Source: Alloalcanivorax mobilis
GTDB lineage: Bacteria; Pseudomonadota; Gammaproteobacteria; Pseudomonadales; Alcanivoracaceae
NCBI RefSeq assembly: GCF_002864685.1
Contig: NZ_NMQZ01000007.1
Span: 62,001-126,000, forward strand
Direction: 5' to 3'
DNA: 64,000 nucleotides
A model generated the notes under the pieces. The model was not told the DNA's origin. It searched no databases and saw only the letters and a program-made list of their open reading frames with translations. Each line of letters opens with the position of its first letter. Position 1 is the stretch's first letter. Shown piece after piece: positions 1-64,000 of the stretch. The translations under genes and the position numbers were made by a program.

Positions 1-85
1 GCTCAACCAGAAAGGCTCCGGCCGCTGTTTGATCTCGATCTGCGCCGCCGGCGGGCAGGGGGTTGTGGCGATCGTGGAAAAATAA
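1..85 (+). CDS. Thiolase (acetyl-CoA acyltransferase) C-terminal end, partial
   Basis: Only the last 27 codons are in the window, ending at a TAA. The fragment contains a Cys-Ala-Ala-Gly-Gly-Gln-Gly motif followed by a hydrophobic strand. This matches the C-terminal active-site loop of thiolases (usually C-x-G-G-G-Q-G), whose cysteine acts in the Claisen/thiolysis step of beta-oxidation. The first Gly of the usual motif reads Ala here. The gene runs into the window from the left and faces the convergent thioesterase gene, which fits a fatty-acid neighbourhood. Which thiolase subfamily it belongs to cannot be told from this tail. Confidence 0.75.
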   Translation, partial: LNQKGSGRCLISICAAGGQGVVAIVEK

Positions 86-178
86 GTTGAAAGTGAAAGG
101 TTAAAAGGAGAAAGCGCGGGCACGGCCTGGCTGAAAAGGCGAGGCCCTGCGCCGCGTTTCAACTTTTAACTTTCAACT
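85..178. terminator. Word-repeat inverted repeat between convergent genes
   Basis: The left arm (85-107) and right arm (156-178) are both built from the word AGTTGAAAGT and variants, in opposite orientation. The right arm overlaps the stop codon of the thioesterase gene. Lying between two convergent genes, it can fold in RNA from either strand and probably serves as a bidirectional terminator. There is no clean T-run after a compact stem, so a classical intrinsic terminator is not certain. Confidence 0.5.
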
Positions 179-1036
179 CTGCTGTCTGATCAACCCCTCC
201 TGACACACCGACGCCACCAGTTCTCCCTGGCGGTTGAACACCCGGCCGCGGGCGAAGCCGCGGGCGCCGGTGGCGATCGGGCTTTCCATGTCGTAGAACA
301 GCCAGTCGTCGATGCGGATCGGGCGGTGGAACCAGACGGTGTGATCGAGGCTGGCCACTTGCACTTCGCGGTTGACGAAGGTGAAGCCGTGGGGCAGCAG
401 GGCGGCGCCCATCAGATTGTGGTCACTGGCGTACGCCAGCAGCGCCTGATGCAGCAGTGGGTCGTCGCTCTGCAATCCGGTGGCGCGCAGCCAGGTCTGG
501 CGCAGCGGCGGGCTTTTCTCCGGGGTGAGCGGGTGGCGCCGGGTTACCGGGCGCAGCTCCACGGGCTTGCGGCGCAGCATGGCGGCACGGAAGTTCTCCG
601 ACATTTCCTCATTTTCCAGGAACTGGGCGTTCATTTCGTGCTCGGTGACCAGGGTGTCCGGGTCCGGGGCGCTGAATTCCGCGGTCTGGTGTTGAGGGCC
701 TTCTTCGGCGGTATGGAATGAGGCGGCCATATCAAAAATCGGCCGGCCGCGTTGCTCGGCGACCACCCGGCGGGTGGAAAAGGTGCCGCCATCGCGAACC
801 CGCTCGACCCGGTAGGTGATCGGCAGGCGGGCATCGCCGGGGCGCAGAAAATAGGCCTGCAGGGAATGGGCGGGGCGGTCGGTGACGGTGCGCGCCGCCG
901 CGATCAGCGCCTGGCTGACCACCTGGCCCCCGAAAATGCGCGGTCCCACGATATTGCGACTTTCCCCCTCGAACAGGTCTTCGTCGAGCCGGGTCAATTC
1001 GAGCAGGGCGAGCAGATCGGGCAGATCGGTATCCAT
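173..1036 (-). CDS. tesB: Acyl-CoA thioesterase II
   Basis: The 287-residue product matches the usual TesB length (about 286). It hydrolyses medium- and long-chain acyl-CoA to free fatty acid and CoA in the cytoplasm, using a double hotdog fold. Visible features are the N-terminal hotdog signature with IFGGQVVSQAL, the YASDH segment that carries the catalytic Asp, the LDHTVWFHRP strand of the second hotdog, and a C-terminal QEG with the catalytic Gln. The ATG at 1036 was chosen because AGAGGA lies just upstream and the protein then starts MDTDLPDLL as in the family; an upstream extension is possible but has no ribosome site. It converges with the thiolase gene. Confidence 0.92.
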   Translation of the reverse strand: MDTDLPDLLALLELTRLDEDLFEGESRNIVGPRIFGGQVVSQALIAAARTVTDRPAHSLQAYFLRPGDARLPITYRVERVRDGGTFSTRRVVAEQRGRPIFDMAASFHTAEEGPQHQTAEFSAPDPDTLVTEHEMNAQFLENEEMSENFRAAMLRRKPVELRPVTRRHPLTPEKSPPLRQTWLRATGLQSDDPLLHQALLAYASDHNLMGAALLPHGFTFVNREVQVASLDHTVWFHRPIRIDDWLFYDMESPIATGARGFARGRVFNRQGELVASVCQEGLIRQQS

Positions 1037-1254
1037 CGAACGTCCTCTTGTTACTGTTATGCGTGTCGGCTCCGCGGGCATCTGTGGCGGGCGGGCTGGA
1101 GCATAATAATGGAAGTCCATTCCAAAAACACATCGGCACTGTCGGGTGCCGCCCTGTTCATTTTGAATTCATCGCCCATTCAGGGACAATTAAGCGCGCT
1201 GTCATAGAGTTCGTCCTGTGCCCACACGGGCTTACCAAAGGAAAGGAGAACTCC

Positions 1255-1578
1255 ATGAAAGCCACTCAATATACCCTGATCGCCGCCCTCGCCGCCCTCG
1301 CCGGTTTCGCCGGCCTTGCCAGCACCGCCCATGCCCGTGATCTGGGCCCGGATAAAGCGGTGCAATTGCTGGAGGCGGGCAAGGTGCAATCCTTCGAAAA
1401 GCTCAATCAGGCGGCGCTGGCCAATCACCCCAACGCGACTCTGGGTGACACCGAGCTTGAGGAGCAGTACGGAAAATACGTCTACCAGGTCGAGCTGCGT
1501 GACGAACAGGGCGTGGAGTGGGACATTGACCTCAATGCCGCCACCGGCGAGATCCTTCACGAGGAGCGTGACGACTAA
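1255..1578 (+). CDS. Exported PepSY-domain protein (first of a pair)
   Basis: A 107-residue protein with a clear signal peptide (hydrophobic run about residues 8-25, cleavage likely after AHA). The mature part is a single PepSY domain, ending in the typical YQVELRDEQGVEWDIDLNAATGEIL pattern. PepSY domains are small periplasmic modules thought to bind or inhibit proteins in the envelope. A strong AAAGGAGAA ribosome site precedes the ATG. The stop overlaps the start of the next gene as TAATG, so the four genes to 3879 are one operon. The following regulator/kinase pair suggests the protein tunes or reports an envelope signal; the ligand is unknown. Confidence 0.85.
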   Translation: MKATQYTLIAALAALAGFAGLASTAHARDLGPDKAVQLLEAGKVQSFEKLNQAALANHPNATLGDTELEEQYGKYVYQVELRDEQGVEWDIDLNAATGEILHEERDD

Positions 1579-1889
1579 TGATGGAACTGGGACGCGGGGC
1601 GGCCATTGCCTCCTTGCTGTTGCTGAACTCAGGCGCCACCCACGCCCTGGACATCAGCCAGGACGAGGCGCTTCAGTTGCGCCGCCAGGGTGAAATCCTG
1701 TCCTTCGAGGCGATCCTGAAGGTGGCGATGCAGCGCTATCCGGACGGTCGGCTTTTGGAGACCGAACTGGAGCAGGAAGGCGAGCGTCTGATTTATGAGA
1801 TCGAATTGCTGACCGGCGATGGCGTGGTCCGGGAAATGGAGATCGACGCCCGCGACGCCAGCGTATTACGCGACGAGCTGGACGACTGA
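1578..1889 (+). CDS. Exported PepSY-domain protein (second of a pair)
   Basis: A 103-residue paralogue-like partner of the preceding gene, sharing the layout signal peptide plus one PepSY domain and the acidic end DELDD. Two adjacent Met codons open the gene; either may be used. Hydrophobic residues 7-22 with an Ala-rich end suggest Sec export. It overlaps the previous stop by one base and its own TGA overlaps the ATG of the response regulator, showing tight translational coupling. Having two PepSY proteins ahead of a two-component pair suggests a periplasmic sensing or damping role toward the kinase; this is inferred from position only. Confidence 0.82.
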
Positions 1890-2557
1890 TGCGCCTGCTG
1901 CTGGTGGAAGACAGCGTCTCGCTGGCGGATCAGTTGATGCCGATGTTGCGCGATCATGGCTATGCCGTGGACTGGCTCGCCGATGGCCGCGACGCTCTGG
2001 TGCGCATTCACGACGAACCCTATGACCTGGTGATTCTCGATCTCGGCTTGCCGGGTCTGGACGGCCTGGCGCTGCTGCGGCGCTGGCGCCAGGACGGCGA
2101 GACACAACCGGTGCTGATCCTGACCGCCCGCGACAGCTGGGCGGAGCGGGTGGAAGGCCTGAGGGCCGGCGCCGACGACTACCTGACCAAACCGTTTCAC
2201 CCGGACGAGCTGCTGCTGCGGGTGCAGGCGGTGCTGCGCCGCAGCCATGGCAGCACCAATCAGACCCGGCTTAACGCCGGCGGGCTGGCTTTGGACGAGG
2301 AACGCCAGAGCGTCTGGCTGCAGGATCGGGAGGTCACCCTGACCGGCGCGGAATTCCGCATGTTGCGTTATTTCATGCTCAATCAGGGCAAGCTGTTGTC
2401 CAAATTCCAGATCTCGGAGCATCTCTACGACGGCGAAAACGAACGCGATTCCAACGTGGTCGAAGTGCACATCAACCGCTTGCGGCGCAAGCTGGGCAGC
2501 GCGGTGATCCAGACCCGGCGCGGGCAGGGCTATCTGTACACCGGGGTCGAGCCGTGA
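1889..2557 (+). CDS. OmpR/PmrA-type response regulator
   Basis: 222 residues: receiver domain (about 1-115) with acidic pair E7/D8, phospho-acceptor D51 in [13 protein letters not shown] and the conserved Lys in YLTKPF, then a winged-helix DNA-binding domain ending RRGQGYLY. The length and motifs fit the PmrA/QseB branch. The ATG overlaps the stop of the PepSY gene, and the kinase start overlaps its own stop as GTGA. It is therefore the cognate regulator of the next gene. Targets are unknown; autoregulation of the operon is typical for this branch. Confidence 0.93.
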
Positions 2558-3879
2558 TCTCCATGGGCCGGCGATTGGGCCTGAGTCTGTTCATCAGCCT
2601 GTTGCTGGCCGGGGTTCTGGTGGGCCAGGCGGCGCTGTGGTGGTTGGATCAGGAGCAGCGCGACACCGTGGCCGCCCAGCTCAATGACGAGGCCACCAGC
2701 GTCCTGGCGGCGCTGGTGGAAGGCCGTGATGGCCTTGCCTTGCAGCAGCAAATGCTCGACCCGGCCTACCGCAACCCGTTTTCGGGCCGCTATTTCATGG
2801 TGCTGATCGGCGAACAGCGTTGGCGCAGCCGCTCGCTGTGGGACGCCAACCTGGATGTGCCGGAAGCCGGCGGCACCGACAGCGAACTGCGCGCCGGCCC
2901 CGGTGGCCAGCAACTGCTGCGCTTCCGTGGCGATTACAGCATGGCGGGCCAGCCGATCACCATCGTGGTGGCGCAGGATTACACCCCGCAACTGGACAAC
3001 TTCGAGGACATCAAAACCGCCGCCCTGGCCGCCTGGGTGGTGGTGTTGGCGGGTCTGGCGCTGGCCCAGCAGTGGCTGATCCGGCGCGGGCTGAAGCCGC
3101 TCAATCAGGCGCGCCGGCAATTGGAGCAATTGCGCGGCGGCGAGCGGGTGGAGCTGGACGAAAACGTGGCGGTTGAACTGCGGCCGCTGGTGACCGAGGT
3201 GAACCGGCTGCAACGTCACACCGAGCAGCAGTTGCGCCGTTCCCGCCACGCCCTGGGCGACCTGGGCCACGCCCTGAAAACGCCATTGGCGGTATTACGC
3301 AACCGCTGTGACGAGCGTTTGCAGGCCGCCGACCCGGCCCTCCATGCGCTGCTTGATGAACAACTCGACCAGCTTGAAACCAGCGTGCGCCGTGCCTTGA
3401 GCCGGGCGCGGGTGGCCGCCGGCGCCACCACCAGCAACCGCTTCAACCCGGCGGAAGACGTGCCGCTGCTGGTCGCCACCTTGAAACGCGCCCACCACCG
3501 GGACCTGAACGTGGAGGTCAGCGGGCAGGGGCTGCCGCCACAACCGGTGGAACGAGACGACATGCTCGAAGTGCTCGGCAACCTGCTCGACAACGCCTTC
3601 AAATGGGCGCGGCACCGGGTCTGGCTGGGCCTGGAACAACGCAACGGCGAGCTGCTGCTCAGTGTTGCCGACGATGGCCCGGGCGTCGCCGCCGAACGCC
3701 GCCACCTGGTGTTAAGGCGCGGCGAGCGCCTGGACCAGCGCATGCCCGGCCATGGCCTGGGCCTGGCGATCGTCAGCGACACCGTCGACGCCTACGGCGG
3801 CCGCTTGATGCTCAGCGAGAGCGACGCCGGCGGCCTGCTGGTGCGCATCGTGCTGCCGGTGGCCGATCGCGGCTTGTAG
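2554..3879 (+). CDS. Membrane sensor histidine kinase
   Basis: 441 residues with an N-terminal membrane helix (about 6-28), a periplasmic sensor region, a second helix near 155-175, a HAMP-like linker, a dimerisation domain and an ATPase domain. The phospho-acceptor is His239 in [11 protein letters not shown], the N-box is [12 protein letters not shown], and the G-boxes are DDGPGV and HGLGLAIV. The H-box style (GHALKTPL) recalls PhoQ-like kinases. The start is a GTG overlapping the regulator's stop; an ATG three codons later is an alternative. It phosphorylates the adjacent regulator. The two PepSY proteins encoded upstream are candidates for modulating its periplasmic domain. Confidence 0.92.
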
Positions 3880-3949
3880 CAGGAACTTTCCCGCCCTTGG
3901 TGAGCCTCTTAACAGACGACCTGTGAAATCCGCAAATGAGGTGGGAACG

Positions 3950-4963
3950 ATGCGCGCACTGATATTGCTCGCCACTCTGGCGGTGGCCTTGGCCATGCCT
4001 TTGTCCGGTAGTGCCGATGAGCCGGCGTTTGACGCCCGGCTTGAGGGCTATCAATACCCCTACACCGTGCACACGCTGAAATTGAACAGCCAGCGGCAAG
4101 ACCTGGAAATGGCGTTCATGGACGTCAAACCGGCTCAGCCCAACGGTCGCGCGGTGTTATTGCTGCACGGCAAGAATTTCTCCGGCGCTTATTGGGGCGA
4201 CACCATTGCCGCGCTCAGCGACGAAGGCTATCGGGTGGTGGTGCCCGACCAGATCGGGTTTGGCAAATCCAGCAAGCCGGCGCATTTCCAGTATTCGTTT
4301 CAGACTCTCGCCGATCACACCCGGGTATTGCTCGACACCTTGGGCGTTCGCAAGGTCAACGTGGTGGGGCATTCCATGGGTGGCATGCTGGCCACCCGCT
4401 TCGCGCTGATGTTTCCCGAACGCAGTGAATCCCTCTCTCTGGTCAATCCGATCGGGCTGGAAGACTGGAAGCGGGTGGTGCCCTGGCAGCCCGTGGAAGC
4501 CTGGTACCAGGCGGAACTGAAGAAGACGCCGCAACAGGTGAAGCGCTACATGACCGCCAGCTATTTCGACGGGCAATGGAAATCGGCGTACCAACCGCTG
4601 TTGACCCTCCAACAAGGGTGGATACGGGGCCCGGATTACTCACGGGTGGCGTGGAACTCGGCGCTTGCCTACGACATGATCTTCAACCAGCCGGTGGTGC
4701 ACGAGTTCCAGGACATCAAAGTGCCGACCTTGTTGATCATCGGCACCCGCGATCGCACCGCCCTGGGCAAGAACCGGGCGCCGCAAGCCGCTCGTGAGCA
4801 GCTTGGCCGCTACGACCAGCTCGGCCAGCGCGCCGCCGAGTTGATCCCCAACGCCCGCCTGGTGGAACTGCCGGGGGTCGGGCATGTGCCTCAGTACGAG
4901 GCCTTCAAGCCCTACATGCGGGCCCTCGGCGGTTATCTGGACAGCGTCGGGCCGCAGGCGTGA
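3950..4963 (+). CDS. Exported alpha/beta hydrolase
   Basis: 337 residues with a signal peptide (hydrophobic residues about 2-20, then SGSADEP). An alpha/beta-hydrolase fold follows, showing the oxyanion-region HGKNFSG, the nucleophile elbow GHSMGG, an acid in GTRDRTALG and the catalytic His in GVGHVPQ. The second ATG at 3950 was chosen over one nine codons upstream because GAGGTGGGAACG gives a ribosome site and the signal peptide then begins at once. The substrate cannot be read from sequence; an esterase or lipase-like role in the periplasm would suit a lipid-using organism. It converges on the TetR gene with a 10-bp gap. Confidence 0.88.
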
Positions 4964-4973
4964 GGCGAGGCTG

Positions 4974-5585
4974 TCAGCGTGGCGCCACCAACCCGGCCAG
5001 GATCAGCCGCACCGCCTGATCGCTGACCGCCTCCATGTCTTGCCGGTCCACGTAGATGCCGTCCAGCAACAGACGGCACAGGCCATGCAGCGTCGCCCAG
5101 CTGGCCTGGGCGACGCGCAGCGGCTCGGCATCGGCGGGCAGCAGTGCCCGTTGCCCGGGTTCATTGAGGCGCTCCACATAGCGGCGAAAGCAGCCATGGG
5201 CGACCTGTCGCAGGGATTCGGTGGTGTGGCCCGCTTTCCACAGGGTCCGCCCGAACATCAGTTCATACTGTTCCGGGTCGTCGGTGGCGAAGCGCAGGTA
5301 GCCGCGCACGAAATCGCGCAGCGAGCGCTCGCGGTCCTCGCCACTGAAATCAACCCGATCCATCAAGGCTTCCAGGCGATGAAAACCCGCTTCGGCGAGC
5401 GCGCACAGCAGCGCGTTCTTGTCCTGGAAATGGTGATACGGCGCAGTACGGGACACCCCGGCCCGTTCCGCCAGCCGTCGCAGTGAAAGCCCCTCCACGC
5501 CCTGTTCGCGCAGCAAGGTGGCGGCCTCGCGCAGCAAAGTGGCGTGCAGATCGCCGTGGTGATAGCGGGACGGCTTGTTGGCCAT
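4974..5585 (-). CDS. TetR-family regulator next to fadH
   Basis: 203 residues. The N-terminal helix-turn-helix (about 10-60) reads LRRLAERAGVSRTAPYHHFQDKNALLCAL, the classic TetR pattern. The C-terminal ligand domain resembles the WHG family (FARSL..YLRFATDDPEQYELMFG type). The ATG at 5585 gives the standard short N-tail; a longer upstream reading has no support. It is divergent from fadH. The gap between them carries two copies of the palindrome TTGACGNCGTCNA overlapping a promoter, so it probably represses fadH and itself, with an acyl-CoA or fatty acid as likely effector (inference). Confidence 0.9.
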   Translation of the reverse strand: MANKPSRYHHGDLHATLLREAATLLREQGVEGLSLRRLAERAGVSRTAPYHHFQDKNALLCALAEAGFHRLEALMDRVDFSGEDRERSLRDFVRGYLRFATDDPEQYELMFGRTLWKAGHTTESLRQVAHGCFRRYVERLNEPGQRALLPADAEPLRVAQASWATLHGLCRLLLDGIYVDRQDMEAVSDQAVRLILAGLVAPR

Positions 5586-5653
5586 GAATGCTCCATCGGG
5601 CGGCGAGTGGTTCGGATCGGATTGTAGAAGCGGCGGGCCGCGGCGCGCCAATC

Positions 5654-7771
<2,118 letters not shown>

Positions 7772-7772
<1 letters not shown>

Positions 7773-7866
7773 GGCGGCTTCGCCGCCCGTTACAGGATTC
7801 AGGATTCAGGATACATTGAAGAAAGAGCTGAGCGCGCCCCTGTATCCTTCATCCTGAATCCTGTAT
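7772..7866. terminator. Hairpin plus word-repeat inverted repeat after fadH
   Basis: Directly after the fadH stop lies a GC hairpin, GGGCGGC-TT-CGCCGCC (7772-7788). A long imperfect inverted repeat follows: the left arm (7791-7821) repeats the word CAGGATT three times, and the right arm (7840-7865) carries ATCCTGAATCCTG. Placed between convergent fadH and an acyl-CoA dehydrogenase, it probably ends transcription from both sides. It has the same build as other word-repeat hairpins in this window but a different word. Confidence 0.55.
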
Positions 7867-7881
7867 CGAGGCCGATGGCCT

Positions 7882-9084
7882 CTATTTCAGTTCCTTGGAG
7901 CTCAGCCCCAACACCCGTCGCGCGATGATCAATTGCTGGATCTGCTGGGTGCCTTCGAAGATGTCGAGAATCTTGGAGTCGCGCGCCCATTTTTCCAGCA
8001 GCTCGTCTTCGGTGTAACCCACCGAACCGGCCAGTTCCACGCAGCGCAAGGTAATGGCGTTGCCGACGCGCCCGGCTTTGGCCTTGGAAATGGAAGCCTC
8101 CAGCGAGTTGGATTGTTTGTTGTCCGCCATCCAGGCCGCTTTCATGGCCAGCCAGAACGCTGCTTCCCATTCCGCTTCCATGCGATACAGCTCGGCCTCG
8201 ACCGCGCTGGTGTTGTCCACCGGTTTGCCGTAGTCGTAATCAATGGCCTCGGCAAGCAGTTCACGGGTGCGTTCCAACGACGCCTTGGCCACACCCAGGG
8301 CGAAGCAGGCCACCAACGGCCGGGTGTTGTCGAAGGTCTCCATCACGCCACCGAAACCGCCGGTTTCCACTTCCGGGTTGCCGAGCAGATTTTCCGCCGG
8401 CACGCGGCAGTCGGTGAACGTAATGGCAGCGGTGTCGGAGGCGCGAATGCCCAGTTTCTTTTCCAGGCGCACCAGTTCCATGCCCGGCGTGCCCCATTCC
8501 ACCACGAACGATTTGATCGCCGCGCGCCCCAGCTTCGGGTCCAGGCTGGCCCACACCACCACGCAGTCGGCGCGCTCGCCGGAGGTGACATAGATCTTTT
8601 CGCCGTTGAGCAGGTAGTGATCGCCATCCTGGCGGGCGGTGGTGCGGATCGCCGCGGAATCGGAGCCGGCGCCGGGCTCGGTGATCGCCATCGCCGCCCA
8701 TTGGCCGCGAAAGCGTTCCAGTTGTTCCTCGTTGGCCACGGCGGCGATGGCCGCGTTGCCCAAACCCTGACGCGGCATGCCAAGCAGAAAGCCGGTGTCG
8801 CCGTAGCAAAACTCCAAGGCGCCCAGGCAGGTGCTCATGTTGGAGCCGTTCTTCACCGAGCCGTCGTTCTTTATCTTGCCTTTACCGGTCTGGCTGGCAC
8901 CGGCGGAGTTCGCCGGGTCGCCTTCGTTGAAGCCATCCAGGACCGAGGCGATCATGTCCAGCTCCTTGGGGCGCTGGTGCTCGGCGCGGTCATACTTTCG
9001 TGAAATCGGGCGGAACGTGCTGATCGCCACCTGATGGGCGTTATTGATCAGCGCTTTGAATTTCTTCGGAATCTCAATGTTCAT
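7882..9084 (-). CDS. Acyl-CoA dehydrogenase
   Basis: 400 residues. An FAD enzyme that introduces the alpha-beta double bond in acyl-CoA, the first step of beta-oxidation. Visible motifs are MAITEPGAGSD, YVTSGERADCVVVWA, and near the C-terminus DIFEGTQQIQQLIIARRVLG. The Glu in FEGT is the catalytic base position of medium-chain-type enzymes. The ATG at 9084 follows GGAAGGAAG. It lies 51 bp downstream of another acyl-CoA dehydrogenase gene on the same strand, so the two are probably co-transcribed. Chain-length specificity cannot be read. Confidence 0.92.
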   Translation of the reverse strand: MNIEIPKKFKALINNAHQVAISTFRPISRKYDRAEHQRPKELDMIASVLDGFNEGDPANSAGASQTGKGKIKNDGSVKNGSNMSTCLGALEFCYGDTGFLLGMPRQGLGNAAIAAVANEEQLERFRGQWAAMAITEPGAGSDSAAIRTTARQDGDHYLLNGEKIYVTSGERADCVVVWASLDPKLGRAAIKSFVVEWGTPGMELVRLEKKLGIRASDTAAITFTDCRVPAENLLGNPEVETGGFGGVMETFDNTRPLVACFALGVAKASLERTRELLAEAIDYDYGKPVDNTSAVEAELYRMEAEWEAAFWLAMKAAWMADNKQSNSLEASISKAKAGRVGNAITLRCVELAGSVGYTEDELLEKWARDSKILDIFEGTQQIQQLIIARRVLGLSSKELK

Positions 9085-9135
9085 GGGGTCTTCCTTCCTG
9101 GCCGTTCGGGCCGTTCGGGCCGGGCGGGCGCCGGG

Positions 9136-10443
9136 TCACAGGTGCAAGCCGCCGAAGGCGATGCCGATGGCGCGCAAGTCCCGGTACCAGCGCTCCACCG
9201 GGTATTCGTGGGTAAAACCGTGGCCGCCGAGAAGCTGCACGCCATCGGTGCCGATCCTCATGGCCTTGTCCTTGACCAGGGTGCGTGCCAGGTGTGTTTC
9301 GCGCTGGAAAGGTTTGCCCTGCTCGGCGCGGCAAGCGGCCCGGTAGGTCAGCATGCGCATGGCTTCCAGTTCGATGGCGATGTCGGCGACCATGAAGGCC
9401 ACCGCCTGTCGGTGGCTGATCGGCTCGCCGAATGCCTGGCGTTCGTTGACGTAAGGCACCACGTAGTCGAGAACCGCCTGGGCGGTGCCCACCGCCAGAG
9501 CACACCAGCCCAGGGTGCCCAGGTCGATAAACTCGCGGTAGTTGAAGTCATCGCCGCCCAGGCGCTGGTCCGCCGCCACGCGCACGCCGTCCAGCCGCAG
9601 GGGCCGTTGCGCGCAGGCGCGCACGCCCATGGCCGGGTCCTCGCCGGCACTCAGGCCTTCACTGCCACCTTCCACGATAAACACCGCCGGGCCGGTGTCG
9701 GTGGCGGCGGCGACCAGAAACAGCTCGGCCTCGGCGGCCAGTGGCACCAGTGATTTTTCCCCATGGAGAACCCAGTCATCGCCGTTGCGGGTGGCGGTGG
9801 TGCGCAGTTGCATGGGATCGAACAGCGGCCGGTGCTCAAGCACCGCGATGCTGGCCAGGGGCGGGGTGTCGCCGGCGAAGCTGGCCAGGTATTTTTCCTG
9901 CTGCATGGCGGTGCCCCAGCGGGTCAGTGCGTTGGCCACGCCCATGGGCGCCAGAATCGCCACCGCCTGGCCCATGTCGCCCCAGGCCAGATCTTCCGCC
10001 ACCAGCATGCTGGTCACCGTGGACCGTTCGGCGGCGGCGCCGCCCAGATCCTCGGGCACGGCGAAGAAGTTCAAACCCAAAGCCTGGGCCTGGCTCAGCA
10101 CCGCCGGGTCCGTGTGCTGAGCGGCGTTTGCCTGTTCCGCTTGGCCGCGCAACACCTCGGTGGCGAAGGCGCGCACACTGTCACGGATCATTTGCTGCTC
10201 TTCGGTAATGCCCAGATCGAACAGGTCGGTGGTGTGCCCGGGGGCGCTGAGGCGGGTAGGGTGGGTTTTGGTGCCGGCGCTTTTAAATGCGCGGGCGCTG
10301 GTGGTCAGTACCTGGAAGCCGCCCTTGGTGAGTCGATAGGCGAGCCGCTCCACGCCCTGGCGCATGCCTGTTCGGTCCAGCCACTGTGAGCCTGCCAGCC
10401 GGTTGAGCGCGCTCAGTGCGAACCCGATCGCGTCTTTCGCCAT
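9136..10443 (-). CDS. Acyl-CoA dehydrogenase-like protein without the usual catalytic Glu
   Basis: 435 residues. The acyl-CoA dehydrogenase fold is preceded by an extra N-terminal segment of about 75 residues (starting MAKDAIGFALSALNRL). The C-terminal motif LGGHGFTHEYPVERWYRDLR is normal, but the protein then ends IGIAFGGLHL. The family usually has (F/Y)EGT with the catalytic Glu here and continues for 15-20 residues. The base may be supplied elsewhere, as in isovaleryl-type enzymes, or the protein may be a partner of the dehydrogenase encoded 51 bp downstream. The ATG at 10443 was preferred over a longer reading by family start and the ATACAAACC-spaced context; a weak ribosome site is a caveat. 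Confidence 0.85.
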   Translation of the reverse strand: MAKDAIGFALSALNRLAGSQWLDRTGMRQGVERLAYRLTKGGFQVLTTSARAFKSAGTKTHPTRLSAPGHTTDLFDLGITEEQQMIRDSVRAFATEVLRGQAEQANAAQHTDPAVLSQAQALGLNFFAVPEDLGGAAAERSTVTSMLVAEDLAWGDMGQAVAILAPMGVANALTRWGTAMQQEKYLASFAGDTPPLASIAVLEHRPLFDPMQLRTTATRNGDDWVLHGEKSLVPLAAEAELFLVAAATDTGPAVFIVEGGSEGLSAGEDPAMGVRACAQRPLRLDGVRVAADQRLGGDDFNYREFIDLGTLGWCALAVGTAQAVLDYVVPYVNERQAFGEPISHRQAVAFMVADIAIELEAMRMLTYRAACRAEQGKPFQRETHLARTLVKDKAMRIGTDGVQLLGGHGFTHEYPVERWYRDLRAIGIAFGGLHL

Positions 10444-10803
10444 GGTTTGTATCCTGGAGAACGTCGAATAATGAGTGGGGAAGCCTCTGCCTTTTGCCCA
10501 GCCGGCTCCGCGGGCCTTGATGGCCAAAGCCTGGCAACGGGGCCGAGCAGAGGCTCTTTAATTATCGGGCAGGGGTGGTCAGTCTCATTGACCCCCTTGC
10601 CTGGGGGCGCCGGCAGCATGGTCACCGGGCCGGCGCGGGAGCGATGTTCACGGCGCGGCGGAGGGAGTAGGCTCACAAAGGCCCATTGTCGGGGGATTGG
10701 CGCGGCGGCCGGCAAGGTGGTGATTGAACATGTCCCATCGCCATTGACGCCCTCTTGGGTGTTCTACTTGATTTGTGAGGTCGTCTCTATCGGCGACGCG
10801 GAT

Positions 10804-10898
10804 CTGTGTGGGTCCCTTCCGGGATCGCTCAAGCCATCCCTGGGCGCTCCCGTTTTTGGCATCCCTGCCAAAAAGGGTCCCGGAAGGGACCCACACAG
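10804..10898. repeat. Long perfect palindrome with inner hairpin
   Basis: Arms 10804-10824 and 10878-10898 are perfect 21-bp reverse complements (begin CTGTGTGGGTCCC). Inside lie CCATCCCTGG and a second stem TTTTGGCA-TCCC-TGCCAAAA. The same inner design with different arms occurs at 23073-23188, so this is a family of structured elements and not a chance palindrome. It is intergenic; function unknown, possibly transcription end or mRNA stabilisation. Confidence 0.75.
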
Positions 10899-11093
10899 CT
10901 CCGCTTCGAGGTTGCCCAACCGTCACGGCGTGCAACGGCGTTGTTGCGGTTCCCCGCCAAACCTGTGAACTGCCCAGTCATAAAAAGCCGCTTCCCGCTA
11001 ATCCGCGATGAACCAAAAAATCGCCGGGAGCGATTTTTGACGTCGCGACAGCGACGGTCCGGAGGATGGCCGCCAGGGACGGCGGGCCACAAA

Positions 11094-11121
11094 AAAAGGG
11101 CCGGCGAATGCCGGCCCTTTT
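11094..11121 (-). terminator. Intrinsic terminator of the OmpA-family gene
   Basis: A perfect stem AAAAGGGCCGGC / GCCGGCCCTTTT with a four-base loop lies 24 bp past the stop of the minus-strand OmpA-type gene. Read on the minus strand it is followed by a run of T, a textbook Rho-independent terminator. Confidence 0.88.
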
Positions 11122-11145
11122 CATTTTCAGGAGGCCTGGTGACGA

Positions 11146-12324
11146 TTACTCGTACTGGGCTTCCTTGGTTTCGCCTTTCATGATCGCTTCCACGCGACGG
11201 TTCTGGGCGCGGCCTTCACGGGACTTGTTGTCCGCGATCGGCTGGGCTTCGCCATAACCTTCGGTGGTGATCCGGCTGGAGTCCACGTCGAACTCGTCAA
11301 CCAGTACCGTCTTCACAGCCGCGGCGCGGCGCTCGGAGAGCTTCTGGTTGTACGCTTCGGAACCGGTGCTGTCGGTGTGACCTTCCAGAACCAGGTTAGC
11401 GGACGGGTACTGGTACATGCGGTTGGCCAGGTTCTCAAGTTCCGGGTAGGAAGTCTTGCGAACTTCGGATTTATCCAGGCCAAACTCGACGTACAGCGTT
11501 TCTTTGATGTCCTTGGTCAGGTATTTCTGACAGCCTTTGTCGTCCACCAGGGCTCGTGCCGGAGTGTCCGGGCACTGATCCTTGCTGTTGACCACGCCGT
11601 CGCCGTCGTCGTCCAGTTCACAGCCAGTGGCGTCCACCGCGGCGCCAGCCGGGGTGCCCGGGCAACGGTCGCTGGTGTCCGGAACGCCGTCGCCATCGCT
11701 GTCGGTGGCAACATCGGTGACTTCGGTGGGCTCGTTGTCATAGGCGGTGCCCATGAGCAGGTTCAGGCCGGCGTACACCTCGCCGTCCCAACGTTCGGAG
11801 CGGAAGCTGTAAGTCGGGCGGGCACCTACGTCCAGCACCAGGTTACGGGCGAGGCCGGCTTGAACACCAAATTCAAAGCCACCGACGCCTTCTTTGAAGT
11901 CGTCGCCGCTGTCGCCGTTGAACTCGGTGCGCATCTCACCACCACCCATACCGAAGTACGGCTCAATGGAGGAGTCGGTGTTGAAGTGCTTGCGCAAGCT
12001 CAGGAAGCTGTTGGTGATGAAGACTTTATCGTCCGGGTTTTGCAGGTGAGCCTGATTACGCTCCCACCATGCCTGAACGGACCAGTCGCGGTTGAAGCGA
12101 TAACCGAGCTGGCCGCCCGGCAGGGTCACTTCGTCGAGACCGGAAGCGTCGTCCGTGAAGTAGCCGTCACCATCATAGTGATCACCGATGTCCAGCCACT
12201 GCTGGCTGATGTGGCCACCGATGTAGAAGTAACGGTCTGGAATATCGGCTGCAAAAGCGGTAGTCGCGGCTACCGATAGAGAAGCGCAAGCGATACTGGA
12301 TGCGAGAAAACGTTTTGCGTCCAT
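11146..12324 (-). CDS. OmpA-family outer membrane protein with calcium-type repeats
   Basis: 392 residues. A signal peptide (1-24, cleaved after AFA) is followed by an eight-strand OmpA-like barrel (about 25-200), two thrombospondin type-3-like acidic repeats (DSDGDGVPDTSDRCPGTP and DDDGDGVVNSKDQCPDTP) and a C-terminal OmpA peptidoglycan-binding domain with LEGHTDSTGSEAYNQKLSERRA. It anchors the outer membrane to peptidoglycan; the acidic repeats bind divalent cations in homologues. The ATG at 12324 follows AAGGAGTT. An AT-rich leader upstream and a strong terminator downstream suggest a highly expressed single gene, comparable to OprF. Confidence 0.92.
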   Translation of the reverse strand: MDAKRFLASSIACASLSVAATTAFAADIPDRYFYIGGHISQQWLDIGDHYDGDGYFTDDASGLDEVTLPGGQLGYRFNRDWSVQAWWERNQAHLQNPDDKVFITNSFLSLRKHFNTDSSIEPYFGMGGGEMRTEFNGDSGDDFKEGVGGFEFGVQAGLARNLVLDVGARPTYSFRSERWDGEVYAGLNLLMGTAYDNEPTEVTDVATDSDGDGVPDTSDRCPGTPAGAAVDATGCELDDDGDGVVNSKDQCPDTPARALVDDKGCQKYLTKDIKETLYVEFGLDKSEVRKTSYPELENLANRMYQYPSANLVLEGHTDSTGSEAYNQKLSERRAAAVKTVLVDEFDVDSSRITTEGYGEAQPIADNKSREGRAQNRRVEAIMKGETKEAQYE

Positions 12325-12787
12325 AACTCCTTCCTTAGTATTTTGTAGGCAGAACAAACACCGTCACAGTCTTGTCAGGAAGGGTCAGCGTGTAAATGAT
12401 TTACTGAGATAAAATAAAAAAATTTACAAAGAGGCGCTTTTGTAAACGGGGGAAAAAAGTGTAAAGGGCGGTAAGATTATTTACCTAGAGCACCTCCGAA
12501 TAACTCCATGGGTGCCTTGCAACATTTGAACCTGGTCCGTAACGCAAGCCCGGCATGCTTGGCAGGGAGCCGCCGCAGCCGTTTCGCAAGCATGAAACAA
12601 GCCTGAAAAATGCGATGAGCGCGCGCTTCTGGGGCGGTTCTGGGGCGGTTCCTGGGTCGGTTGGCGCTCACCGATATCAGACTGTGCCGGACGGTGGTGT
12701 GCCTTCTAGGGGTGCCGCAAAGGCGAGTCGGGCTGAAAGCGACAGCGTGCAGGGGGCATGTGCGATCGCACTGTTTTACAATTGTGC
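12325..12787. other. 463-bp intergenic leader region
   Basis: The part next to the OmpA-family gene (12325-12480) is strikingly AT-rich for this genome, with A-tracts and several TTTACA-like hexamers on the minus strand. It must hold that gene's promoter and a long leader. The rest (12480-12787) shows only a short direct repeat (TTCTGGGGCGG / TTCTGGGGCGG, about 12628-12655) and no convincing gene. No terminator with a T-run was recognised for the following GGDEF gene's upstream side. Confidence 0.55.
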
Positions 12788-13573
12788 TCAGGCGGTGCTC
12801 AATTCGTCTCCCGGTTCGTCGCCAAACCGGTGCTCGTTGCGGTTTTGATAGAGCGAGTAGTCCGCTTCATTGAGCAGCTGATTCAATTGCCGGCCCGTAT
12901 TTTCGGTGCTTGCCACGCCCACCCGGATTTCGAACTGCACCAGGGTGTCGTTGGCATGCAACTGGATGGTGGCGGCCAGTGAGCGCAGCCCCTGCGCCAT
13001 GTGCTGAGCGTCGGCGTAGTCGGTGTGCGGCAGCACCAGCAGGAATTGGGCGCCGTCGATACGGCCGAACAGATCGCTTTCGCGGATCTTTTCGCGAATC
13101 CGTTCGGAGAACACGCGCAGCAATCGATCGCCCATGTGGCGACCGTGGTCGTCGGCGATGTCGGTGAAATCGATGATGTCCACCAGCAGCACCGAGACGG
13201 TGTAGTCGTGGCGCTGGCTGAGAGACAGCTCCCGCTCCAACATACTGATCAGGTGAGGGCGATTGAACAGCCCGGTGAGATGGTCTTCCCGGGCCAACTG
13301 CCGCAGCGACCGGTTTTCCTGACGCAACGCGGAAAAACGGCTGAAAAGCGGGTAACACAATGGGGGCAGCAACAGAAGCGGGATCAGCAACGCCAGAGTC
13401 AGGGCAGCCAGCCAGTCGCGCTGTCCGGTGAGCAAAATGCCCACCACGGTGATGAACACGGAAACCAGCAGGCCACCGCAGGTCACGGCGGCGCTGATGC
13501 GCAGCGCGAACAGACGGTCCGAATGGCGAATCGGGGCTGATTGACTGACCGCACCCTTCGGCAGATCGTTCAT
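12788..13573 (-). CDS. Membrane protein with degenerate GGDEF domain
   Basis: 261 residues. Two hydrophobic segments (about 25-50 and 55-80) precede a GGDEF-type domain (about 100-255) with the recognisable DHLTGLFNRPHLISMLERE and GDRLLRVFSERIR. The signature itself reads DGAQF instead of GGDEF, losing the metal- and substrate-binding acidic residues, so diguanylate cyclase activity is unlikely. Such proteins may act as c-di-GMP or GTP-binding receptors or simple partners. Start choice is uncertain: the ATG at 13573 has a nearby GGGGT, while ATGs at 13606/13612 would add 11-13 residues. Confidence 0.82.
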   Translation of the reverse strand: MNDLPKGAVSQSAPIRHSDRLFALRISAAVTCGGLLVSVFITVVGILLTGQRDWLAALTLALLIPLLLLPPLCYPLFSRFSALRQENRSLRQLAREDHLTGLFNRPHLISMLERELSLSQRHDYTVSVLLVDIIDFTDIADDHGRHMGDRLLRVFSERIREKIRESDLFGRIDGAQFLLVLPHTDYADAQHMAQGLRSLAATIQLHANDTLVQFEIRVGVASTENTGRQLNQLLNEADYSLYQNRNEHRFGDEPGDELSTA

Positions 13574-13718
13574 GGCTACCCCAATCCCCTTTTTCTGGTT
13601 ATTCATCGACATACGAGCGCCCGCCGCCGTCAAGACGCAGGCCAGCACGCTTTGGCGATAAGTATCCCGGCTGGTCAGGGCATCTGCAAGCGCCGTTCTC
13701 GTTCAGTAATCAGGTCGC

Positions 13719-14282
13719 TCAGGAATCCGGCAGCAACGCTTGTTTGAGGTCTTCGGAGTAAGGGTCATCGCCAAACCAGATGGTGAAGTAGGCGCGGGCG
13801 AATGCCTTGCCCTGTTCTTCGGCCAGTGTTTCGCCGTTGAGTTTGAGTACCAGGCTTTGGTCCTGGTGATAGTCCAGGGTGTAAAGGTCGCCATCGCGAG
13901 TGGTTCGATAATGCTGATTGAAGGCGTCGATGCGTGCTTTAAGCGCGTGCCAGTCGGTGTCATTCAGATTGCGCTTGATCATCGCCCGGGCCGATTTGGC
14001 GAAAGCGTCTCCAGGCACCGCCCGGTTGTAGCCGAACGCCAGGCGCAGCGGTGGCGCAAGCGGATCGGTGGCGGCGCAATCCTGGCGAAACAACGACGCT
14101 TTGCCGACGGTAAAGAACTTCAGCGCTTTGACTTTCGAGGAAGAGCAACGCTGCAGATGGTCAAAGTCCGGGTTGGCCGCCAGTGCCAGGTGGCTGCTCG
14201 TCACCAGAACCAGACTCGCGACCAACACGGTCGCGCTAACCATTCGCCGCATCAACGCGGCTTTCAGTGATTCCTGAGCCAT
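13719..14282 (-). CDS. Exported chalcone-isomerase-like protein
   Basis: 187 residues with a signal peptide whose hydrophobic core is at about 14-33, ending LALA. The body has the chalcone-isomerase-like pattern FFTVGKASLFRQDCA and RLAFGYNRAVPGDAFAKSA, ending in YFTIWFGDDPYSEDLKQALL. Bacterial members of this fold are periplasmic, and several homologues occur with cyclopropane-synthase-like genes; enzymatic activity is not proven. The start overlaps the 3' end of the lipoprotein gene upstream by 19 bp, so the two form an operon. An internal ATG at 14252 is an alternative that would start right at the signal peptide. Confidence 0.8.
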   Translation of the reverse strand: MAQESLKAALMRRMVSATVLVASLVLVTSSHLALAANPDFDHLQRCSSSKVKALKFFTVGKASLFRQDCAATDPLAPPLRLAFGYNRAVPGDAFAKSARAMIKRNLNDTDWHALKARIDAFNQHYRTTRDGDLYTLDYHQDQSLVLKLNGETLAEEQGKAFARAYFTIWFGDDPYSEDLKQALLPDS

Positions 14283-14824
14283 CTGGGAACCGCTCCGACG
14301 ATGGGGATTTGCTGGTCCAGGCCTTGGCTGCTGTCCCAGAAGTCCTGGTGGAACACCACCTGACCCTGCTTATTAAAACGCAGTTGGGAAATACCGATGG
14401 TGCGTGATTGGCGCTGGCTGCCGAGAATGCTGAAGCGTGCTTCCATGATCCATTGCACGAACACATCTTCCCCCTCATGCCAGCTTCGTTGCACATCAAG
14501 GGACATGGAGTCGAGCCGCTTCGCGGTGTCGAGCAGATGTTTCCTCAAGGCTTGGCGGTCATAAAGAGTGACCAGGGTGTCATTGAAGTACAGGCGCGGC
14601 GCGTACACCTGATCAAGGTGGGCCTGGATGTAATCGGCGTTCAGCGGCGAGTACAGCGCCATGAAACGTTGCAGCGCCTCGGCGGGCACGCCGGTGTCGC
14701 CGGCGTGCGTCGCCAGCCCTTGCTCGTAAAGTCGGGAGTAGCCTTGTCGGGACGCGGCGTCGCTGGCGCAGCCGCCAGCCAGGACGCTGAAAGTCACCGC
14801 CACCATCATCAATGAACGTTTCAT
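14264..14824 (-). CDS. NTF2/SnoaL-like lipoprotein
   Basis: 186 residues. The N-terminus MKRSLMMVAVTFSVLAGGC has a lipobox (LAGGC), so the protein is a probable lipoprotein. The body fits the SnoaL/NTF2-like cone fold (segments ALQRFMALYSPLNADYIQAHLDQVYAPRLYFNDTLV and FVQWIMEARF, then DFWDSSQGLDQQIPIVG). In related clusters an NTF2-like protein accompanies lipid-modifying genes, where it may bind a lipid intermediate (inference). It is the first gene of a two-gene minus-strand operon and is divergent, with an 84-bp gap, from the DUF2878-DUF1295-methyltransferase-kinase operon. Confidence 0.8.
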   Translation of the reverse strand: MKRSLMMVAVTFSVLAGGCASDAASRQGYSRLYEQGLATHAGDTGVPAEALQRFMALYSPLNADYIQAHLDQVYAPRLYFNDTLVTLYDRQALRKHLLDTAKRLDSMSLDVQRSWHEGEDVFVQWIMEARFSILGSQRQSRTIGISQLRFNKQGQVVFHQDFWDSSQGLDQQIPIVGAVPRWLRNH

Positions 14825-14908
14825 GGCGCTAATCTCCGCCCATGCCGGTGAACCGCCTGTGAAGCTGGTTCACAGGCCATTGACGGCGAGCAGCCCAAGC
14901 TCCGCGCT

Positions 14909-15445
14909 ATGACTCGATCATTCGCCCCGTTGGCGCTTAATTTCGTTGGCTTTCAGCTGCTTTGGTTCGTGGCCGTGTATGGCGGCGCGCAAGGCTGGGG
15001 CGATGCCGCGCTGGCGGTGCTGGTGGCGATGCAGGCCGGTGTGTGGGCATTGGGTCGGCCCTGGCGCCGTGATCTGCCGTTGCTGTGCGCCGGCGCGTTC
15101 GCTTGTATCGTGTTGGAACCGGTGTGGATGGTGCCCGGCTTGATCTACTATCAGGGCTGGTCGTATTCCTGGCTGGCGCCTGGCTGGATCTGGGCACTGT
15201 GGCTGGGGTTCGCGGTGAGCTTCAACTATTGCCTTGCCTGGTTGTGTGGCAGGCCGCTGCTGGCGGCGCTGTTCGGTGGCATCGGCGGTGTCATTTCGGT
15301 GACCGTGGGCATTCGCCTGGGCGCGGCGACCACGCCCCAGGGCTGGTTGCCGCTGGCGCTGTCGTACGCGGCGATCTGGGCTCTGGTGGTGCCGGCGTTG
15401 GCGTTGCTGGCACAGCGTGTCAATCGCAGCGCCGCGCGGGTTTAA
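14909..15445 (+). CDS. DUF2878-type integral membrane protein
   Basis: 178 residues, almost entirely hydrophobic, with about five to six membrane segments. The N-terminus (NFVGFQLLWFVAVYGGAQGW) and the central RPWRRDLPLLCAGAFACIVLEPVWM resemble the DUF2878 family of small membrane proteins found in cyclopropane-synthase-like lipid clusters. Function unknown. It opens the plus-strand operon of the divergon; the next gene starts 38 bp after its stop. The ribosome site is weak. Confidence 0.78.
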   Translation: MTRSFAPLALNFVGFQLLWFVAVYGGAQGWGDAALAVLVAMQAGVWALGRPWRRDLPLLCAGAFACIVLEPVWMVPGLIYYQGWSYSWLAPGWIWALWLGFAVSFNYCLAWLCGRPLLAALFGGIGGVISVTVGIRLGAATTPQGWLPLALSYAAIWALVVPALALLAQRVNRSAARV

Positions 15446-15483
15446 ACAACGCCGGACTGCAACAGACAGGGAGAGGAGGCGTT

Positions 15484-16257
15484 ATGCCTGACATTCTTTG
15501 CTTTACGCTGGTGCTGTTGTTGCTGGTTTTCACGGTGGCATGGGCGGTTCAGAAAACCAGTGGCAACGCCGGTTATGTGGACGTCGCCTGGAGCTTCTGC
15601 ACCGGCCTGACCGGCCTTGCCTATCTGGCGGTGGGATACGGCGAGGCACTGCCCCGGTTGGTCGCGGCGCTGTTGTTGGCGCTGTGGTCGGCACGGCTGG
15701 GCGGGCATATTCTGCGCCGGGTGACCGGCGAGAGCCGGGAGGATGGCCGCTACGCCGCAATGAGGGAAAAGCTGGGCGGCGCCACGCAGCCGGTGTTCCT
15801 GCTGGTGTTCTGGTTGCAGGCGGGCCTGGCGTGGGCGTTTTCGTTGCCGTTCTGGGAGATCGCGCATCAGATGCAATTTGATGGCTGGGCGGTGGCCGCG
15901 GGCGGGTTGCTGGGGCTGCTGGCGATCATCGGCGAGGCGAGCGCGGATCGCCAATTGGCGCGTTTCAAGGCGCGCCCGGACAGCGCCGGCAAAACCTGCC
16001 GCGAAGGGCTGTGGCGTTATTCGCGCCACCCCAATTATTTCTTTGAGTGGCTGCACTGGTTCAGCTATCCGCTGATCGCCCTTGGCGCCTCTCTGGACCT
16101 CTGGTTGTGGCTGTTGCCCCTGGCCATGTTCCTGTTCCTGTGGTTCGTTACCGGCATCCCGCACACCGAGAAGCAGGCGCTGAAATCCCGTGGCGACGAT
16201 TACCGCGACTACCAGCGCACCACCAGCGCGTTCATTCCCTGGAGACCCGGTTCATGA
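15484..16257 (+). CDS. DUF1295 membrane reductase-like protein
   Basis: 257 residues with about seven membrane helices. The C-terminal part has the steroid-5-alpha-reductase/DUF1295 signature: FKARPDSAGKTCREGLWRYSRHPNYFFEWLHW, then KQALKSRGDDYRDYQRTTSAFIPW. Relatives reduce or methylate lipid double bonds in the membrane using NADPH or S-adenosylmethionine; the bacterial substrate is not known. The ATG at 15484 follows a perfect AGGAGG; the open frame extends much further upstream but only as a shadow of DUF2878. Its stop overlaps the start of the methyltransferase gene (ATGA), so the two proteins are probably made in step. Confidence 0.87.
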   Translation: MPDILCFTLVLLLLVFTVAWAVQKTSGNAGYVDVAWSFCTGLTGLAYLAVGYGEALPRLVAALLLALWSARLGGHILRRVTGESREDGRYAAMREKLGGATQPVFLLVFWLQAGLAWAFSLPFWEIAHQMQFDGWAVAAGGLLGLLAIIGEASADRQLARFKARPDSAGKTCREGLWRYSRHPNYFFEWLHWFSYPLIALGASLDLWLWLLPLAMFLFLWFVTGIPHTEKQALKSRGDDYRDYQRTTSAFIPWRPGS

Positions 16258-17267
16258 TCATTCGTTTGGCGGAATCCGGCCTGTTACCGGACATTCTGAT
16301 TCGCGGCGGTATCCGTCACTTGCTCGGCAAGCGGCTGGCCGGGGAACAGAGCCGGCATCAGCAGCAGGATGCTCTGCTCGAAGAGCTTTCTCGCGGGCCG
16401 GTGGCGATCGCCCAGCAGCAGGCCAACGAGCAGCACTACGAGGTGGATGCGCGCTTTTATGAGCGGGTGCTGGGGCCGCGCTTGAAGTACTCCAGCGCGT
16501 TGTGGCCGGAGGGGGTCAACGATCTCGCCGGCGCCGAACAGGCGATGCTGGCGTTGAGCGCCGAGCGTGCCGGCCTCGCCGATGGGCAGGACATTCTGGA
16601 ACTGGGCTGTGGCTGGGGTTCGCTGACCCTGTGGATGGGCGAGCGCTATCCGGGCAGCCGCGTCACCGCGGTCAGCAATTCTTCCACTCAGCGCGCCTGG
16701 ATCATGGAACAAGCCCGCGTGCGGGGCTTGAACAATGTGCAAGTGATCACCGCCGACGCCGCCACCTTTGATCCGCGGGCGCGTTACGACCGGGTGGTGT
16801 CGGTGGAAATGTTCGAACACATGCGCAATCACCGTGAGCTGACGTCGCGAATCGCAGGTTGGTTAAAACCGGACGGCAAGCTGTTCGTGCACGTCTTCTG
16901 CCATCGCCAACTGACCTATCTGTTCGAAACCGAAGGCGCCAGCAACTGGATGGGCCGCTATTTTTTTACCGGTGGTGTGATGCCCTCGTTCGACTGGCTG
17001 CCCCGCTGCGCCACCGACCTCGCCCTGGAACAGAGCTGGGCGGTCAATGGCAGCCATTACGGACGCACCCTGGAAGCCTGGCTGGCGAACGCGGACGCCC
17101 GCCGTGGCGAACTTGTCGCGCTGCTCGACGAGGGTTACGGCAAAGGGCAGGGCGCGCTCTGGTTGCAACGCTGGCGCATGTTCTTCATGGCCTGCGCGGA
17201 ACTGTTCAACTATGGTGGTGGCGATGAATGGTTCGTTGCCCACTATGTGTTTCAGCGGAAGCGGTAA
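16254..17267 (+). CDS. Cyclopropane-fatty-acyl-phospholipid synthase family methyltransferase
   Basis: 337 residues. It contains the SAM-binding motif LELGCGWGSLTLWMGERYPG, the family patterns HYEVDARFYERVLGPRLKYSSALW, VEMFEHMRNH and FVHVFCHR, and a C-terminal EWFVAHYVF. Family members transfer a methyl or methylene group from SAM to unsaturated acyl chains of phospholipids; relatives in similar clusters make cyclopropane, methyl-branched or furan fatty acid precursors. Which one applies here is not decided by sequence. It is shorter than E. coli Cfa (382), lacking most of its N-terminal domain. ATGA overlap with DUF1295 and a 2-bp gap to the kinase gene place it in the middle of the operon. 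Confidence 0.88.
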   Translation: MIIRLAESGLLPDILIRGGIRHLLGKRLAGEQSRHQQQDALLEELSRGPVAIAQQQANEQHYEVDARFYERVLGPRLKYSSALWPEGVNDLAGAEQAMLALSAERAGLADGQDILELGCGWGSLTLWMGERYPGSRVTAVSNSSTQRAWIMEQARVRGLNNVQVITADAATFDPRARYDRVVSVEMFEHMRNHRELTSRIAGWLKPDGKLFVHVFCHRQLTYLFETEGASNWMGRYFFTGGVMPSFDWLPRCATDLALEQSWAVNGSHYGRTLEAWLANADARRGELVALLDEGYGKGQGALWLQRWRMFFMACAELFNYGGGDEWFVAHYVFQRKR

Positions 17268-17269
17268 TA

Positions 17270-18529
17270 ATGCGCAAGAGTGTCCAGCATCGCCTGACCC
17301 GGGTGTACCTGATTCAGATTCTGTTTATCAGTCTGGCCACCGTATTCGGGGTGTGGGCGACGGCGCAGATCATCGAGCGGGTTCTGGTCAAGGAAGCGCT
17401 GATCAAGGAAGCGGAGCACTATTGGTCCTTGTATGACCGGCAAACGGATTTCCCGCGCCCCAACACCCGCCATCTGCTCGGCCTGCTGGTCGACGACAAC
17501 ACCCGCGATCCGGTGCCCGAGGTGCTCAGACAGCGCCGCGACGGCTACGGCAGGGTGCATCTGGATGGTGCCAACCCGATTGTTTATATCGAGCATCACG
17601 ACGGTGCGCGCCTGTATCTGATCTTCGACGAGCAGCGCGTCTCGGTACTGGCGTTTCTGTTTGGCATCCTGCCGTTGACGGCGGTGTTGCTGGTGATTTA
17701 TCTGAGTTCCTTTATTGGCTGGCGCAAAGCACGCGCGCTGGTGTCTCCATTGGTGCAACTGGCGGAGGCGTTGCGTCACACCGACGTCAGCGACCCGGCG
17801 TCGGCGCGGCCGGATCTCGACGCCCTCAAACAGGACCCGGAATCGGAGGCGGGCATTCTCGCTTCGGCGTTGGATGCGTATTCCGAACGGCTGCTCCGCT
17901 TTGTCAATCGTGAGCGGCAATTCACCCGCGACGCCAGCCACGAGTTGCGCACACCGTTGGCGGTGTTCCGCGCCAACCTGGAACTGCTGGCCAGCCAGAT
18001 CGGAGATCGGCCGGTAATCAGCCGCATGAGCGACACCGTGGACGACATGGAAGCGCTGGTCGAGACGCTGCTGTTGCTGGCGCGCACCGAGCAACGGGAG
18101 ATTCTCACCGAAGAACTGGTGGTCAATGACGTGGCGGTGAATCTGATGGAACGGCTGATGCCGCTGGCCGACCGTAAGCAGATCCGCCTTCAGGTGCGCC
18201 AGTCAGCGTTGCTGAACATTGATGCGTCGGAAACGGTGCTGAATATCGTGCTCACCAACCTGGTGCGCAATGCGATCAATTACAGTGGTTCCGGGCAGGT
18301 CACCATCATCGTCGATGCCGATTCGATCCATGTGGAAGACACCGGCGCTGGCATGGACCAGGAAGAACTGGCCCGTATGCTCAAACCGTTTGAACGGGGC
18401 AACAGCAACGAGAGTGGCCATGGGCTGGGCCTGGCCATCGTGCAACGCCTCTGCGAGCGTTTCCACTGGGCCCTGGAGGTCGCCAGCCAACCCGGCAAGG
18501 GCACCGCCGTGCGGGTTCGATTCCACTAA
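17270..18529 (+). CDS. Sensor histidine kinase coupled to the lipid cluster
   Basis: 419 residues. Membrane helices at about 15-38 and 130-155 flank a small periplasmic domain. A HAMP-like linker leads to His224 in RDASHELRTPLAVF, N-box LTNLVRNAINYS, and G-boxes VEDTGAGMD and [12 protein letters not shown]. It starts 2 bp after the methyltransferase stop, so the lipid genes and the sensor are co-expressed. No regulator follows it. The OmpR-type regulator at 19542-20240 on the opposite strand is the nearest candidate partner. A role in sensing membrane state or stress is inferred from position. Confidence 0.9.
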   Translation: MRKSVQHRLTRVYLIQILFISLATVFGVWATAQIIERVLVKEALIKEAEHYWSLYDRQTDFPRPNTRHLLGLLVDDNTRDPVPEVLRQRRDGYGRVHLDGANPIVYIEHHDGARLYLIFDEQRVSVLAFLFGILPLTAVLLVIYLSSFIGWRKARALVSPLVQLAEALRHTDVSDPASARPDLDALKQDPESEAGILASALDAYSERLLRFVNRERQFTRDASHELRTPLAVFRANLELLASQIGDRPVISRMSDTVDDMEALVETLLLLARTEQREILTEELVVNDVAVNLMERLMPLADRKQIRLQVRQSALLNIDASETVLNIVLTNLVRNAINYSGSGQVTIIVDADSIHVEDTGAGMDQEELARMLKPFERGNSNESGHGLGLAIVQRLCERFHWALEVASQPGKGTAVRVRFH

Positions 18530-18555
18530 CCCCACCCGCCCCGACGCCGGTCAAT

Positions 18556-18589
18556 CACTGAACACTGAACACTGAACACTGAATCAGTG
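18556..18589. repeat. Tandem CACTGAA word repeat
   Basis: Four successive copies of the 8-mer-like word (A)CACTGAA are followed by the reversed CAGTG, between the convergent kinase and GAF/GGDEF genes. The right end overlaps the stop codon of the minus-strand gene. It belongs to the same structural type as other word-repeat hairpins in the window, but here the return arm is very short. Confidence 0.6.
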
Positions 18590-19462
18590 CACCGCGCCGT
18601 CCAGCAAAACATGGGGCTGGGCCAGCCCGATCTGCAAGGTCAGCGGCTCGGCGTTGCACTCCACCCACAGGTCCTTGGCATTAAGCGCATCAAGAATTCG
18701 CTCGCGTACCCGGGCCGCGCAATGTGGCGTGCTTTCGGTCAGCAAAATGGCGAATTGGCCGTCGCCGAGGTGGGCGGCCATGTCCTGCTCGCGAATCAGC
18801 GCGGCCACCGAGTCAGCGAGCTGTTCGCGGCGCTCGGGGGAGAGGCGGTCACCATGCAGGCGCAGGATCATCGCATCCAGGCCATAGTCCCGGCAGCGTA
18901 CCCGCTCGCGATCGAGAATGCGGATCCAGCCGCCGGCGTCGAGCAGGCCGGTTTCCGGGTCGCGGCCTTCCTCTTCAAAGAAGTCGGTGATGCGTTGCTG
19001 GTCCAGGCCGGCCAGGTTCCACACCAGCGCCGTTTCCAGCAGATGGGCCTGACGGCGCAACGCCGCCTGGATGGTGGGATCATGCAATTGCCGCTGAGGT
19101 TCAGGATCAAGGGCGCACAGAGTGCCGAACAGATTGCCGTGCTGATCCAGCAATGGCAGCCCCACGTAGGCGCCGATCTTTAGCTGGCTGGTCACTGGCG
19201 CGCTGCGATAGGCTGCCTCCTTACTGACGTCGGGGCAGATGATCGGACCTTCTTCGTTGACCCGGCGGTAGCAGATACTGTCGCGCCAGGCCAGCATGTT
19301 GCCGCCTTCCAGGTCGTAACCGTCACCGCACACACGCAACGCCAGCCACTCTTCATTGCGGCGGCGGATCAGGAACCACATGGCCATGCCAAAACGATCA
19401 CGCAGATCATGGAGCTGCGTGTCGACGAACTCATTGAATGAGTGAGACTTCCCCCGAGACAT
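18584..19462 (-). CDS. GAF protein with degenerate GGDEF domain
   Basis: 292 residues. The N-terminal part (about 10-160) looks like a GAF sensor domain (ALRVCGDGYDLEGG, ICPDVSKEAAYR, GAYVGLPLLDQHGNLFGTLCALDPEP). The C-terminal part is GGDEF-like (DPETGLLDAGGWIRILDRER), but the signature reads GDGQF, so cyclase activity is unlikely. GAF domains bind small molecules or light-sensitive cofactors; no specific cofactor cysteine could be assigned. It lies between a histidine kinase and an OmpR-type regulator and may link c-di-GMP-like or redox input to them (inference). Confidence 0.83.
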   Translation of the reverse strand: MSRGKSHSFNEFVDTQLHDLRDRFGMAMWFLIRRRNEEWLALRVCGDGYDLEGGNMLAWRDSICYRRVNEEGPIICPDVSKEAAYRSAPVTSQLKIGAYVGLPLLDQHGNLFGTLCALDPEPQRQLHDPTIQAALRRQAHLLETALVWNLAGLDQQRITDFFEEEGRDPETGLLDAGGWIRILDRERVRCRDYGLDAMILRLHGDRLSPERREQLADSVAALIREQDMAAHLGDGQFAILLTESTPHCAARVRERILDALNAKDLWVECNAEPLTLQIGLAQPHVLLDGAVH

Positions 19463-19541
19463 AAGCGATTACCATAGCGCTACTGTAAATTTTTGCGCCA
19501 TTGTGGTCCTGTGCGGACGGCACCGCAAGCGCACGGCACCG

Positions 19542-20240
19542 CTACTGCGACGCAGCGCGCGGCGGGCGAATGCTGAAACCCACACCGGGCAGGGTTTCCA
19601 AAAGTGCGTTCGCAAAGGGCTTGTCAACGGCTTTGCGCAGGTTATACAAGTGGCTGCGCAGTGCATCGGAATCCGGCACCAGGTCTCCCCACAACTCCTG
19701 TTCGAGCTGATCACGGCTGACGACCTTGGGCGATTCGCGCATCAAAATTCGTAAAATCCTGAACGCGGTGGGGGAAAGCTTGAGAATCTGGCCCTGGCGA
19801 CGGACCTCCTGACGGGCCGGATCGAGCTCCAGATCGTCCACCTTGAGCATATTCGGAGCGACTTCGCGGCGCTCGCGGCGCACCAGCGCTCGCACCCGTG
19901 CCACCAGCTCCGGCAGCGCGAAGGGCTTGACGATGTAATCGTCGCCGCCGCGGGCGAAGCCCTCGAGCTTGTCATCCAGCTGATCGCGGGCGGTCATGAA
20001 AATCACCGGGGTGTCCACGGCCAGATCCTTGCGCAGGTACTCACAGAAGGTATAGCCGTCTTCCCCGGGCAGCATGACATCGAGCACCAGGATGTCGTAG
20101 TGATGCTCCTGCACCAGGGAGCGCGCCAGGGTGGTGTCACTGGCGTAATCCACCAGGGCGCCTTCCTGTTCCAGAAACTCGACCACGGTTTGCGCCAGTT
20201 GTCGGTGATCTTCGACCAGCAGTACGGAGAGGTTTTTCAC
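19542..20240 (-). CDS. OmpR-family response regulator
   Basis: 232 residues: receiver with E10/D11 and phospho-acceptor D54 in ILVLDVMLPGEDG, then a winged-helix domain (KLSPTAFRILRILMRESPKVV, ending LLETLPGVGFSIRPPRA). The start is a GTG at 20240: AGGAGG stands seven bases upstream, whereas a further upstream start would have none. It is the nearest orphan regulator to the orphan kinase at 17270-18529 and may be its partner, although they are on opposite strands with one gene between them. Targets could include the lipid divergon. Confidence 0.9.
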   Translation of the reverse strand: MKNLSVLLVEDHRQLAQTVVEFLEQEGALVDYASDTTLARSLVQEHHYDILVLDVMLPGEDGYTFCEYLRKDLAVDTPVIFMTARDQLDDKLEGFARGGDDYIVKPFALPELVARVRALVRRERREVAPNMLKVDDLELDPARQEVRRQGQILKLSPTAFRILRILMRESPKVVSRDQLEQELWGDLVPDSDALRSHLYNLRKAVDKPFANALLETLPGVGFSIRPPRAASQ

Positions 20241-20294
20241 GGTCTGTCCTCCTATGATTGAGCGCATGGTGCGGCCGCACGCGTCAAGAAGCTG

Positions 20295-21674
20295 TCAATG
20301 ATCATCACGCCGACGCTGGAAGTAGTCCCGCGCGGCCTGATTAACCCGGGGCGCCAGCAACAGGCTGGCGGTCATCGTGGGGATCGCCATCAGGGCGTAC
20401 ATGCTGTCCAGCAGGCTCACCACCACGCTCAGCGACGCCACCGATCCGATCACCACCAGCAGCAGATAGAACCACACATAATGGTGTTGATGGCGGGCGC
20501 CGATCAGAAAGCCCAGGCACTTGCTGCCGTAGTACCAGAAAGTGAACACCGTGCTCAGGCTTAGAACGCTCACCAGCAGCGCCAGCAAAATGGCGCCGCT
20601 GTCGCCGAACAGGGCCGCGAACGCCGCGGCGGTCAGGCCGACGCCGTCTTCGCCGCCCTGTTGCCAGACGCCGCTGATAATGATCACCAGGGCGGTGCAG
20701 GTGCAGACGATCAGGGTGTCGATGATTGGCCCGAGCATCGCCACCAACCCTTCGCGCACCGGCTCGCTGGTGCGCGCGGCGCCGTGGGCCATGGCTTCGG
20801 TGCCGATCCCCGCTTCGTTGGAGAACGCCGCCCGCCGCACGCCGGTGATGATCATCGCGCCCACCGCCCCGCCGGCCGCGGCCTGGCCGGTGAACGCATC
20901 GCGCACGATCAGCGCCAGCGCCGGCAGAATGCGCTCCGCATGGCTGAACAGGGCGACCAGGGTGAGCAGCAAATAGCCGCCCACCATGGTCGGCACCAGG
21001 GCAGCGGTAACCCGCCCCAGGCGCGGCAGTTTGCCGGCCACCACGCACAGCACCACCGCCGCCAACAGCAGGCCGATCAGCAGATCGAACAGGAAATGGT
21101 CCTCGGCGCCGGTCCAGCCCGCCGGCACCGCCAGTACATCGCGGATCACCTGCACCAGTTGATTGATCTGAAAAATCGGCATGGTGCCGAGCAGGCCGGC
21201 GACGGCGAAGAAGTAGGCCAGTGGGCGCCAGTTTGGCCCCAGCCCTTCGCGGATGATGTACATAGGGCCACCTTGCAACACGCCCTCGCTGTCGCGGCCT
21301 CGGTACATCACCGCCAGGGTGCAGGTGTAGAACTTGGTGGCGATGCCGACCAGCGCGCTCATCCACATCCAGAAGATGGCGCCTGGCCCGCCGGCGCTGA
21401 TGGCCACCGCCACGCCGGCCACGTTGCCCATGCCAAGCGTGCCCGACAGCGCCGTGCTCAATGATTGCAGATGGGAGAGCTGGCCCTCGTCGCGCTGATC
21501 CGGCGGCGTCAGGATCAGCCGTACCCCTTGCCACAGGTGGCGATAGGGCAGCAGCCGTGAATAGAGCAGAAAGAACAGCCCGCCGCCCATCATCAGGACC
21601 ACCAAGGGCGGCCCCCAGAGCGTGCCGACCAGGGTCTTCAGGGCCTCGTCGAGGCGTTGGTAATAGTCGTCCAT
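20295..21674 (-). CDS. Alanine/glycine:cation symporter family protein
   Basis: 459 residues with about ten to eleven membrane helices. The AgcS family signatures are clear: SLSTALSGTLGMGNVAGVAVAI, GPGAIFWMWMSALVGIATKF, RRAAFSNEAGIGTEAMAHGAA and FTFWYYGSKCLGF. It imports small neutral amino acids with Na+ or H+ at the inner membrane. The ATG at 21674 was taken; a GTG immediately before it is possible, and no strong ribosome site is visible. The next gene upstream is the GlxA-type regulator, on the same strand with 55 bp between them. Confidence 0.93.
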   Translation of the reverse strand: MDDYYQRLDEALKTLVGTLWGPPLVVLMMGGGLFFLLYSRLLPYRHLWQGVRLILTPPDQRDEGQLSHLQSLSTALSGTLGMGNVAGVAVAISAGGPGAIFWMWMSALVGIATKFYTCTLAVMYRGRDSEGVLQGGPMYIIREGLGPNWRPLAYFFAVAGLLGTMPIFQINQLVQVIRDVLAVPAGWTGAEDHFLFDLLIGLLLAAVVLCVVAGKLPRLGRVTAALVPTMVGGYLLLTLVALFSHAERILPALALIVRDAFTGQAAAGGAVGAMIITGVRRAAFSNEAGIGTEAMAHGAARTSEPVREGLVAMLGPIIDTLIVCTCTALVIIISGVWQQGGEDGVGLTAAAFAALFGDSGAILLALLVSVLSLSTVFTFWYYGSKCLGFLIGARHQHHYVWFYLLLVVIGSVASLSVVVSLLDSMYALMAIPTMTASLLLAPRVNQAARDYFQRRRDDH

Positions 21675-21729
21675 CACGCCAGTGTGCGGATTGCGCCCGG
21701 GCGAGTCCAGGCGCCACCGGTGGCGCGGT

Positions 21730-22722
21730 TCAGTCGCGCAATGCGCCGACGCGGGTAAAGCGTTGGCGGTAATGGCTGGGCGACAGCCCGGTATGGCGCT
21801 TGAACAGCCGCGAGAAACTGCTTACGTCCTGATAGCCGACCTGCTCGGCGAGATGGCTGAGATTGACCGCGCCACGCTCGAGCATCTTACGCGAGGCTTC
21901 GATACGAACACGCTGTAAATACTGCAACGGCGGTTCGCCCAGTGCGCTGGTGAAGCGGCGCTGCAGTTGGCGAGGGCTCAGATGTACCTGGCCAGCCAGC
22001 TCGGCGAGCGTGGTGGCGTCGGCGTAGTTTTCATGCAGCCAGGCCTGAACCACCTGCACTTGATCGTCGTGGTGGTAGGTCTTGGCCGGCAATCCGGCGT
22101 AGACGCTTTGCGGGTCGTTGCGCACGTCGATGACAAACGCCTTGGCCAGCTCGCGGGCCATGTCGGCACCGCAGTAGCGCTCCACCAGCAAAATGGTGAG
22201 ATCACGCCAGGCGGTGCCGCCACCGGCGCAGAAGATGTTTTCATCGCGGGTGATCAGCTCGCGCTCGTCCAGATTGACCTGCGGGTAGCGTTGCCGGAAC
22301 AACGGGCTGAAGCCCCAGTGGGTGGTGGCCTTGCGGCCATCCAGCAGGCCCGCCTCGGCGAGCAGAAACGAGCCGGTGCAGTTGCTGGCCATGTCGGCGC
22401 CACCGGCGTGCAGGAAACGCAGCCATTCCAGGGTGTCCTGCTCTTGGGCGAGCACCTGGGTGATTTCATTGCCGATCGTGGGCACTACCACCAGATCGCA
22501 CTGATCGACCCGCTCGATGGCGTTGTCCACCGCGATGCGCATGCCGGCGGTGCAGCGCACCGGTTCACCGCCTCGGGACACCACCTGCACCTTGAACTGC
22601 CGGTTGAGCGGTTGCCCATGGATACGATTCCACGTCACCCCGGTGAGGTTGAGCAGATCCACCACCCCGGTGAGGGCCGAGGCGAACACGCCGTTAAAGG
22701 CTAAAACACTGACCTGATACAT
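21730..22722 (-). CDS. GlxA-type AraC-family transcriptional regulator
   Basis: 330 residues. The N-terminal DJ-1/PfpI-like domain (about 1-190) includes CTGSFLLAEAGLLDGRKATTHW, with the nucleophile-elbow cysteine seen in amidase-like regulators, and the C-terminal AraC domain reads LSPRQLQRRFTSALGEPPLQYLQRVRIEASRKML and VGYQDVSSFSRLFKRHTGLSPSHYRQRF. Such regulators often control amine, choline or amino-acid catabolism. The ATG at 22722 is preferred over a TTG four codons upstream. It lies just upstream of the amino-acid symporter gene on the same strand, which it may regulate (inference). Confidence 0.92.
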   Translation of the reverse strand: MYQVSVLAFNGVFASALTGVVDLLNLTGVTWNRIHGQPLNRQFKVQVVSRGGEPVRCTAGMRIAVDNAIERVDQCDLVVVPTIGNEITQVLAQEQDTLEWLRFLHAGGADMASNCTGSFLLAEAGLLDGRKATTHWGFSPLFRQRYPQVNLDERELITRDENIFCAGGGTAWRDLTILLVERYCGADMARELAKAFVIDVRNDPQSVYAGLPAKTYHHDDQVQVVQAWLHENYADATTLAELAGQVHLSPRQLQRRFTSALGEPPLQYLQRVRIEASRKMLERGAVNLSHLAEQVGYQDVSSFSRLFKRHTGLSPSHYRQRFTRVGALRD

Positions 22723-22855
22723 TGTTTGTCGCAAATCACCATGAATAAGTCATGGGCGACAATACCAGCCCGGCGAGACCTCTGCCATCATTACCGCCAT
22801 CGCCAACCGGATTCAGCGTTTTGCCGCCTTTATTAACGGTCTGCTGTCACCCGGG

Positions 22856-22998
22856 TTGGCCTCTGTACAGACCGCGCTGTATTAAACGGGCCCCGGCCCG
22901 TCTGAGTCGCATATCGTCATCAGGCTCGGGAGCCTGCTTCGGCAGGCAAGCTATGACGGTACTTCAAAGCCCTGCTCTTATGCGGGGCTTTTTTTTTG
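22856..22998 (+). ncRNA. Candidate small RNA with its own promoter and terminator
   Basis: A promoter-like TTGGCC (22856-22861) and TATTAA (22880-22885), 18-bp spacer, precede ACGGGCC/GGCCCGT (22886-22901), a GCCTGC-TTCG-GCAGGC tetraloop hairpin (22932-22947) and a strong intrinsic terminator (22966-22997: AAAGCCCTGC / GCGGGGCTTT, then nine T). No open reading frame of note ends at this terminator and no upstream gene points toward it. A transcript of roughly 105 nt from about 22892 is predicted. It was not recognised as a named RNA family. Confidence 0.5.
22966..22997 (+). terminator. Strong intrinsic terminator without an upstream gene
   Basis: A ten-pair stem AAAGCCCTGC/GCGGGGCTTT (one G-T pair) with a six-base loop runs straight into nine T. 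The nearest plus-strand gene upstream ends more than 4 kb away, so the terminator most likely ends a small transcript that starts within this intergenic region. Confidence 0.85.
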
Positions 22999-23072
22999 TT
23001 CTTCGCGGAACAGGGAACAGTTGATAGGGTGCCGGCATTGGGCTCGCTGAGCGGTGGCTGAGTTCTGAGGGT

Positions 23073-23188
23073 GAATCGAGGTCAAGGCGGGCCCGCCCGG
23101 GACACGCCACGAGCACGTCCATGTGGGCTCGGGTTTGGCCGTCCATGGCCAAACACGGGCCCGGGCGGGCCCACCTTGACCTCGATTC
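23073..23188. repeat. Long near-perfect palindrome with inner hairpin
   Basis: The 29-bp arms 23073-23101 and 23160-23188 (GAATCGAGGTCAAGG and complement at the outer ends) differ at one position. Between them lie GTCCATGTGGGCTCGGG and an inner stem TTTGGCC-GTCCAT-GGCCAAA (23134-23153). The layout matches the palindrome at 10804-10898, while the arm sequence differs completely and is compensated on both sides. It lies downstream of the candidate small RNA and just past the 3' end of cti. Confidence 0.75.
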
Positions 23189-23335
23189 GGTGCCACTAGA
23201 AACGTTCCGCGCCGCCCAGGGGGGCTTTGGAAAGAAACCGTTGAAAACGCCGGTGAACGGACGGACCGTGTCCGCGCCTGTCCCCTGTGCCCTGCTTCGC
23301 ATCCGCGGACAGCGATAATCACCACCGGCGTCCGG

Positions 23336-25690
23336 TCAAAGATTCTCGTAACGGTTGAGGTCCAGCGCCCCGGATTGAATCGGCTCATGCTGATCCAGGT
23401 AGCGGGTCGGGGCGTGGAAATAGCGCCAGAAATCCGCGGTGGTGCGGCGGATACCGAAGCGCGCGACGAGGTCGTTGAAGTCGTCGTCGTCCTGGGCGGC
23501 GGCCATGGCGGTAACGAAGGCATCCAGTTGCCCGCCGTCGACCCGGAACATGAAGTTGGGGTAGCTGGCCAGCACGCCGGGGTAGATGGTGATGGTGTCC
23601 TTTTCCGGCTGATAACGCAGCGATTCACCGAGCAGGAACGCCACGTTGGAGTGGGCCCGGTTGCGGAACAAGGTGTAGATCGCCAGTTCGCCGTCGTCGC
23701 CGCGCACCTGGATCAGGCTGACCTCCGGCAGGTGGTGGATCACCGGGAGCCGTGCGGCGGTCATCGAGGCGATACGGCTGAAGGCCTGGTCTGCTTGCTT
23801 TTCCAAGGCGCTGACGTGGTCCCGGTAGCAATGCTCGCCGGCGCAGCGGTTGATCGGATCGGGCCGGGCGTTGAGGTGCTGAAAGTGAGTCAGTAGGCCG
23901 GCGTTGAATTCATTCATCGGCGTCGTTGATTGGTAGCCGATGGAGGTGGGCGTGCGGGTGTCGACGCTGGCATAACTGACAAACAGTTTCAGTTTGCCGG
24001 TCTTTTGATACCAGCTGTCGAGCACTTTCTTGCGCGCCTTGGCGGGCAGGTAGCGCAGGGTGTTCTGCTCCGCGCCGTTGCGGATCAGGTCAAAATAAAG
24101 CCGCGTCTGCGCCTGGTGGGACACCGAGCCGAACACGTCGAAGTTGACCACCAGATTGTAGTAGGAGCGTTCGAACAGGGGGTAGTCCATCACCCAGGTG
24201 GTGAGCGGGTAATCGCCGATCAGACCCTGGCGCACCGAGGCGTTGTCGCGGTGACGCAGGATCGTCAGCAGGGCGTTGCTGTTGTCGCCGTCGCCGGCCC
24301 ACAGGCTTTCCCAGCCCGGGCCTTCGGGCTCCTGGCTGGCGTAGATCTGGTGGCGCCGGCGCAGGTATTGATTGCGCTCGTGGGTGTACTTGATCCACTG
24401 CGGGCCGAGCTTGAGCAGGCTGCCTTCCTGGCCGGGCAGACCCAGCAGGCCGGAGACCTCGGCGCGGTAGTCGCTGTCGGTGAGGTAGAGGTCGTGGTCG
24501 GGGTCCTGGAACACCGCCCAGAATTGATCGCGAATCACATCCGTGGCGATCTGGCCACGGCAGACCGGGCCGCGAATAAAGGTGCGCACGAAGTACTCGG
24601 CGTCGTCGAGCATGATCTGATAGCGCGCTTTCGCCGGCAAAGCGGCGAACGTGGTAAACGGGTTGGCCCGTTCGTCTTCGCCGTAGCCGGGCAGTTCATC
24701 CAGGCTCCAGGGCTCGGCGAAAAACAGCGTCTCGATGCGCGCGCGCTTGGCCTCCGTGAGTGCGTACGTAATGTGGGTTTTATGCACGATGGCGCCGCGC
24801 ACCGGCCGCAGGCGGTACCAGAAGTGTTCGCCGGGCGGGTCATTGGGGCGCACCGTGGCGACCGGTTTCACCGGCGTTCCCGGCGGCGTCAGCGAGCGTT
24901 CCAGTGTAAAGAAATGCGCTGGCCGTTCGCCGCTGCCATCGTCGAAATACAGGTGCGCCAGAAACAGATGCTCGAACACCCAGCGTGCCACCAGTTGCTG
25001 GCGTTTATCCGTGCGGTTGAGCCAGGTTTCCCAGGCACGGATGTGACGCTGCTCGCCCTTGCTCAAAGTGATGCCGCTGTCGCCCAGGGTGGCGCCCTGG
25101 TTGAGCCAATCCTCAATGGTGCTCAGTTCCTGATCGGTGAGCGGCGGCGTGCCCAGGGGCATGCCTTCGAGCGGATGATTTTTGATGTACTCGTCCATTT
25201 GCGCGGGCAACGGGCACACGTTTTCGCGGCCGATGCCCAGGGCGACGTCGTCGGGCAGCGGCTGGTCCGGCTCGAACGAGTGGGATTTTCCCAGCACCAG
25301 CATGCGATACAGCAGGCCCTGCTCCATGCCGGTGGTGCTGTCGATGACCGAAAAGAAGCCCTTATCGCGCCAGTCGGCGGTGCTCTGGGCGTCAACGAAC
25401 AGACGGGTGGGGGCGGCGGCCTCGGCGCGCTGCTTGTACACCGGGGTTTTGGCGGCGCCGCGGTCCAGCCCTTCCAGGGTTTCCAGCTTCAATTGGCAGG
25501 GGGCGTCGTAGCAGCCGTGGCAGGCAATGCACTTTTGTTCGAAGATCGGCCGCACGTTATTTTCAAACGTGAGCGCCGCTGGCGAGGCCTGGGGCGGGGC
25601 GGGAGTGGCCGCGCTTTCGTCGCAACCGCCAACCACTGGTGCGGTGGCAATAACAGCACCGAACAGCACGGCGCGCAGGTAGTGACGCAT
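23336..25690 (-). CDS. cti: Fatty acid cis/trans isomerase
   Basis: 784 residues. It converts cis-unsaturated acyl chains of membrane phospholipids into trans forms, a fast defence against solvents and heat in Pseudomonas and relatives. It is periplasmic: the N-terminus has a signal sequence with a lipobox-like VVGGC (Cys23), and a c-type heme motif C54-I-A-C57-H58 with the family extension GCYDAPCQLKL follows. The remaining 700 residues are typical of Cti (DPINRCAGEHCYRDHVSAL near the C-terminus). The start follows GGAGGGAACC. It stands alone, in a region with other membrane-lipid genes (13719-17267). Confidence 0.95.
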   Translation of the reverse strand: MRHYLRAVLFGAVIATAPVVGGCDESAATPAPPQASPAALTFENNVRPIFEQKCIACHGCYDAPCQLKLETLEGLDRGAAKTPVYKQRAEAAAPTRLFVDAQSTADWRDKGFFSVIDSTTGMEQGLLYRMLVLGKSHSFEPDQPLPDDVALGIGRENVCPLPAQMDEYIKNHPLEGMPLGTPPLTDQELSTIEDWLNQGATLGDSGITLSKGEQRHIRAWETWLNRTDKRQQLVARWVFEHLFLAHLYFDDGSGERPAHFFTLERSLTPPGTPVKPVATVRPNDPPGEHFWYRLRPVRGAIVHKTHITYALTEAKRARIETLFFAEPWSLDELPGYGEDERANPFTTFAALPAKARYQIMLDDAEYFVRTFIRGPVCRGQIATDVIRDQFWAVFQDPDHDLYLTDSDYRAEVSGLLGLPGQEGSLLKLGPQWIKYTHERNQYLRRRHQIYASQEPEGPGWESLWAGDGDNSNALLTILRHRDNASVRQGLIGDYPLTTWVMDYPLFERSYYNLVVNFDVFGSVSHQAQTRLYFDLIRNGAEQNTLRYLPAKARKKVLDSWYQKTGKLKLFVSYASVDTRTPTSIGYQSTTPMNEFNAGLLTHFQHLNARPDPINRCAGEHCYRDHVSALEKQADQAFSRIASMTAARLPVIHHLPEVSLIQVRGDDGELAIYTLFRNRAHSNVAFLLGESLRYQPEKDTITIYPGVLASYPNFMFRVDGGQLDAFVTAMAAAQDDDDFNDLVARFGIRRTTADFWRYFHAPTRYLDQHEPIQSGALDLNRYENL

Positions 25691-25816
25691 GGTTCCCTCC
25701 GGGACGAATACCTCGGACGCCCGGATCGATCCCCCAGAGCGTCATTCCAAGAGGGAAGTCTACCTGTGCCGGTCGGTTCGCTCCATGGCCTGGGATGCAA
25801 GTAGTGTGAACAGGCC

Positions 25817-26275
25817 CTAGAACATCGGCGTCATCGCGGCCGCCCAGGCGATCAGCAGCGCGAAAGCGGCGCCCGCGGTGAGCAGATGGCGCAGGTGCCG
25901 GTACCAGGTGGGCAGGGTTTCGAAGAACACCATCTGCTCGGTGCCCCACACGAACACCAGGCCGGCGGTGAGCATGGGCAGGGCGAACTCCACCGGCAGC
26001 ATCAGCGCGAACCAGCCCAGCAGGGCGGGTTTGATGCCAAACAGCAGGCTGCCAATGTGGTTGCGGGGTGTCGGGCTGGCGAGCGCGCGGCCCCAGTGCA
26101 CGGCGCCAAGAAAGGAAAGCACCACGGCGGCGTAGCCGGCCTCGGCGTGCAGTGCCCACGGCCGCAGATCGTCACGCCAGGCCAGGGCGGCGAGCGCGTA
26201 AAACGGAATCAGCCCGGCCACGCCCAGCAGGCGAGCGGTGAGGATATTACGGTGGGTAAAGCGGTCTTCGGACAC
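25817..26275 (-). CDS. DUF3429 membrane protein
   Basis: 152 residues with four to five membrane helices. The pattern LGVAGLIPFYALAAL near the start, then YAAVVLSFLGAVHWGRAL, matches the DUF3429 family, small inner-membrane proteins of unknown function common in proteobacteria. The start is a GTG at 26275 preceded by GGAGAAGG. It is followed on the same strand by cti, 126 bp away, which could mean shared expression but no overlap supports it. Confidence 0.82.
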   Translation of the reverse strand: MSEDRFTHRNILTARLLGVAGLIPFYALAALAWRDDLRPWALHAEAGYAAVVLSFLGAVHWGRALASPTPRNHIGSLLFGIKPALLGWFALMLPVEFALPMLTAGLVFVWGTEQMVFFETLPTWYRHLRHLLTAGAAFALLIAWAAAMTPMF

Positions 26276-26356
26276 CGGGTCCTTCTCCCCAGGGTTGGCA
26301 AGAACAGACTGTAGTCCTATTAAGGTGAAGACTCTGCCAACCTGTTCAACCCAGGG

Positions 26357-26836
26357 TCAGGGCAACGGAAAAGGCCGCAGCCGCTTGGGTAGATAAAGGG
26401 GGTGGGCGGGTTCGCCGGAACCATTGAGGCGCAGGCAATGCGGGTCCGGCAACAACGCACGCACCCGCGCGGCGCGATCCAGGTGGCGGCCGTGGTTGCC
26501 CCAGCCGGCCACCACCAGGCTGGCGCCGCCGGCCAGTTTGCGCAACCAGTGATCGTTGCGTGGGCCGATCGGATCGGCGGCGCTGAGCAGGTCTTGAGGG
26601 TAGGTCGCCCGATAGGCGAACAAATTGGCCACGCACAGCCCGGAATAGCCCCAGTCGCGGGCATAGCCGATGCAGCGGCGGATGGTGGGGTCATCACGGC
26701 GATGATCGGCGGTGGAGGGGTTCAGCGCCACCAGCAGCACATAGTCCTCGCCGTCAGCCCAGCGTCGCCACAGCGCGTACCGGTAGCGCCGGCAACGGGA
26801 GAAATTGGCGCCACGAACCAGAGTCGATGTTTGCAT
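26357..26836 (-). CDS. DUF1643 family protein
   Basis: 159 residues. The sequence shows the family hallmarks of DUF1643: RYRYALWRRW near the start, LLVALNPSTADHRRDDPTIRRCIGYARDWGYSG, VANLFAYRATYPQDL and GWGNHG. The family's function is unknown; the conserved ALNPSTA and WG segments suggest a nucleotide or base-binding fold related to uracil glycosylase-like proteins (inference). The ATG at 26836 begins MQTSTLVRGANFS; a longer upstream reading has basic low-complexity sequence and is rejected. Confidence 0.85.
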   Translation of the reverse strand: MQTSTLVRGANFSRCRRYRYALWRRWADGEDYVLLVALNPSTADHRRDDPTIRRCIGYARDWGYSGLCVANLFAYRATYPQDLLSAADPIGPRNDHWLRKLAGGASLVVAGWGNHGRHLDRAARVRALLPDPHCLRLNGSGEPAHPLYLPKRLRPFPLP

Positions 26837-27017
26837 GGCGCGAAGTATAAACGCTCGCCGCCGGGCCGCCACCCCGGCGCGGCGTGCCAGCGCGTCCGCG
26901 CATCGCCGCACCGGTATCGGTTTTGCGCGGATTTTACCAATGATTCCGATTGCCGCCTTGAAAATCGGGGCGCTGGAGCGCAACCCTGAGAGACCGCAAC
27001 GCGAAAGGAGTTCGTTT

Positions 27018-27230
27018 ATGTCCGCTCAAAACGTTTACAAGAAGCTGGAATTGGTCGGCTCATCCACCACCAGCATCGAAGAGGCGATTCACAATGCCAT
27101 TGATGCCGCCAGCGAGACGGTGAAAAACGTGGAGTGGTTCGAGGTGATGGAAACCCGTGGCCACGTGGAAGACGGCAAAGTCGCGCACTTCCAGGTGGTG
27201 GTTAAGGTCGGTTTCCGTATCGGTAAGTAA
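27018..27230 (+). CDS. Dodecin
   Basis: A 70-residue protein with the complete dodecin pattern: VYKKLELVGSSTTSIEEAIHNAI, then VKNVEWFEVMETRGHVEDGKV and FQVVVKVGFRI. Dodecins assemble into hollow 12-mers that store and protect flavins (FMN, riboflavin) in the cytoplasm; Trp39 in EWFEV is the flavin-stacking position. A strong GAAAGGAG lies ahead of the ATG. It is monocistronic, ending in a GCCCAGGC/GCCTGGGC hairpin at 27241-27262. Confidence 0.93.
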   Translation: MSAQNVYKKLELVGSSTTSIEEAIHNAIDAASETVKNVEWFEVMETRGHVEDGKVAHFQVVVKVGFRIGK

Positions 27231-27240
27231 GTCGGTCCGG

Positions 27241-27262
27241 CCCAGGCGGCCTCGCCTGGGCA
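27241..27262. terminator. Hairpin after the dodecin gene
   Basis: GCCCAGGC-GGCCTC-GCCTGGGC forms an eight-pair perfect stem 11 bp after the dodecin stop. There is no T-run, so it may stabilise the mRNA end more than terminate. Confidence 0.5.
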
Positions 27263-27324
27263 GCCCCAATTAGTGGGCGGTTCTCCCGCCAGGCCGGCCA
27301 TCGGCGGCGCCGTGGCGCCCCCGA

Positions 27325-28986
27325 TTAAACCGCTTCCAGCCCCAGCGCCTGCTGGCACACGCGGGCGGTACGCAGTTGGTGAAGTTGCTTGGCGCTGAGC
27401 GTTTCCGGCAACGCCACGGTGCTGTGATCCTGGTGAATGCGGATGGCACCGATCATGGCGCTGGACAGGCCGGCTTCGTTGGCGATGGCGCCCACCAGAT
27501 TGCCCGGGCGCACGCCATGAGCCTGACCCACGCTGACGCGGTAGGTGCGCATCGGCACGTTCGGTTTTTTGCTGTCCATGCGCGGGCCTTTCTTGCCCTT
27601 GCGATCACCCCGATCGGCGCGTTCATGGCGGTCGGAGCGTTCGCGCGCCGGTTTGGTCGCCGGTACTTCCTTGAGAAACAGCGGCTCTTTCTGGAACAGC
27701 AACGTCGCCAGCGCGGCGGCCAGTTGCGCGGGTTCCAGCTCCATCTGCTCGGCCATGCGCAGCACCAACGCCTGGTTGTTCTCCACTTCGCGATGCTCCA
27801 TGGCCTGGCCGAGACGCTCCTGGAAGCGCTTCAAGCGAGCCTGGTTAAGCGCCTCGGTGGACGGCAGTTCCATGCTTTCCAGTTTTTGCCCGGTGGCACG
27901 TTCAATGGAGCGCAACATGCCCTGTTCGCGGCGCGAGACGAACAGAATCGCCTCGCCGGCGCGGCCGGCGCGGCCGGTGCGGCCGATCCGATGGACGTAC
28001 GCTTCGGTGTCCATGGGCATGTCGTAGTTGAACACGTGGCTGACCCGGGGCACGTCCAGGCCACGGGCGACCACGTCGGTGGCCACCAGCAGGTCAATGC
28101 GCTCGTTTTTGAGGCGTGCCACGGTGGCTTCGCGCTGGTTTTGCGGCATGTCGCCATTGATCGCCTCGGCGCGCAGGCCACGGCGCTGGAGCTGTTCGGC
28201 CAGCTCCACGGTAGCCTGTTTGGTGCGCGCGAAGACGATCACGCCATCGTGTTCCTCGGCTTCCAGGATGCGGCACAGGGCGTCTTGTTTATGCAGGCCG
28301 GCGACCGGCCAGAAGCGCTGACGAATGTGCTCGGCGGTGGCGCTGGCGCCGGCGTCGATGCGGATCGTCACCGGGTCTTTAAGGTGCTCCTCGGCGACGG
28401 TGCGGATCACCGACGGCATGGTCGCGGAGAACAGGGCCAACTGACAGCTGGAGGGGGTGCGTTTGAGCACCCAGCGCACGTCGTCGATAAAGCCCATGCG
28501 CAGCATTTCGTCGGCTTCATCGAGCACCAGAGCGCGCAGGCCGTCCAGTTTCAGGGTGCCGCGCTCAATGTGGTCCATCATCCGTCCCGGCGTGCCGACC
28601 ACCACCTGGGCGCCATCGCTGAGCGCGCGCAACTGGGTGCGGTATTCGCCGCCGCCGTAAATCGCCGCCACGCGCAGGCCCATGCCCTTGCCAACAAAGG
28701 ATTCCAGTGCCGCGGCAACCTGCAGGGCGAGCTCCCGGGTGGGGGCCAGCACCAGCATTTGCGGATGCCGTTTGGCCGGGTCGAGCCGGGCCAGCAGCGG
28801 CAGGCCGAACGCGGCGGTCTTGCCGGTGCCGGTTTGCGCCTGACCAAGAAGGTCACGGCCTTCCAGCAACACGGGAATGCTTTGCGCCTGGATCGGCGAA
28901 GGGGTCTGGAAACCGAGTTGGGCAACGGCGTCCAGCAGGGACGCGGGCAGGCCTAGATCGGCGAACCCGGAAGGGCTTTGGGACAT
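27325..28986 (-). CDS. deaD: DEAD-box ATP-dependent RNA helicase (DeaD/CsdA type)
   Basis: 553 residues. The helicase core (1-375) shows the Q motif FQTPSPIQAQSIP, Walker A AQTGTGKTAA, DEADEMLRMGF, SATMP, and RIGRTGRAGRAG. After a linker comes a C-terminal DbpA-type RNA-binding domain (about 475-545: YRVSVGQAHGVRPGNLVGAIANEAGL). It unwinds structured RNA in ribosome assembly and mRNA decay, often cold-induced. It is shorter than E. coli DeaD (629) through a reduced basic tail. The symbol is the closest family name; a lineage-specific paralogue is possible. Confidence 0.9.
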   Translation of the reverse strand: MSQSPSGFADLGLPASLLDAVAQLGFQTPSPIQAQSIPVLLEGRDLLGQAQTGTGKTAAFGLPLLARLDPAKRHPQMLVLAPTRELALQVAAALESFVGKGMGLRVAAIYGGGEYRTQLRALSDGAQVVVGTPGRMMDHIERGTLKLDGLRALVLDEADEMLRMGFIDDVRWVLKRTPSSCQLALFSATMPSVIRTVAEEHLKDPVTIRIDAGASATAEHIRQRFWPVAGLHKQDALCRILEAEEHDGVIVFARTKQATVELAEQLQRRGLRAEAINGDMPQNQREATVARLKNERIDLLVATDVVARGLDVPRVSHVFNYDMPMDTEAYVHRIGRTGRAGRAGEAILFVSRREQGMLRSIERATGQKLESMELPSTEALNQARLKRFQERLGQAMEHREVENNQALVLRMAEQMELEPAQLAAALATLLFQKEPLFLKEVPATKPARERSDRHERADRGDRKGKKGPRMDSKKPNVPMRTYRVSVGQAHGVRPGNLVGAIANEAGLSSAMIGAIRIHQDHSTVALPETLSAKQLHQLRTARVCQQALGLEAV

Positions 28987-29130
28987 GCGTGGACCTTTCA
29001 GTAGACTGGCGCGGGGCCAGCAGGGGCGAGGGGCGCAAGACTATACGGGATTTTTACGCGTAATGCACGGACTTTCCGGGGCGGGACGGCGCGGGGCGGC
29101 GGAGCGCCCCGCGCGCGCGGTTGAAGGGGC

Positions 29131-29805
29131 TTATTGTTGCTTGGCGGGTTGCTCGGCGGGTTGCTTGGTCGGTTGCTCGGCGGCTTTCTGCTCGGCGGCG
29201 ATCTTCTTGGCGTAGGCGTCGGCGTCGATGGCCTCGGCGGTGATGCGCACCTGCAGCTCGTCGCTGACCGCCGGCACGTAGGCTTTCATGCCGTAATCGG
29301 AGCGTTTGATGGTGGTGGTGGCGTTAAAGCCGGCGGCGGGCGCGCCGTCGTACATCGGGTGCTCGCCCACTTTATTGACGGTGGTGGCGAGCACCACCTG
29401 ATTGCTGATGCCGTTCACGGTCAGGATACCGACCACATCGAAGTGCTTTTTGTCTTCGCTGATGTTGCGGATCTGGTTGCTTTTAAAAGTGATGTTCGGG
29501 TGCGCCTCGGCCTTGAAGAACTCTGGTTTATTGAGCAGATGTTCGTTGAGCAGCGGCACGTGGGTGTCGAGGCCCGCGACCGGAATGGTGACGTCCAGGG
29601 TGGCGTTTTCCGGCGCGTCGGGGTCCGCCTTGATGGTGCCTCTGATCTCGTTGAAATTGGCCTCGGGCACCGAGAAACCAAAGTGGCTCCAGGAAAACCG
29701 CACCTGGGTGTGGCCCGGGTCCAGGGTGTATTCGGTGGGGGCGGCCAGCGCGGTGGCGGGGCCAACGGCGGCAAGGCTGAGCAGGGCAATCAGAAAACGG
29801 CGCAT
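29131..29805 (-). CDS. YceI-family periplasmic protein
   Basis: 224 residues: signal peptide (1-21, ending ALAAP), a YceI lipocalin-like barrel (YTLDPGHTQVRFSWSHFGFSVPEANFNEIRG to YGMKAYVPAVSDELQVRITAEA), and a repetitive Gln/Pro/Ala-rich tail (KQPAEQPAK type). YceI barrels bind long polyisoprenoid or amphipathic lipids in the periplasm. The ATG at 29805 has AGGAGG at six-base distance; the ATG two codons earlier lies too close to that site. It is separated by 124 bp from the Fur-type operon and may be independent. Confidence 0.9.
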   Translation of the reverse strand: MRRFLIALLSLAAVGPATALAAPTEYTLDPGHTQVRFSWSHFGFSVPEANFNEIRGTIKADPDAPENATLDVTIPVAGLDTHVPLLNEHLLNKPEFFKAEAHPNITFKSNQIRNISEDKKHFDVVGILTVNGISNQVVLATTVNKVGEHPMYDGAPAAGFNATTTIKRSDYGMKAYVPAVSDELQVRITAEAIDADAYAKKIAAEQKAAEQPTKQPAEQPAKQQ

Positions 29806-29929
29806 AAACATCCTCCTCGAAGTCAGGTTCGTCCAGTGACCCTTCACATTAGCCGCTGGCCGGCGTGCTCGCCACCGGCTCAGTGGCGAGGTGACCACCA
29901 TTTATTCGATCAATCGTCGTGGCGGCGGG

Positions 29930-30736
29930 CTACAGCGGCAGCACTTCGAAGGTGCCCATGTATTGAATGCGGCGGTTATCGACATCCGGGTGCGCGGCGA
30001 GTTCATCGCTGTAGGTCGCTTCCAGGTAATAACGGCCGGCGCGCGGCCAGGTCAGGCTGATTTCGCCGTTGTCGTCGCCTTTCACCGTCCACTCTTGTTG
30101 CTGGTCGCGATAGCGGGTGCCCTCTGGCATCACGCTGACCTCGATGCCGGCGGCGGGTTTGCCTTCCATCAGAAAGCGGAAGCGGGCGGTTTCCCCGGCG
30201 TACAGATCATTGGGATGGGTCGCCGGCACCAGTTCCAGTCCCTTGTTGGTGGGTTTGAGCGCGGTGTCGCTGGGTGCGCCCACGGTGGCGAAGGTTTCCA
30301 GGTGACTGGTGACCTCGGCCAGCCGCATCTTGCTGGCGCCCTTGGGCAGCGCGTTGCGCAGGCTTTGCGGGTCCTGGCCGCGCTGGTGCTGGCGTTCGCC
30401 ATTGAGTTCGTAGATCGCCACGGTGAGCGGACGCATCAGGGTGATGCGGTAGGTTCCCGGCGCCGCCAGGTTCACGTCAAACACACTGCGGCGATGGCCT
30501 TGCAGCAGATTGTCGGTGGCAGCCGGCTTGCCGTCCGGGCCGGTGACGCTCAGGCCCTGCAGCGGGAAAGGCTTATCAACGAAGAAGATGTCGTTGGAGG
30601 AACTGGTGTCCACGGTGATCCACTGGGCCTCGGAGACCACCGTGTGGCTGGGCAGCAACCAGCGTTTGTGGGCCTGGGCGGCGGGGGTGAGAACCAGCAG
30701 CGCCAGCAGAGCGGCAGCGATGGAAGACGGTTTCAT
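29930..30736 (-). CDS. DUF4198 periplasmic protein
   Basis: 268 residues with a signal peptide (1-22, ending AQA). It then reads HKRWLLPSHTVVSEAQWITVDTSSSNDIFF, the DUF4198 start, where the N-terminal His after cleavage recalls metal-binding domains of NikM-like proteins. The C-terminal half looks like an immunoglobulin-type carbohydrate or metal-binding fold (NDLYAGETARFRFLMEGKPAAGIEV). The ATG follows CAGGAG. It is the last gene of the three-gene set behind the Fur-box-like site and probably serves metal uptake in the periplasm (inference). Confidence 0.86.
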   Translation of the reverse strand: MKPSSIAAALLALLVLTPAAQAHKRWLLPSHTVVSEAQWITVDTSSSNDIFFVDKPFPLQGLSVTGPDGKPAATDNLLQGHRRSVFDVNLAAPGTYRITLMRPLTVAIYELNGERQHQRGQDPQSLRNALPKGASKMRLAEVTSHLETFATVGAPSDTALKPTNKGLELVPATHPNDLYAGETARFRFLMEGKPAAGIEVSVMPEGTRYRDQQQEWTVKGDDNGEISLTWPRAGRYYLEATYSDELAAHPDVDNRRIQYMGTFEVLPL

Positions 30737-30761
30737 GGGCAAGCTCCTGAAGAAAAGGCGG

Positions 30762-31265
30762 TTAAGGCGTCAGGGTGAGCGTCACGTCGCCCAGTTCCTG
30801 ACTGCCGGTGACGGTCACGGTATCGGCCTGTTGCACCGGCCAATGGAACGGCAGGCGCACCACTTCCCGGCCACCGACTTCACGGGCGGCTTCCACCACC
30901 AGTTGATAGTCACCGGCGGGCAGGGTAGTGAGCGCGGGCAACCCGGTGAAATCCGCCCGGTGGGTGCCCGGTGAGCGGGTCGCGCCGGTGAGGCCGTCGT
31001 AAGGGGCACTCTGGCCGCGGCCGGTGCGGCGCCACCACTGGCGCAAATCCTTGAGCCATTTTTCCTGGTCGTCGTACCACAGCCCCAAGGGCGCTGCCAC
31101 GGTGTGGTCCTCGCGCTCAATCCAGAACGCCACATAGGGGGCGTGGTATTCGGCCACGCGCAATCTGGGCACCTCCAGGTCCACGGCCAGACCCGCCGCC
31201 GTGACGGGGCCGGCGCCGATCAATAACGGCGCCAGCAGTACGGAGCTCAACCACCGGTGTGTCAT
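30762..31265 (-). CDS. DUF2271 periplasmic protein
   Basis: 167 residues with a signal peptide (1-23, ending VTAA). The core AEYHAPYVAFWIEREDHTVAAPLGLWYDDQEKWLKDLRQWWRR matches the DUF2271 family, periplasmic proteins found beside PepSY-type membrane proteins and siderophore-related transport genes. The ATG at 31265 follows AAGGAG; a TTG five codons upstream is rejected. It begins 11 bp after the stop of the PepSY membrane gene and ends 25 bp before DUF4198. Confidence 0.86.
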   Translation of the reverse strand: MTHRWLSSVLLAPLLIGAGPVTAAGLAVDLEVPRLRVAEYHAPYVAFWIEREDHTVAAPLGLWYDDQEKWLKDLRQWWRRTGRGQSAPYDGLTGATRSPGTHRADFTGLPALTTLPAGDYQLVVEAAREVGGREVVRLPFHWPVQQADTVTVTGSQELGDVTLTLTP

Positions 31266-31276
31266 CTGCGTCTCCT

Positions 31277-31882
31277 TCAATGAACGAACAGGGCAATCAG
31301 CAGCCAGGGCAGCACCAGCCCGAGGGCGGTGACCGGCCAGGTGGCCGGGCGCCGTTTGGCGTGCAGACTCATCAGCACCAGACCGGTTAGAGCGAACACC
31401 AGAGTGGCGGCGGCGAAAATATCGATAAACCAGCGCCAGACCGGGCCGGTATCGCGACCCTTGTGCAGGTCGTTGAGCAGGGCGATCCAGCCGCGATCGG
31501 TGGCTTCGTAAAGCACTTCATGGCGTTGGCGATCAATCGCCAGCCAGGCATCGCCACCGGCGCGGGGCAGGGCCAGATACACCTCTGAAGGCGACCATTC
31601 CGGCTCGCCCGCATCGGCGTCGATGGGCAACTCACGCTCCAGCCATTGCCGCACCCGGGCCGGCAAAGGGCCTTGGTCAACGCCGGCGAGGGCGGCGCTG
31701 ACCGGCTCGGGCAGCGCCAGGGTACGTTCGGTGATCACCGGCTCGGCGGCGATGGCGCCGGCATGATTGAGTGTGATACCGGTGACGCTGAACAGAATCA
31801 TGCTCACCAGGCACACTGCGGAACTGATCCAGTGCCATTGGTGAAACCGCTTCAGCCAGCGGGCCTTTGCTTTTTTGTCCAA
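31277..31882 (-). CDS. PepSY-associated membrane protein
   Basis: 201 residues. The N-terminus WLKRFHQWHWISSAVCLVSMILFSVTGITLNHAG is the family hallmark, a membrane helix with paired histidines. A periplasmic PepSY-like region follows (YLALPRAGGDAWLAIDRQRHEVLYEATDRG), then LLNDLHKGRDTGPVWRWFIDIFAAATLVFALTGLVLM and a last helix. Related proteins take part in ferric-siderophore reduction. The only start codon near the family N-terminus is a TTG at 31882. It is the first gene of the operon, just downstream of a Fur-box-like site. Confidence 0.85.
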   Translation of the reverse strand: MDKKAKARWLKRFHQWHWISSAVCLVSMILFSVTGITLNHAGAIAAEPVITERTLALPEPVSAALAGVDQGPLPARVRQWLERELPIDADAGEPEWSPSEVYLALPRAGGDAWLAIDRQRHEVLYEATDRGWIALLNDLHKGRDTGPVWRWFIDIFAAATLVFALTGLVLMSLHAKRRPATWPVTALGLVLPWLLIALFVH

Positions 31883-31925
31883 CGCAACCGTGTCCTGACC
31901 GAGCCCCGGGAAGGAATCAGATGCT

Positions 31926-31944
31926 AATGGGAATAATTATTGAT
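31926..31944 (-). promoter_or_regulatory. Fur-box-like operator ahead of the PepSY operon
   Basis: AATGGGAATAATTATTGAT agrees with the 19-bp Fur consensus (AATGATAATCATTATCATT form) at 13 positions and stands out as AT-rich in GC-rich surroundings. It is 44-62 bp upstream of the first gene of the PepSY-DUF2271-DUF4198 operon, in the position of a promoter. Iron-dependent repression is the natural reading. Confidence 0.62.
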
Positions 31945-32027
31945 ATCAAAGGGTAAGGGGCGGTGAAAAATGGAAATATCGTGCAAGGGGGGATAGGTGT
32001 TCAGTTTTCGGGGTTAGGGGCATAAAA

Positions 32028-32051
32028 AACGCCGGGCTGGTCCCCGGCGTT
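32028..32051 (-). terminator. Intrinsic terminator of the DUF4168 gene
   Basis: AACGCCGGG / CCCGGCGTT forms a nine-pair stem; on the minus strand it is followed by TTTTT. It lies 38 bp past the stop of the DUF4168 gene. Confidence 0.85.
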
Positions 32052-32088
32052 GATTGCGTTTGTTCCGTGAGTTGTGGACGGCCGTGGT

Positions 32089-32493
32089 TTAGCGGCTGTC
32101 TTCGATGCGCTCCCGCAGGTCGGTGTCGTATTGAGCCAATTGCGCGATCTGGTTGTATTTCTGAACCTCCAGGCCGGTGTCCTTGACCGCCTGCACCATC
32201 TCTTGCTGGGCCTGCTGTTGAATCTGCATGGCCTTTTCCGGTTCCTTGGCGTTGGCTTGCACCTTTTCCTGGTAGCTGCCTTTGATGTCCTGCACTTTGC
32301 CCTGGGCTTCGGCGAATTTTTCTACCTCATCGTCGGAAATATCCGAAGATTGCGGCATGGGCGCCTGGCGGGCCTGGGGGTTGCTGCTCTGAGGGGGCGT
32401 GGGCGCCTGGCGTTCCGGCGGGCTGCTTTGGGCCATGGCGGCACCGCTGGCGGCGATCAGCAAGGCGGACAATGTAAGTGCGCGCTTTTTCAT
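32089..32493 (-). CDS. DUF4168 exported protein
   Basis: 134 residues with a signal peptide (1-21, ending AMA). A Pro/Gln/Ser-rich linker follows, then a helical DUF4168 domain (ISDDEVEKFAEAQGKVQDIKGSYQEKVQANAKEPEKAMQ). Function unknown; the domain is a small periplasmic helical bundle found widely in proteobacteria. ATG after AGGAGTTTTTTATG-type context. Own terminator downstream, so monocistronic. Confidence 0.87.
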   Translation of the reverse strand: MKKRALTLSALLIAASGAAMAQSSPPERQAPTPPQSSNPQARQAPMPQSSDISDDEVEKFAEAQGKVQDIKGSYQEKVQANAKEPEKAMQIQQQAQQEMVQAVKDTGLEVQKYNQIAQLAQYDTDLRERIEDSR

Positions 32494-32704
32494 AAAAAAC
32501 TCCTTGGATGACGACTAAAGGGGAGGCGATCTCCAATGCGCTCCCGATAAGTGGGACAGATGGCAGCCGCCAAGTTCCGGAATTGCTGTTCATCGCATAT
32601 TCAATTTACGTATAAAACTATCACCATATATTTCTTTATATGCTGTGGAACGCCCTTATCATGGCGTCTCAAATCGCATTTCGATCCTGAGGTGGACCAA
32701 CGAT

Positions 32705-33415
32705 ATGGGTAACGCGCAGCTGATTACACGAGTAGGCGACAACAGCGCCGGGCTGTCCCGGGACGCCATCGCCGATCTCAACCGCATTTATGCGCCGCTG
32801 GGTTTTGAAGAGCGCATCCGTCGCGTTTACCAGGATTTCAACCCGGCCAAGGTGATGGTGACGTCGTCGTTCGCCGCCACCTCAGCGTACTTTCTGCACA
32901 TCATCTCGACCATCCGCCCCGAGCAGAAGGTGCACTTTATCGACACCGGCTATCACTTCGACGCGACACTGAAGTACAAGGATTACCTGGTGGAGCGCTT
33001 CAATCTTAATGTGATCGATGTGAAACCGGATCCTCAGCACCATCAGGTGTCCCAGGACAACGAAATGTGGCGCACCGACCCGGATCTGTGCTGCCAGGTC
33101 AATAAGGTGACCCCGCTCGAAGAGGCCAAGGAAAATTACGATCTCTGGATTTCCAGCCTGATGAGCTGGCAGACCGAGCATCGCGCCGGCCTGGAAATCT
33201 TCGAAGAGCGTCGTGGCATGATCAAATTCAACCCGATGATCGACGTCACCCGCGAACAGCGTGACGAGTACATCGAGACCCACGACCTGCCGTTTCACCC
33301 GATGGTGAAAGAAGGCTACCACTCGATCGGTTGCAGCCACTGCACCTGGAAAGGCGAGGGCCGCGAGGGTCGCTGGCAGGGCAACAGCAAAACCGAGTGC
33401 GGCATTCACCTTTAA
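32705..33415 (+). CDS. cysH: Assimilatory sulfate reductase CysH, APS-reductase type
   Basis: 236 residues. It reduces activated sulfate to sulfite with thioredoxin. Besides the catalytic Cys232 in ECGIH, it has the paired C129-C130 and C210-x2-C213 that bind a 4Fe-4S cluster in adenylyl-sulfate (APS) reductases, with 79 residues between the pairs. That points to APS and not PAPS as substrate, as in Pseudomonas. The ATG at 32705 follows TGAGGTGGACC; an ATG 20 codons upstream is less likely. An AT-rich leader precedes it and a strong terminator follows at 33475-33500. Confidence 0.93.
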   Translation: MGNAQLITRVGDNSAGLSRDAIADLNRIYAPLGFEERIRRVYQDFNPAKVMVTSSFAATSAYFLHIISTIRPEQKVHFIDTGYHFDATLKYKDYLVERFNLNVIDVKPDPQHHQVSQDNEMWRTDPDLCCQVNKVTPLEEAKENYDLWISSLMSWQTEHRAGLEIFEERRGMIKFNPMIDVTREQRDEYIETHDLPFHPMVKEGYHSIGCSHCTWKGEGREGRWQGNSKTECGIHL

Positions 33416-33474
33416 AGCGATTTCTTTTCCGATACGACAGCGCTGATTTGTTACTGCCTTTGGCAGCCTGCTGA

Positions 33475-33500
33475 GGCCCGCGGAACGCGGGCCTTTTTTA
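33475..33500 (+). terminator. Intrinsic terminator after cysH
   Basis: AGGCCCGCG-GAA-CGCGGGCC followed by six T, 60 bp past the cysH stop. Confidence 0.9.
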
Positions 33501-33579
33501 TGGTTGCCGGGTGGTGCGCGGCGCGGCACTCTGTGGGGCGGGCGGGTTTGCGCCGCTTTTCGGCAAACGGAGAGGCTGA

Positions 33580-34008
33580 ATGAAATCGTTCCGATGGCCG
33601 CTGCTGCTTCTGGTGATCGCCACGCTGGTCGCTTTGGGCGGCTATTTGCTGGGTGTTTTCCCCAGTGAGCCGGGCGAAGGCAGGGGGATCTCGGTGAGCC
33701 GGGAGACCGCCGGCGATACCGTGACCGTGCTGGTCCGCTTGCGACACAGCGAACGGCAAACCCAATGGCTTTACTCCGGTGGCGGCTATGACATCGATAT
33801 CCAACGTCGCGGGCCGGATCTTTACGACCTGGATATCGCCCAGCTCGAACGGGATAAAGAAGTCGAAACCCGCCGACGCATGAACACCAGCCTGCACCTG
33901 GAACCGGGCCGCAATCTGGTAGGCGGGTTCACCTATACCGATCAATCGAAGGGCGGCCAGCCGGCCAGGCAGGTTCAACAGGCGATCGTGGTGGAACTTC
34001 TGCCTTGA
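33580..34008 (+). CDS. Membrane-anchored protein of unknown function
   Basis: 142 residues. One N-terminal membrane helix (about 7-27) anchors a short extracytoplasmic domain predicted to be mostly beta-strand (GDTVTVLVRLRHSERQTQWLYSGGGYDIDIQRRGPDLYDLDIAQL). No family was recognised. AACGGAGAGGCTGA before the ATG gives a ribosome site. It lies 100 bp upstream of the hybrid kinase gene on the same strand and might be co-transcribed; no overlap proves it. Confidence 0.7.
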   Translation: MKSFRWPLLLLVIATLVALGGYLLGVFPSEPGEGRGISVSRETAGDTVTVLVRLRHSERQTQWLYSGGGYDIDIQRRGPDLYDLDIAQLERDKEVETRRRMNTSLHLEPGRNLVGGFTYTDQSKGGQPARQVQQAIVVELLP

Positions 34009-34108
34009 GGCCGCGCCCTCAAGAATAAAGCGGCTCGCCCTGCAAGCGCGGCGGCGACGGCACCAGGGGTGGCCAGCGCGCGGCGCTGACGCCAGGGGAA
34101 CAACTCAA

Positions 34109-35896
34109 ATGAACAATGCAGCGACGATGCCGCCCGGTGTCGAAGGCGCGGAGTTGGAAGCGCGTATCACCCATGAGGCGATCAGCCGCTTTATGGGCAT
34201 GTCCGGGGGCGGCCTGCTGGCCAAGGTGGCGGTGGTGTTGATGGTGGCCGTTGCCCACTACCAGCGGGTGCCGTCGTTCTGGCTGCTGGGCTGGGGCATC
34301 GCGATGCTGGCGGGGGTGGTTTACCAGAGTGGCCTGGCGAAACGGTATCAGAGCCGCCGCGTGGGCTACCGTGAGGTGGCGCCCTGGCAGCGGCGGCTGA
34401 TTTTCAGCCGCCTTTATCTGGGTGCATTGTGGGGCGGCGCTTTTTGCCTCATGTACCCGTATGGAACCACCGAGCATCATATTTTTGTGATCACCATCGC
34501 GCTGGTGCTGGCAATCGGCAATGTGGTGCCGGCCCATTATTGCAAACCGTTGTTCGCCGTATACGCGGGACCGATTCTGCTCGGTCTGGCGCTGGCGCTG
34601 GCGTTCGCGGCCCAGGCCCAACCGCTTTACTGGCTGCTGGCGCTGAGCATGGGATGGGTGTTTCTGGCCGGGGTCAGGTTCGCCAGGATTCTCAACCGCT
34701 CGTTGCGTGAACAGATCCGCCTGCGTTATGAGAGCCACGCCATGTCACTGGCTCTGGAAGCGAAGAGCGGCGAAGCGCAACGGGCAACGCTTGCCAAATC
34801 GCGCTTTCTGGCCGCCGCCAGCCATGATCTGCGCCAGCCCCTGCATGCTTTGTCGCTGTTTGTCGGCGTGCTCAAGGAAACCCGTGACGAAGCCGAGCGC
34901 GAGGCGCTGTTCGAGCGGGTTCAGATGTCGCTGGAAGCGTTGTGCAAGTTATTCGACGCCCTGCTGGACGTATCCCGCCTGGACGCCAACGCGGTGGAAC
35001 CCGAATACAGCGCCTTCGATGTGCCCGCCATGCTCACCACCCTGGCCGCTGAGTTCGAGCAGGCCGCCGCCGCCAAGGGCATCCGCTTAACCGTGCATGC
35101 GCGGCCCGTGGTGGCCGACTGCGACCGCCTGTTGCTGGAGCGAGTGTTGCGCAACCTGGTGGGTAACGCGGTGCGCTACACCCATTCCGGAGGGATCTTG
35201 ATCACCGCGCGACAGCGAGCAGGGCGGATACTGTTGCAAGTCTGGGACACCGGCGAGGGCATCGATGCCGCTCACCACGAAGACATCTTCATGGAGTTCC
35301 TGCAACTGGGGAACCCGCACCGGGATCGTGCCCAGGGGCTGGGTTTGGGGCTGGCCCTGGTGCGGCGCCTTTGCGATCTGTTGGCGTTGCCGTTGACGCT
35401 GGCTTCCGTGCCCGGCCGGGGCAGCGTGTTCGGCGTGTCGGTGGCGCGTGGCGACCCGGCCCGGGTGGTGGAGCAAGTAGCCGGCTCGGGCGGGCACAGT
35501 TGGGATTTGAGCGGCCGCAATGTGGTGGTGATTGACGATGAACAGGAGATTCTCGACGCCATGCAAACCATGCTCGGCAAATGGGGGTGCCGGGTGATCG
35601 TGGCGGAAAGCGTGATGGCGGCGCTGACCAGGCTGCGCCAGAGCGCTCTGAGCCCGGAGCTGGTGCTCTCGGATCTGCGCCTGCGCGACGGCGACAGCGG
35701 CATTGCCGCCATCAACACGCTGCGCCGGCATTTCGGCGAGGCTCTGCCGGGCGTACTGATTACCGGGGACACCGATGCGCGGGTGTTGCGCGAGGCCCGC
35801 GCCAGTGGTTATGAGGTATTGCAGAAGCCGTTGCGCCCGGCGCAATTGCGCACCGTGATTCACGACTATCTGCCGCGCGGCCCGGCTTCCGGTTGA
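34109..35896 (+). CDS. Hybrid sensor histidine kinase with receiver domain
   Basis: 595 residues. The N-terminal third carries about five to six membrane helices (residues 30-200) with little periplasmic loop, as in small-molecule or membrane sensors. His239 sits in AAASHDLRQPLHALSLFVG, a distinct H-box type; the ATPase part shows LRNLVGNAVRYT, WDTGEGI and GLGLGLALVRRL. The C-terminal receiver has D522 in LVLSDLRLRDGDSG and Lys in LQKPLRP. Its 3' end overlaps that of the convergent LuxR-type regulator by 31 bp; that regulator is the probable output. Confidence 0.92.
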   Translation: MNNAATMPPGVEGAELEARITHEAISRFMGMSGGGLLAKVAVVLMVAVAHYQRVPSFWLLGWGIAMLAGVVYQSGLAKRYQSRRVGYREVAPWQRRLIFSRLYLGALWGGAFCLMYPYGTTEHHIFVITIALVLAIGNVVPAHYCKPLFAVYAGPILLGLALALAFAAQAQPLYWLLALSMGWVFLAGVRFARILNRSLREQIRLRYESHAMSLALEAKSGEAQRATLAKSRFLAAASHDLRQPLHALSLFVGVLKETRDEAEREALFERVQMSLEALCKLFDALLDVSRLDANAVEPEYSAFDVPAMLTTLAAEFEQAAAAKGIRLTVHARPVVADCDRLLLERVLRNLVGNAVRYTHSGGILITARQRAGRILLQVWDTGEGIDAAHHEDIFMEFLQLGNPHRDRAQGLGLGLALVRRLCDLLALPLTLASVPGRGSVFGVSVARGDPARVVEQVAGSGGHSWDLSGRNVVVIDDEQEILDAMQTMLGKWGCRVIVAESVMAALTRLRQSALSPELVLSDLRLRDGDSGIAAINTLRRHFGEALPGVLITGDTDARVLREARASGYEVLQKPLRPAQLRTVIHDYLPRGPASG

Positions 35897-36558
35897 GCGC
35901 CGTGCTCGAGAGTCAGCACGCCCCGTTTCACCGCGTTCTGAACGCAGCCGGTGCGGTTGCTGGCCATCAGAATGGCGAACAGGCTGGCCACGTGTGATTT
36001 CACGGTGTGCTCGGTAAGGAACAGGGTATCGGCGATTTGCTTGTTGGAATAGCCTTCGGCCATCAGTGTCAGCACCTGATACTGCCGCTTGGTGATGCCG
36101 CATTCCCGTAACGCCGGATTGTCGAACGCTTCATCCGGAGGGCGCCGCGTGCCAAGCCGGCTGATCTGCTGTTCCAGGCGTGGCGGCAGGTAGATGTCTC
36201 CGTCCAGAACGCTGCGCAGTGCGGCCAGCATCTCCTCTCCGCCGACGCTTTTCGGGATAAAACCCAGTGCCCCCTGGTCGAGCACCGCCCGGATTCTGTA
36301 CGGGTCCTGCTCGCCGGACACCACCACCACCGGCAAACGCAACTTGCGCTCGTTGATGCCGCGCAACACCGCCAGGCCATCCATGCCCGGCATGCACAGA
36401 TCAATCAATACCAGGTCGAACTCGGCCCCGGCCTCCAGCGCGCGCATCGCCGCGTCCGCCTGGGTCGCCTCGGTAATGCGCACGGTCTGTTCCAGACGCA
36501 TCAGCAGATGCCGGATGCCATCCAGAAACAATTGATGATCGTCGACCACGAGAACGTG
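35866..36558 (-). CDS. NarL/LuxR-family response regulator
   Basis: 230 residues: receiver with D7/D8 and phospho-acceptor D54 in LVLIDLCMPGMDGL, then a LuxR helix-turn-helix (LRECGITKRQYQVLTLMAEGYSNKQIADTLFLTEHTVKSHVASLFAIL). The start was set at a GTG (36558) because TTGAGGAGA stands seven bases upstream; a TTG six codons earlier is part of that site. The last 31 bp overlap the end of the hybrid kinase gene on the other strand. It is probably phosphorylated by that kinase; targets unknown. Confidence 0.9.
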   Translation of the reverse strand, partial: HVLVVDDHQLFLDGIRHLLMRLEQTVRITEATQADAAMRALEAGAEFDLVLIDLCMPGMDGLAVLRGINERKLRLPVVVVSGEQDPYRIRAVLDQGALGFIPKSVGGEEMLAALRSVLDGDIYLPPRLEQQISRLGTRRPPDEAFDNPALRECGITKRQYQVLTLMAEGYSNKQIADTLFLTEHTVKSHVASLFAILMASNRTGCVQNAVKRGVLTLEHGAQPEAGPRGR

Positions 36559-36716
36559 CACGAAGGCTCTCCTCAACGCCGTTTTCCGCCCATTAAATCA
36601 CAGATGGCCAACGCCGAGATTCATACTAACGAGGGATGTGGAGCAAAGGTCTTGCCGTGACCATGGGAAGCGGAACGACGGGTGCCGTCGCGGTGCCCTC
36701 ATCAAGGAGACAACCT

Positions 36717-37979
36717 ATGAACGCAAGAACCTTTTGGCTTGCAGCCCTACTGCTGGGATTGGTGGCCTGTAATGATGATGGCGGCGACCATGATGGTGGC
36801 GCCGGCGCTGGCCCCGACAACGGCAGCGACAATGGTGGCGATAACGGTGGCGACAATGGTGGCGACAATGGCGATAACGACCCGGGCGGTGACGACCAGG
36901 ACAACGGCGACCCGGATCAGCCTTCCGGCTTCAGCCTGCGCTCCAGCAGCCCGCCGGACGGCGCCAACCAATTGGACGGGTTCCCGGTCACCGCGATCTT
37001 CAACCAGCCGGTGGACCGGGATTCCGTGGACTCGCTGAGTTTTGCGGTGACCGCTGGGGTCAACCCGGTACCGGGAACGTTCAGCTTCAGTGAGGATTCG
37101 TCGGTGGTGAGCTTTACGCCGGAAGCGCCGTTGGTGGATGGCCAGACCTACACCGTCACTCTGAACGGGGATATTCAGAACCAGGATGACGAGACCCTGG
37201 CCGAAGCGTCCTGGCAGTTCACCGTGGTGACCTTTGATGACATTGAATGTCAGCCCGGCACGCCGCCGGCTTCCCTGAATCTGGACCCGTATTACACCCA
37301 GTACTGCGACGCCAGCGGCATGCCGATTCTCGGCGGTGCCCAGGTTTCCCCACAGGCATTGATCGAGGCTTGGTACCGGGTCGTGGACATGACCCTGATG
37401 CGCCAGGATCTGCTCGCCAGGATGGTCGACAACGGCACCCGGGTGGTGGTGGTGGCGAACGACGAAGGCATTACCCAAATACCGGAATACGCCAACCTGG
37501 ATCAGGAATTTCCGCTCGAGGGCGGCATGACCTGGGATGAGCGCTCACGCGGCCTGGGGGCCACCCCCTACATTCCCGTGTCCAGCGGCGCCGAGGAAAA
37601 CCTGCTGTGTTACGGCTCGAGCGAAGACCCTTACGATGGTGAGGACATCTTTATTCATGAGTTTTCCCATTCGATTGTGTCCATGGCGCTGGCCGACATG
37701 GAGCCGGATTTTCTCGACGCGCTCGACGACGCCTACCAGAACGCCCTCGACCAGGGCCTGTTCGAGAACACCTACGCCGCCCTCAACGTGGAGGAATACT
37801 GGGCCGAAGGGGTGCAGGACTGGTACAACGCCAACCTGGAATCCGATCCGCCGAACGGCATTCACAACAGCATCAACACCCGCGAGGAGCTGGCCGAATA
37901 CGATCCCACGCTGTACGCGCTGATCTCCCGGGTGCTGCCCGCGCAAACCATCGACTTCATCTGCGAGGCGCCCACCTGA
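36717..37979 (+). CDS. Lipoprotein with Ig-like domain and zinc-peptidase motif
   Basis: 420 residues. The start MNARTFWLAALLLGLVAC has a lipobox (LVAC). A flexible acidic Asp/Gly/Asn repeat (DNGGDNGG type, about 20-65) is a spacer, followed by a bacterial Ig-like domain (SPPDGANQLDGFPVTAIFNQPVDRDSV and TYTVTLNGDIQNQDDETL). The C-terminal part has H314-E-F-S-H318 and Glu364 in EYWAEGVQDWYN, a gluzincin-like zinc site (HExxH plus downstream Glu). It is a candidate surface metallopeptidase or zinc-binding lipoprotein. No family name can be given. A ribosome site AAGGAGA precedes the ATG. Confidence 0.78.
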   Translation: MNARTFWLAALLLGLVACNDDGGDHDGGAGAGPDNGSDNGGDNGGDNGGDNGDNDPGGDDQDNGDPDQPSGFSLRSSSPPDGANQLDGFPVTAIFNQPVDRDSVDSLSFAVTAGVNPVPGTFSFSEDSSVVSFTPEAPLVDGQTYTVTLNGDIQNQDDETLAEASWQFTVVTFDDIECQPGTPPASLNLDPYYTQYCDASGMPILGGAQVSPQALIEAWYRVVDMTLMRQDLLARMVDNGTRVVVVANDEGITQIPEYANLDQEFPLEGGMTWDERSRGLGATPYIPVSSGAEENLLCYGSSEDPYDGEDIFIHEFSHSIVSMALADMEPDFLDALDDAYQNALDQGLFENTYAALNVEEYWAEGVQDWYNANLESDPPNGIHNSINTREELAEYDPTLYALISRVLPAQTIDFICEAPT

Positions 37980-37990
37980 AATCAAGCTGA

Positions 37991-38042
37991 AGCCCCGGGG
38001 GCCGACCCGGCCGGGGCTCTTGCAACGCCCTTGGGGGGCGTT
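37991..38042 (+). terminator. Two hairpins after the metallopeptidase-like gene
   Basis: AGCCCCGG...CCGGGGCT (37991-38018) and AACGCCC-TTGGG-GGGCGTT (38024-38042) follow the stop of the lipoprotein gene. The second ends in a short T-run. Together they make a probable tandem terminator ahead of ybiT. Confidence 0.65.
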
Positions 38043-38207
38043 TCCGGAACCGGGTCGGTTCTTTCCATCGCCTCGTCATACCCTTGTCATACCCTGCTTA
38101 CCGTCGGCGACCCGCCGACCGGCCTTCTGTGTGACCCGCGCCCCGGGTGTGTGCCATAATCCGCGCCGCAACCCGCCCGCCACTTCCCCCTGATTCGGTA
38201 GATAACC

Positions 38208-39797
38208 TTGCTGACCACCGCCAACATCACCATGCAGTTCGGCGCCAAGCCGCTGTTCGAAAACGTTTCCGTGAAATTCGGCGACGGCAACCGCTACGGC
38301 CTGATCGGCGCCAACGGCTCCGGTAAGTCCACCTTTATGAAGATTCTTGGCGGCGATCTGGTCCCGTCCTCCGGCAACGTGTCCAAAGACACCGACGAGC
38401 GCATCGGCAAGCTGCGTCAGGACCAGTTCGCCTACGAGCAGTACTCGGTGGTGGACACCGTGATCATGGGCCACGACGAACTGTGGAAGGTGAAAGAAGA
38501 ACGCGACGCCATCTACGCCAAGGAAGAAATGAGCGAAGCGGACGGCATCCGCGCCGGTGAGCTGGAAGCGGATTTCGCCGAAATGGACGGCTACACCGCC
38601 GAATCCCGCGCTGGCGATCTGCTGATCGGCGTTGGCATTCCGGTGGAGCAGCACTTCGGGCCGATGAGCGAGATCGCGCCGGGCTGGAAACTGCGGGTGC
38701 TGCTCGCCCAGGTGCTGTTCGCGGACCCGGACATCATGTTGCTGGATGAGCCCACCAACAACCTGGACATCAACACCATCCGCTGGCTGGAAGACGTGCT
38801 CAACCAGCGCAACTGCACCATGATCATCATTTCCCACGACCGTCACTTCCTGAACAGCGTGTGCACGCACATGGCGGACCTGGACTTCGGTGAACTGCGC
38901 CTCTACCCGGGCAATTACGACGAGTACATGACCGCCTCCACCCAGGCGCGCGAGCGCATGCAAAGCGACAACGCCAAGAAAAAGGCGCAAATCGCCGACC
39001 TCAAAGCGTTCGTCAGCCGCTTCTCCGCCAACGCCTCCAAATCCAAACAGGCGACCTCGCGGGCCAAGCAGATCGACAAGATCAAACTGGAAGAGATCAA
39101 ACCTTCCAGCCGCCAGAACCCGTACATTATTTTCGAGCAGGATAAAAAGCTGTTCCGCAACGCCCTGGAAGTAAAAGGGCTGGCCAAGCGCTTCGACGAA
39201 GAGCTGTTCTCCGGCCTCGACCTGCGCGTGGAAGTGGGCGAGCGCATCGCCATCATCGGCCCCAACGGGGTCGGCAAATCCACCCTGATGCGCTGCCTGA
39301 TCGGCGACGAAACCCCCAGCGCCGGTGAGATCAAATGGTCCGAGAACTGTGCCATCGGCTACTACGCCCAGGACCACGCCGCCGACTTCGAACAGGACAC
39401 CAAACTGTTCGACTGGATGCAGCAATGGGGCAAACCCAGCGACGACGAACAGATCATTCGCGGCACCCTGGGCCGCCTGCTGTTCTCCGCCAACGACATC
39501 AATAAATCCGTCAAGGTGATCTCCGGCGGCGAGCAGGGCCGCATGCTGTTCGGCAAGATCATGCTGCAGCGCCCCAACATCCTGCTGCTCGACGAACCCA
39601 CCAACCACCTGGACATGGAATCCATCGAGTCGCTGAACCTGGCACTGGAAAACTACCCGGGCACCTTGCTGTTCGTCAGCCACGACCGGGAGTTCGTCTC
39701 GTCCCTGGCCACCCGCATCATCGAGCTGACCCCCACCGGCATCGTCGATTTCCACGGCAGCTACGATGACTACCTGCGCAGCCAGGGTGTGGCGTGA
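38208..39797 (+). CDS. ybiT: ABC-F family ATPase (YbiT-like)
   Basis: 529 residues; two ATP-binding cassettes on one chain and no membrane domain. Walker A motifs GANGSGKST and GPNGVGKST, Walker [13 protein letters not shown] and [12 protein letters not shown], and the YbiT-specific [23 protein letters not shown] and [21 protein letters not shown] linker are all present. ABC-F proteins bind the ribosomal E-site and rescue stalled elongation. The start codon is a TTG (38208): the family N-terminus MLxTxNITMQFG begins exactly there. GC content and codon use fit the core genome. Confidence 0.93.
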
Positions 39798-39853
39798 CGA
39801 TACGCACACCAAACAGCAATAAATAAGGCGCTTTTGGTGGGATGCTCTCCCTG

Positions 39854-39911
39854 GCAGCCTATAAGCACCGTATTTGTTTCTTTTATGCGATAACAAAGCC
39901 TGATAGGCTGC
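39854..39911. promoter_or_regulatory. Inverted repeat ahead of hipBA
   Basis: GCAGCCTAT (39854-39862) and ATAGGCTGC (39903-39911) are perfect 9-bp reverse complements, 49 bp apart, and lie 34-91 bp upstream of the hipB-like gene in an AT-rich stretch. Paired operators bound by a HipB dimer-of-dimers at about this spacing are a known way of autorepressing hipBA. No firm -10/-35 pair was assigned. Confidence 0.45.
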
Positions 39912-39944
39912 TTTTTACATTAAAGGCAACTTATTAAACGCTTT

Positions 39945-40274
39945 ATGATCGATCTACTGCAGCGGTTGAAACAGCGCCGCAAGGCCTTGGGTTTACGGCA
40001 GCGGGATATGGGGTTGCGCGTGGGAATGTCACGCCAGCAATACCAGCGCCTGGAAGCCGGGGGAAACCCGCGATTGGCGACCCTGGAATTGGTCGCCAAG
40101 GGGCTGAACAGCGAGATTATGCTTATTCCCCGCGAAAAGCTGGCTCTGATTGAGGCAGTGCTGGCGGACAAGGTGTCGATAATTCGGGAAAGCGATGAGC
40201 CGAACTACGGCGATGAAGAGGCGTCATCGCTGGTCGACGACCCCTGGGCTGGGTTGTTGGGGGACGAGCAATGA
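39945..40274 (+). CDS. hipB: HipB-like antitoxin/repressor
   Basis: 109 residues. An XRE-type helix-turn-helix (about 5-60: LKQRRKALGLRQRDMGLRVGMSRQQYQRLEAGGNPRLATLELVAKGL) leads to an acidic tail (DEEASSLVDDPWAGLLGDEQ). Its position directly before hipA and a stop that overlaps the hipA start (ATGA) identify it as the antitoxin that binds and silences HipA and represses the operon. It sits at the left end of an accessory stretch with lower GC than the flanks. Confidence 0.88.
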   Translation: MIDLLQRLKQRRKALGLRQRDMGLRVGMSRQQYQRLEAGGNPRLATLELVAKGLNSEIMLIPREKLALIEAVLADKVSIIRESDEPNYGDEEASSLVDDPWAGLLGDEQ

Positions 40275-41536
40275 GCGGCGCCGCGGCTCGAGTATTGAGG
40301 CTTACCCTGCAAGGCAGGCTGGTGGGCCATCTGACCGGCTTCCAAAATGGTCGAAATACTCTGATTTTTGATCGTGCTTTCCGCGAAGACCCGCTCCGGC
40401 CCACCTTTAGCCTGGTTACCCATCCATCGTTTCCCCGCGCGGAGAAACTGCTTTCCGTCCCCTGGTCGAAAAAGCAGCGGCTTCATCCGGTGTTGTCCAA
40501 CTTGTTGCCCGAGGGTGCGTTACGCGTCTTTATTGCCCAGGCACTGAAAGTGCACCCGGATAACGAGTTCGAACTGCTGGCCTATCTCGGTGGCGACTTG
40601 CCTGGCGCGCTGCTCGCCGAGCCGGCGGAGCCTGATGAACTGCCGAAGGCGTTATTGCCGATGTTGGGTCAGGCCACGCCGGCGCGTATTGATGGCTGGG
40701 ATGGCGCACAAAAGTTTTCACTGGCCGGCATACAGATGAAGTTCTCCATGAAAGAGAAAGACGGCCGCTACAATCTGGCGGTTGGCGATGAGCTTGGCGA
40801 CTGGATCATCAAAACGCCTTCCACCAGTCACCGTCGAGTGCCCGAGAACGAATATACCGCCATGACTCTGGCGTCCCTGGCCGGCATTGCGATTCCCGAG
40901 ATCCGCCTGCTTGATCTGGATCGACTCGACAATCTGCCGGACATCAATCTGCCCGCCGAAAACGTGGCCTTCGCGATCCGTCGGTTTGACCGCCGGGCAG
41001 GGCAGCGCGTGCACATGGAAGATTTCGCCCAGGTGTTGAGCAGGTATCCTCATGAAAAATACGGATCGGCTAATTACGAACAGATCGGCCGTATCCTGTA
41101 TCAGTATTCCGGCGACGCATTGATGGACGTTCAACAGTTCGCGCGGCGTCTGCTGATCAATATCCTATTGGCCAATGGCGACGCTCACCTGAAGAACTGG
41201 AGTCTGCTTTATGCGGATCGCATCACGCCGACGCTCTCGCCCGCCTATGACGTCGTGACTACCCGGGCCTACATCGACGGCGAAACTCATTTCGCCCTCA
41301 ACCTGGGGAAAATAAAATCCTGGCGTGATGTGACCCTGGGCCATTTCGAAACGTGGGCGAAGAACGCGGATGTGCCCTGGCGGGCGATTCGACCGCAACT
41401 GACGGACGTAATGGATAAGGCACGCACTTTATGGGGGCCCGCTTTGAAAGAACTGCCGATGGATGATCAGCACAAGAGGTCGCTGCGGACCCACTGGCGG
41501 GCCTTGCAAAGCGACTTCCGGATCGACGTCGGCTAA
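40271..41536 (+). CDS. hipA: HipA-like serine/threonine kinase toxin
   Basis: 421 residues. HipA toxins phosphorylate glutamyl-tRNA synthetase or similar targets and halt translation, giving dormant cells. Family signatures: LLPEGALR, FELLAYLGGDLPGAL, SLAGIQMKFSM, ENEYTAMTLA, catalytic D304 in LANGDAHLKNW and metal-binding D327 in SPAYDVV, corresponding to D309 and D332 of the E. coli protein. All kinase residues needed for activity are present. The start overlaps hipB by four bases, so the pair is co-translated. Confidence 0.92.
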   Translation: MSGAAARVLRLTLQGRLVGHLTGFQNGRNTLIFDRAFREDPLRPTFSLVTHPSFPRAEKLLSVPWSKKQRLHPVLSNLLPEGALRVFIAQALKVHPDNEFELLAYLGGDLPGALLAEPAEPDELPKALLPMLGQATPARIDGWDGAQKFSLAGIQMKFSMKEKDGRYNLAVGDELGDWIIKTPSTSHRRVPENEYTAMTLASLAGIAIPEIRLLDLDRLDNLPDINLPAENVAFAIRRFDRRAGQRVHMEDFAQVLSRYPHEKYGSANYEQIGRILYQYSGDALMDVQQFARRLLINILLANGDAHLKNWSLLYADRITPTLSPAYDVVTTRAYIDGETHFALNLGKIKSWRDVTLGHFETWAKNADVPWRAIRPQLTDVMDKARTLWGPALKELPMDDQHKRSLRTHWRALQSDFRIDVG

Positions 41537-41613
41537 GACAAACAGACTCCCCGCACTATCCTTTGGCGATGATTCTGACGCTGAAGCAGATATTGAGAGC
41601 GGTGCGGCGCAAT

Positions 41614-42099
41614 TTATTGATCGGCTAACCGGTCCTCTTTACGGACATGGGCCACCAGCGCCGCGAAGCTTTCCTTGAGCGCCAGAAAATCCCCTCGACG
41701 CACAAGCGGGCGATGGGAAAACCACTGATCCGGCGATCGGTTCCGCTCACGACTGTCCGGCCAGAGCCGCGGTTCGCAAGCGCCGCCAATCACCACCAGA
41801 TACACATCCCGGCGCCCATCGGTGAAGGCAAGATGCCGTGGAATATAGGCGCCCACCTGGCACGGCAGCGTGTACCACAATGCCTCGTTTCGCCACATCA
41901 CATTCCCCAACGGCGCCTTTACCGAACAGCCGATCGAGTTGTGCCGGTTGTACAGCACCGCATTGATCTCGCTTAAGGGAAACGCCTCTTCCAGCTCCCC
42001 CGGCCGCACGGGCGACGTCAGCCGTTCCAGCCAGCCCCGCGGCCTGCCGTTACCGGATTGCTGGCCGCACAGGCGCTCCTCGCGATAATAAAGGTTCAT
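41614..42099 (-). CDS. Hypothetical protein
   Basis: 161 residues, no signal peptide or membrane segment, mixed alpha/beta with many aromatic and Arg residues (WRNEALWYTLPCQVGAYIPRHLAFTDGRRDVYLVVIGG). No family was recognised. It starts at an ATG (42099) with no clear ribosome site and lies convergent to hipA. Its GC content and codon use fit a coding gene, but conservation is not known. It could be an accessory-region gene of narrow distribution. Confidence 0.55.
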   Translation of the reverse strand: MNLYYREERLCGQQSGNGRPRGWLERLTSPVRPGELEEAFPLSEINAVLYNRHNSIGCSVKAPLGNVMWRNEALWYTLPCQVGAYIPRHLAFTDGRRDVYLVVIGGACEPRLWPDSRERNRSPDQWFSHRPLVRRGDFLALKESFAALVAHVRKEDRLADQ

Positions 42100-42187
42100 G
42101 AAGTGGCTCTCCCAGGCCGGCCAAAGATGCCTTCAACGGAACGCAACGTATAAGACCGGGTGCGGAGAGTCCACCTTTAGGAAACGT

Positions 42188-42216
42188 AAAAGCCCCGTCA
42201 TGGAAATGACGGGGCT
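42188..42216 (-). terminator. Intrinsic terminator of the pirin gene
   Basis: AGCCCCGTCAT / ATGACGGGGCT is an 11-pair stem; on the minus strand it is followed by TTTTACG. It starts about 20 bp after the pirin stop. Confidence 0.85.
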
Positions 42217-42235
42217 GCCGTGAGCCCGCAAAGAG

Positions 42236-42934
42236 TCAAGCCACGTCCACCAGCACGATTTCGCTGTCGGATTCGGCGCGGACAAGCAGTTCTCGTTCGT
42301 CCTCGATTGCCAGCCCATCCCCGGCCTCGGTGAGCACGCCGTTAACCCGCACGCGCCCCTTGGCCGGCACCAGATAGGCTTTGCGGCCCGCTTCCAGCGT
42401 GTAGGTGGCTTCCTGCCCGGCGCTCAATGACACCGCCGCCACCCGGCCATCCGCCTGAATCGGCAGAGCATCACTGTCACCCGGGTAGCCACTGGCCAGC
42501 ACCTTGAAGCCGCTGTCCTGGTTGGCTGTCGGGAACGGCCGGCTGCCCCAGGTGGGCGGCAGGCCGGTGGCGTTGGGGATGATCCAGATCTGGAAAATCC
42601 GCGTCGGCGTGTCCTCCAGGTTGTACTCGGCATGAGTAATCCCGGTGCCCGCGGACATCACCTGCACATCGCCGGCCTCGGTGCGGCCCTTATTGCCCAG
42701 GTTGTCCTGGTGAGTGATCGCTCCCTCACGCACGTAGGTGATGATCTCCATATCCCGGTGCGAATGCGGCGCGAACCCGGTGTGCGGCGCGATGGTGTCA
42801 TCGTTCCACACCCGCAGATCGCCCCAATGCATGCGCTTCGGATCGTGGTACCCGGCGAAGGAAAAGTGGTGTTTGGTGTCCAGCCAGCCGTGGTGGGCAC
42901 CGCCCAGTTGGTTGAAAGCACGCCGCTCGATCAT
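42236..42934 (-). CDS. Pirin-family protein
   Basis: 232 residues, double cupin. The metal-binding N-terminal cupin shows GFAPHSHRDMEIITYVREGAITHQDNLGNKG and GDVQVMSAGTGITHAEYN with the conserved His/Glu ligands; the C-terminal cupin is degenerate as in the family. Bacterial pirins such as YhhW have quercetinase activity or modulate central metabolism through a bound metal. The ATG at 42934 follows GAGGAGG. Divergent from the SRPBCC gene with a 239-bp AT-rich gap between them. Confidence 0.92.
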   Translation of the reverse strand: MIERRAFNQLGGAHHGWLDTKHHFSFAGYHDPKRMHWGDLRVWNDDTIAPHTGFAPHSHRDMEIITYVREGAITHQDNLGNKGRTEAGDVQVMSAGTGITHAEYNLEDTPTRIFQIWIIPNATGLPPTWGSRPFPTANQDSGFKVLASGYPGDSDALPIQADGRVAAVSLSAGQEATYTLEAGRKAYLVPAKGRVRVNGVLTEAGDGLAIEDERELLVRAESDSEIVLVDVA

Positions 42935-43173
42935 GGTCGCCTCCTCGGGCTGGTTAAGGGTCGGCAATATCGCCGACCGGGAATGCAGCCACTCTATAAT
43001 CGAAACAGGCGATAAAGAAGACGATATATCACCGGAGTTAAATCAGTTTTTATGATGAATTGGCACGAAGAAGCGACGCCCTGAAAAGAAAAGTGGCCGG
43101 CGCTCGCGCCGGATGTCGAATCGAAACACGGCCCATCGACCATCCGGTGAACCCAACCCGACAGGAGAACACC

Positions 43174-43626
43174 ATGCCCGACCACACCATCCGCTTGCAC
43201 CGCGTACTGGGCGGCAGCCCCGAACGCGTCTACCGTGCCTTTCTCGACCCGGCCGCCAGGGTCAAATGGCTGCCGCCCTTTGGCTTCACCGCCACCCTGC
43301 ACGAAAGCGACGTGCGCGAAGGCGGCGGCTACCGCATGTCGTTCACCAACTTCACCAGCGGCGCCAGCCACTCGTTCGGCGGCACCTACGTGGAATTGAC
43401 CCCCAACCAGTGCATCCGCTACACCGACCGTTTTGACGACCCCAACCTCCCCGGCGAAATGCACGTCACCGTGACCCTCAAGGAAGTGCTCTGCGGCACC
43501 GAACTGACCGTGGTGCAGGAAGGCGTGCCCGAAGTGATTCCGGCGGAATTCTGCTACCAGGGCTGGCAGGAATCGCTAATCCAGCTGGCACAGCTGGTGG
43601 ATCCGGAGATTCCGGACGAAAGCTAG
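43174..43626 (+). CDS. SRPBCC-fold (AHSA1/START-like) protein
   Basis: 150 residues. The pattern RLHRVLGGSPERVYRAFLDPAARVKWLPPFGF, then FGGTYVELTPNQCIRYTDRFDD and YQGWQESLIQLAQLVDPE, is that of activator-of-Hsp90-like SRPBCC proteins, which have a hydrophobic pocket for small ligands. The ligand is unknown. CAGGAGAACACC gives a good ribosome site. A MITE-like element begins 3 bp after the stop. It may share regulation with the divergent pirin gene. Confidence 0.88.
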   Translation: MPDHTIRLHRVLGGSPERVYRAFLDPAARVKWLPPFGFTATLHESDVREGGGYRMSFTNFTSGASHSFGGTYVELTPNQCIRYTDRFDDPNLPGEMHVTVTLKEVLCGTELTVVQEGVPEVIPAEFCYQGWQESLIQLAQLVDPEIPDES

Positions 43627-43628
43627 GG

Positions 43629-43783
43629 GCCTCTGAAAAACTGCTTACATGCTCAGCGTGGCCTGAAGCGTTCTTGTCTCGACGGACAGGGTAGTTCCCT
43701 TTCCGAAAGGCAGGGCGCAGCAGATGTGCGCTTCAGGTCGCGCCAGCCTGAAAGCCTGAGCGTGCAAGGGGTTTTTCAGAGGC
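43629..43783. mobile_element. MITE-like element with terminal inverted repeats
   Basis: A 155-bp element bounded by perfect 13-bp ends GCCTCTGAAAAAC / GTTTTTCAGAGGC. The similarity of the arms continues imperfectly for about 40 bp (GCTCAG, CTGAAGCG). It has no coding capacity. It inserted 3 bp after a stop codon; a target-site duplication was not clearly seen. It may derive from an insertion sequence with the same ends, and now also gives a T-run hairpin at the 3' end of the SRPBCC gene. Confidence 0.6.
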
Positions 43784-43971
43784 TTCCCAGGGCCGACACG
43801 CTCTCTGCGCGTGCGTGAAGCGCGTCACTTTGTATATGCGTACCAGGCCGCGACTTTTAGCCCGGCTCGCCTTAGACTGTTGCCGCTACCGCCGTCACTT
43901 TTTCGAGGCCCTATAAGGTCGCAAAAGAAAAAGGACGGTGCGTTGATCATCTTTTGCCTGGGGAAAAAATA

Positions 43972-45264
43972 ATGAAGCGATATACCTTTGCCGGGGCGGC
44001 CGTGGCCGCGATCCTGGCGTTGACTGGTTGTGGTGGTTCCGGCGGCTCCGGGGGCGATGGCGGTGCCGCCGCCCCACACTCCGCCCACTTCGTGGACAAC
44101 GCCGTGACCGGCCTGCACTACACCTGTGATGGGGGCGGCAACACCAAGGTCACGGAAACCCAAGGCAGTTTGACCTGCCCGGCAGGGGCGACGGTGCGCT
44201 TCCTGGTCGGAGACATCGGATTGGGTGAGGCGGTGCTGAACGGAAATACGCTGTTCATTACCCCGGCGGACCTGGCCGGCGAAGGCGCCGACCAGAACGA
44301 CAACACGGTGATTAATATCAGCCGCTTCCTGATCAGCCTGGACGCTGACCAGGATCTCGGTAACGGCATTCAGATTGATCCGGCCTCCCACCTGGAGCTG
44401 GGCCTGGCCATCGACTTCGCCCAAGACCCGACCGCTTTCGAAACCGCGGTCGCCTCCACCCTGGAAATGCTCACCCAGGATCTGCCAGGTGGGCCTTTCG
44501 CGCTGGTGCCCGAAGGTGACGCGCAGAACCATGTCGCCCTGGCGCTCTACCTGACCAATGCCGGCCTTTATCACGGCACGGTGAGTTACCAGGACAACAC
44601 GCAAACCGACATGATCTTCATGGTCACCCGGGAAGGCGCGGTTTACGGCAGTAATAAAACTGCCTACGGAAAATATGCGGCCACGGGCTTCGACGAGGAG
44701 AACGACTGGCTGAGCACCACCGGCGAGGGCAGCGACTTCAAGATCGATGGCCTCGATGGCAGCGATGGCAGTACCGGCGCCACCTTTTTAATCGAAGCCA
44801 GCATGGCGGACGGCCAGGCGTCGGGCAGCTCAGACGACGATGCCGCTCCACGTTTCGAAGCGGTTCGTAGCGTGGCGTTCGATCCGGTCTACGATCAGGA
44901 CCTGGTCGACGAGTTCGCTGCCTTGCTGCCCTTGGCGATCGGCATCGGTGAGGACAACGAAGCGCGGTTTATCATCGGACGTAACGAGGATAACGGCATA
45001 GACGGGGCGTCCTTCAGCGACTTTGAGGGCGGCCCGCCTTCGAAGCAGTCCGAAAACGACATGGAGTACAGTGGGATCGCCATCACCGAGGTAGTGGGCA
45101 CCGAAGGGCGCACGCTCCACCTGCTGGGGCTGTCCATGGCCGGCTACCTGGTCGATGCCACCATTGATCTGAGCGGCGACGAGCCGACCGTGAACGCCAC
45201 CTGGCAGCACGTCCACGAAGATCGCCAAGGCGAGACGCACACGTTCCTTCCCCTGGATCTCTAA
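43972..45264 (+). CDS. Large lipoprotein of unknown function
   Basis: 430 residues. The N-terminus MKRYTFAGAAVAAILALTGC has a lipobox (LTGC), then a Gly/Ser linker and an acidic body rich in Asp/Gly, predicted largely beta. An early segment (HYTCDGGGNTKVTETQGSLTCPAGATVRFLVGDIGLGEAVL) resembles repeats in outer-membrane-associated lipoproteins of marine gammaproteobacteria. No enzyme motif was seen. It is monocistronic, with a strong palindromic terminator 8 bp after the stop. Confidence 0.75.
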   Translation: MKRYTFAGAAVAAILALTGCGGSGGSGGDGGAAAPHSAHFVDNAVTGLHYTCDGGGNTKVTETQGSLTCPAGATVRFLVGDIGLGEAVLNGNTLFITPADLAGEGADQNDNTVINISRFLISLDADQDLGNGIQIDPASHLELGLAIDFAQDPTAFETAVASTLEMLTQDLPGGPFALVPEGDAQNHVALALYLTNAGLYHGTVSYQDNTQTDMIFMVTREGAVYGSNKTAYGKYAATGFDEENDWLSTTGEGSDFKIDGLDGSDGSTGATFLIEASMADGQASGSSDDDAAPRFEAVRSVAFDPVYDQDLVDEFAALLPLAIGIGEDNEARFIIGRNEDNGIDGASFSDFEGGPPSKQSENDMEYSGIAITEVVGTEGRTLHLLGLSMAGYLVDATIDLSGDEPTVNATWQHVHEDRQGETHTFLPLDL

Positions 45265-45573
45265 TCGTCTTAAAGGCGCGCCGGCCGGCGCGCCTTGTTT
45301 CTCCTGCGCCACCGCGCCGGTTCCCGATCCCCGATTTCCGTTCCTATCCCCTTTGCCTTGCATCCGCATTCGTCTTCCGGGTAAATTCGGACCTGTATCA
45401 CAAAAAAGAATCACAAAAAAACGACACAGAAAAAGAACCCGCCGGCCCGGAGAGGCACGGCGTGAAACAGAGCCTTTGGGGGAAGGGATGTCCGATTGTA
45501 AGAGCGAATACCCGTTTGTTATGGCGCTTCGACCGCCTGCCTGCCGTCCTGACGGCCGCCGGGGGCGCTCCCT
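45265..45573. other. 309-bp intergenic region ahead of the NERD-helicase gene
   Basis: It contains the terminator palindrome at 45273-45296, a pyrimidine-rich stretch (CCCGATCCCCGATTTCC, about 45327), and an A-rich direct repeat ATCACAAAAAA / ATCACAAAAAAA (about 45397-45420). The last two could belong to a promoter or leader for the helicase gene. No small gene was found. Confidence 0.5.
45273..45296 (+). terminator. Perfect palindromic terminator
   Basis: AAGGCGCGCCGG and its exact reverse complement CCGGCGCGCCTT abut without a spacer, then GTTTCT. It ends the lipoprotein gene. Confidence 0.75.
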
Positions 45574-47460
45574 ATGGCAACGGTAATCCCCAGCCTCAGC
45601 ACCATCCGCAAGATGACCCCCGGCGAACGCCGCCTCGGCCAGCGCCTGGAAAGCCTGCTCGAAGACGACTACACCGTCTGGTACGACATCCCCGTTGGCC
45701 GGAAGCAGCGCTATCCCGATTTTATTATCCTGCACCCCGGCCGGGGCCTGCTGTTTCTGGAGGTCAAGGACTGGAAGCTGGACACCCTCAAAAGCATCAC
45801 CTCGCAAAGCGTCGAACTGGACACCCACAGCGGCCGGCAGACCGTCAGTAACCCTTTGGAACAAGTGCGTCAATGTGCCTACGTCGCCATCAATCAATTG
45901 CAGCGCGACCAACAGCTGGTGCGTAAAGAGGGGCGCTTTAAGGGGCGCTTGAGTTTTCCTTACGGCTACGGCGTGGTGTTTCCCAACATCACCCGCAAGC
46001 AATGGAACGAAGCCGTTCCCGAACTGGTTCAAGAGCGGGTGTTGCCCGCCCACCGGCTGATTTGCCGTGACGAAATGACCACCACCGCCGACCCGGAAGC
46101 CTTTCAGGCGCGCCTCTGGAGCATGTTCGAATACACCTTCGGCGACAAACTCACCCTGCCACAGATCGACCGCATCCGCTGGCAACTCTTCCCGGAAGTG
46201 CGCATCAACGCCCCGCAGCAGGACCTGTTCGCCGATGACGACGGAGACAACGAAGCCGGTGAGCGGCCCGCCCGCCAGGAGATCATTCCCGACATCGTCC
46301 GCGTCATGGACCTGCAACAGGAACAACTGGCGAAAAGCATGGGCGACGGCCACCGCGTGATCCACGGCGTCGCCGGCTCCGGCAAAACCCTGATCCTCGG
46401 CTACCGCTGCCTGCACCTGGCCCGGGCCGTCAGCAAACCGATCCTGGTGCTGTGCTTCAATATTACCCTCGCCGCCAGGCTGCGCAGCTTTATCGCCGAA
46501 AAGGGCATCGAGGAGAAAGTGCGGGTCCACCACTTCCACGAATGGTGCGGCCAGCAGCTTAAAACCTACCACGCCGACCTGATCCCCGGCACCGCCCCCT
46601 ACTGGGAACGGGAAGTAGAAAGCGTTATCCAGGGCGTCGACAAAGGTCAGATACCCCGCGCCCAATACAGCGCCGTGATGATCGATGAAGGACACGACTT
46701 CTAAGAGGAATGGCTCAAGCTCATCGTGCAGATGATCGACCCGAACACCAACTCCCTGTTGCTGCTCTACGACGACGCCCAATCCATCTATAAGAAGCGC
46801 AACCTGACATTCCCGCTCTCCAGCGCCGGCATCCAGGCCCGCGGCCGCACCACCATTCTCAAACTCAACTACCGCAACACCCGCGAAATCCTCAGCTTCG
46901 CCTACGACTTCGCCAAGGACGTCCTGCAAGCCCAGGACGCCGACGACGACCACATCCCCCTGATCGCCCCCGAAGTCGCCGGCAACAGCGGCCCGCCGCC
47001 GCAGTTCCGCAAGTTCGACAACTTCAACGACGAAGCCCACTACATCGCCCGCTGCATCGCCAAATGGCACAAGCAAGGCAAGCCGCTGAACAACATTGCG
47101 GTGATCTACGGCCACCACTGGCAGGCGGAAGGACTGCAACGGGCCCTGAAAGCCACTGGCGTACCCTGCGCCTGGTTGAAAACCGCCGCCGACAAGAAAC
47201 GCTACGACGCCAACGCGGACTGTGTAGCGCTGCTCACCCGGCAAAGCAGCAAGGGCCTTGAGTTCGACACCGTGGTGCTGGCGGGCTTGGGTGGGCTGAA
47301 GGACGACGAAGAACATCTGGAGCATGAGGTGCGGTTGCTTTATGTGGGGATGACAAGGGCGCGGGAACGGTTGTTGTTGACGGGGAGTGGAGAGAATTGG
47401 TTTACCTGCGGATTGGCACTGGTCGGCGACGCTACTCGCCTGGGGTGGGTATCAAGGTGA
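45574..47460 (+). pseudogene. NERD nuclease-helicase gene interrupted by an in-frame TAA
   Basis: One continuous frame of 629 codons, broken only by TAA at 46702-46704. The N-terminal NERD domain (about 10-130) shows DYTVWYDIPVGRKQRYPDFIILHPGRGLLFLEVKDWK, the nuclease-like core with a PDF-x14-EVK arrangement. A UvrD-like helicase follows, with Walker A HGVAGSGKTL and MIDEGHDF just before the stop. After it come LLYDDAQSIY, LNYRNTREIL and LYVGMTRARERLLLTG, all in the same frame. The stop replaces a residue usually Gln (DEGHDF-Q-x-W), so CAA to TAA is the simplest change. The two halves could still be made separately from an ATG at 46726. Confidence 0.85.
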
Positions 47461-47475
47461 GATTAACGGCGTTAA

Positions 47476-47772
47476 TTAAAGGTGCCAGATAACATCCTGC
47501 CTGACGTGCAGAACCCGAATGATCTCCAGTTGTTTCCGCTGTATCCGGTAGAAGATGACATGGCTGGACGCCGGCAGGCTGCGGATCTCACCGGGGAATT
47601 CTGACCGCGCTTTGCCCTTTTCCGGGTGTTCGAGGAGTGACCAGAGCATTTCTTTAAGCGCGGTCAGGTAGTCGTCGGATCGGGGTTTGCCCCAATATCG
47701 TATTCCGTACTGGTGAATTGCGCGCAGGTCCTCCCGGGCGGGGGGAGAAATGACCAGTACGGAAAACGTCAT
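47476..47772 (-). CDS. parE: ParE/RelE-family toxin
   Basis: 98 residues with the ParE fold pattern: SPPAREDLRAIHQYGIRYWG, MLWSLLEHPEKGKARSEFPGEIRSLPASSHVIFYRI and a C-terminal EIIRVLHVRQD. ParE toxins poison DNA gyrase. It starts four bases before the antitoxin stop, so the two are translationally coupled. No damage is seen. It lies 15 bp after the broken helicase gene on the opposite strand. Confidence 0.9.
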   Translation of the reverse strand: MTFSVLVISPPAREDLRAIHQYGIRYWGKPRSDDYLTALKEMLWSLLEHPEKGKARSEFPGEIRSLPASSHVIFYRIQRKQLEIIRVLHVRQDVIWHL

Positions 47773-48029
47773 TGTGCCTTCAGGTCTTCGAACAATTCGT
47801 CCAGACCGGCTTTCGAGGTGATGCGGGTGCCGTCGCCCTGATCCAGTTGGGCCAGGCCTTCCTGCAGTTGTTCACGCAGCCGAGCAAGTTTGAGTTCGTT
47901 GATCCATTCCTCATGGGTTTCCACGAACCGCAGAGATTCCCGGATGACTTCGCTGGCGTTGTTGTAAAGACCGCTGTCCACTTTGGCCTTGATGCGGGCT
48001 TCCAGTTCGGGGGTCAGTGAGATGTGCAT
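47769..48029 (-). CDS. parD: ParD-family antitoxin
   Basis: 86 residues. The N-terminal ribbon-helix-helix (MHISLTPELEARIKAKVDSGLYNNASEVIRESLRFVE) binds DNA and the C-terminal tail (LDELFEDLKAQ) neutralises the ParE toxin encoded immediately after it. The ATG at 48029 follows CAGGAGAGTGAGT; a GTG two codons earlier is within that site. The protein also represses the operon from the promoter at 48062-48089. Confidence 0.9.
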   Translation of the reverse strand: MHISLTPELEARIKAKVDSGLYNNASEVIRESLRFVETHEEWINELKLARLREQLQEGLAQLDQGDGTRITSKAGLDELFEDLKAQ

Positions 48030-48061
48030 ACTCACTCTCCTGAAAGAGGGGGGTTAAGGTA

Positions 48062-48089
48062 AGGCTAGGCGAAGTTCAAAGATTGTCAA
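48062..48089 (-). promoter_or_regulatory. Probable promoter of parDE
   Basis: On the minus strand a perfect -35 TTGACA (48084-48089) and a -10-like TAGCCT (48062-48067) with a 16-bp spacer lie 33 bp upstream of the parD ATG. The -10 is weak, as expected for an autorepressed promoter. Confidence 0.5.
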
Positions 48090-48207
48090 TCTATGGTATT
48101 TCTGCCGGAGCTGATGGGGCGAGATAGGAAGAGTAAAATATTAGATAATAATGTTGATATCTTATATTTTTGACCATATTATAAGTCGGCGAGGCAAGGG
48201 ACGGTGG

Positions 48208-48468
48208 ATGTACAGTATTGATTGGACAAAAACAGCGATTAAGCAGCTCAGGAAGATTCAGCCGGAGAAACAGCGCAAGGCGATTCTTGCTGCTGTTTAG
48301 CGTCTGGATAGCTGTCCAACCAATACGGCGAACGTCAAGGCTTTAAAGGGGCATGAGGTGGGCTACCGTCTACGGGTCGGTAACTATCGGGTGCTGTTCG
48401 ATCTGGATGACGGTGTTCGGATCATCACGGTTCAAGAGGTGAAAAAGCGAGATGAGCGGACATACTGA
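48208..48468 (+). pseudogene. RelE-family toxin with an in-frame TAG
   Basis: The frame from ATG 48208 reads MYSIDWTKTAIKQLRKIQ..., a RelE start, stops at TAG 48298-48300 after 30 codons, and continues in the same frame as RLDSCPTNTANVKALKGHEVGYRLRVGNYRVLF and TVQEVKKRDERTY to TGA 48466. All family features after the stop are intact, including the R-x-R-x-G-x-Y-R-V motif. A Gln codon (CAG) at this place is the likely ancestor. The 3' end overlaps the antitoxin start by 17 bp, typical of RelE-Xre pairs. Confidence 0.85.
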
Positions 48469-48811
48469 AGTCGCAAAAGGCAGCGCTCAGATTATTCGCG
48501 ATGCCAGTGGCAACCCACTGTATGCCGTGGTGCCGTTCGATGAGTATCAGGCGCTGCTTGACGCTGATGGTCGCGTCACGATTCCGCATGAGGTCGTGGC
48601 CCTGATGATTGAAAAAAACATCAGTCCGATGGCTGCATGGCGCAAGCATCGCGGGCTTTCTCAGGCGCAACTGGCCGGGAAGCTGGGGGTGACCCAGGGG
48701 GCCGTGGCTCAGGCTGAAAAGATGGGTAATAAGCCTCACATTGAGACCCTGCGCTCTTGGGCCAGGGTGCTTGGTTGTGATGTGGCTCAGTTGACGGAGC
48801 TGGCCGACTGA
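48452..48811 (+). CDS. XRE-family antitoxin of the broken RelE pair
   Basis: 119 residues. A short Phd-like N-terminal part (QIIRDASGNPLYAVVPFDEYQALL) is joined to a helix-turn-helix (WRKHRGLSQAQLAGKLGVTQGAVAQAEKMGNKPHIETLRSWARVLG). It starts inside the 3' end of the toxin frame. It appears intact although the toxin is interrupted, which is the expected outcome when a toxin is lost first. Confidence 0.87.
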   Translation: MSGHTEVAKGSAQIIRDASGNPLYAVVPFDEYQALLDADGRVTIPHEVVALMIEKNISPMAAWRKHRGLSQAQLAGKLGVTQGAVAQAEKMGNKPHIETLRSWARVLGCDVAQLTELAD

Positions 48812-48904
48812 GTGGACGCCAAAGCAGGAAACGGTTTAGCAGTCTGTCTAATGGCGAACTCTTTTTATGTGAGAGCCTCGATTTATGTGAGAGCCCCGAC
48901 TTAT

Positions 48905-48942
48905 GAAGAAGCCCCGACGGGATAACCCGCCGGGGCTTCTTC
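48905..48942. terminator. Bidirectional terminator between antitoxin and fadA
   Basis: GAAGAAGCCCCG and CGGGGCTTCTTC enclose an inner CGGG/CCCG, making a stem of 16 pairs with one mismatch and a small loop. A-rich and T-rich ends allow it to serve both convergent genes. Two direct repeats of TTATGTGAGAGCC lie just upstream (about 48866-48895). Confidence 0.8.
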
Positions 48943-48971
48943 GTATCACCAACAGTGAATAATGCGGAGAC

Positions 48972-50171
<1,200 letters not shown>

Positions 50172-52319
50172 TTACGCGAAGAACGATTCGCCGTTGGCGG
50201 CTTTGTCCTTGAGCATTTGCGGCGCTTCATAGAGCGCGCCCAGGTGCGCGTACTTGTCGCACAGTTCGGCGAAGGCCTTGGTGCCGATGCTGTCGATGTA
50301 ACGCAGCGGACCACCGCGGAACGGAGGGAAGCCGATGCCGTAGATCATCGCCATGTCCGCTTCGGCGGCGGAGCCGACGATGTTGTCTTCCAGGCAGCGC
50401 ACGGTCTCGGTGCACATCGGGATCATCATGCGGGCAATAATGTCGTCGGCGTCGAATTCCTTGGCTTCGCCGGTGACCATCGGCTTGATCAGCTCGTAGG
50501 TCTTCTCGTCGACCACTTTCTTGGGCCGGCCTTTTTTGTCTTCTTCGTACTTGTAGAAGCCGATGCCGTTCTTCTGACCGTAGCGTTCGTTTTCGAACAT
50601 GATCTCCGACGGGTCTTTGAAGTCGTGCTTCATGCGGTCGGGGAAGCCTTCGGCCATCACTTCGGCGGCGTGCACGCCGGTGTCGATGCCGACCACGTCG
50701 AGCAGGTAGGCCGGGCCCATGGGCCAGCCGAACTTCTGCATCACCTTATCGACCTGCTGGAAGTCGGCGCCGTCGCGCACCAGCATGCCGAAGCCGGCGA
50801 AGTAGGGGAACAGCACGCGGTTCACCAGGAAGCCGGGGCAGTCGTTCACCACCACCGGGTTCTTGCCCATCTTCTGCGCGTAGTTGACCAGGGTGGCGAC
50901 GGTCTCGTCGGAGGTCTTCTCGCCGCGGATCACTTCCACCAGGGGCATCATGTGCACCGGGTTGAAGAAGTGCATGCCGCCGAAATTCTCGGGCTTCTTG
51001 AGCGCTTCGGCCAGGCGGGTGATGGAGATGGTGGAAGTGTTGGAGGCCATGATGGCGCCGTCCACTTTCTGCTCGGTCTCGGCCAGCACGGACTGCTTGA
51101 TCTTGGGGTTCTCGACCACCGCCTCGACCACCACGTCGATGCCCTTGAAGTCTTCGTAGCTGAGGGTGGGGCGGATCATGGACAGGGTCTTGCCCATTTT
51201 GGCGGCGTCCATCTTGCCCTTGCCGACGCGCTTGGCGAGCAGTTTGGAGGCTTCGTTCATGCCCAGGTCCAGGGCCTTGTCGGCGATGTCCTTCATGACA
51301 ATCGGCGTGCCTTTCAGGGCGGACTGGAAGGCGATGCCGCCGCCCATGATGCCCGCGCCCAGCACCGCCGCGTGTTTCACCTCGCGGCTGCCCTTGGCGG
51401 TCTTGCCGTTGACCTTCTTGACCTGCTGATCGGCCAGGAACAGGCCCACCATGGCGGTCGCCTGCGGGGTCTTGGCGACCTTGGCGAAGCCCTTGGATTC
51501 CACATCCAGCGCTTCGTCGCGTTTCATGCCGGCGGCTTTCTGCATGGATTTCACCGCTTCCACCGGCGCCGGGTAGTTCTTGCCGGCCTGCTGCTGGACC
51601 ATCGCCATGCCGGTCTGGAAGGCCATCATCACTTCCATCGGCGGCAGCGTCAGCGGCTCCAGTTTTTCCTGGCGCTTGGCGCGGAAATCGATCTTGCCGG
51701 CCAGGCATTGCTTGACCAGATCAATGGCCGCGTCACGCTCGTCGCCGGCTTTGACCACGGCGTCAGCGATGCCCACTTTCAGAGCCTTGTCGGCTTTGTT
51801 CTGGCTGCCGGTGGCGATCCACTCAATGGCGTTGTCCACGCCGATGATACGCGGGGTGCGCACGGTGCCGCCGAAACCGGGGTAGATGCCCAGCTTCACT
51901 TCCGGGAAGCCCACCTGAGCCGCTTCGCTCATTACACGGAAGTCGCAGGCCAGGCACATTTCCAGGCCGCCACCCAGGGCGAAGCCGTTGATGGCCACGA
52001 CCTTGGGTACGTCCAGGTCTTCAAACGCATTGAAGACGTTGTTGGCTTCGCGGGACCACTTGGCGATTTCCGCCTCGTCCTGGGCGAACATCTCGGTGAA
52101 TTCGGTAATGTCGGCACCGACGATGAACACGCCCTTGCCAGAGGTGACCACGATGCCTTTCACCTGGCCGTCGCTTTTGATCGCATCGGTGGCTTTGCGA
52201 AGGTCTTCCAGGGTGGCACGGTTGAACTTGTTGACCGACTCGCCCTGAAGATCGAACTTCAGCTCGGCGATACCGTCGTCAAGCAGTTGTACGCTTACGG
52301 CGTTGCCTTGGTAAATCAT
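50172..52319 (-). CDS. fadB: Multifunctional fatty acid oxidation complex alpha subunit
   Basis: 715 residues. The N-terminal enoyl-CoA hydratase/isomerase domain (1-190) shows [39 protein letters not shown]. The 3-hydroxyacyl-CoA dehydrogenase domain (about 310 on) shows [34 protein letters not shown] and [16 protein letters not shown]. The C-terminal domain ends [13 protein letters not shown]. It carries out hydration, dehydrogenation and isomerisation in beta-oxidation as a complex with FadA. The ATG at 52319 gives the family start [10 protein letters not shown]; an upstream extension is rejected. Confidence 0.97.
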
Positions 52320-52550
52320 AGTGATTGCTCTCCAGTCCCAAAATCCGCGGCGCGCGGCCGCATTTGGTGAGCTTGCTTTCGCCTCTCGCGAGGCGCCAGG
52401 AATTCGTTCATGTGAGTGTTTGCTTACAAGAACGGATGAATCGCTCGAGGCCGCCAAGTATAAGAAACCAAGGGCCGCTTATTCAGTCCCTATTTGTGAC
52501 CAGCGGGTTTTGACGGCTCATGATAGGAGGATACAGGAAGATGGGTGGCA
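52320..52550. other. Leader/promoter side of fadB
   Basis: The 231 bp ahead of fadB hold no gene. They show CTCTCGCGAG (a 10-bp palindrome at about 52384) and a GTGTTTGCTTACAAG-like AT-richer stretch, which could be promoter sequence. No PsrA- or FadR-type operator could be recognised with confidence. Confidence 0.4.
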
Positions 52551-52800
52551 GGCTATAAGCTTCAAGCTGCAAGCTACAAAGACAGGTGCGAGGGGAGGGC
52601 GCTTTGTAAAAGGCTAGACGCCGGACGCCGGACGCCGGACGCCGGACGCTAAACCCGGGCACCCCGATGATTGGCGCGCGCAAAATGCTGTTGCGTAGCC
52701 GCAATGCTCTTCGCGCCGGGTTTTGATCTTGGCGTCCGGCGTCCGGCGTCCGGCGTCCAGCCCCACCCGCACCACTTGCAGCTTGCAGCTTGAAGCCTGA
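52551..52800. repeat. Nested two-word palindrome between fadB and recJ
   Basis: A 250-bp nested inverted repeat. Outer arms: TAAGCTTCAAGCTGCAAGC (52556-52574) and GCAGCTTGCAGCTTGAAGC (52778-52796). Inner arms: about five copies of GGACGCC (52618-52650) and their reverse complement GGCGTCC (52731-52760). The core adds a further AAACCCGGGC / GCCGGGTTT pairing. It lies between divergent genes, so it cannot be a terminator for either of them. Confidence 0.8.
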
Positions 52801-52879
52801 AACGCGCGGCGTGCCGCGCAGCTTGACGCGAGCCCGCCAGATCGGGAGTCTTGCGCCCATCGTTTGCCCGGACTCCCCC

Positions 52880-54586
52880 ATGACCGACCGCCCGTTTCCC
52901 CGCCTTCGCCGCCGTCCCGCCGTTGCCGTTCCGGATTGGCCCGATGTGCCGCCTTTGCTGGCGCGGGTGCTGGCGGCGCGTGGTGTTAAGGACGCCTCGG
53001 AACTGGAGCTGACGCTTAAGGGCTTGCCGCGCCCGGATCGCTTCGGCGGGCTGGAAGCGGCGCTGGCCCTGTTGCTGCAGGCCCGCGAGCAGCACTGGCG
53101 CATCTGCGTGGTCGGCGATTACGACGCCGACGGCGCCACCGCCACCGCGCTGATGGTGCGCGGGCTGCAGCGGCTGGGCTACGCGCGCCCGGATTTTCTG
53201 GTGCCCAACCGCTTTGAATACGGCTATGGCCTGTCGCCGGCGATCGTCGAACTGGCCCGCGACACCATGAACCCGGATCTGATCATCACCGTGGACAACG
53301 GCATTGCCAGCATCGATGGCGTGGCCGCCGCCCGGGCGGCGGGCATGCGCGTGCTGATCACCGACCACCATTTGCCCGGCGACACCCTGCCCGAGGCGGA
53401 CGCGCTGCTCAACCCGCGCCTGCCCGGCCAGGATTTCCCGGCGGTCAATCTGGCCGGTGTCGGGGTGGCGTTCTATCTGCTGATGGCGCTGCAAAGCCGC
53501 CTGGACGTGAAAGGCGGCGTGGTCGACCTGATTGATCTGGTGGCGTTGGGCACGGTGGCTGATGTGGTGGTGCTGGACGGCACCAACCGCATCCTGGTGG
53601 AGCAGGGCCTGCGCCGCCTGCGCGCCGGCCAGGGCAGCCCGGGGATTCGCGCGCTGCTGGAGGTGGCCGGCCGTGACCCGGCGCGCCTGGTGGCCGCCGA
53701 TCTGGGCTTCGCGGTGGGGCCGCGCCTGAACGCCGCCGGCCGGCTGGCGGACATGAGCCACGGCATTGAATGCCTGCTCGCCGAAAGCGCGCCCGAGGCG
53801 CGTCGCTACGCCGAGGAACTGGACACCATCAACCGCGAACGGCGCGGCATCGAGCAGGGCATGCGCGACGCCGCCATGCACGAGGTGGCGCGGCTCGGCG
53901 AGCGCGAGCGTCTGCCGGTGGCGTTGTGCCTGCACGGCGAGGACTGGCACGAAGGGGTAGTGGGCATTCTGGCTTCGCGGGTCAAGGAAGCGGTGCACCG
54001 CCCGGTGATCGCCTTTGCCCCGGCCCGTGAGGCTGGCCTGCTGAAAGGCTCCGGGCGCTCGATCCCGGGCCTGCATTTGCGTGACGTGCTGGACGCCGTG
54101 GCCACCCGCCACCCGGGCCTGCTGCACAAGTTCGGTGGCCACGCCATGGCCGCCGGCATGACCCTGGCCGCCGCCGACCTGGCCGCTTTCACTGCCGCGT
54201 TCCAGCAGGCGGTGGCGGCGGTGGCCGCCGCCGATCTGTTCGACGAAGTGGTGGACACCGACGGCGAACTGGCCGAGAGCGACATCTGCTTGGGCACCGC
54301 CGAGCTGCTCAACCACCGTTTTCCCTGGGGCCAGGGGTTTCCAGCGCCGCGCTTTGACGGCCGCTTCGAGGTGCTCCAGCACCGGGTGGTGGGCGAGCGG
54401 CACCTGAAACTGACCCTGGGTCTGCCGGCCAGCCGCTCGGTGGTGGACGGCATCCACTTCAACGCCGCCCCGGCGCTGCTGGGCGCCCGCCTGAGCCGCA
54501 TCGAAGGGATCTACCGCCTGGAGGTCAACGAATTCCGTGGCCTGCGCCAGCCGCAGTTGCTGTTCGAGTTTTTGCGGGCGGTGTGA
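52880..54586 (+). CDS. recJ: Single-stranded-DNA-specific exonuclease RecJ
   Basis: 568 residues. It degrades single-stranded DNA 5'->3' in recombination, mismatch and base-excision repair. The DHH phosphoesterase motifs D80-Y-D82-A-D84-G, VDNGIAS and VLITDHHLPGDTLP are present, followed by the DHHA1 part with GGHAMAAGMTL and a C-terminal OB-like domain. The ATG at 52880 begins MTDRPFPRLRRRP. In enterobacteria recJ directly precedes prfB and lysS; here the same order holds, with a tandem array and one small gene inserted. Confidence 0.95.
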   Translation: MTDRPFPRLRRRPAVAVPDWPDVPPLLARVLAARGVKDASELELTLKGLPRPDRFGGLEAALALLLQAREQHWRICVVGDYDADGATATALMVRGLQRLGYARPDFLVPNRFEYGYGLSPAIVELARDTMNPDLIITVDNGIASIDGVAAARAAGMRVLITDHHLPGDTLPEADALLNPRLPGQDFPAVNLAGVGVAFYLLMALQSRLDVKGGVVDLIDLVALGTVADVVVLDGTNRILVEQGLRRLRAGQGSPGIRALLEVAGRDPARLVAADLGFAVGPRLNAAGRLADMSHGIECLLAESAPEARRYAEELDTINRERRGIEQGMRDAAMHEVARLGERERLPVALCLHGEDWHEGVVGILASRVKEAVHRPVIAFAPAREAGLLKGSGRSIPGLHLRDVLDAVATRHPGLLHKFGGHAMAAGMTLAAADLAAFTAAFQQAVAAVAAADLFDEVVDTDGELAESDICLGTAELLNHRFPWGQGFPAPRFDGRFEVLQHRVVGERHLKLTLGLPASRSVVDGIHFNAAPALLGARLSRIEGIYRLEVNEFRGLRQPQLLFEFLRAV

Positions 54587-54608
54587 GGGAAGGTCCCCCT
54601 CTCCCTGT

Positions 54609-54631
54609 CCCTCTCCCGCGAGGGGAGAGGG
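54609..54631. terminator. Hairpin after recJ
   Basis: CCCTCTCC-CGCGAGG-GGAGAGGG, an eight-pair stem just downstream of recJ and upstream of the tandem array, whose units carry related purine/pyrimidine tracts. It resembles a widespread gammaproteobacterial intergenic hairpin. Confidence 0.6.
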
Positions 54632-54642
54632 CACTCTCCAGA

Positions 54643-55258
54643 GGGCACGGCGGCTCTAACCGGTTCCCTCCCCCCAGGCGGGGCAGGGACAGGGAGAGGG
54701 GGCAGGCTCAAACCGGCTAGGGCACGGCGGCTCTAACCGGGTCCCTCCCCCCTGGCGGGGGAGGGACAGGGAGAGGGGGCAAGCCCAAACCGGCTAGGGC
54801 ACGGCGGCTCTAACCGGTTCCCTCCCCCCAGGCGGGGCAGGGACAGGGAGAGGGGGCAGGCTCAAACCGGCTAGGGCACGGCGGCTCTAACCGGGTCCCT
54901 CCCCCCTGGCGGGGGAGGGACAGGGAGAGGGGGCAAGCCCAAACCGGCTAGGGCACGGCGGCTCTAACCGGTTCCCTCCCCCCAGGCGGGGCAGGGACAG
55001 GGAGAGGGGGCAGGCTCAAACCGGCTAGGGCACGGCGGCTCTAACCGGGTCCCTCCCCCCTGGCGGGGGAGGGACAGGGAGAGGGGGCAAGCCCAAACCG
55101 GCTAGGGCACGGCGGCTCTAACCGGTTCCCTCCCCCCAGGCGGGGCAGGGACAGGGAGAGGGGGCAGGCTCAAACCGGCTAGGGCACGGCGGCTCTAACC
55201 GGTTCCCTCCCCCCTGGCGGGGGAGGGGCAGGGAGAGGGGGCAAGCCCAAACCGGCTG
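54643..55258. repeat. Eight-unit 77-bp tandem array with 154-bp dimer pattern
   Basis: Eight head-to-tail units of exactly 77 bp start at 54643, 54720, 54797, 54874, 54951, 55028, 55105 and 55182. Each begins GGGCACGGCGGCTCTAACCG and contains a CCCTCCCCCC...GGGG(C/A)GGG...CAGGGAGAGGGGGC hairpin-like core. Two versions alternate strictly (type A: CCCAGGCGGGGCAGGG with CAGGCTCAAACC; type B: CCTGGCGGGGGAGGG with CAAGCCCAAACC), giving four copies of a 154-bp dimer. The last unit is a hybrid. Adjacent dimers look nearly identical, which points to recent amplification. Confidence 0.93.
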
Positions 55259-55411
55259 ATGCCTCTGCGCGGCGCATTTGCTAGGATTGCGCCTTGCGCC
55301 AGAACCGGCGCGCGGTACCCGATTCTTTATCTTCCGGCCCACAAGGCCGGATTCGACGCGCCGCGGGCGGCTATCGCCGCCGGCGGCTGGCACCCTTAAC
55401 GGAGGGAACGC

Positions 55412-55696
55412 ATGAAAACAATACACAAGCATCGCCTGGAAATCGGCGCCGAGGTTCAGGACATCAAGCTGCCGGAAACCGGCAAAGTGCTGCGCGTGGA
55501 TTACATCCAGCAGGAGCGGGTGGTGTACATGTGGGTCGAGGTGGACGCCGACACCGTCATCGACACCCCGAAAGAAGTGCGCCGCTTCAAGGTGTTCGCC
55601 ACCGGCAGTGGCATTCCGGATAACGCCCGCTACATCGGCACCACCCTGGACAATCTCAAGCCCGAGGCCTACCACGTCTACGAGCTGGTGGGCTGA
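55412..55696 (+). CDS. DUF7352-like small protein
   Basis: 94 residues, beta-rich. Starts MKTIHKHRLEIGAEVQDIKLPETGKVLRVDYIQ and ends YIGTTLDNLKPEAYHVYELVG. This general pattern (MKTIxKxxLE...I.LP...L.V) is shared with a small family common in phages and plasmids, to which I assign it tentatively. ACGGAGGGAACGC provides a strong ribosome site. It stands between the tandem array and prfB, with which it may have arrived (inference). Confidence 0.75.
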   Translation: MKTIHKHRLEIGAEVQDIKLPETGKVLRVDYIQQERVVYMWVEVDADTVIDTPKEVRRFKVFATGSGIPDNARYIGTTLDNLKPEAYHVYELVG

Positions 55697-55792
55697 ATAC
55701 CCCCGTGGCGCCGGCCTCGTCAGGGGCCGGACGAAACGGTAGAATGCGCCGCCTTTCCTGCCTTATACAACCGATTGGGATTGAAACCGTTT

Positions 55793-56912
55793 ATGGAAGT
55801 GAATCCGCTGCGAACCCACCTCTCCGATCTGGCCGAGCGCGTGGACGCGCTGAGGGGGTATCTTTGACTACGATCTCAAAAGCGAACGACTGGTCGAAGT
55901 AGAGCGCGAACTGGCGCTGCCGGACGTCTGGAACGAGCCGGAACGCGCCCAGGCGCTGGGTAAGGAGCGCTCGCAACTGGAGTCGGTGGTGTCCACTCTG
56001 GACGGCGCCACCCAGGGCATTGGTGACACCCGGGACCTGCTGGAACTGGCGGTGGAGGAAGACGACGAAGCCACCGTGGAAGAGGTGCAGGCGGACCTGA
56101 AGCGGCTCGAAGCGCTGGTCGCGGATCTGGAATTCCGGCGCATGTTTTCCGGCGAAATGGACAACGCCAGCGCCTATCTGGACATCCAGGCCGGCTCCGG
56201 CGGCACCGAGGCCCAGGACTGGGGCGAAATGCTGCTGCGCATGTACCTGCGCTGGGGCGAGGCGCACGGTTTCAAGACCGAGCTGGTGGAAGCCTCCGCC
56301 GGCGACGTGGCCGGGATCAAATCCGCCACCGTCCGTTTCGAAGGCGAATACGCCTATGGCTGGCTGCGCACCGAGACCGGCGTGCACCGGCTGGTGCGCA
56401 AGAGCCCGTTTGATTCCGGCGGCCGCCGCCACACCTCGTTCAGCTCCGTGTTCGTGTCACCGGAAGTGGACGATAACTTCGAGATCGAGATCGACCCGGG
56501 CAAGCTGCGCACCGACACCTACCGCGCCTCCGGCGCCGGCGGCCAGCACGTCAACCGGACCGATTCCGCGGTGCGCCTGACCTACACCTTCACCGACCCG
56601 GACACCGGCCAGGAACACATCGTGGTGACCCAGTGCCAGTCCCAGCGCAGCCAGCACCAGAACCGGGACCAGGCCACCAAGATGCTCAAGGCCAAGCTCT
56701 ACGAGTTGGAAACGCAGAAGCGCAACGCCGAGAAGCAGGCCCAGGAAAACGCCAAGGCCGACATCGGCTGGGGCAGCCAGATCCGCTCCTACGTGCTCGA
56801 CGATGGCCGCATCAAGGATCTGCGCACCGGCGTGGAAAGCCACAATACCCAGCAGGTGCTCGACGGCGACCTGGATCGCTTTATCGAAGCCTCGCTGAAA
56901 AGCGGGTTGTAA
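55793..56912 (+). CDS. prfB: Peptide chain release factor 2, programmed +1 frameshift
   Basis: About 372 residues when joined (55793-55864 and 55866-56912). It terminates translation at UGA and UAA. The first 24 codons end at CTT followed by an in-frame TGA (55865-55867); skipping one T continues as Asp-Tyr-Asp-Leu. Diagnostic motifs: KSPFDSG, the stop-codon-recognising SPF tripeptide, and the catalytic GGQ in [15 protein letters not shown]. Expression is autoregulated: low RF2 slows termination at TGA and favours the shift. Followed by lysS in the conserved order. Confidence 0.97.
55853..55868 (+). promoter_or_regulatory. prfB programmed frameshift site
   Basis: AGGGGG (internal Shine-Dalgarno, 55853-55858), TAT, then CTT-TGA-C (slippery codon and stop at 55862-55867). 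Spacing and sequence are the classical ones of bacterial prfB. Confidence 0.97.
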
Positions 56913-56913
56913 A

Positions 56914-56985
56914 GACGCTGGACGCCAGACGCCAGACGCCGGACGCTACCACCGAGAAAGCGTCCGGCGTCTGGCGTCCAGCGTC
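56914..56985. repeat. Word-repeat hairpin between prfB and lysS
   Basis: The left arm (56914-56947) consists of four GACGCC(A/G)-type words beginning GACGCTGGACGCCAGACG; the right arm (56959-56985) is the matching reverse complement ending GTCCAGCGTC. The fold is nearly perfect over 27 pairs with a short loop. It lies between two genes in the same direction and 26 bp before the lysS start, where it could attenuate transcription or shield lysS translation. Confidence 0.75.
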
Positions 56986-57011
56986 AGGCGCTGTATCGGG
57001 ACCGAGACGCT

Positions 57012-58496
57012 ATGAATAAAGACCAAACCAATTCGAACGCCGACGCCCAGGACGAAAACCGCCTGATCGCCGAGCGCCGCGCCAAGCTGGGCGAATGGCG
57101 CGCCGGCGGCGGCGCCTTCCCCAATCATTTTCGCCGCGACAGCCTGGCCGCCGATCTGCAGGCGCAATACGGTGAACTGAGCAAGGAAGAGCTGGCCGAG
57201 AAAAACGTCCAGGTGGCGGTGGCCGGCAGGTTGATGCTCGACCGCAAGGCCTTCAAGGTGCTTCAGGACATGTCCGGCCGCATTCAGATTTTCGCCCCCA
57301 AACCGGTGCAGAAAGACACCAAGCACTGGGACCTGGGCGACGTGGTGGGAGTGCGCGGCACCCTGTGTAAATCGGGGATGGGCGACCTGTACGTGATGAT
57401 GGATGAGTACCTGATGCTCACCAAATCCCTGCGCCCGCTGCCCGAGAAACACAAAGGCCTGACCGACACCGAAGCGCGTTATCGTCAGCGCTATGTGGAT
57501 CTGATCGTCAACGAAGACAGCCGCCGTGCCTTTCAGGTTCGCTCGCGGATGGTCGCCGGGATTCGCAACTATCTGGTCGAGCAGGGCTTTATCGAGGCGG
57601 AAACGCCGATGTTGCAGGTGATCCCCGGCGGCGCCACGGCGCGGCCTTTTGTCACCCACCACAACAGCCTGGACTTGCAGATGTACCTGCGCATCGCGCC
57701 GGAGCTGTATCTGAAACGGCTGGTGGTGGGCGGTTTCGAGAAGGTGTTCGAAATCAACCGCAACTTCCGCAACGAGGGGCTGAGCACACGCCACAATCCC
57801 GAGTTCACGATGCTGGAGTTCTATCAGGCCTACGCGGATTACCAGGATCTGATGGACCTCACCGAGGACATGCTGCGCAAGCTGGCGGAAACGGTACTTG
57901 GCAAGACGCAAATCGAATATCAGGGCGAAACCTACGACTTCGGCAAACCGTTCGCGCGCTTGTCGGTGTTCGACTCGATCCTGCAGTTCAACCCGGACAT
58001 CGACGCCGGTGAACTGGCGGACGAGCAGGGTGCGCGCCGCATCGCCGAGGGCCTGGGCATTGCGCTCAAGGACATCTGGGGCCTGGGCAAGGTGCAGATC
58101 GAGATCTTCGAGAAGACCGTGGAGCACCGCCTCAAGGACCCGACCTTCATCACCGATTACCCCACCGAGGTGTCGCCGCTGGCGCGCCGTCGGGACGACA
58201 ACCCGTTCGTCACCGAGCGGTTCGAGTTCTTCGTCGGCGGCCGCGAAATCGCCAACGGTTTCTCCGAGCTCAACGACGCCGAGGACCAGGCCGAGCGCTT
58301 CCAGGCCCAGGTGGCCGAAAAGGATGCCGGCGACGACGAGGCGATGTTCTACGACGCTGACTACATCACCGCGCTGGAATACGGCCTGCCGCCCACCGCC
58401 GGTGAAGGCATTGGCATCGACCGGTTGGTGATGTTGTTCACTGACGCGCCCACCATCAAGGATGTGATTTTGTTTCCGCATATGAGGCCACGGTAG
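57012..58496 (+). CDS. lysS: Lysyl-tRNA synthetase (class II)
   Basis: 494 residues. Charges tRNA-Lys. The OB-fold anticodon-binding domain (about 55-150) precedes the class II core with motif 2 [32 protein letters not shown] and motif 3 [30 protein letters not shown]. Length and motifs are standard. It follows prfB as in E. coli and Pseudomonas. The ATG comes after GGGACCGAGACGCT, a weak ribosome site beyond the hairpin. Confidence 0.97.
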
Positions 58497-58612
58497 CCGA
58501 CGGTTGCCGTGGGGCGGACTTTTACGGTATTGATTGCCCTCGGGCCGGATGGCCGGATGAGCGATGTTGCCGTGACACGGACCTCGCGATCATACATTCA
58601 GCGGACAGCATT

Positions 58613-59281
58613 ATGACTACGGCAATCCAGTATCAGGGACGCAAGGCCCGACGGGCCGGCAGCGAACAACGCCGCCAGGCGATTCTGGAAGCGGCGCTGG
58701 CGATTATCGTGCGTGAAGGAATCCGCGCGGTGCGCCACCGGGCGGTGGCCCGCGAGGCGGACGTGCCGTTGTCGGCGACCACCTATTACTTCAAGGACAT
58801 CTCCGACCTGATCGCGGACACCTTCACGCTGTTCGCCGAGCGTGCCCTGGAGCAGGTGGTGCGGCCGTTCCGCGACCAGGCGTTCAGCCTGATCGAGGCG
58901 TTCCGCGAACAGGCCGGCAGCGCCCCGGACCGGCGCGAGCAACTGATCGACTCACTCTCCACCATGACCACCCTGTTTATTCTCGACGAGATCAACAACC
59001 GTCGTGGTCATCTGGTGGCGGAGCAGGCCTTTTTGCAAGAAGCGATCCTCGATGAGCGCCTGCGCGGCATGGCCGATCTGTACCTGCGCGAGCTGGGGCT
59101 GCTGCTGGTGGACGCCTGCCGGGCGTTCGGCTCGGCGGACCCGGAACTGGACGCGGAGTTGATTCATGGCCACATCATGGCCATCGAAGTGCGCCTGCTG
59201 ACCCACCCGGAATGGGCCGATCAGACGCAGATTCACCGCCGCATGCGCCATCTTCTGGAAAAACTGGTGCCCCATGCCTGA
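58613..59281 (+). CDS. TetR-family transcriptional regulator
   Basis: 222 residues. Helix-turn-helix at about 20-65 ([48 protein letters not shown]), C-terminal ligand domain with a long FREQAG...[21 protein letters not shown] helix. The effector is unknown; the DNA-recognition part ([12 protein letters not shown]) resembles regulators of fatty-acid genes. Its last 8 bp overlap the start of ung, so the two are co-translated. Confidence 0.9.
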
Positions 59282-59957
59282 AGCGCAAGTGCAATTGGAG
59301 CCGGGCTGGAAGGCGCAGCTTGGCGGCGAATTCGACCAGCCCTACATGCGTGAGCTGAAGCAATTTCTGCGCGAAGAAAAGCGCGCCGGCGAGACCCTTT
59401 ACCCGCCCGGCGACAGCATCTTCCGGGCGTTCAACGAGACCCCCTTCGAGCAGGTCAAGGTGGTGATCCTAGGTCAGGACCCCTACCACGGCCCCAACCA
59501 GGCCCACGGCCTGTGCTTCTCGGTGCAACCGGGCGTTCGCACGCCGCCGTCGCTGGTCAATATTTTCAAGGAGATCGAGCGCGACCTGGGCATTCCGGCG
59601 CCCGCCGACGGCAATCTGGAGCCCTGGGCGCGGCAGGGCGTGCTGTTGCTCAACGCGGTGCTCACGGTGCGCGCCGGCCAGGCCGCCTCGCATCAGGGCA
59701 AGGGCTGGGAGCGCTTCACCGATCAGGCCATCGAGCACATCAACCGTGAACGCCAGGGCGTGGTGTTCATGCTGTGGGGCAGCTACGCGCAGAAGAAGGG
59801 CAAGCTGATCGACCGCGAGCGCCACTGCGTGTTGACCGCGCCGCACCCCTCGCCGCTGTCGGCGCACCGGGGCTTCATCGGCTGCGGGCATTTCTCCCGC
59901 GCCAACCAGTATCTGCTGCAACAGGGCAAAGAGCCGATCGACTGGGCGCTGCGCTGA
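59274..59957 (+). CDS. ung: Uracil-DNA glycosylase, family 1
   Basis: 227 residues. Removes uracil from DNA after cytosine deamination or dUTP incorporation. The catalytic water-activating D69 is in [21 protein letters not shown], and His in [21 protein letters not shown] is the second catalytic motif. Length matches E. coli Ung (229). The ATG at 59274 lies within the end of the TetR gene. The two are probably co-transcribed; a TetR-ung coupling is not a standard arrangement. Confidence 0.96.
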
Positions 59958-60070
59958 CGTCCGCTGCGGGACGTTTGCCCAGGACATCGCGTGGTGCCCG
60001 CGCGGCAACGCCCCGGGCACGCCCATTGTTCAAGTTTCTATCCAAGAGAGAAAGGGAAGGACCCGTTGGC

Positions 60071-61177
60071 ATGACCGACACCGTACAGTTTCAGGAACTG
60101 CCCACCGCCGACGGCCGCTATTTCGGCCGCGTCATCCTCAACGCGCCGCGTGCCATGAATGCCCTGGGGCTGGACATGATCCAGGCCATCGATGCGCGCC
60201 TGGATCAATGGCTGGATGACCCGCGCTTGGTTGCTATTTGGCTGGAGGGCGCCGGCGGCAAGGCGCTGTGTGCCGGCGGCGACGTGATCGCCCTGCACGC
60301 CAGCATGGTCAAATATTCCGGGCAGGCGCGAAACCCGTTCGTGGAAGAGTACTTCGCCGCCGAGTATCGCCTCGATTACCGCCTGCACACCTGCACCAAG
60401 CCGGTGATCGCCTGGGCCGAAGGCCTGGTCATGGGCGGCGGCATGGGGCTGATGCAGGCCAGCGATTTCCGCCTGGTCACCGGCAACAGCCGGCTCGCCA
60501 TGCCGGAAATCTCCATTGGCCTGTTTCCGGACGTGGGCGCCAGCTGGTTCCTCAACCGCCTGCCCGGCAAAACCGGCCTGTTCCTGGGCCTTACCGGGGT
60601 ACACCTGAACGCCCGCGACGCCCTCGACCTGGGCCTGGCCGACCGCTTTATCGACGATGACCGGGACACCTTGCTCCAGGCATTGCTGGCCGGCGACTAC
60701 AGCGACGACGACGGCGACAACCACCGCCGCCTGTACCGCGCCCTGCGCCAGCGCGCGGCACGGCCGGACGGCCTGGACGGCGCCGTGCTCAGCCACCTGG
60801 ACACCATCAACCGCCTGTGTGACGGCGCCGACATCACCGAGGTGGTGGACAACATCCTGGCCTGCAAGCAATGCGACGGCTGGCTGGACCGCGCCCGTGG
60901 CACCCTCGCCAAAGGCTGCCCGCAAACCGCCCATCTGGTGTGGCAACAGCTGGAACGCGGCCGCCACCGGTCCCTCGCCGAGGTGTTTCGCATGGAATGG
61001 TGCCTGGCGGTTCAATGCGGCCAACACACGGATTTCCGCGAAGGCGTGCGCGCCCTGCTGATCGACAAAGACGGCGCCCCCCGCTTCCGCCACCGCTCGG
61101 TGGCCGAAGTGCCGGCCGGCTACATCGACGAGTTCTTCGTCAACCCGCTGCCCAAGCACCCGCTCGCCGATCTTTGA
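60071..61177 (+). CDS. Enoyl-CoA hydratase/isomerase family protein (3-hydroxyisobutyryl-CoA hydrolase-like)
   Basis: 368 residues. The N-terminal crotonase fold (1-200) shows LEGAGGKALCAGGDVIALHASM and GLVMGGGMGLMQASDFRLVTGNSRLAMPEISIGLFPDVGASWFLNRLPG; the C-terminal part is that of the ECH_2 branch (FRMEWCLAVQCGQHTDFREGVRALLIDKDGAPRF). This branch includes 3-hydroxyisobutyryl-CoA hydrolase of valine breakdown. Substrate not decided. The ATG follows AGAGAAAGGGAAGGACC. Confidence 0.92.
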   Translation: MTDTVQFQELPTADGRYFGRVILNAPRAMNALGLDMIQAIDARLDQWLDDPRLVAIWLEGAGGKALCAGGDVIALHASMVKYSGQARNPFVEEYFAAEYRLDYRLHTCTKPVIAWAEGLVMGGGMGLMQASDFRLVTGNSRLAMPEISIGLFPDVGASWFLNRLPGKTGLFLGLTGVHLNARDALDLGLADRFIDDDRDTLLQALLAGDYSDDDGDNHRRLYRALRQRAARPDGLDGAVLSHLDTINRLCDGADITEVVDNILACKQCDGWLDRARGTLAKGCPQTAHLVWQQLERGRHRSLAEVFRMEWCLAVQCGQHTDFREGVRALLIDKDGAPRFRHRSVAEVPAGYIDEFFVNPLPKHPLADL

Positions 61178-61227
61178 TGGAGTAAAGTACGGTACAGGAG
61201 GGAACAGGATGCAGGGAACAGCGCCGC

Positions 61228-61308
61228 TGTGGGAGCGGTCCCCGACCGCGAACCGAGCCGAAGGCGAGGCCGGGCCAAGCCGATTCGCGGTCAGGGGCCG
61301 CTTCCACA
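61228..61308. repeat. REP-like hairpin element
   Basis: Outer arms 61228-61252 (TGTGGGAGCGGTCCCCGAC...) and 61284-61308 pair over 25 bp with two or three mismatches. The beginning TGTGGGAGCGG and an end TTCCACA recall Pseudomonas REP sequences. It lies in the intergenic gap between two convergent genes and may act as bidirectional terminator or a mobile REP-type element. Confidence 0.65.
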
Positions 61309-61354
61309 TCAGAATTCAACGCCGGCGCCGGCCCGGCCTGCTGCTCCCGCCTTT

Positions 61355-62320
61355 CTATTCCCGAGGCTTGGGCAGCGGGTAAGGCAGCGCCAGAGCCTCG
61401 GCGTTCAAGGGTTGCTCCTCGGCATACAGCTCACCCTGATGGTCCAGGCGCACCACCGCCAGCAGGCGCGGCGAAGGCTCGCCGGGGGCGCTGTCCACCA
61501 CCTCGCCGACGGCGCGGCCGTCGCCATTGCGCAGCGGCTGGCCGGCGGCCAGCGGCTCGCCCTGGTAAGCGAACAGCGCCATGCGCTGTTTCAGTTTGCC
61601 CTTGAAGTGCATCCGCGCCACCACTTCCTGGCCGGTGTAGCAGCCCTTTTTGAAGCTGACGCCGCCGAGCAGGTCGTAGTTGAGCACCTGCGGCAGAAAC
61701 AGATCCTCGCCGCCGGGGTAGATCTGGCCCTCGCCGATGGAAATTTCCTGGAAGCGCCAGCCGGCGCTGTCGATGAGCCGGCGTGGCCCGCTCAGAGCCG
61801 GCCAGTGCGCGGCCAGCGCCTCGGCATCGGCGATCACCAGGGCCAGATCGCCATGGGCGAAACGCAGCACGGTCACGGCGTCGTCACTGAGCACCTGGCC
61901 GGGCTGCGGGTCCGGCAGGTGGGCGTCGGCCAGGGTCGCCGATACCGCGCCGGACAGCCCCGCCACCAGACACTCCGGCGCCTCGCTGAAGGTGACCTTG
62001 GCGCGCAGTTTGTATTTTTCCAGGCTCTTGATGGTGGCCGCGCTCTGGCTCGCCGGGCACAGGATCAGGTAGCCCTCGGCCACGGGCAGCAGGCGCACAC
62101 TGACCAGCCCGCGGCCTTTCAACGACAGATGCATGGCGGCGCGGTGGCCACCGGCGTCGATGTGTTTCAGGTCGCAGGTCAGTTGCCCCTGCAGATAGTC
62201 GCCGGCTTCTTCACCGGTAACGCGGATCACCGCCAGGTGATCGCAAACCGCCAGGGAGGGTTCGGCGGTGCCGCCGTGCGCCGGCGTTTGGTCGCCAAGC
62301 AGAGCTTGCCATGCGCTCAT
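61355..62320 (-). CDS. ygfZ: Folate-binding protein YgfZ (Fe-S cluster maintenance)
   Basis: 321 residues. GcvT-like fold. The signature KKGCYTGQEVVARMHFKGKLKQRM, with its functional cysteine, is intact. YgfZ uses folate to help repair or synthesise Fe-S clusters in certain enzymes. ATG at 62320. It is divergent from sdhE with a 131-bp gap, an arrangement also seen in E. coli. Confidence 0.95.
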   Translation of the reverse strand: MSAWQALLGDQTPAHGGTAEPSLAVCDHLAVIRVTGEEAGDYLQGQLTCDLKHIDAGGHRAAMHLSLKGRGLVSVRLLPVAEGYLILCPASQSAATIKSLEKYKLRAKVTFSEAPECLVAGLSGAVSATLADAHLPDPQPGQVLSDDAVTVLRFAHGDLALVIADAEALAAHWPALSGPRRLIDSAGWRFQEISIGEGQIYPGGEDLFLPQVLNYDLLGGVSFKKGCYTGQEVVARMHFKGKLKQRMALFAYQGEPLAAGQPLRNGDGRAVGEVVDSAPGEPSPRLLAVVRLDHQGELYAEEQPLNAEALALPYPLPKPRE

Positions 62321-62451
62321 AGAATCCCCGTTGCTGTGTCAGGTGGAACGCAGATGATAGATAATCGCCCCAGTGGCTGTCAGTCATGAGGCTGACGGCG
62401 CCCGGATTAAAGGGCTGAACCACCAAAAGCCTGCTTAATATCGAGGATGCC

Positions 62452-62724
62452 ATGAACGCGCAACAAGAGAGCCCGCAACAATTGCAGCGCCGCTACCGCT
62501 GGCAGTGCCGGCGCGGTGCCTCCGAGGTGGAGGTGGTGCTGAACGACTATCTGGAGCGCTATTTCGTTGACGACGACGACCAGGATCAGGCGCGCTTCGC
62601 GCGGGTGCTGGAGTGTCACGACGTCGACCTGCTGGATTGGTTTACCCAGCGTTCCGAGCCCGAAGACCCGGAGTTGCGCGATTTTGTGCGCAAAATGATT
62701 CGCCGTGTGGCCGATAAGAGTTGA
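62452..62724 (+). CDS. sdhE: Succinate dehydrogenase FAD assembly factor SdhE
   Basis: 90 residues, with the R-G-x-x-E motif (R21-G22-A-S-E25) required to promote FAD attachment to SdhA and FrdA, and the C-terminal [10 protein letters not shown]. Its stop overlaps the start of the next gene by 20 bp, as expected of the sdhE-ygfX operon. Confidence 0.95.
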   Translation: MNAQQESPQQLQRRYRWQCRRGASEVEVVLNDYLERYFVDDDDQDQARFARVLECHDVDLLDWFTQRSEPEDPELRDFVRKMIRRVADKS

Positions 62725-63091
62725 ACTGAGCGCCTCGCGCTACCCGGTGCGGCTGCGCCGGGTGGCGCTGGCGATCACCGGTGTCGCGTTGATGTTCAGT
62801 GCCCTGCCGCTGAGCGTGGCGGCGCTGGCCGGCCTGGCCGCCATGGCGTTGGCGCGCCGTTGGCGGTTGCCGCTGCCGCGCGCCGTTGAGGTGGCGCCGC
62901 AGGGGCTGCGCCTGGAGCTGGCGGACCGGCGCCGGCTGCAGGTGAGCCCGCCGTTCCGGGTGCTGATGCGGCCCGGCTGGCTGGCGTTGCATTGCCCGGA
63001 TTACGGCTGGGTGTGGCTGTTCGCCGACCAGGGCAGCGCCGCCGCGCTCACCCCGTTGCGCCAGGTGCTATGGATGCAACGCTCTCGCTGA
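62705..63091 (+). CDS. YgfX-family membrane protein
   Basis: 128 residues. Two membrane helices (about 17-50: [33 protein letters not shown]) and a cytoplasmic domain rich in Arg with [20 protein letters not shown] and [18 protein letters not shown]. The family partners SdhE; in E. coli YgfX (CptA) was proposed as a toxin acting on cytoskeletal proteins. The start is a GTG overlapping sdhE by 20 bp. Its 3' end overlaps the convergent nadB by 44 bp. Confidence 0.85.
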
Positions 63092-64000
63092 GCGGCGTTG
63101 GCGGCACCAGAATGGTGTCCAGCGCCTCCGGCAGCACGCCGGGAAACTCGCGCATGAAATGCAGGCCCCGGCTTTCGCGCCGTTGCAGCGCCGAGCGGAT
63201 GATCAGATCGGCGATCACCACCAGGTTGCGCAATTCCAGCAGATCGTTGCTGATGTGGTAGTTGCTGTAGTACTCGCCGATTTCCCGCTTGAGCAGATCA
63301 ACCCGGTGCAGCGCCCGTTCCAGGCGTTTCACGGTGCGCACGATGCCCACGTAGTCCCACATAAAGCGGCGCAGCTCGTCCCAGTTGTGGCTGATCACCA
63401 CGTCTTCATCGGAATCGGTGACCTGGCTGTCGTCCCACTCGCTGGCGTCCCGTGGCTCCGGCATCCCGGCCAGGTGGGCGCCGATGTGATCGGCCACCGC
63501 GCGCCCGTAGGCGAAGCATTCCAGCAGCGAATTGCTGGCCATGCGGTTGGCGCCGTGCAAACCGGTGAAACTGGTTTCGCCCAGGGCATACAGGCCGGGG
63601 ACGTCGGTTTCACCGTTGCTGTTGATGACCACGCCGCCGCAAGTGTAATGGGCGGCGGGCACCACCGGCATCGGGTCGCGGGTGATGTCCAACCCCAGTT
63701 GCAGGCATTTGGCGTACACGGTGGGGAAGTGCTCGATGATGAAATCCGCCGGTTTGTGGCTGATGTCCAGATACAGGCAGTCCGCCCCCAGCCGTTTCAT
63801 TTCGTGGTCGATGGCGCGCGCCACCACGTCCCGCGGCGCCAGCTCGCCGCGTTCGTCGAAGCGCTGCATGAAGCGCTCGCCATTGGGCAGCAACAGCCGG
63901 CCGCCCTCGCCACGGATCGCCTCGGTAACCAGGAAGCTCTTCGCCTTGGGGTGATACAGGCAAGTGGGGTGGAACTGCATGAATTCCATATTGCCGACCC
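63048..64000 (-). CDS. nadB: L-aspartate oxidase, 3' part
   Basis: About 317 residues, incomplete at the window edge; the N-terminal FAD-binding region lies to the right. NadB oxidises L-aspartate to iminoaspartate, the first step of NAD synthesis. Seen: [33 protein letters not shown], the active-site [46 protein letters not shown], and a C-terminal helical domain. The reading frame remains open to the last base. It overlaps ygfX on the opposite strand by 44 bp. Confidence 0.95.

Follow-up and report, generated by a model that had tools for sequence, protein, structure and literature searches.

The genome of Alloalcanivorax mobilis harbours dispersed palindromes whose arms consist of tandem 7-bp words (heptads) and are remodelled in whole units. 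We propose that these elements have a REP-like role as hairpins at 3′ ends and that some copies are under selection, a reading to which we assign a probability of about 0.55. The elements were identified in a window of 64,000 nt, the whole stretch of DNA analysed, which corresponds to positions 62001–126000 of contig 67 in a 4,098,096-base draft of 92 contigs (the source genome). Genomes G001–G045 of the same family, among them G018–G029 of the same genus, served for comparison. Tracts were counted in a 464-kb sample made up of the window and 20 stretches of 20 kb (contigs 1, 45, and 56), picked by convenience and not at random, with a score of at least 13 for comparing periods and at least 12 for locating tracts in gaps. 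Genes were called with a purpose-made small codon-usage caller, unchecked against annotation.

A preliminary description had reported five word-repeat hairpins in the window. Those at 85–178, 7791–7865, 52551–52800, and 56914–56985 were recovered, while the one at 18556–18583 proved to be an unpaired tract, in which four CACTGAA words precede one lone TCAGTG and no inverse array is present (Table 1). The words, given as 7–10 bases long, measured 7 at every place. The stretch 52551–52800 consists of two nested hairpins, a core-A element lying inside an AAGC hairpin, and at 56914–56985 the left arm is one heptad longer than the right. RNA folding gave z values of −9.5 (56914), −6.2 (7791), and −7.6 (85). 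The element at 84–178 is flanked on the left by a thiolase-like gene end (by eye) and by an acyl-CoA thioesterase gene (173–1036, minus strand). No Rfam family matched the window at gathering score; a search of eight loci by E-value gave two sub-gathering matches (mir-3180, mir-B6), both at the prfB-lysS hairpin locus L127 and taken as chance. A plasmid search returned only gene matches, none to heptad hairpin elements. Eight 77-bp units (or four of 154 bp) repeated in tandem were also observed at 54642–55257, behind a recJ-like gene (52880–54586).

Table 1 Heptad-word features located in the 64,000-nt window
Feature	Positions	Strand	Context
GACGCC-type (GACGCCN) heptad hairpin	56914–56985	+	between same-strand prfB (stop 56912) and lysS (start 57012)
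AGTT-word hairpin (AGTTGAA/AGTTAAA) with core B	84–178		between convergent genes; common to six species
CAGGATT-word hairpin	7791–7865		between convergent genes 5754–7772 (plus) and 7882–9084 (minus)
CACTGAA x4 tandem tract	18556–18583		gap of a convergent gene pair; missing at the 10 other genus loci that have the ortholog
Outer AAGC-word arms	52552–52579 and 52775–52796		enclose inner GACGCCG hairpin (element 52552–52796)
Inner GACGCCG-word hairpin	52612–52762		core A at 52652–52729; dispersed copy

Across the 464-kb sample, 40 tracts of period 7 reached a score of 13. Multiples of 7 aside, no other period between 4 and 21 exceeded six such tracts, and first-order Markov sequence contained none. 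At a score of at least 12, called intergenic gaps contained 42 of the 44 period-7 tracts, spread over 30 of 295 gaps, versus 0–1 tracts each for periods 5, 8, 10, 11, and 13; the remaining two were located close to where contig 56 begins, beyond the called gaps. By extrapolation from these 44, the source genome would hold about 390 period-7 tracts. Lag 7 was the strongest periodicity in 22 of the 51 gaps whose best inverted repeat scored at least 12. The 21 such gaps with strict tracts had a mean identity of 0.81 at lag 7 and of 0.19–0.30 at all other lags from 2 to 15 except 14. The non-heptad inverted repeats in gaps include REP-like palindromes. The proposal of one architecture recurring with differing words holds genome-wide. 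The accompanying statement that the word differs at every place fails at this scale, as CAGGATT x3 occurs at five places and 144 overlapping matches to GCTTGNA were counted in the source genome.

The hairpin loops were homologous within two word families. With 52612–52762 as query, 10 places, the query and three members of one tandem array on contig 22 included, matched 103–106 of 106 bases at 82–100% identity; there were 48 matches in all, many owed to the words. Core A alone was found at 23 places in the source genome, and a search of 44 further genomes of the family (E ≤ 0.01) gave no match. The AGTT-word family has a distinct core B (GCGCGGGCACGGCC...CCGCG), and its element occupies 17 distinct places, query included, with at least 75 of 96 query bases and 74–100% identity. 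No common core was visible by eye in the loops of the inspected AAGC-word copies, so copying is demonstrated for two families only. The strand carrying GACGC, AGTT, AGGAT, AAGC (CAAGC), or CAGTG reads toward the loop in 23 of 23 source-genome hairpins, although the motifs were picked after seeing the data and one hairpin has only four motif counts to three; agreement within families only corresponds to 2^-18 if copies are taken as independent, which they are not. Samples of 12 other genomes yielded 16 inverted repeats over tracts, of which 13 were inward, one outward, and two ties; by eye, heptad arms are missing from the outward case and from one tie, and the remaining tie is inward.

These shared cores and the fixed polarity, together with the presence of the same 84–178 copy in six species, contradict the earlier view that the hairpins do not represent a copied element. 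Judged by comparison of the copies, at least two word families were shown to be elements copied around the genome. No target-site duplication was seen by eye in the inspected core-A copies. Loops measured 17–195 nt in the 23 source-genome heptad hairpins, and a CGCG clamp at both inner arm ends, present in 6 of 22 heptad hairpins and 3 of 29 other inverted repeats, is suggestive only as a common trait. A common skeleton of all words, sought with one word per family (ten words), was rejected, its information content being matched or exceeded by a fraction of 0.10 of 200 random flips.

Period-7 tracts were found in 9 of 43 convergent, 17 of 190 tandem, and 4 of 62 divergent gaps, with an excess in convergent gaps (9/43 vs 21/252 for the rest, p = 0.024; divergent gaps vs the rest, p = 0.35). 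Of the 17 sampled elements in tandem gaps, 16 lay nearer the upstream stop codon; the median distance was 3 nt to that stop and 46 nt to the following start. Copies of the families were placed from 59 loci, 56 of which were counted (two duplicate places and L327 left out); nine were skipped (four without called flanking genes, five clipped), leaving 47. Although some placed copies are neighbours of one another or overlap the 464-kb sample, so that not all are independent, 23 of 27 in tandem gaps were again nearer the upstream stop (median 10 vs 129 nt), and 24 of 43 in tandem and convergent gaps stood within 15 nt of a stop. Core-A copies within 25 nt of the stop in tandem gaps faced the same way in 11 of 12 cases, and those farther away (n = 7) faced four to three. 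This 3′ position could reflect only space that tolerates extra DNA.

Orthologous gaps differed strongly in content. The prfB-lysS gap, with 30 loci among 46 genomes read, held GACGCC-type elements at nine, GTCTGAC/GTCGGAC-type elements at seven, other palindromes at five, and unclear content at one, and was short at eight; two open frames share LysS at G004:C1:151901-153372, possibly owing to a frameshift or a sequencing error. For the 7791 gap, where 13 genus loci were compared and types assigned by eye, the CAGGAT hairpin was present in the source genome, G021, and G022, and a CAGTTAA/CAGTGAA hairpin in G023, while G029 had a short tandem tract, some of it with period 8; REP-like palindromes stood in G020, G024, G025, and G027, other short palindromes in G018, G019, and G028, and nothing in G026. 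The 18556 tract occurred in the source genome only (1 of 11 loci). At gaps other than 84–178, presence, word, and core turn over quickly.

Among the 13 genus loci of the 84–178 gap, the element is common to the source genome, G020, G021, G022, G023, and G026. Identity to the source copy ranged over 94–98%, with 92/95 in G023, 91/94 in G020, 89/95 in G026 and G022, and 80/82 in G021, where the left end is different and near a contig end. The adjoining thioesterase coding sequence was identical at 673–677 of 848–851 positions (about 79%), so that conservation of the element exceeds that of the neighbouring gene in all five other species holding it (Fisher p from 5e-6 to 3e-4). Since a non-coding element conserved above its neighbouring gene is hard to explain otherwise, this suggests a function, and with it selection, at 84–178; conversion by other copies is unlikely because 84–178 is only 74% identical to the core-B query copy. 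In G020, G021, and G022, the right arm is extended at its outer end by one heptad. In the same gap of other genomes, a GCGTGTT-word hairpin was found in G019 and G029, and by eye REP-like palindromes in G024, G025, and G027 and another palindrome in G018 and G028. At the G021 locus (L357, contig C13), the element continues on its left into DNA similar to the flank of another source-genome element (L163), possibly by recombination between copies or by misassembly.

The most serious alternative, which we nevertheless hold to be unlikely, is that the tracts are neutral repeats produced by heptamer slippage in the tolerant space behind stop codons and have no function. The rapid turnover of word and presence agrees with it, as do the independent gain of units by single arms (L168), the lack of a G.U excess in source-genome hairpins, and an earlier proposal of a 7-bp slippage preference, cited in the available portion of PMC4692102. 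It accounts poorly for the fixed polarity, for the shared cores, and for a copy at 84–178 conserved above the adjoining coding sequence. A second, rather doubtful possibility is that the class is set not by sequence but by the 7-bp period, inward polarity, and post-stop position, the word being free to drift. This idea stems from unrelated words in the same gap of sister species, AGTT and GCGTGTT at 84–178 and CAGGAT and CAGTTAA at 7791. Very tentatively, the 7-bp period might then be read or made by a polymerase or by an RNA- or DNA-binding protein that steps in heptads.

Gain or loss of whole 7-mers was seen directly in single arms (56914, L168, and the 84–178 orthologs); at L168 a single variant makes up the left arm, and the right arm contains runs of two. 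The preliminary description had invoked template switching, which would predict arms changing in step. With fixed arms, own partners at prfB-lysS paired better in the GACGCC-type group (seven of nine loci used; p = 0.008), and the result for the GTCTGAC/GTCGGAC group (seven loci) was p = 0.21; arms chosen by cis alignment, a biased procedure, gave p from 0.0003 to 0.011 for the first group and 0.0008 or 0.0004 for the second. The idea of in-step arms thus found support in one of two ortholog groups and none among dispersed copies, where cis pairing brought no gain over trans pairing for 14 AGTT copies (p = 0.87, with one mis-cut right arm, 304, left in the test) or eight core-A copies (p = 0.37). 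Seven ACGC hairpins favoured cis over trans (p = 0.0002), but their arms had been chosen by cis alignment and the value is biased. Mismatches between the prfB-lysS arms comprised 25 G.U and 8 A.C (p = 0.005, overstated since the species are related), and 11 source-genome tandem-gap hairpins gave no G.U excess (14 G.U, 20 A.C). An RNA-level constraint is therefore hinted at one locus and was not seen overall.

Separate formation at each site, by slippage together with template switching between arms, could produce the in-step arms of the first prfB-lysS group, which selection fits as well, and the differing words in one gap between species. We regard it as improbable in view of the shared cores, the single polarity, the missing cis advantage in the dispersed copies, and the L168 arms, which are homogenised for different variants within one element. 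Telomerase-like end addition, considered by analogy between inward arrays and fused telomeres, was rejected because the source genome has no PF00078 (RVT_1) match; 17 of 45 family genomes have one.

Membership of the REP/REPIN world, with heptad arms as a variant moved by a RAYT transposase, seems more improbable again. The GTAG and CGTC palindromes of that group are likewise dispersed, often in inverted pairs with a spacer, and mostly downstream of genes (PMC3116915 and PMC3733652, as far as their available portions go), and the source genome has three Y1_Tnp (RAYT) matches. Heptad tracts (score at least 9) nevertheless occurred at only 4 of 16 RAYT loci of six genomes, and at one of three in the source genome, about the background of roughly 0.49 tracts per 3.4 kb of that genome. 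RAYT mobilisation is consequently not favoured. One source-genome RAYT is flanked by ordinary REP palindromes, and an unscored look revealed no common GTAG end. At the source RAYT locus L341, a CTGAACA tract lies about 180 nt before the domain match. The CGTC REP has a stem of 8–9 bp, a loop of 4–5 nt, and a tail near CCA (PMC3733652, available portion); heptad hairpins have far longer stems and the wider loops given above, and, unlike REPs and REPINs, arms that are heptad arrays of variable length with no RAYT association seen. Derivation from known REPs, which the preliminary description had named as a possible refutation, thus receives no support for either the GTAG or the CGTC type by the features tested.

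Other repeats were observed alongside. A REP-like palindrome family (TGTGGGAGCGGTCCTTGACCGCGAA) occurs at 61228–61308 of the window and at L008 11683–11772, L021 13418–13503, L024 11563–11848, and L340, and copies of it stand around one Y1_Tnp match of the source genome. Two stretches of about 269 bp (L016 17691–17959 and L020 7203–7471) have similar 30-base inverted ends (TAGGGCCTGTTCACACTCATT) and are MITE-like, and in G013 a GGAGCCC x12 array (L346 179–262) lies in the stretch surrounding a Y1_Tnp match.

The least probable explanation, ordinary Rho-independent terminators with unusual stems, would suit the post-stop position and the convergent-gap excess, yet a sense-direction T-rich tail, with T at 5 or more of 8 positions, followed only 1 of 18 heptad hairpins, a weak test given 1 of 27 for other inverted repeats.

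We therefore return to dispersed heptad-armed palindromes with a REP-like 3′-end role. The elements are small (about 70–250 bp) non-coding palindromes with arms of 7-bp words and a fixed polarity, forming several families, at least two of which, each with a word and a matching core, spread as copies according to the loop homology. After arrival, the arms separately gain or lose whole 7-bp units, as the comparison of arms and of species shows, probably by replication slippage. Given the observed preference for the spot directly 3′ of stop codons over the rest of the gap, transcripts of the adjoining genes would either terminate within a strong RNA hairpin or pass through it. The most likely role would be that of a REP-like 3′-end hairpin, protecting the ends of mRNAs against 3′ exonucleases or insulating adjacent transcripts from each other; the prfB-lysS hairpin may modulate read-through. 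Some copies, such as the conserved 84–178, would be under selection, and many are probably near-neutral.

Samples of other genomes showed that period-7 tracts vary widely in density. Per 100 kb there were 9.5 in the source genome, 13 in G013, 6 in G011 and G025, 4 in G029, 3 in G412, 2 in G019 and G023, 1 in G022 and G034, and 0 in G020, G500, and G472, the last three carrying GCTTG arrays outside the sample. The pattern AGCTTGNAGCTTGNAGC was found in 15 of 244 genomes of the order, with 189 overlapping matches in the source genome; its reversed control gave 0 in all 15 and 1–18 matches in four other genomes. A longer pattern was confined to the source genome among 274 genomes of the class. 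Among the 80 named LysS loci kept, the best match was an Alcanivoracaceae MAG at 84% identity, and a period-7 tract was present at five (Halomonas, Chromohalobacter, two Pseudomonas, and one MAG). Inspection by eye, covering 44 of the 80, revealed heptad-like palindromes in the prfB-lysS gap of Halomonas and Chromohalobacter.

The closest precedent is the GGGAATC heptamer arrays of Xanthomonas (Rehm et al. 2015, PMC4692102, available portion). These are intergenic 7-bp tandem words, with 70 (Xcc) and 75 (Xac) close convergent pairs forming inverted repeats; most downstream copies lie within 50 bp of a stop codon or over it, the arrays are under-represented between divergent genes, and their length and sequence change fast between species. 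The source genome has the same intergenic tandem heptamers (42/44 tracts), inward paired arrays (23/23, and 13/16 in relatives), closeness to stop codons (16/17 and 23/27), and fast turnover. The Xanthomonas arrays have one G-rich word and were explained by G-quadruplexes (PMC4692102), whereas one genome here has several word families, some of them AT-rich, and cores between the arms, which the available portion of that paper does not mention. What is new compared with that account is the many words, the shared cores, and the words without G-tracts. AGTTAAA, CAGTGTT, and CAAGCTT have no run of three G as in GGGNATC, and an explanation by G-quadruplexes fails for the AT-rich words. The STRR heptamers of cyanobacteria are likewise tandem and lie in non-coding DNA; they are not known to form paired arms with cores.

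A literature search of open-licence PMC papers returned no description of heptad-armed hairpins beyond PMC4692102, whose available portion also mentions heptanucleotides of Calothrix; PMC4060949 and PMC13155455, available in part, were further comparison papers. The TAACTGA repeats of Beggiatoaceae are likewise intergenic tandem heptamers in a gammaproteobacterium, but they are direct repeats, mostly upstream of start codons, with one inverted case in 170 sets (PMC4679880, available portion). The same text recounts an earlier survey in which heptamers were the most abundant long simple repeat class in most genomes, and over-representation of heptamers is stated in the available portion of PMC4692102.

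Taken together, the sequence comparisons point to a real class of dispersed palindromes with 7-bp arms, mostly behind genes, at least one copy of which is apparently under constraint, and whose function we infer. One genome combines about 390 tracts (extrapolated), several word families, a fixed polarity, a preference for stop codons, and one copy conserved above its neighbour gene. Two questions can thereby be put to the test: by what agent these elements are copied, and whether hairpins with heptad arms have an effect at the 3′ ends of mRNAs.
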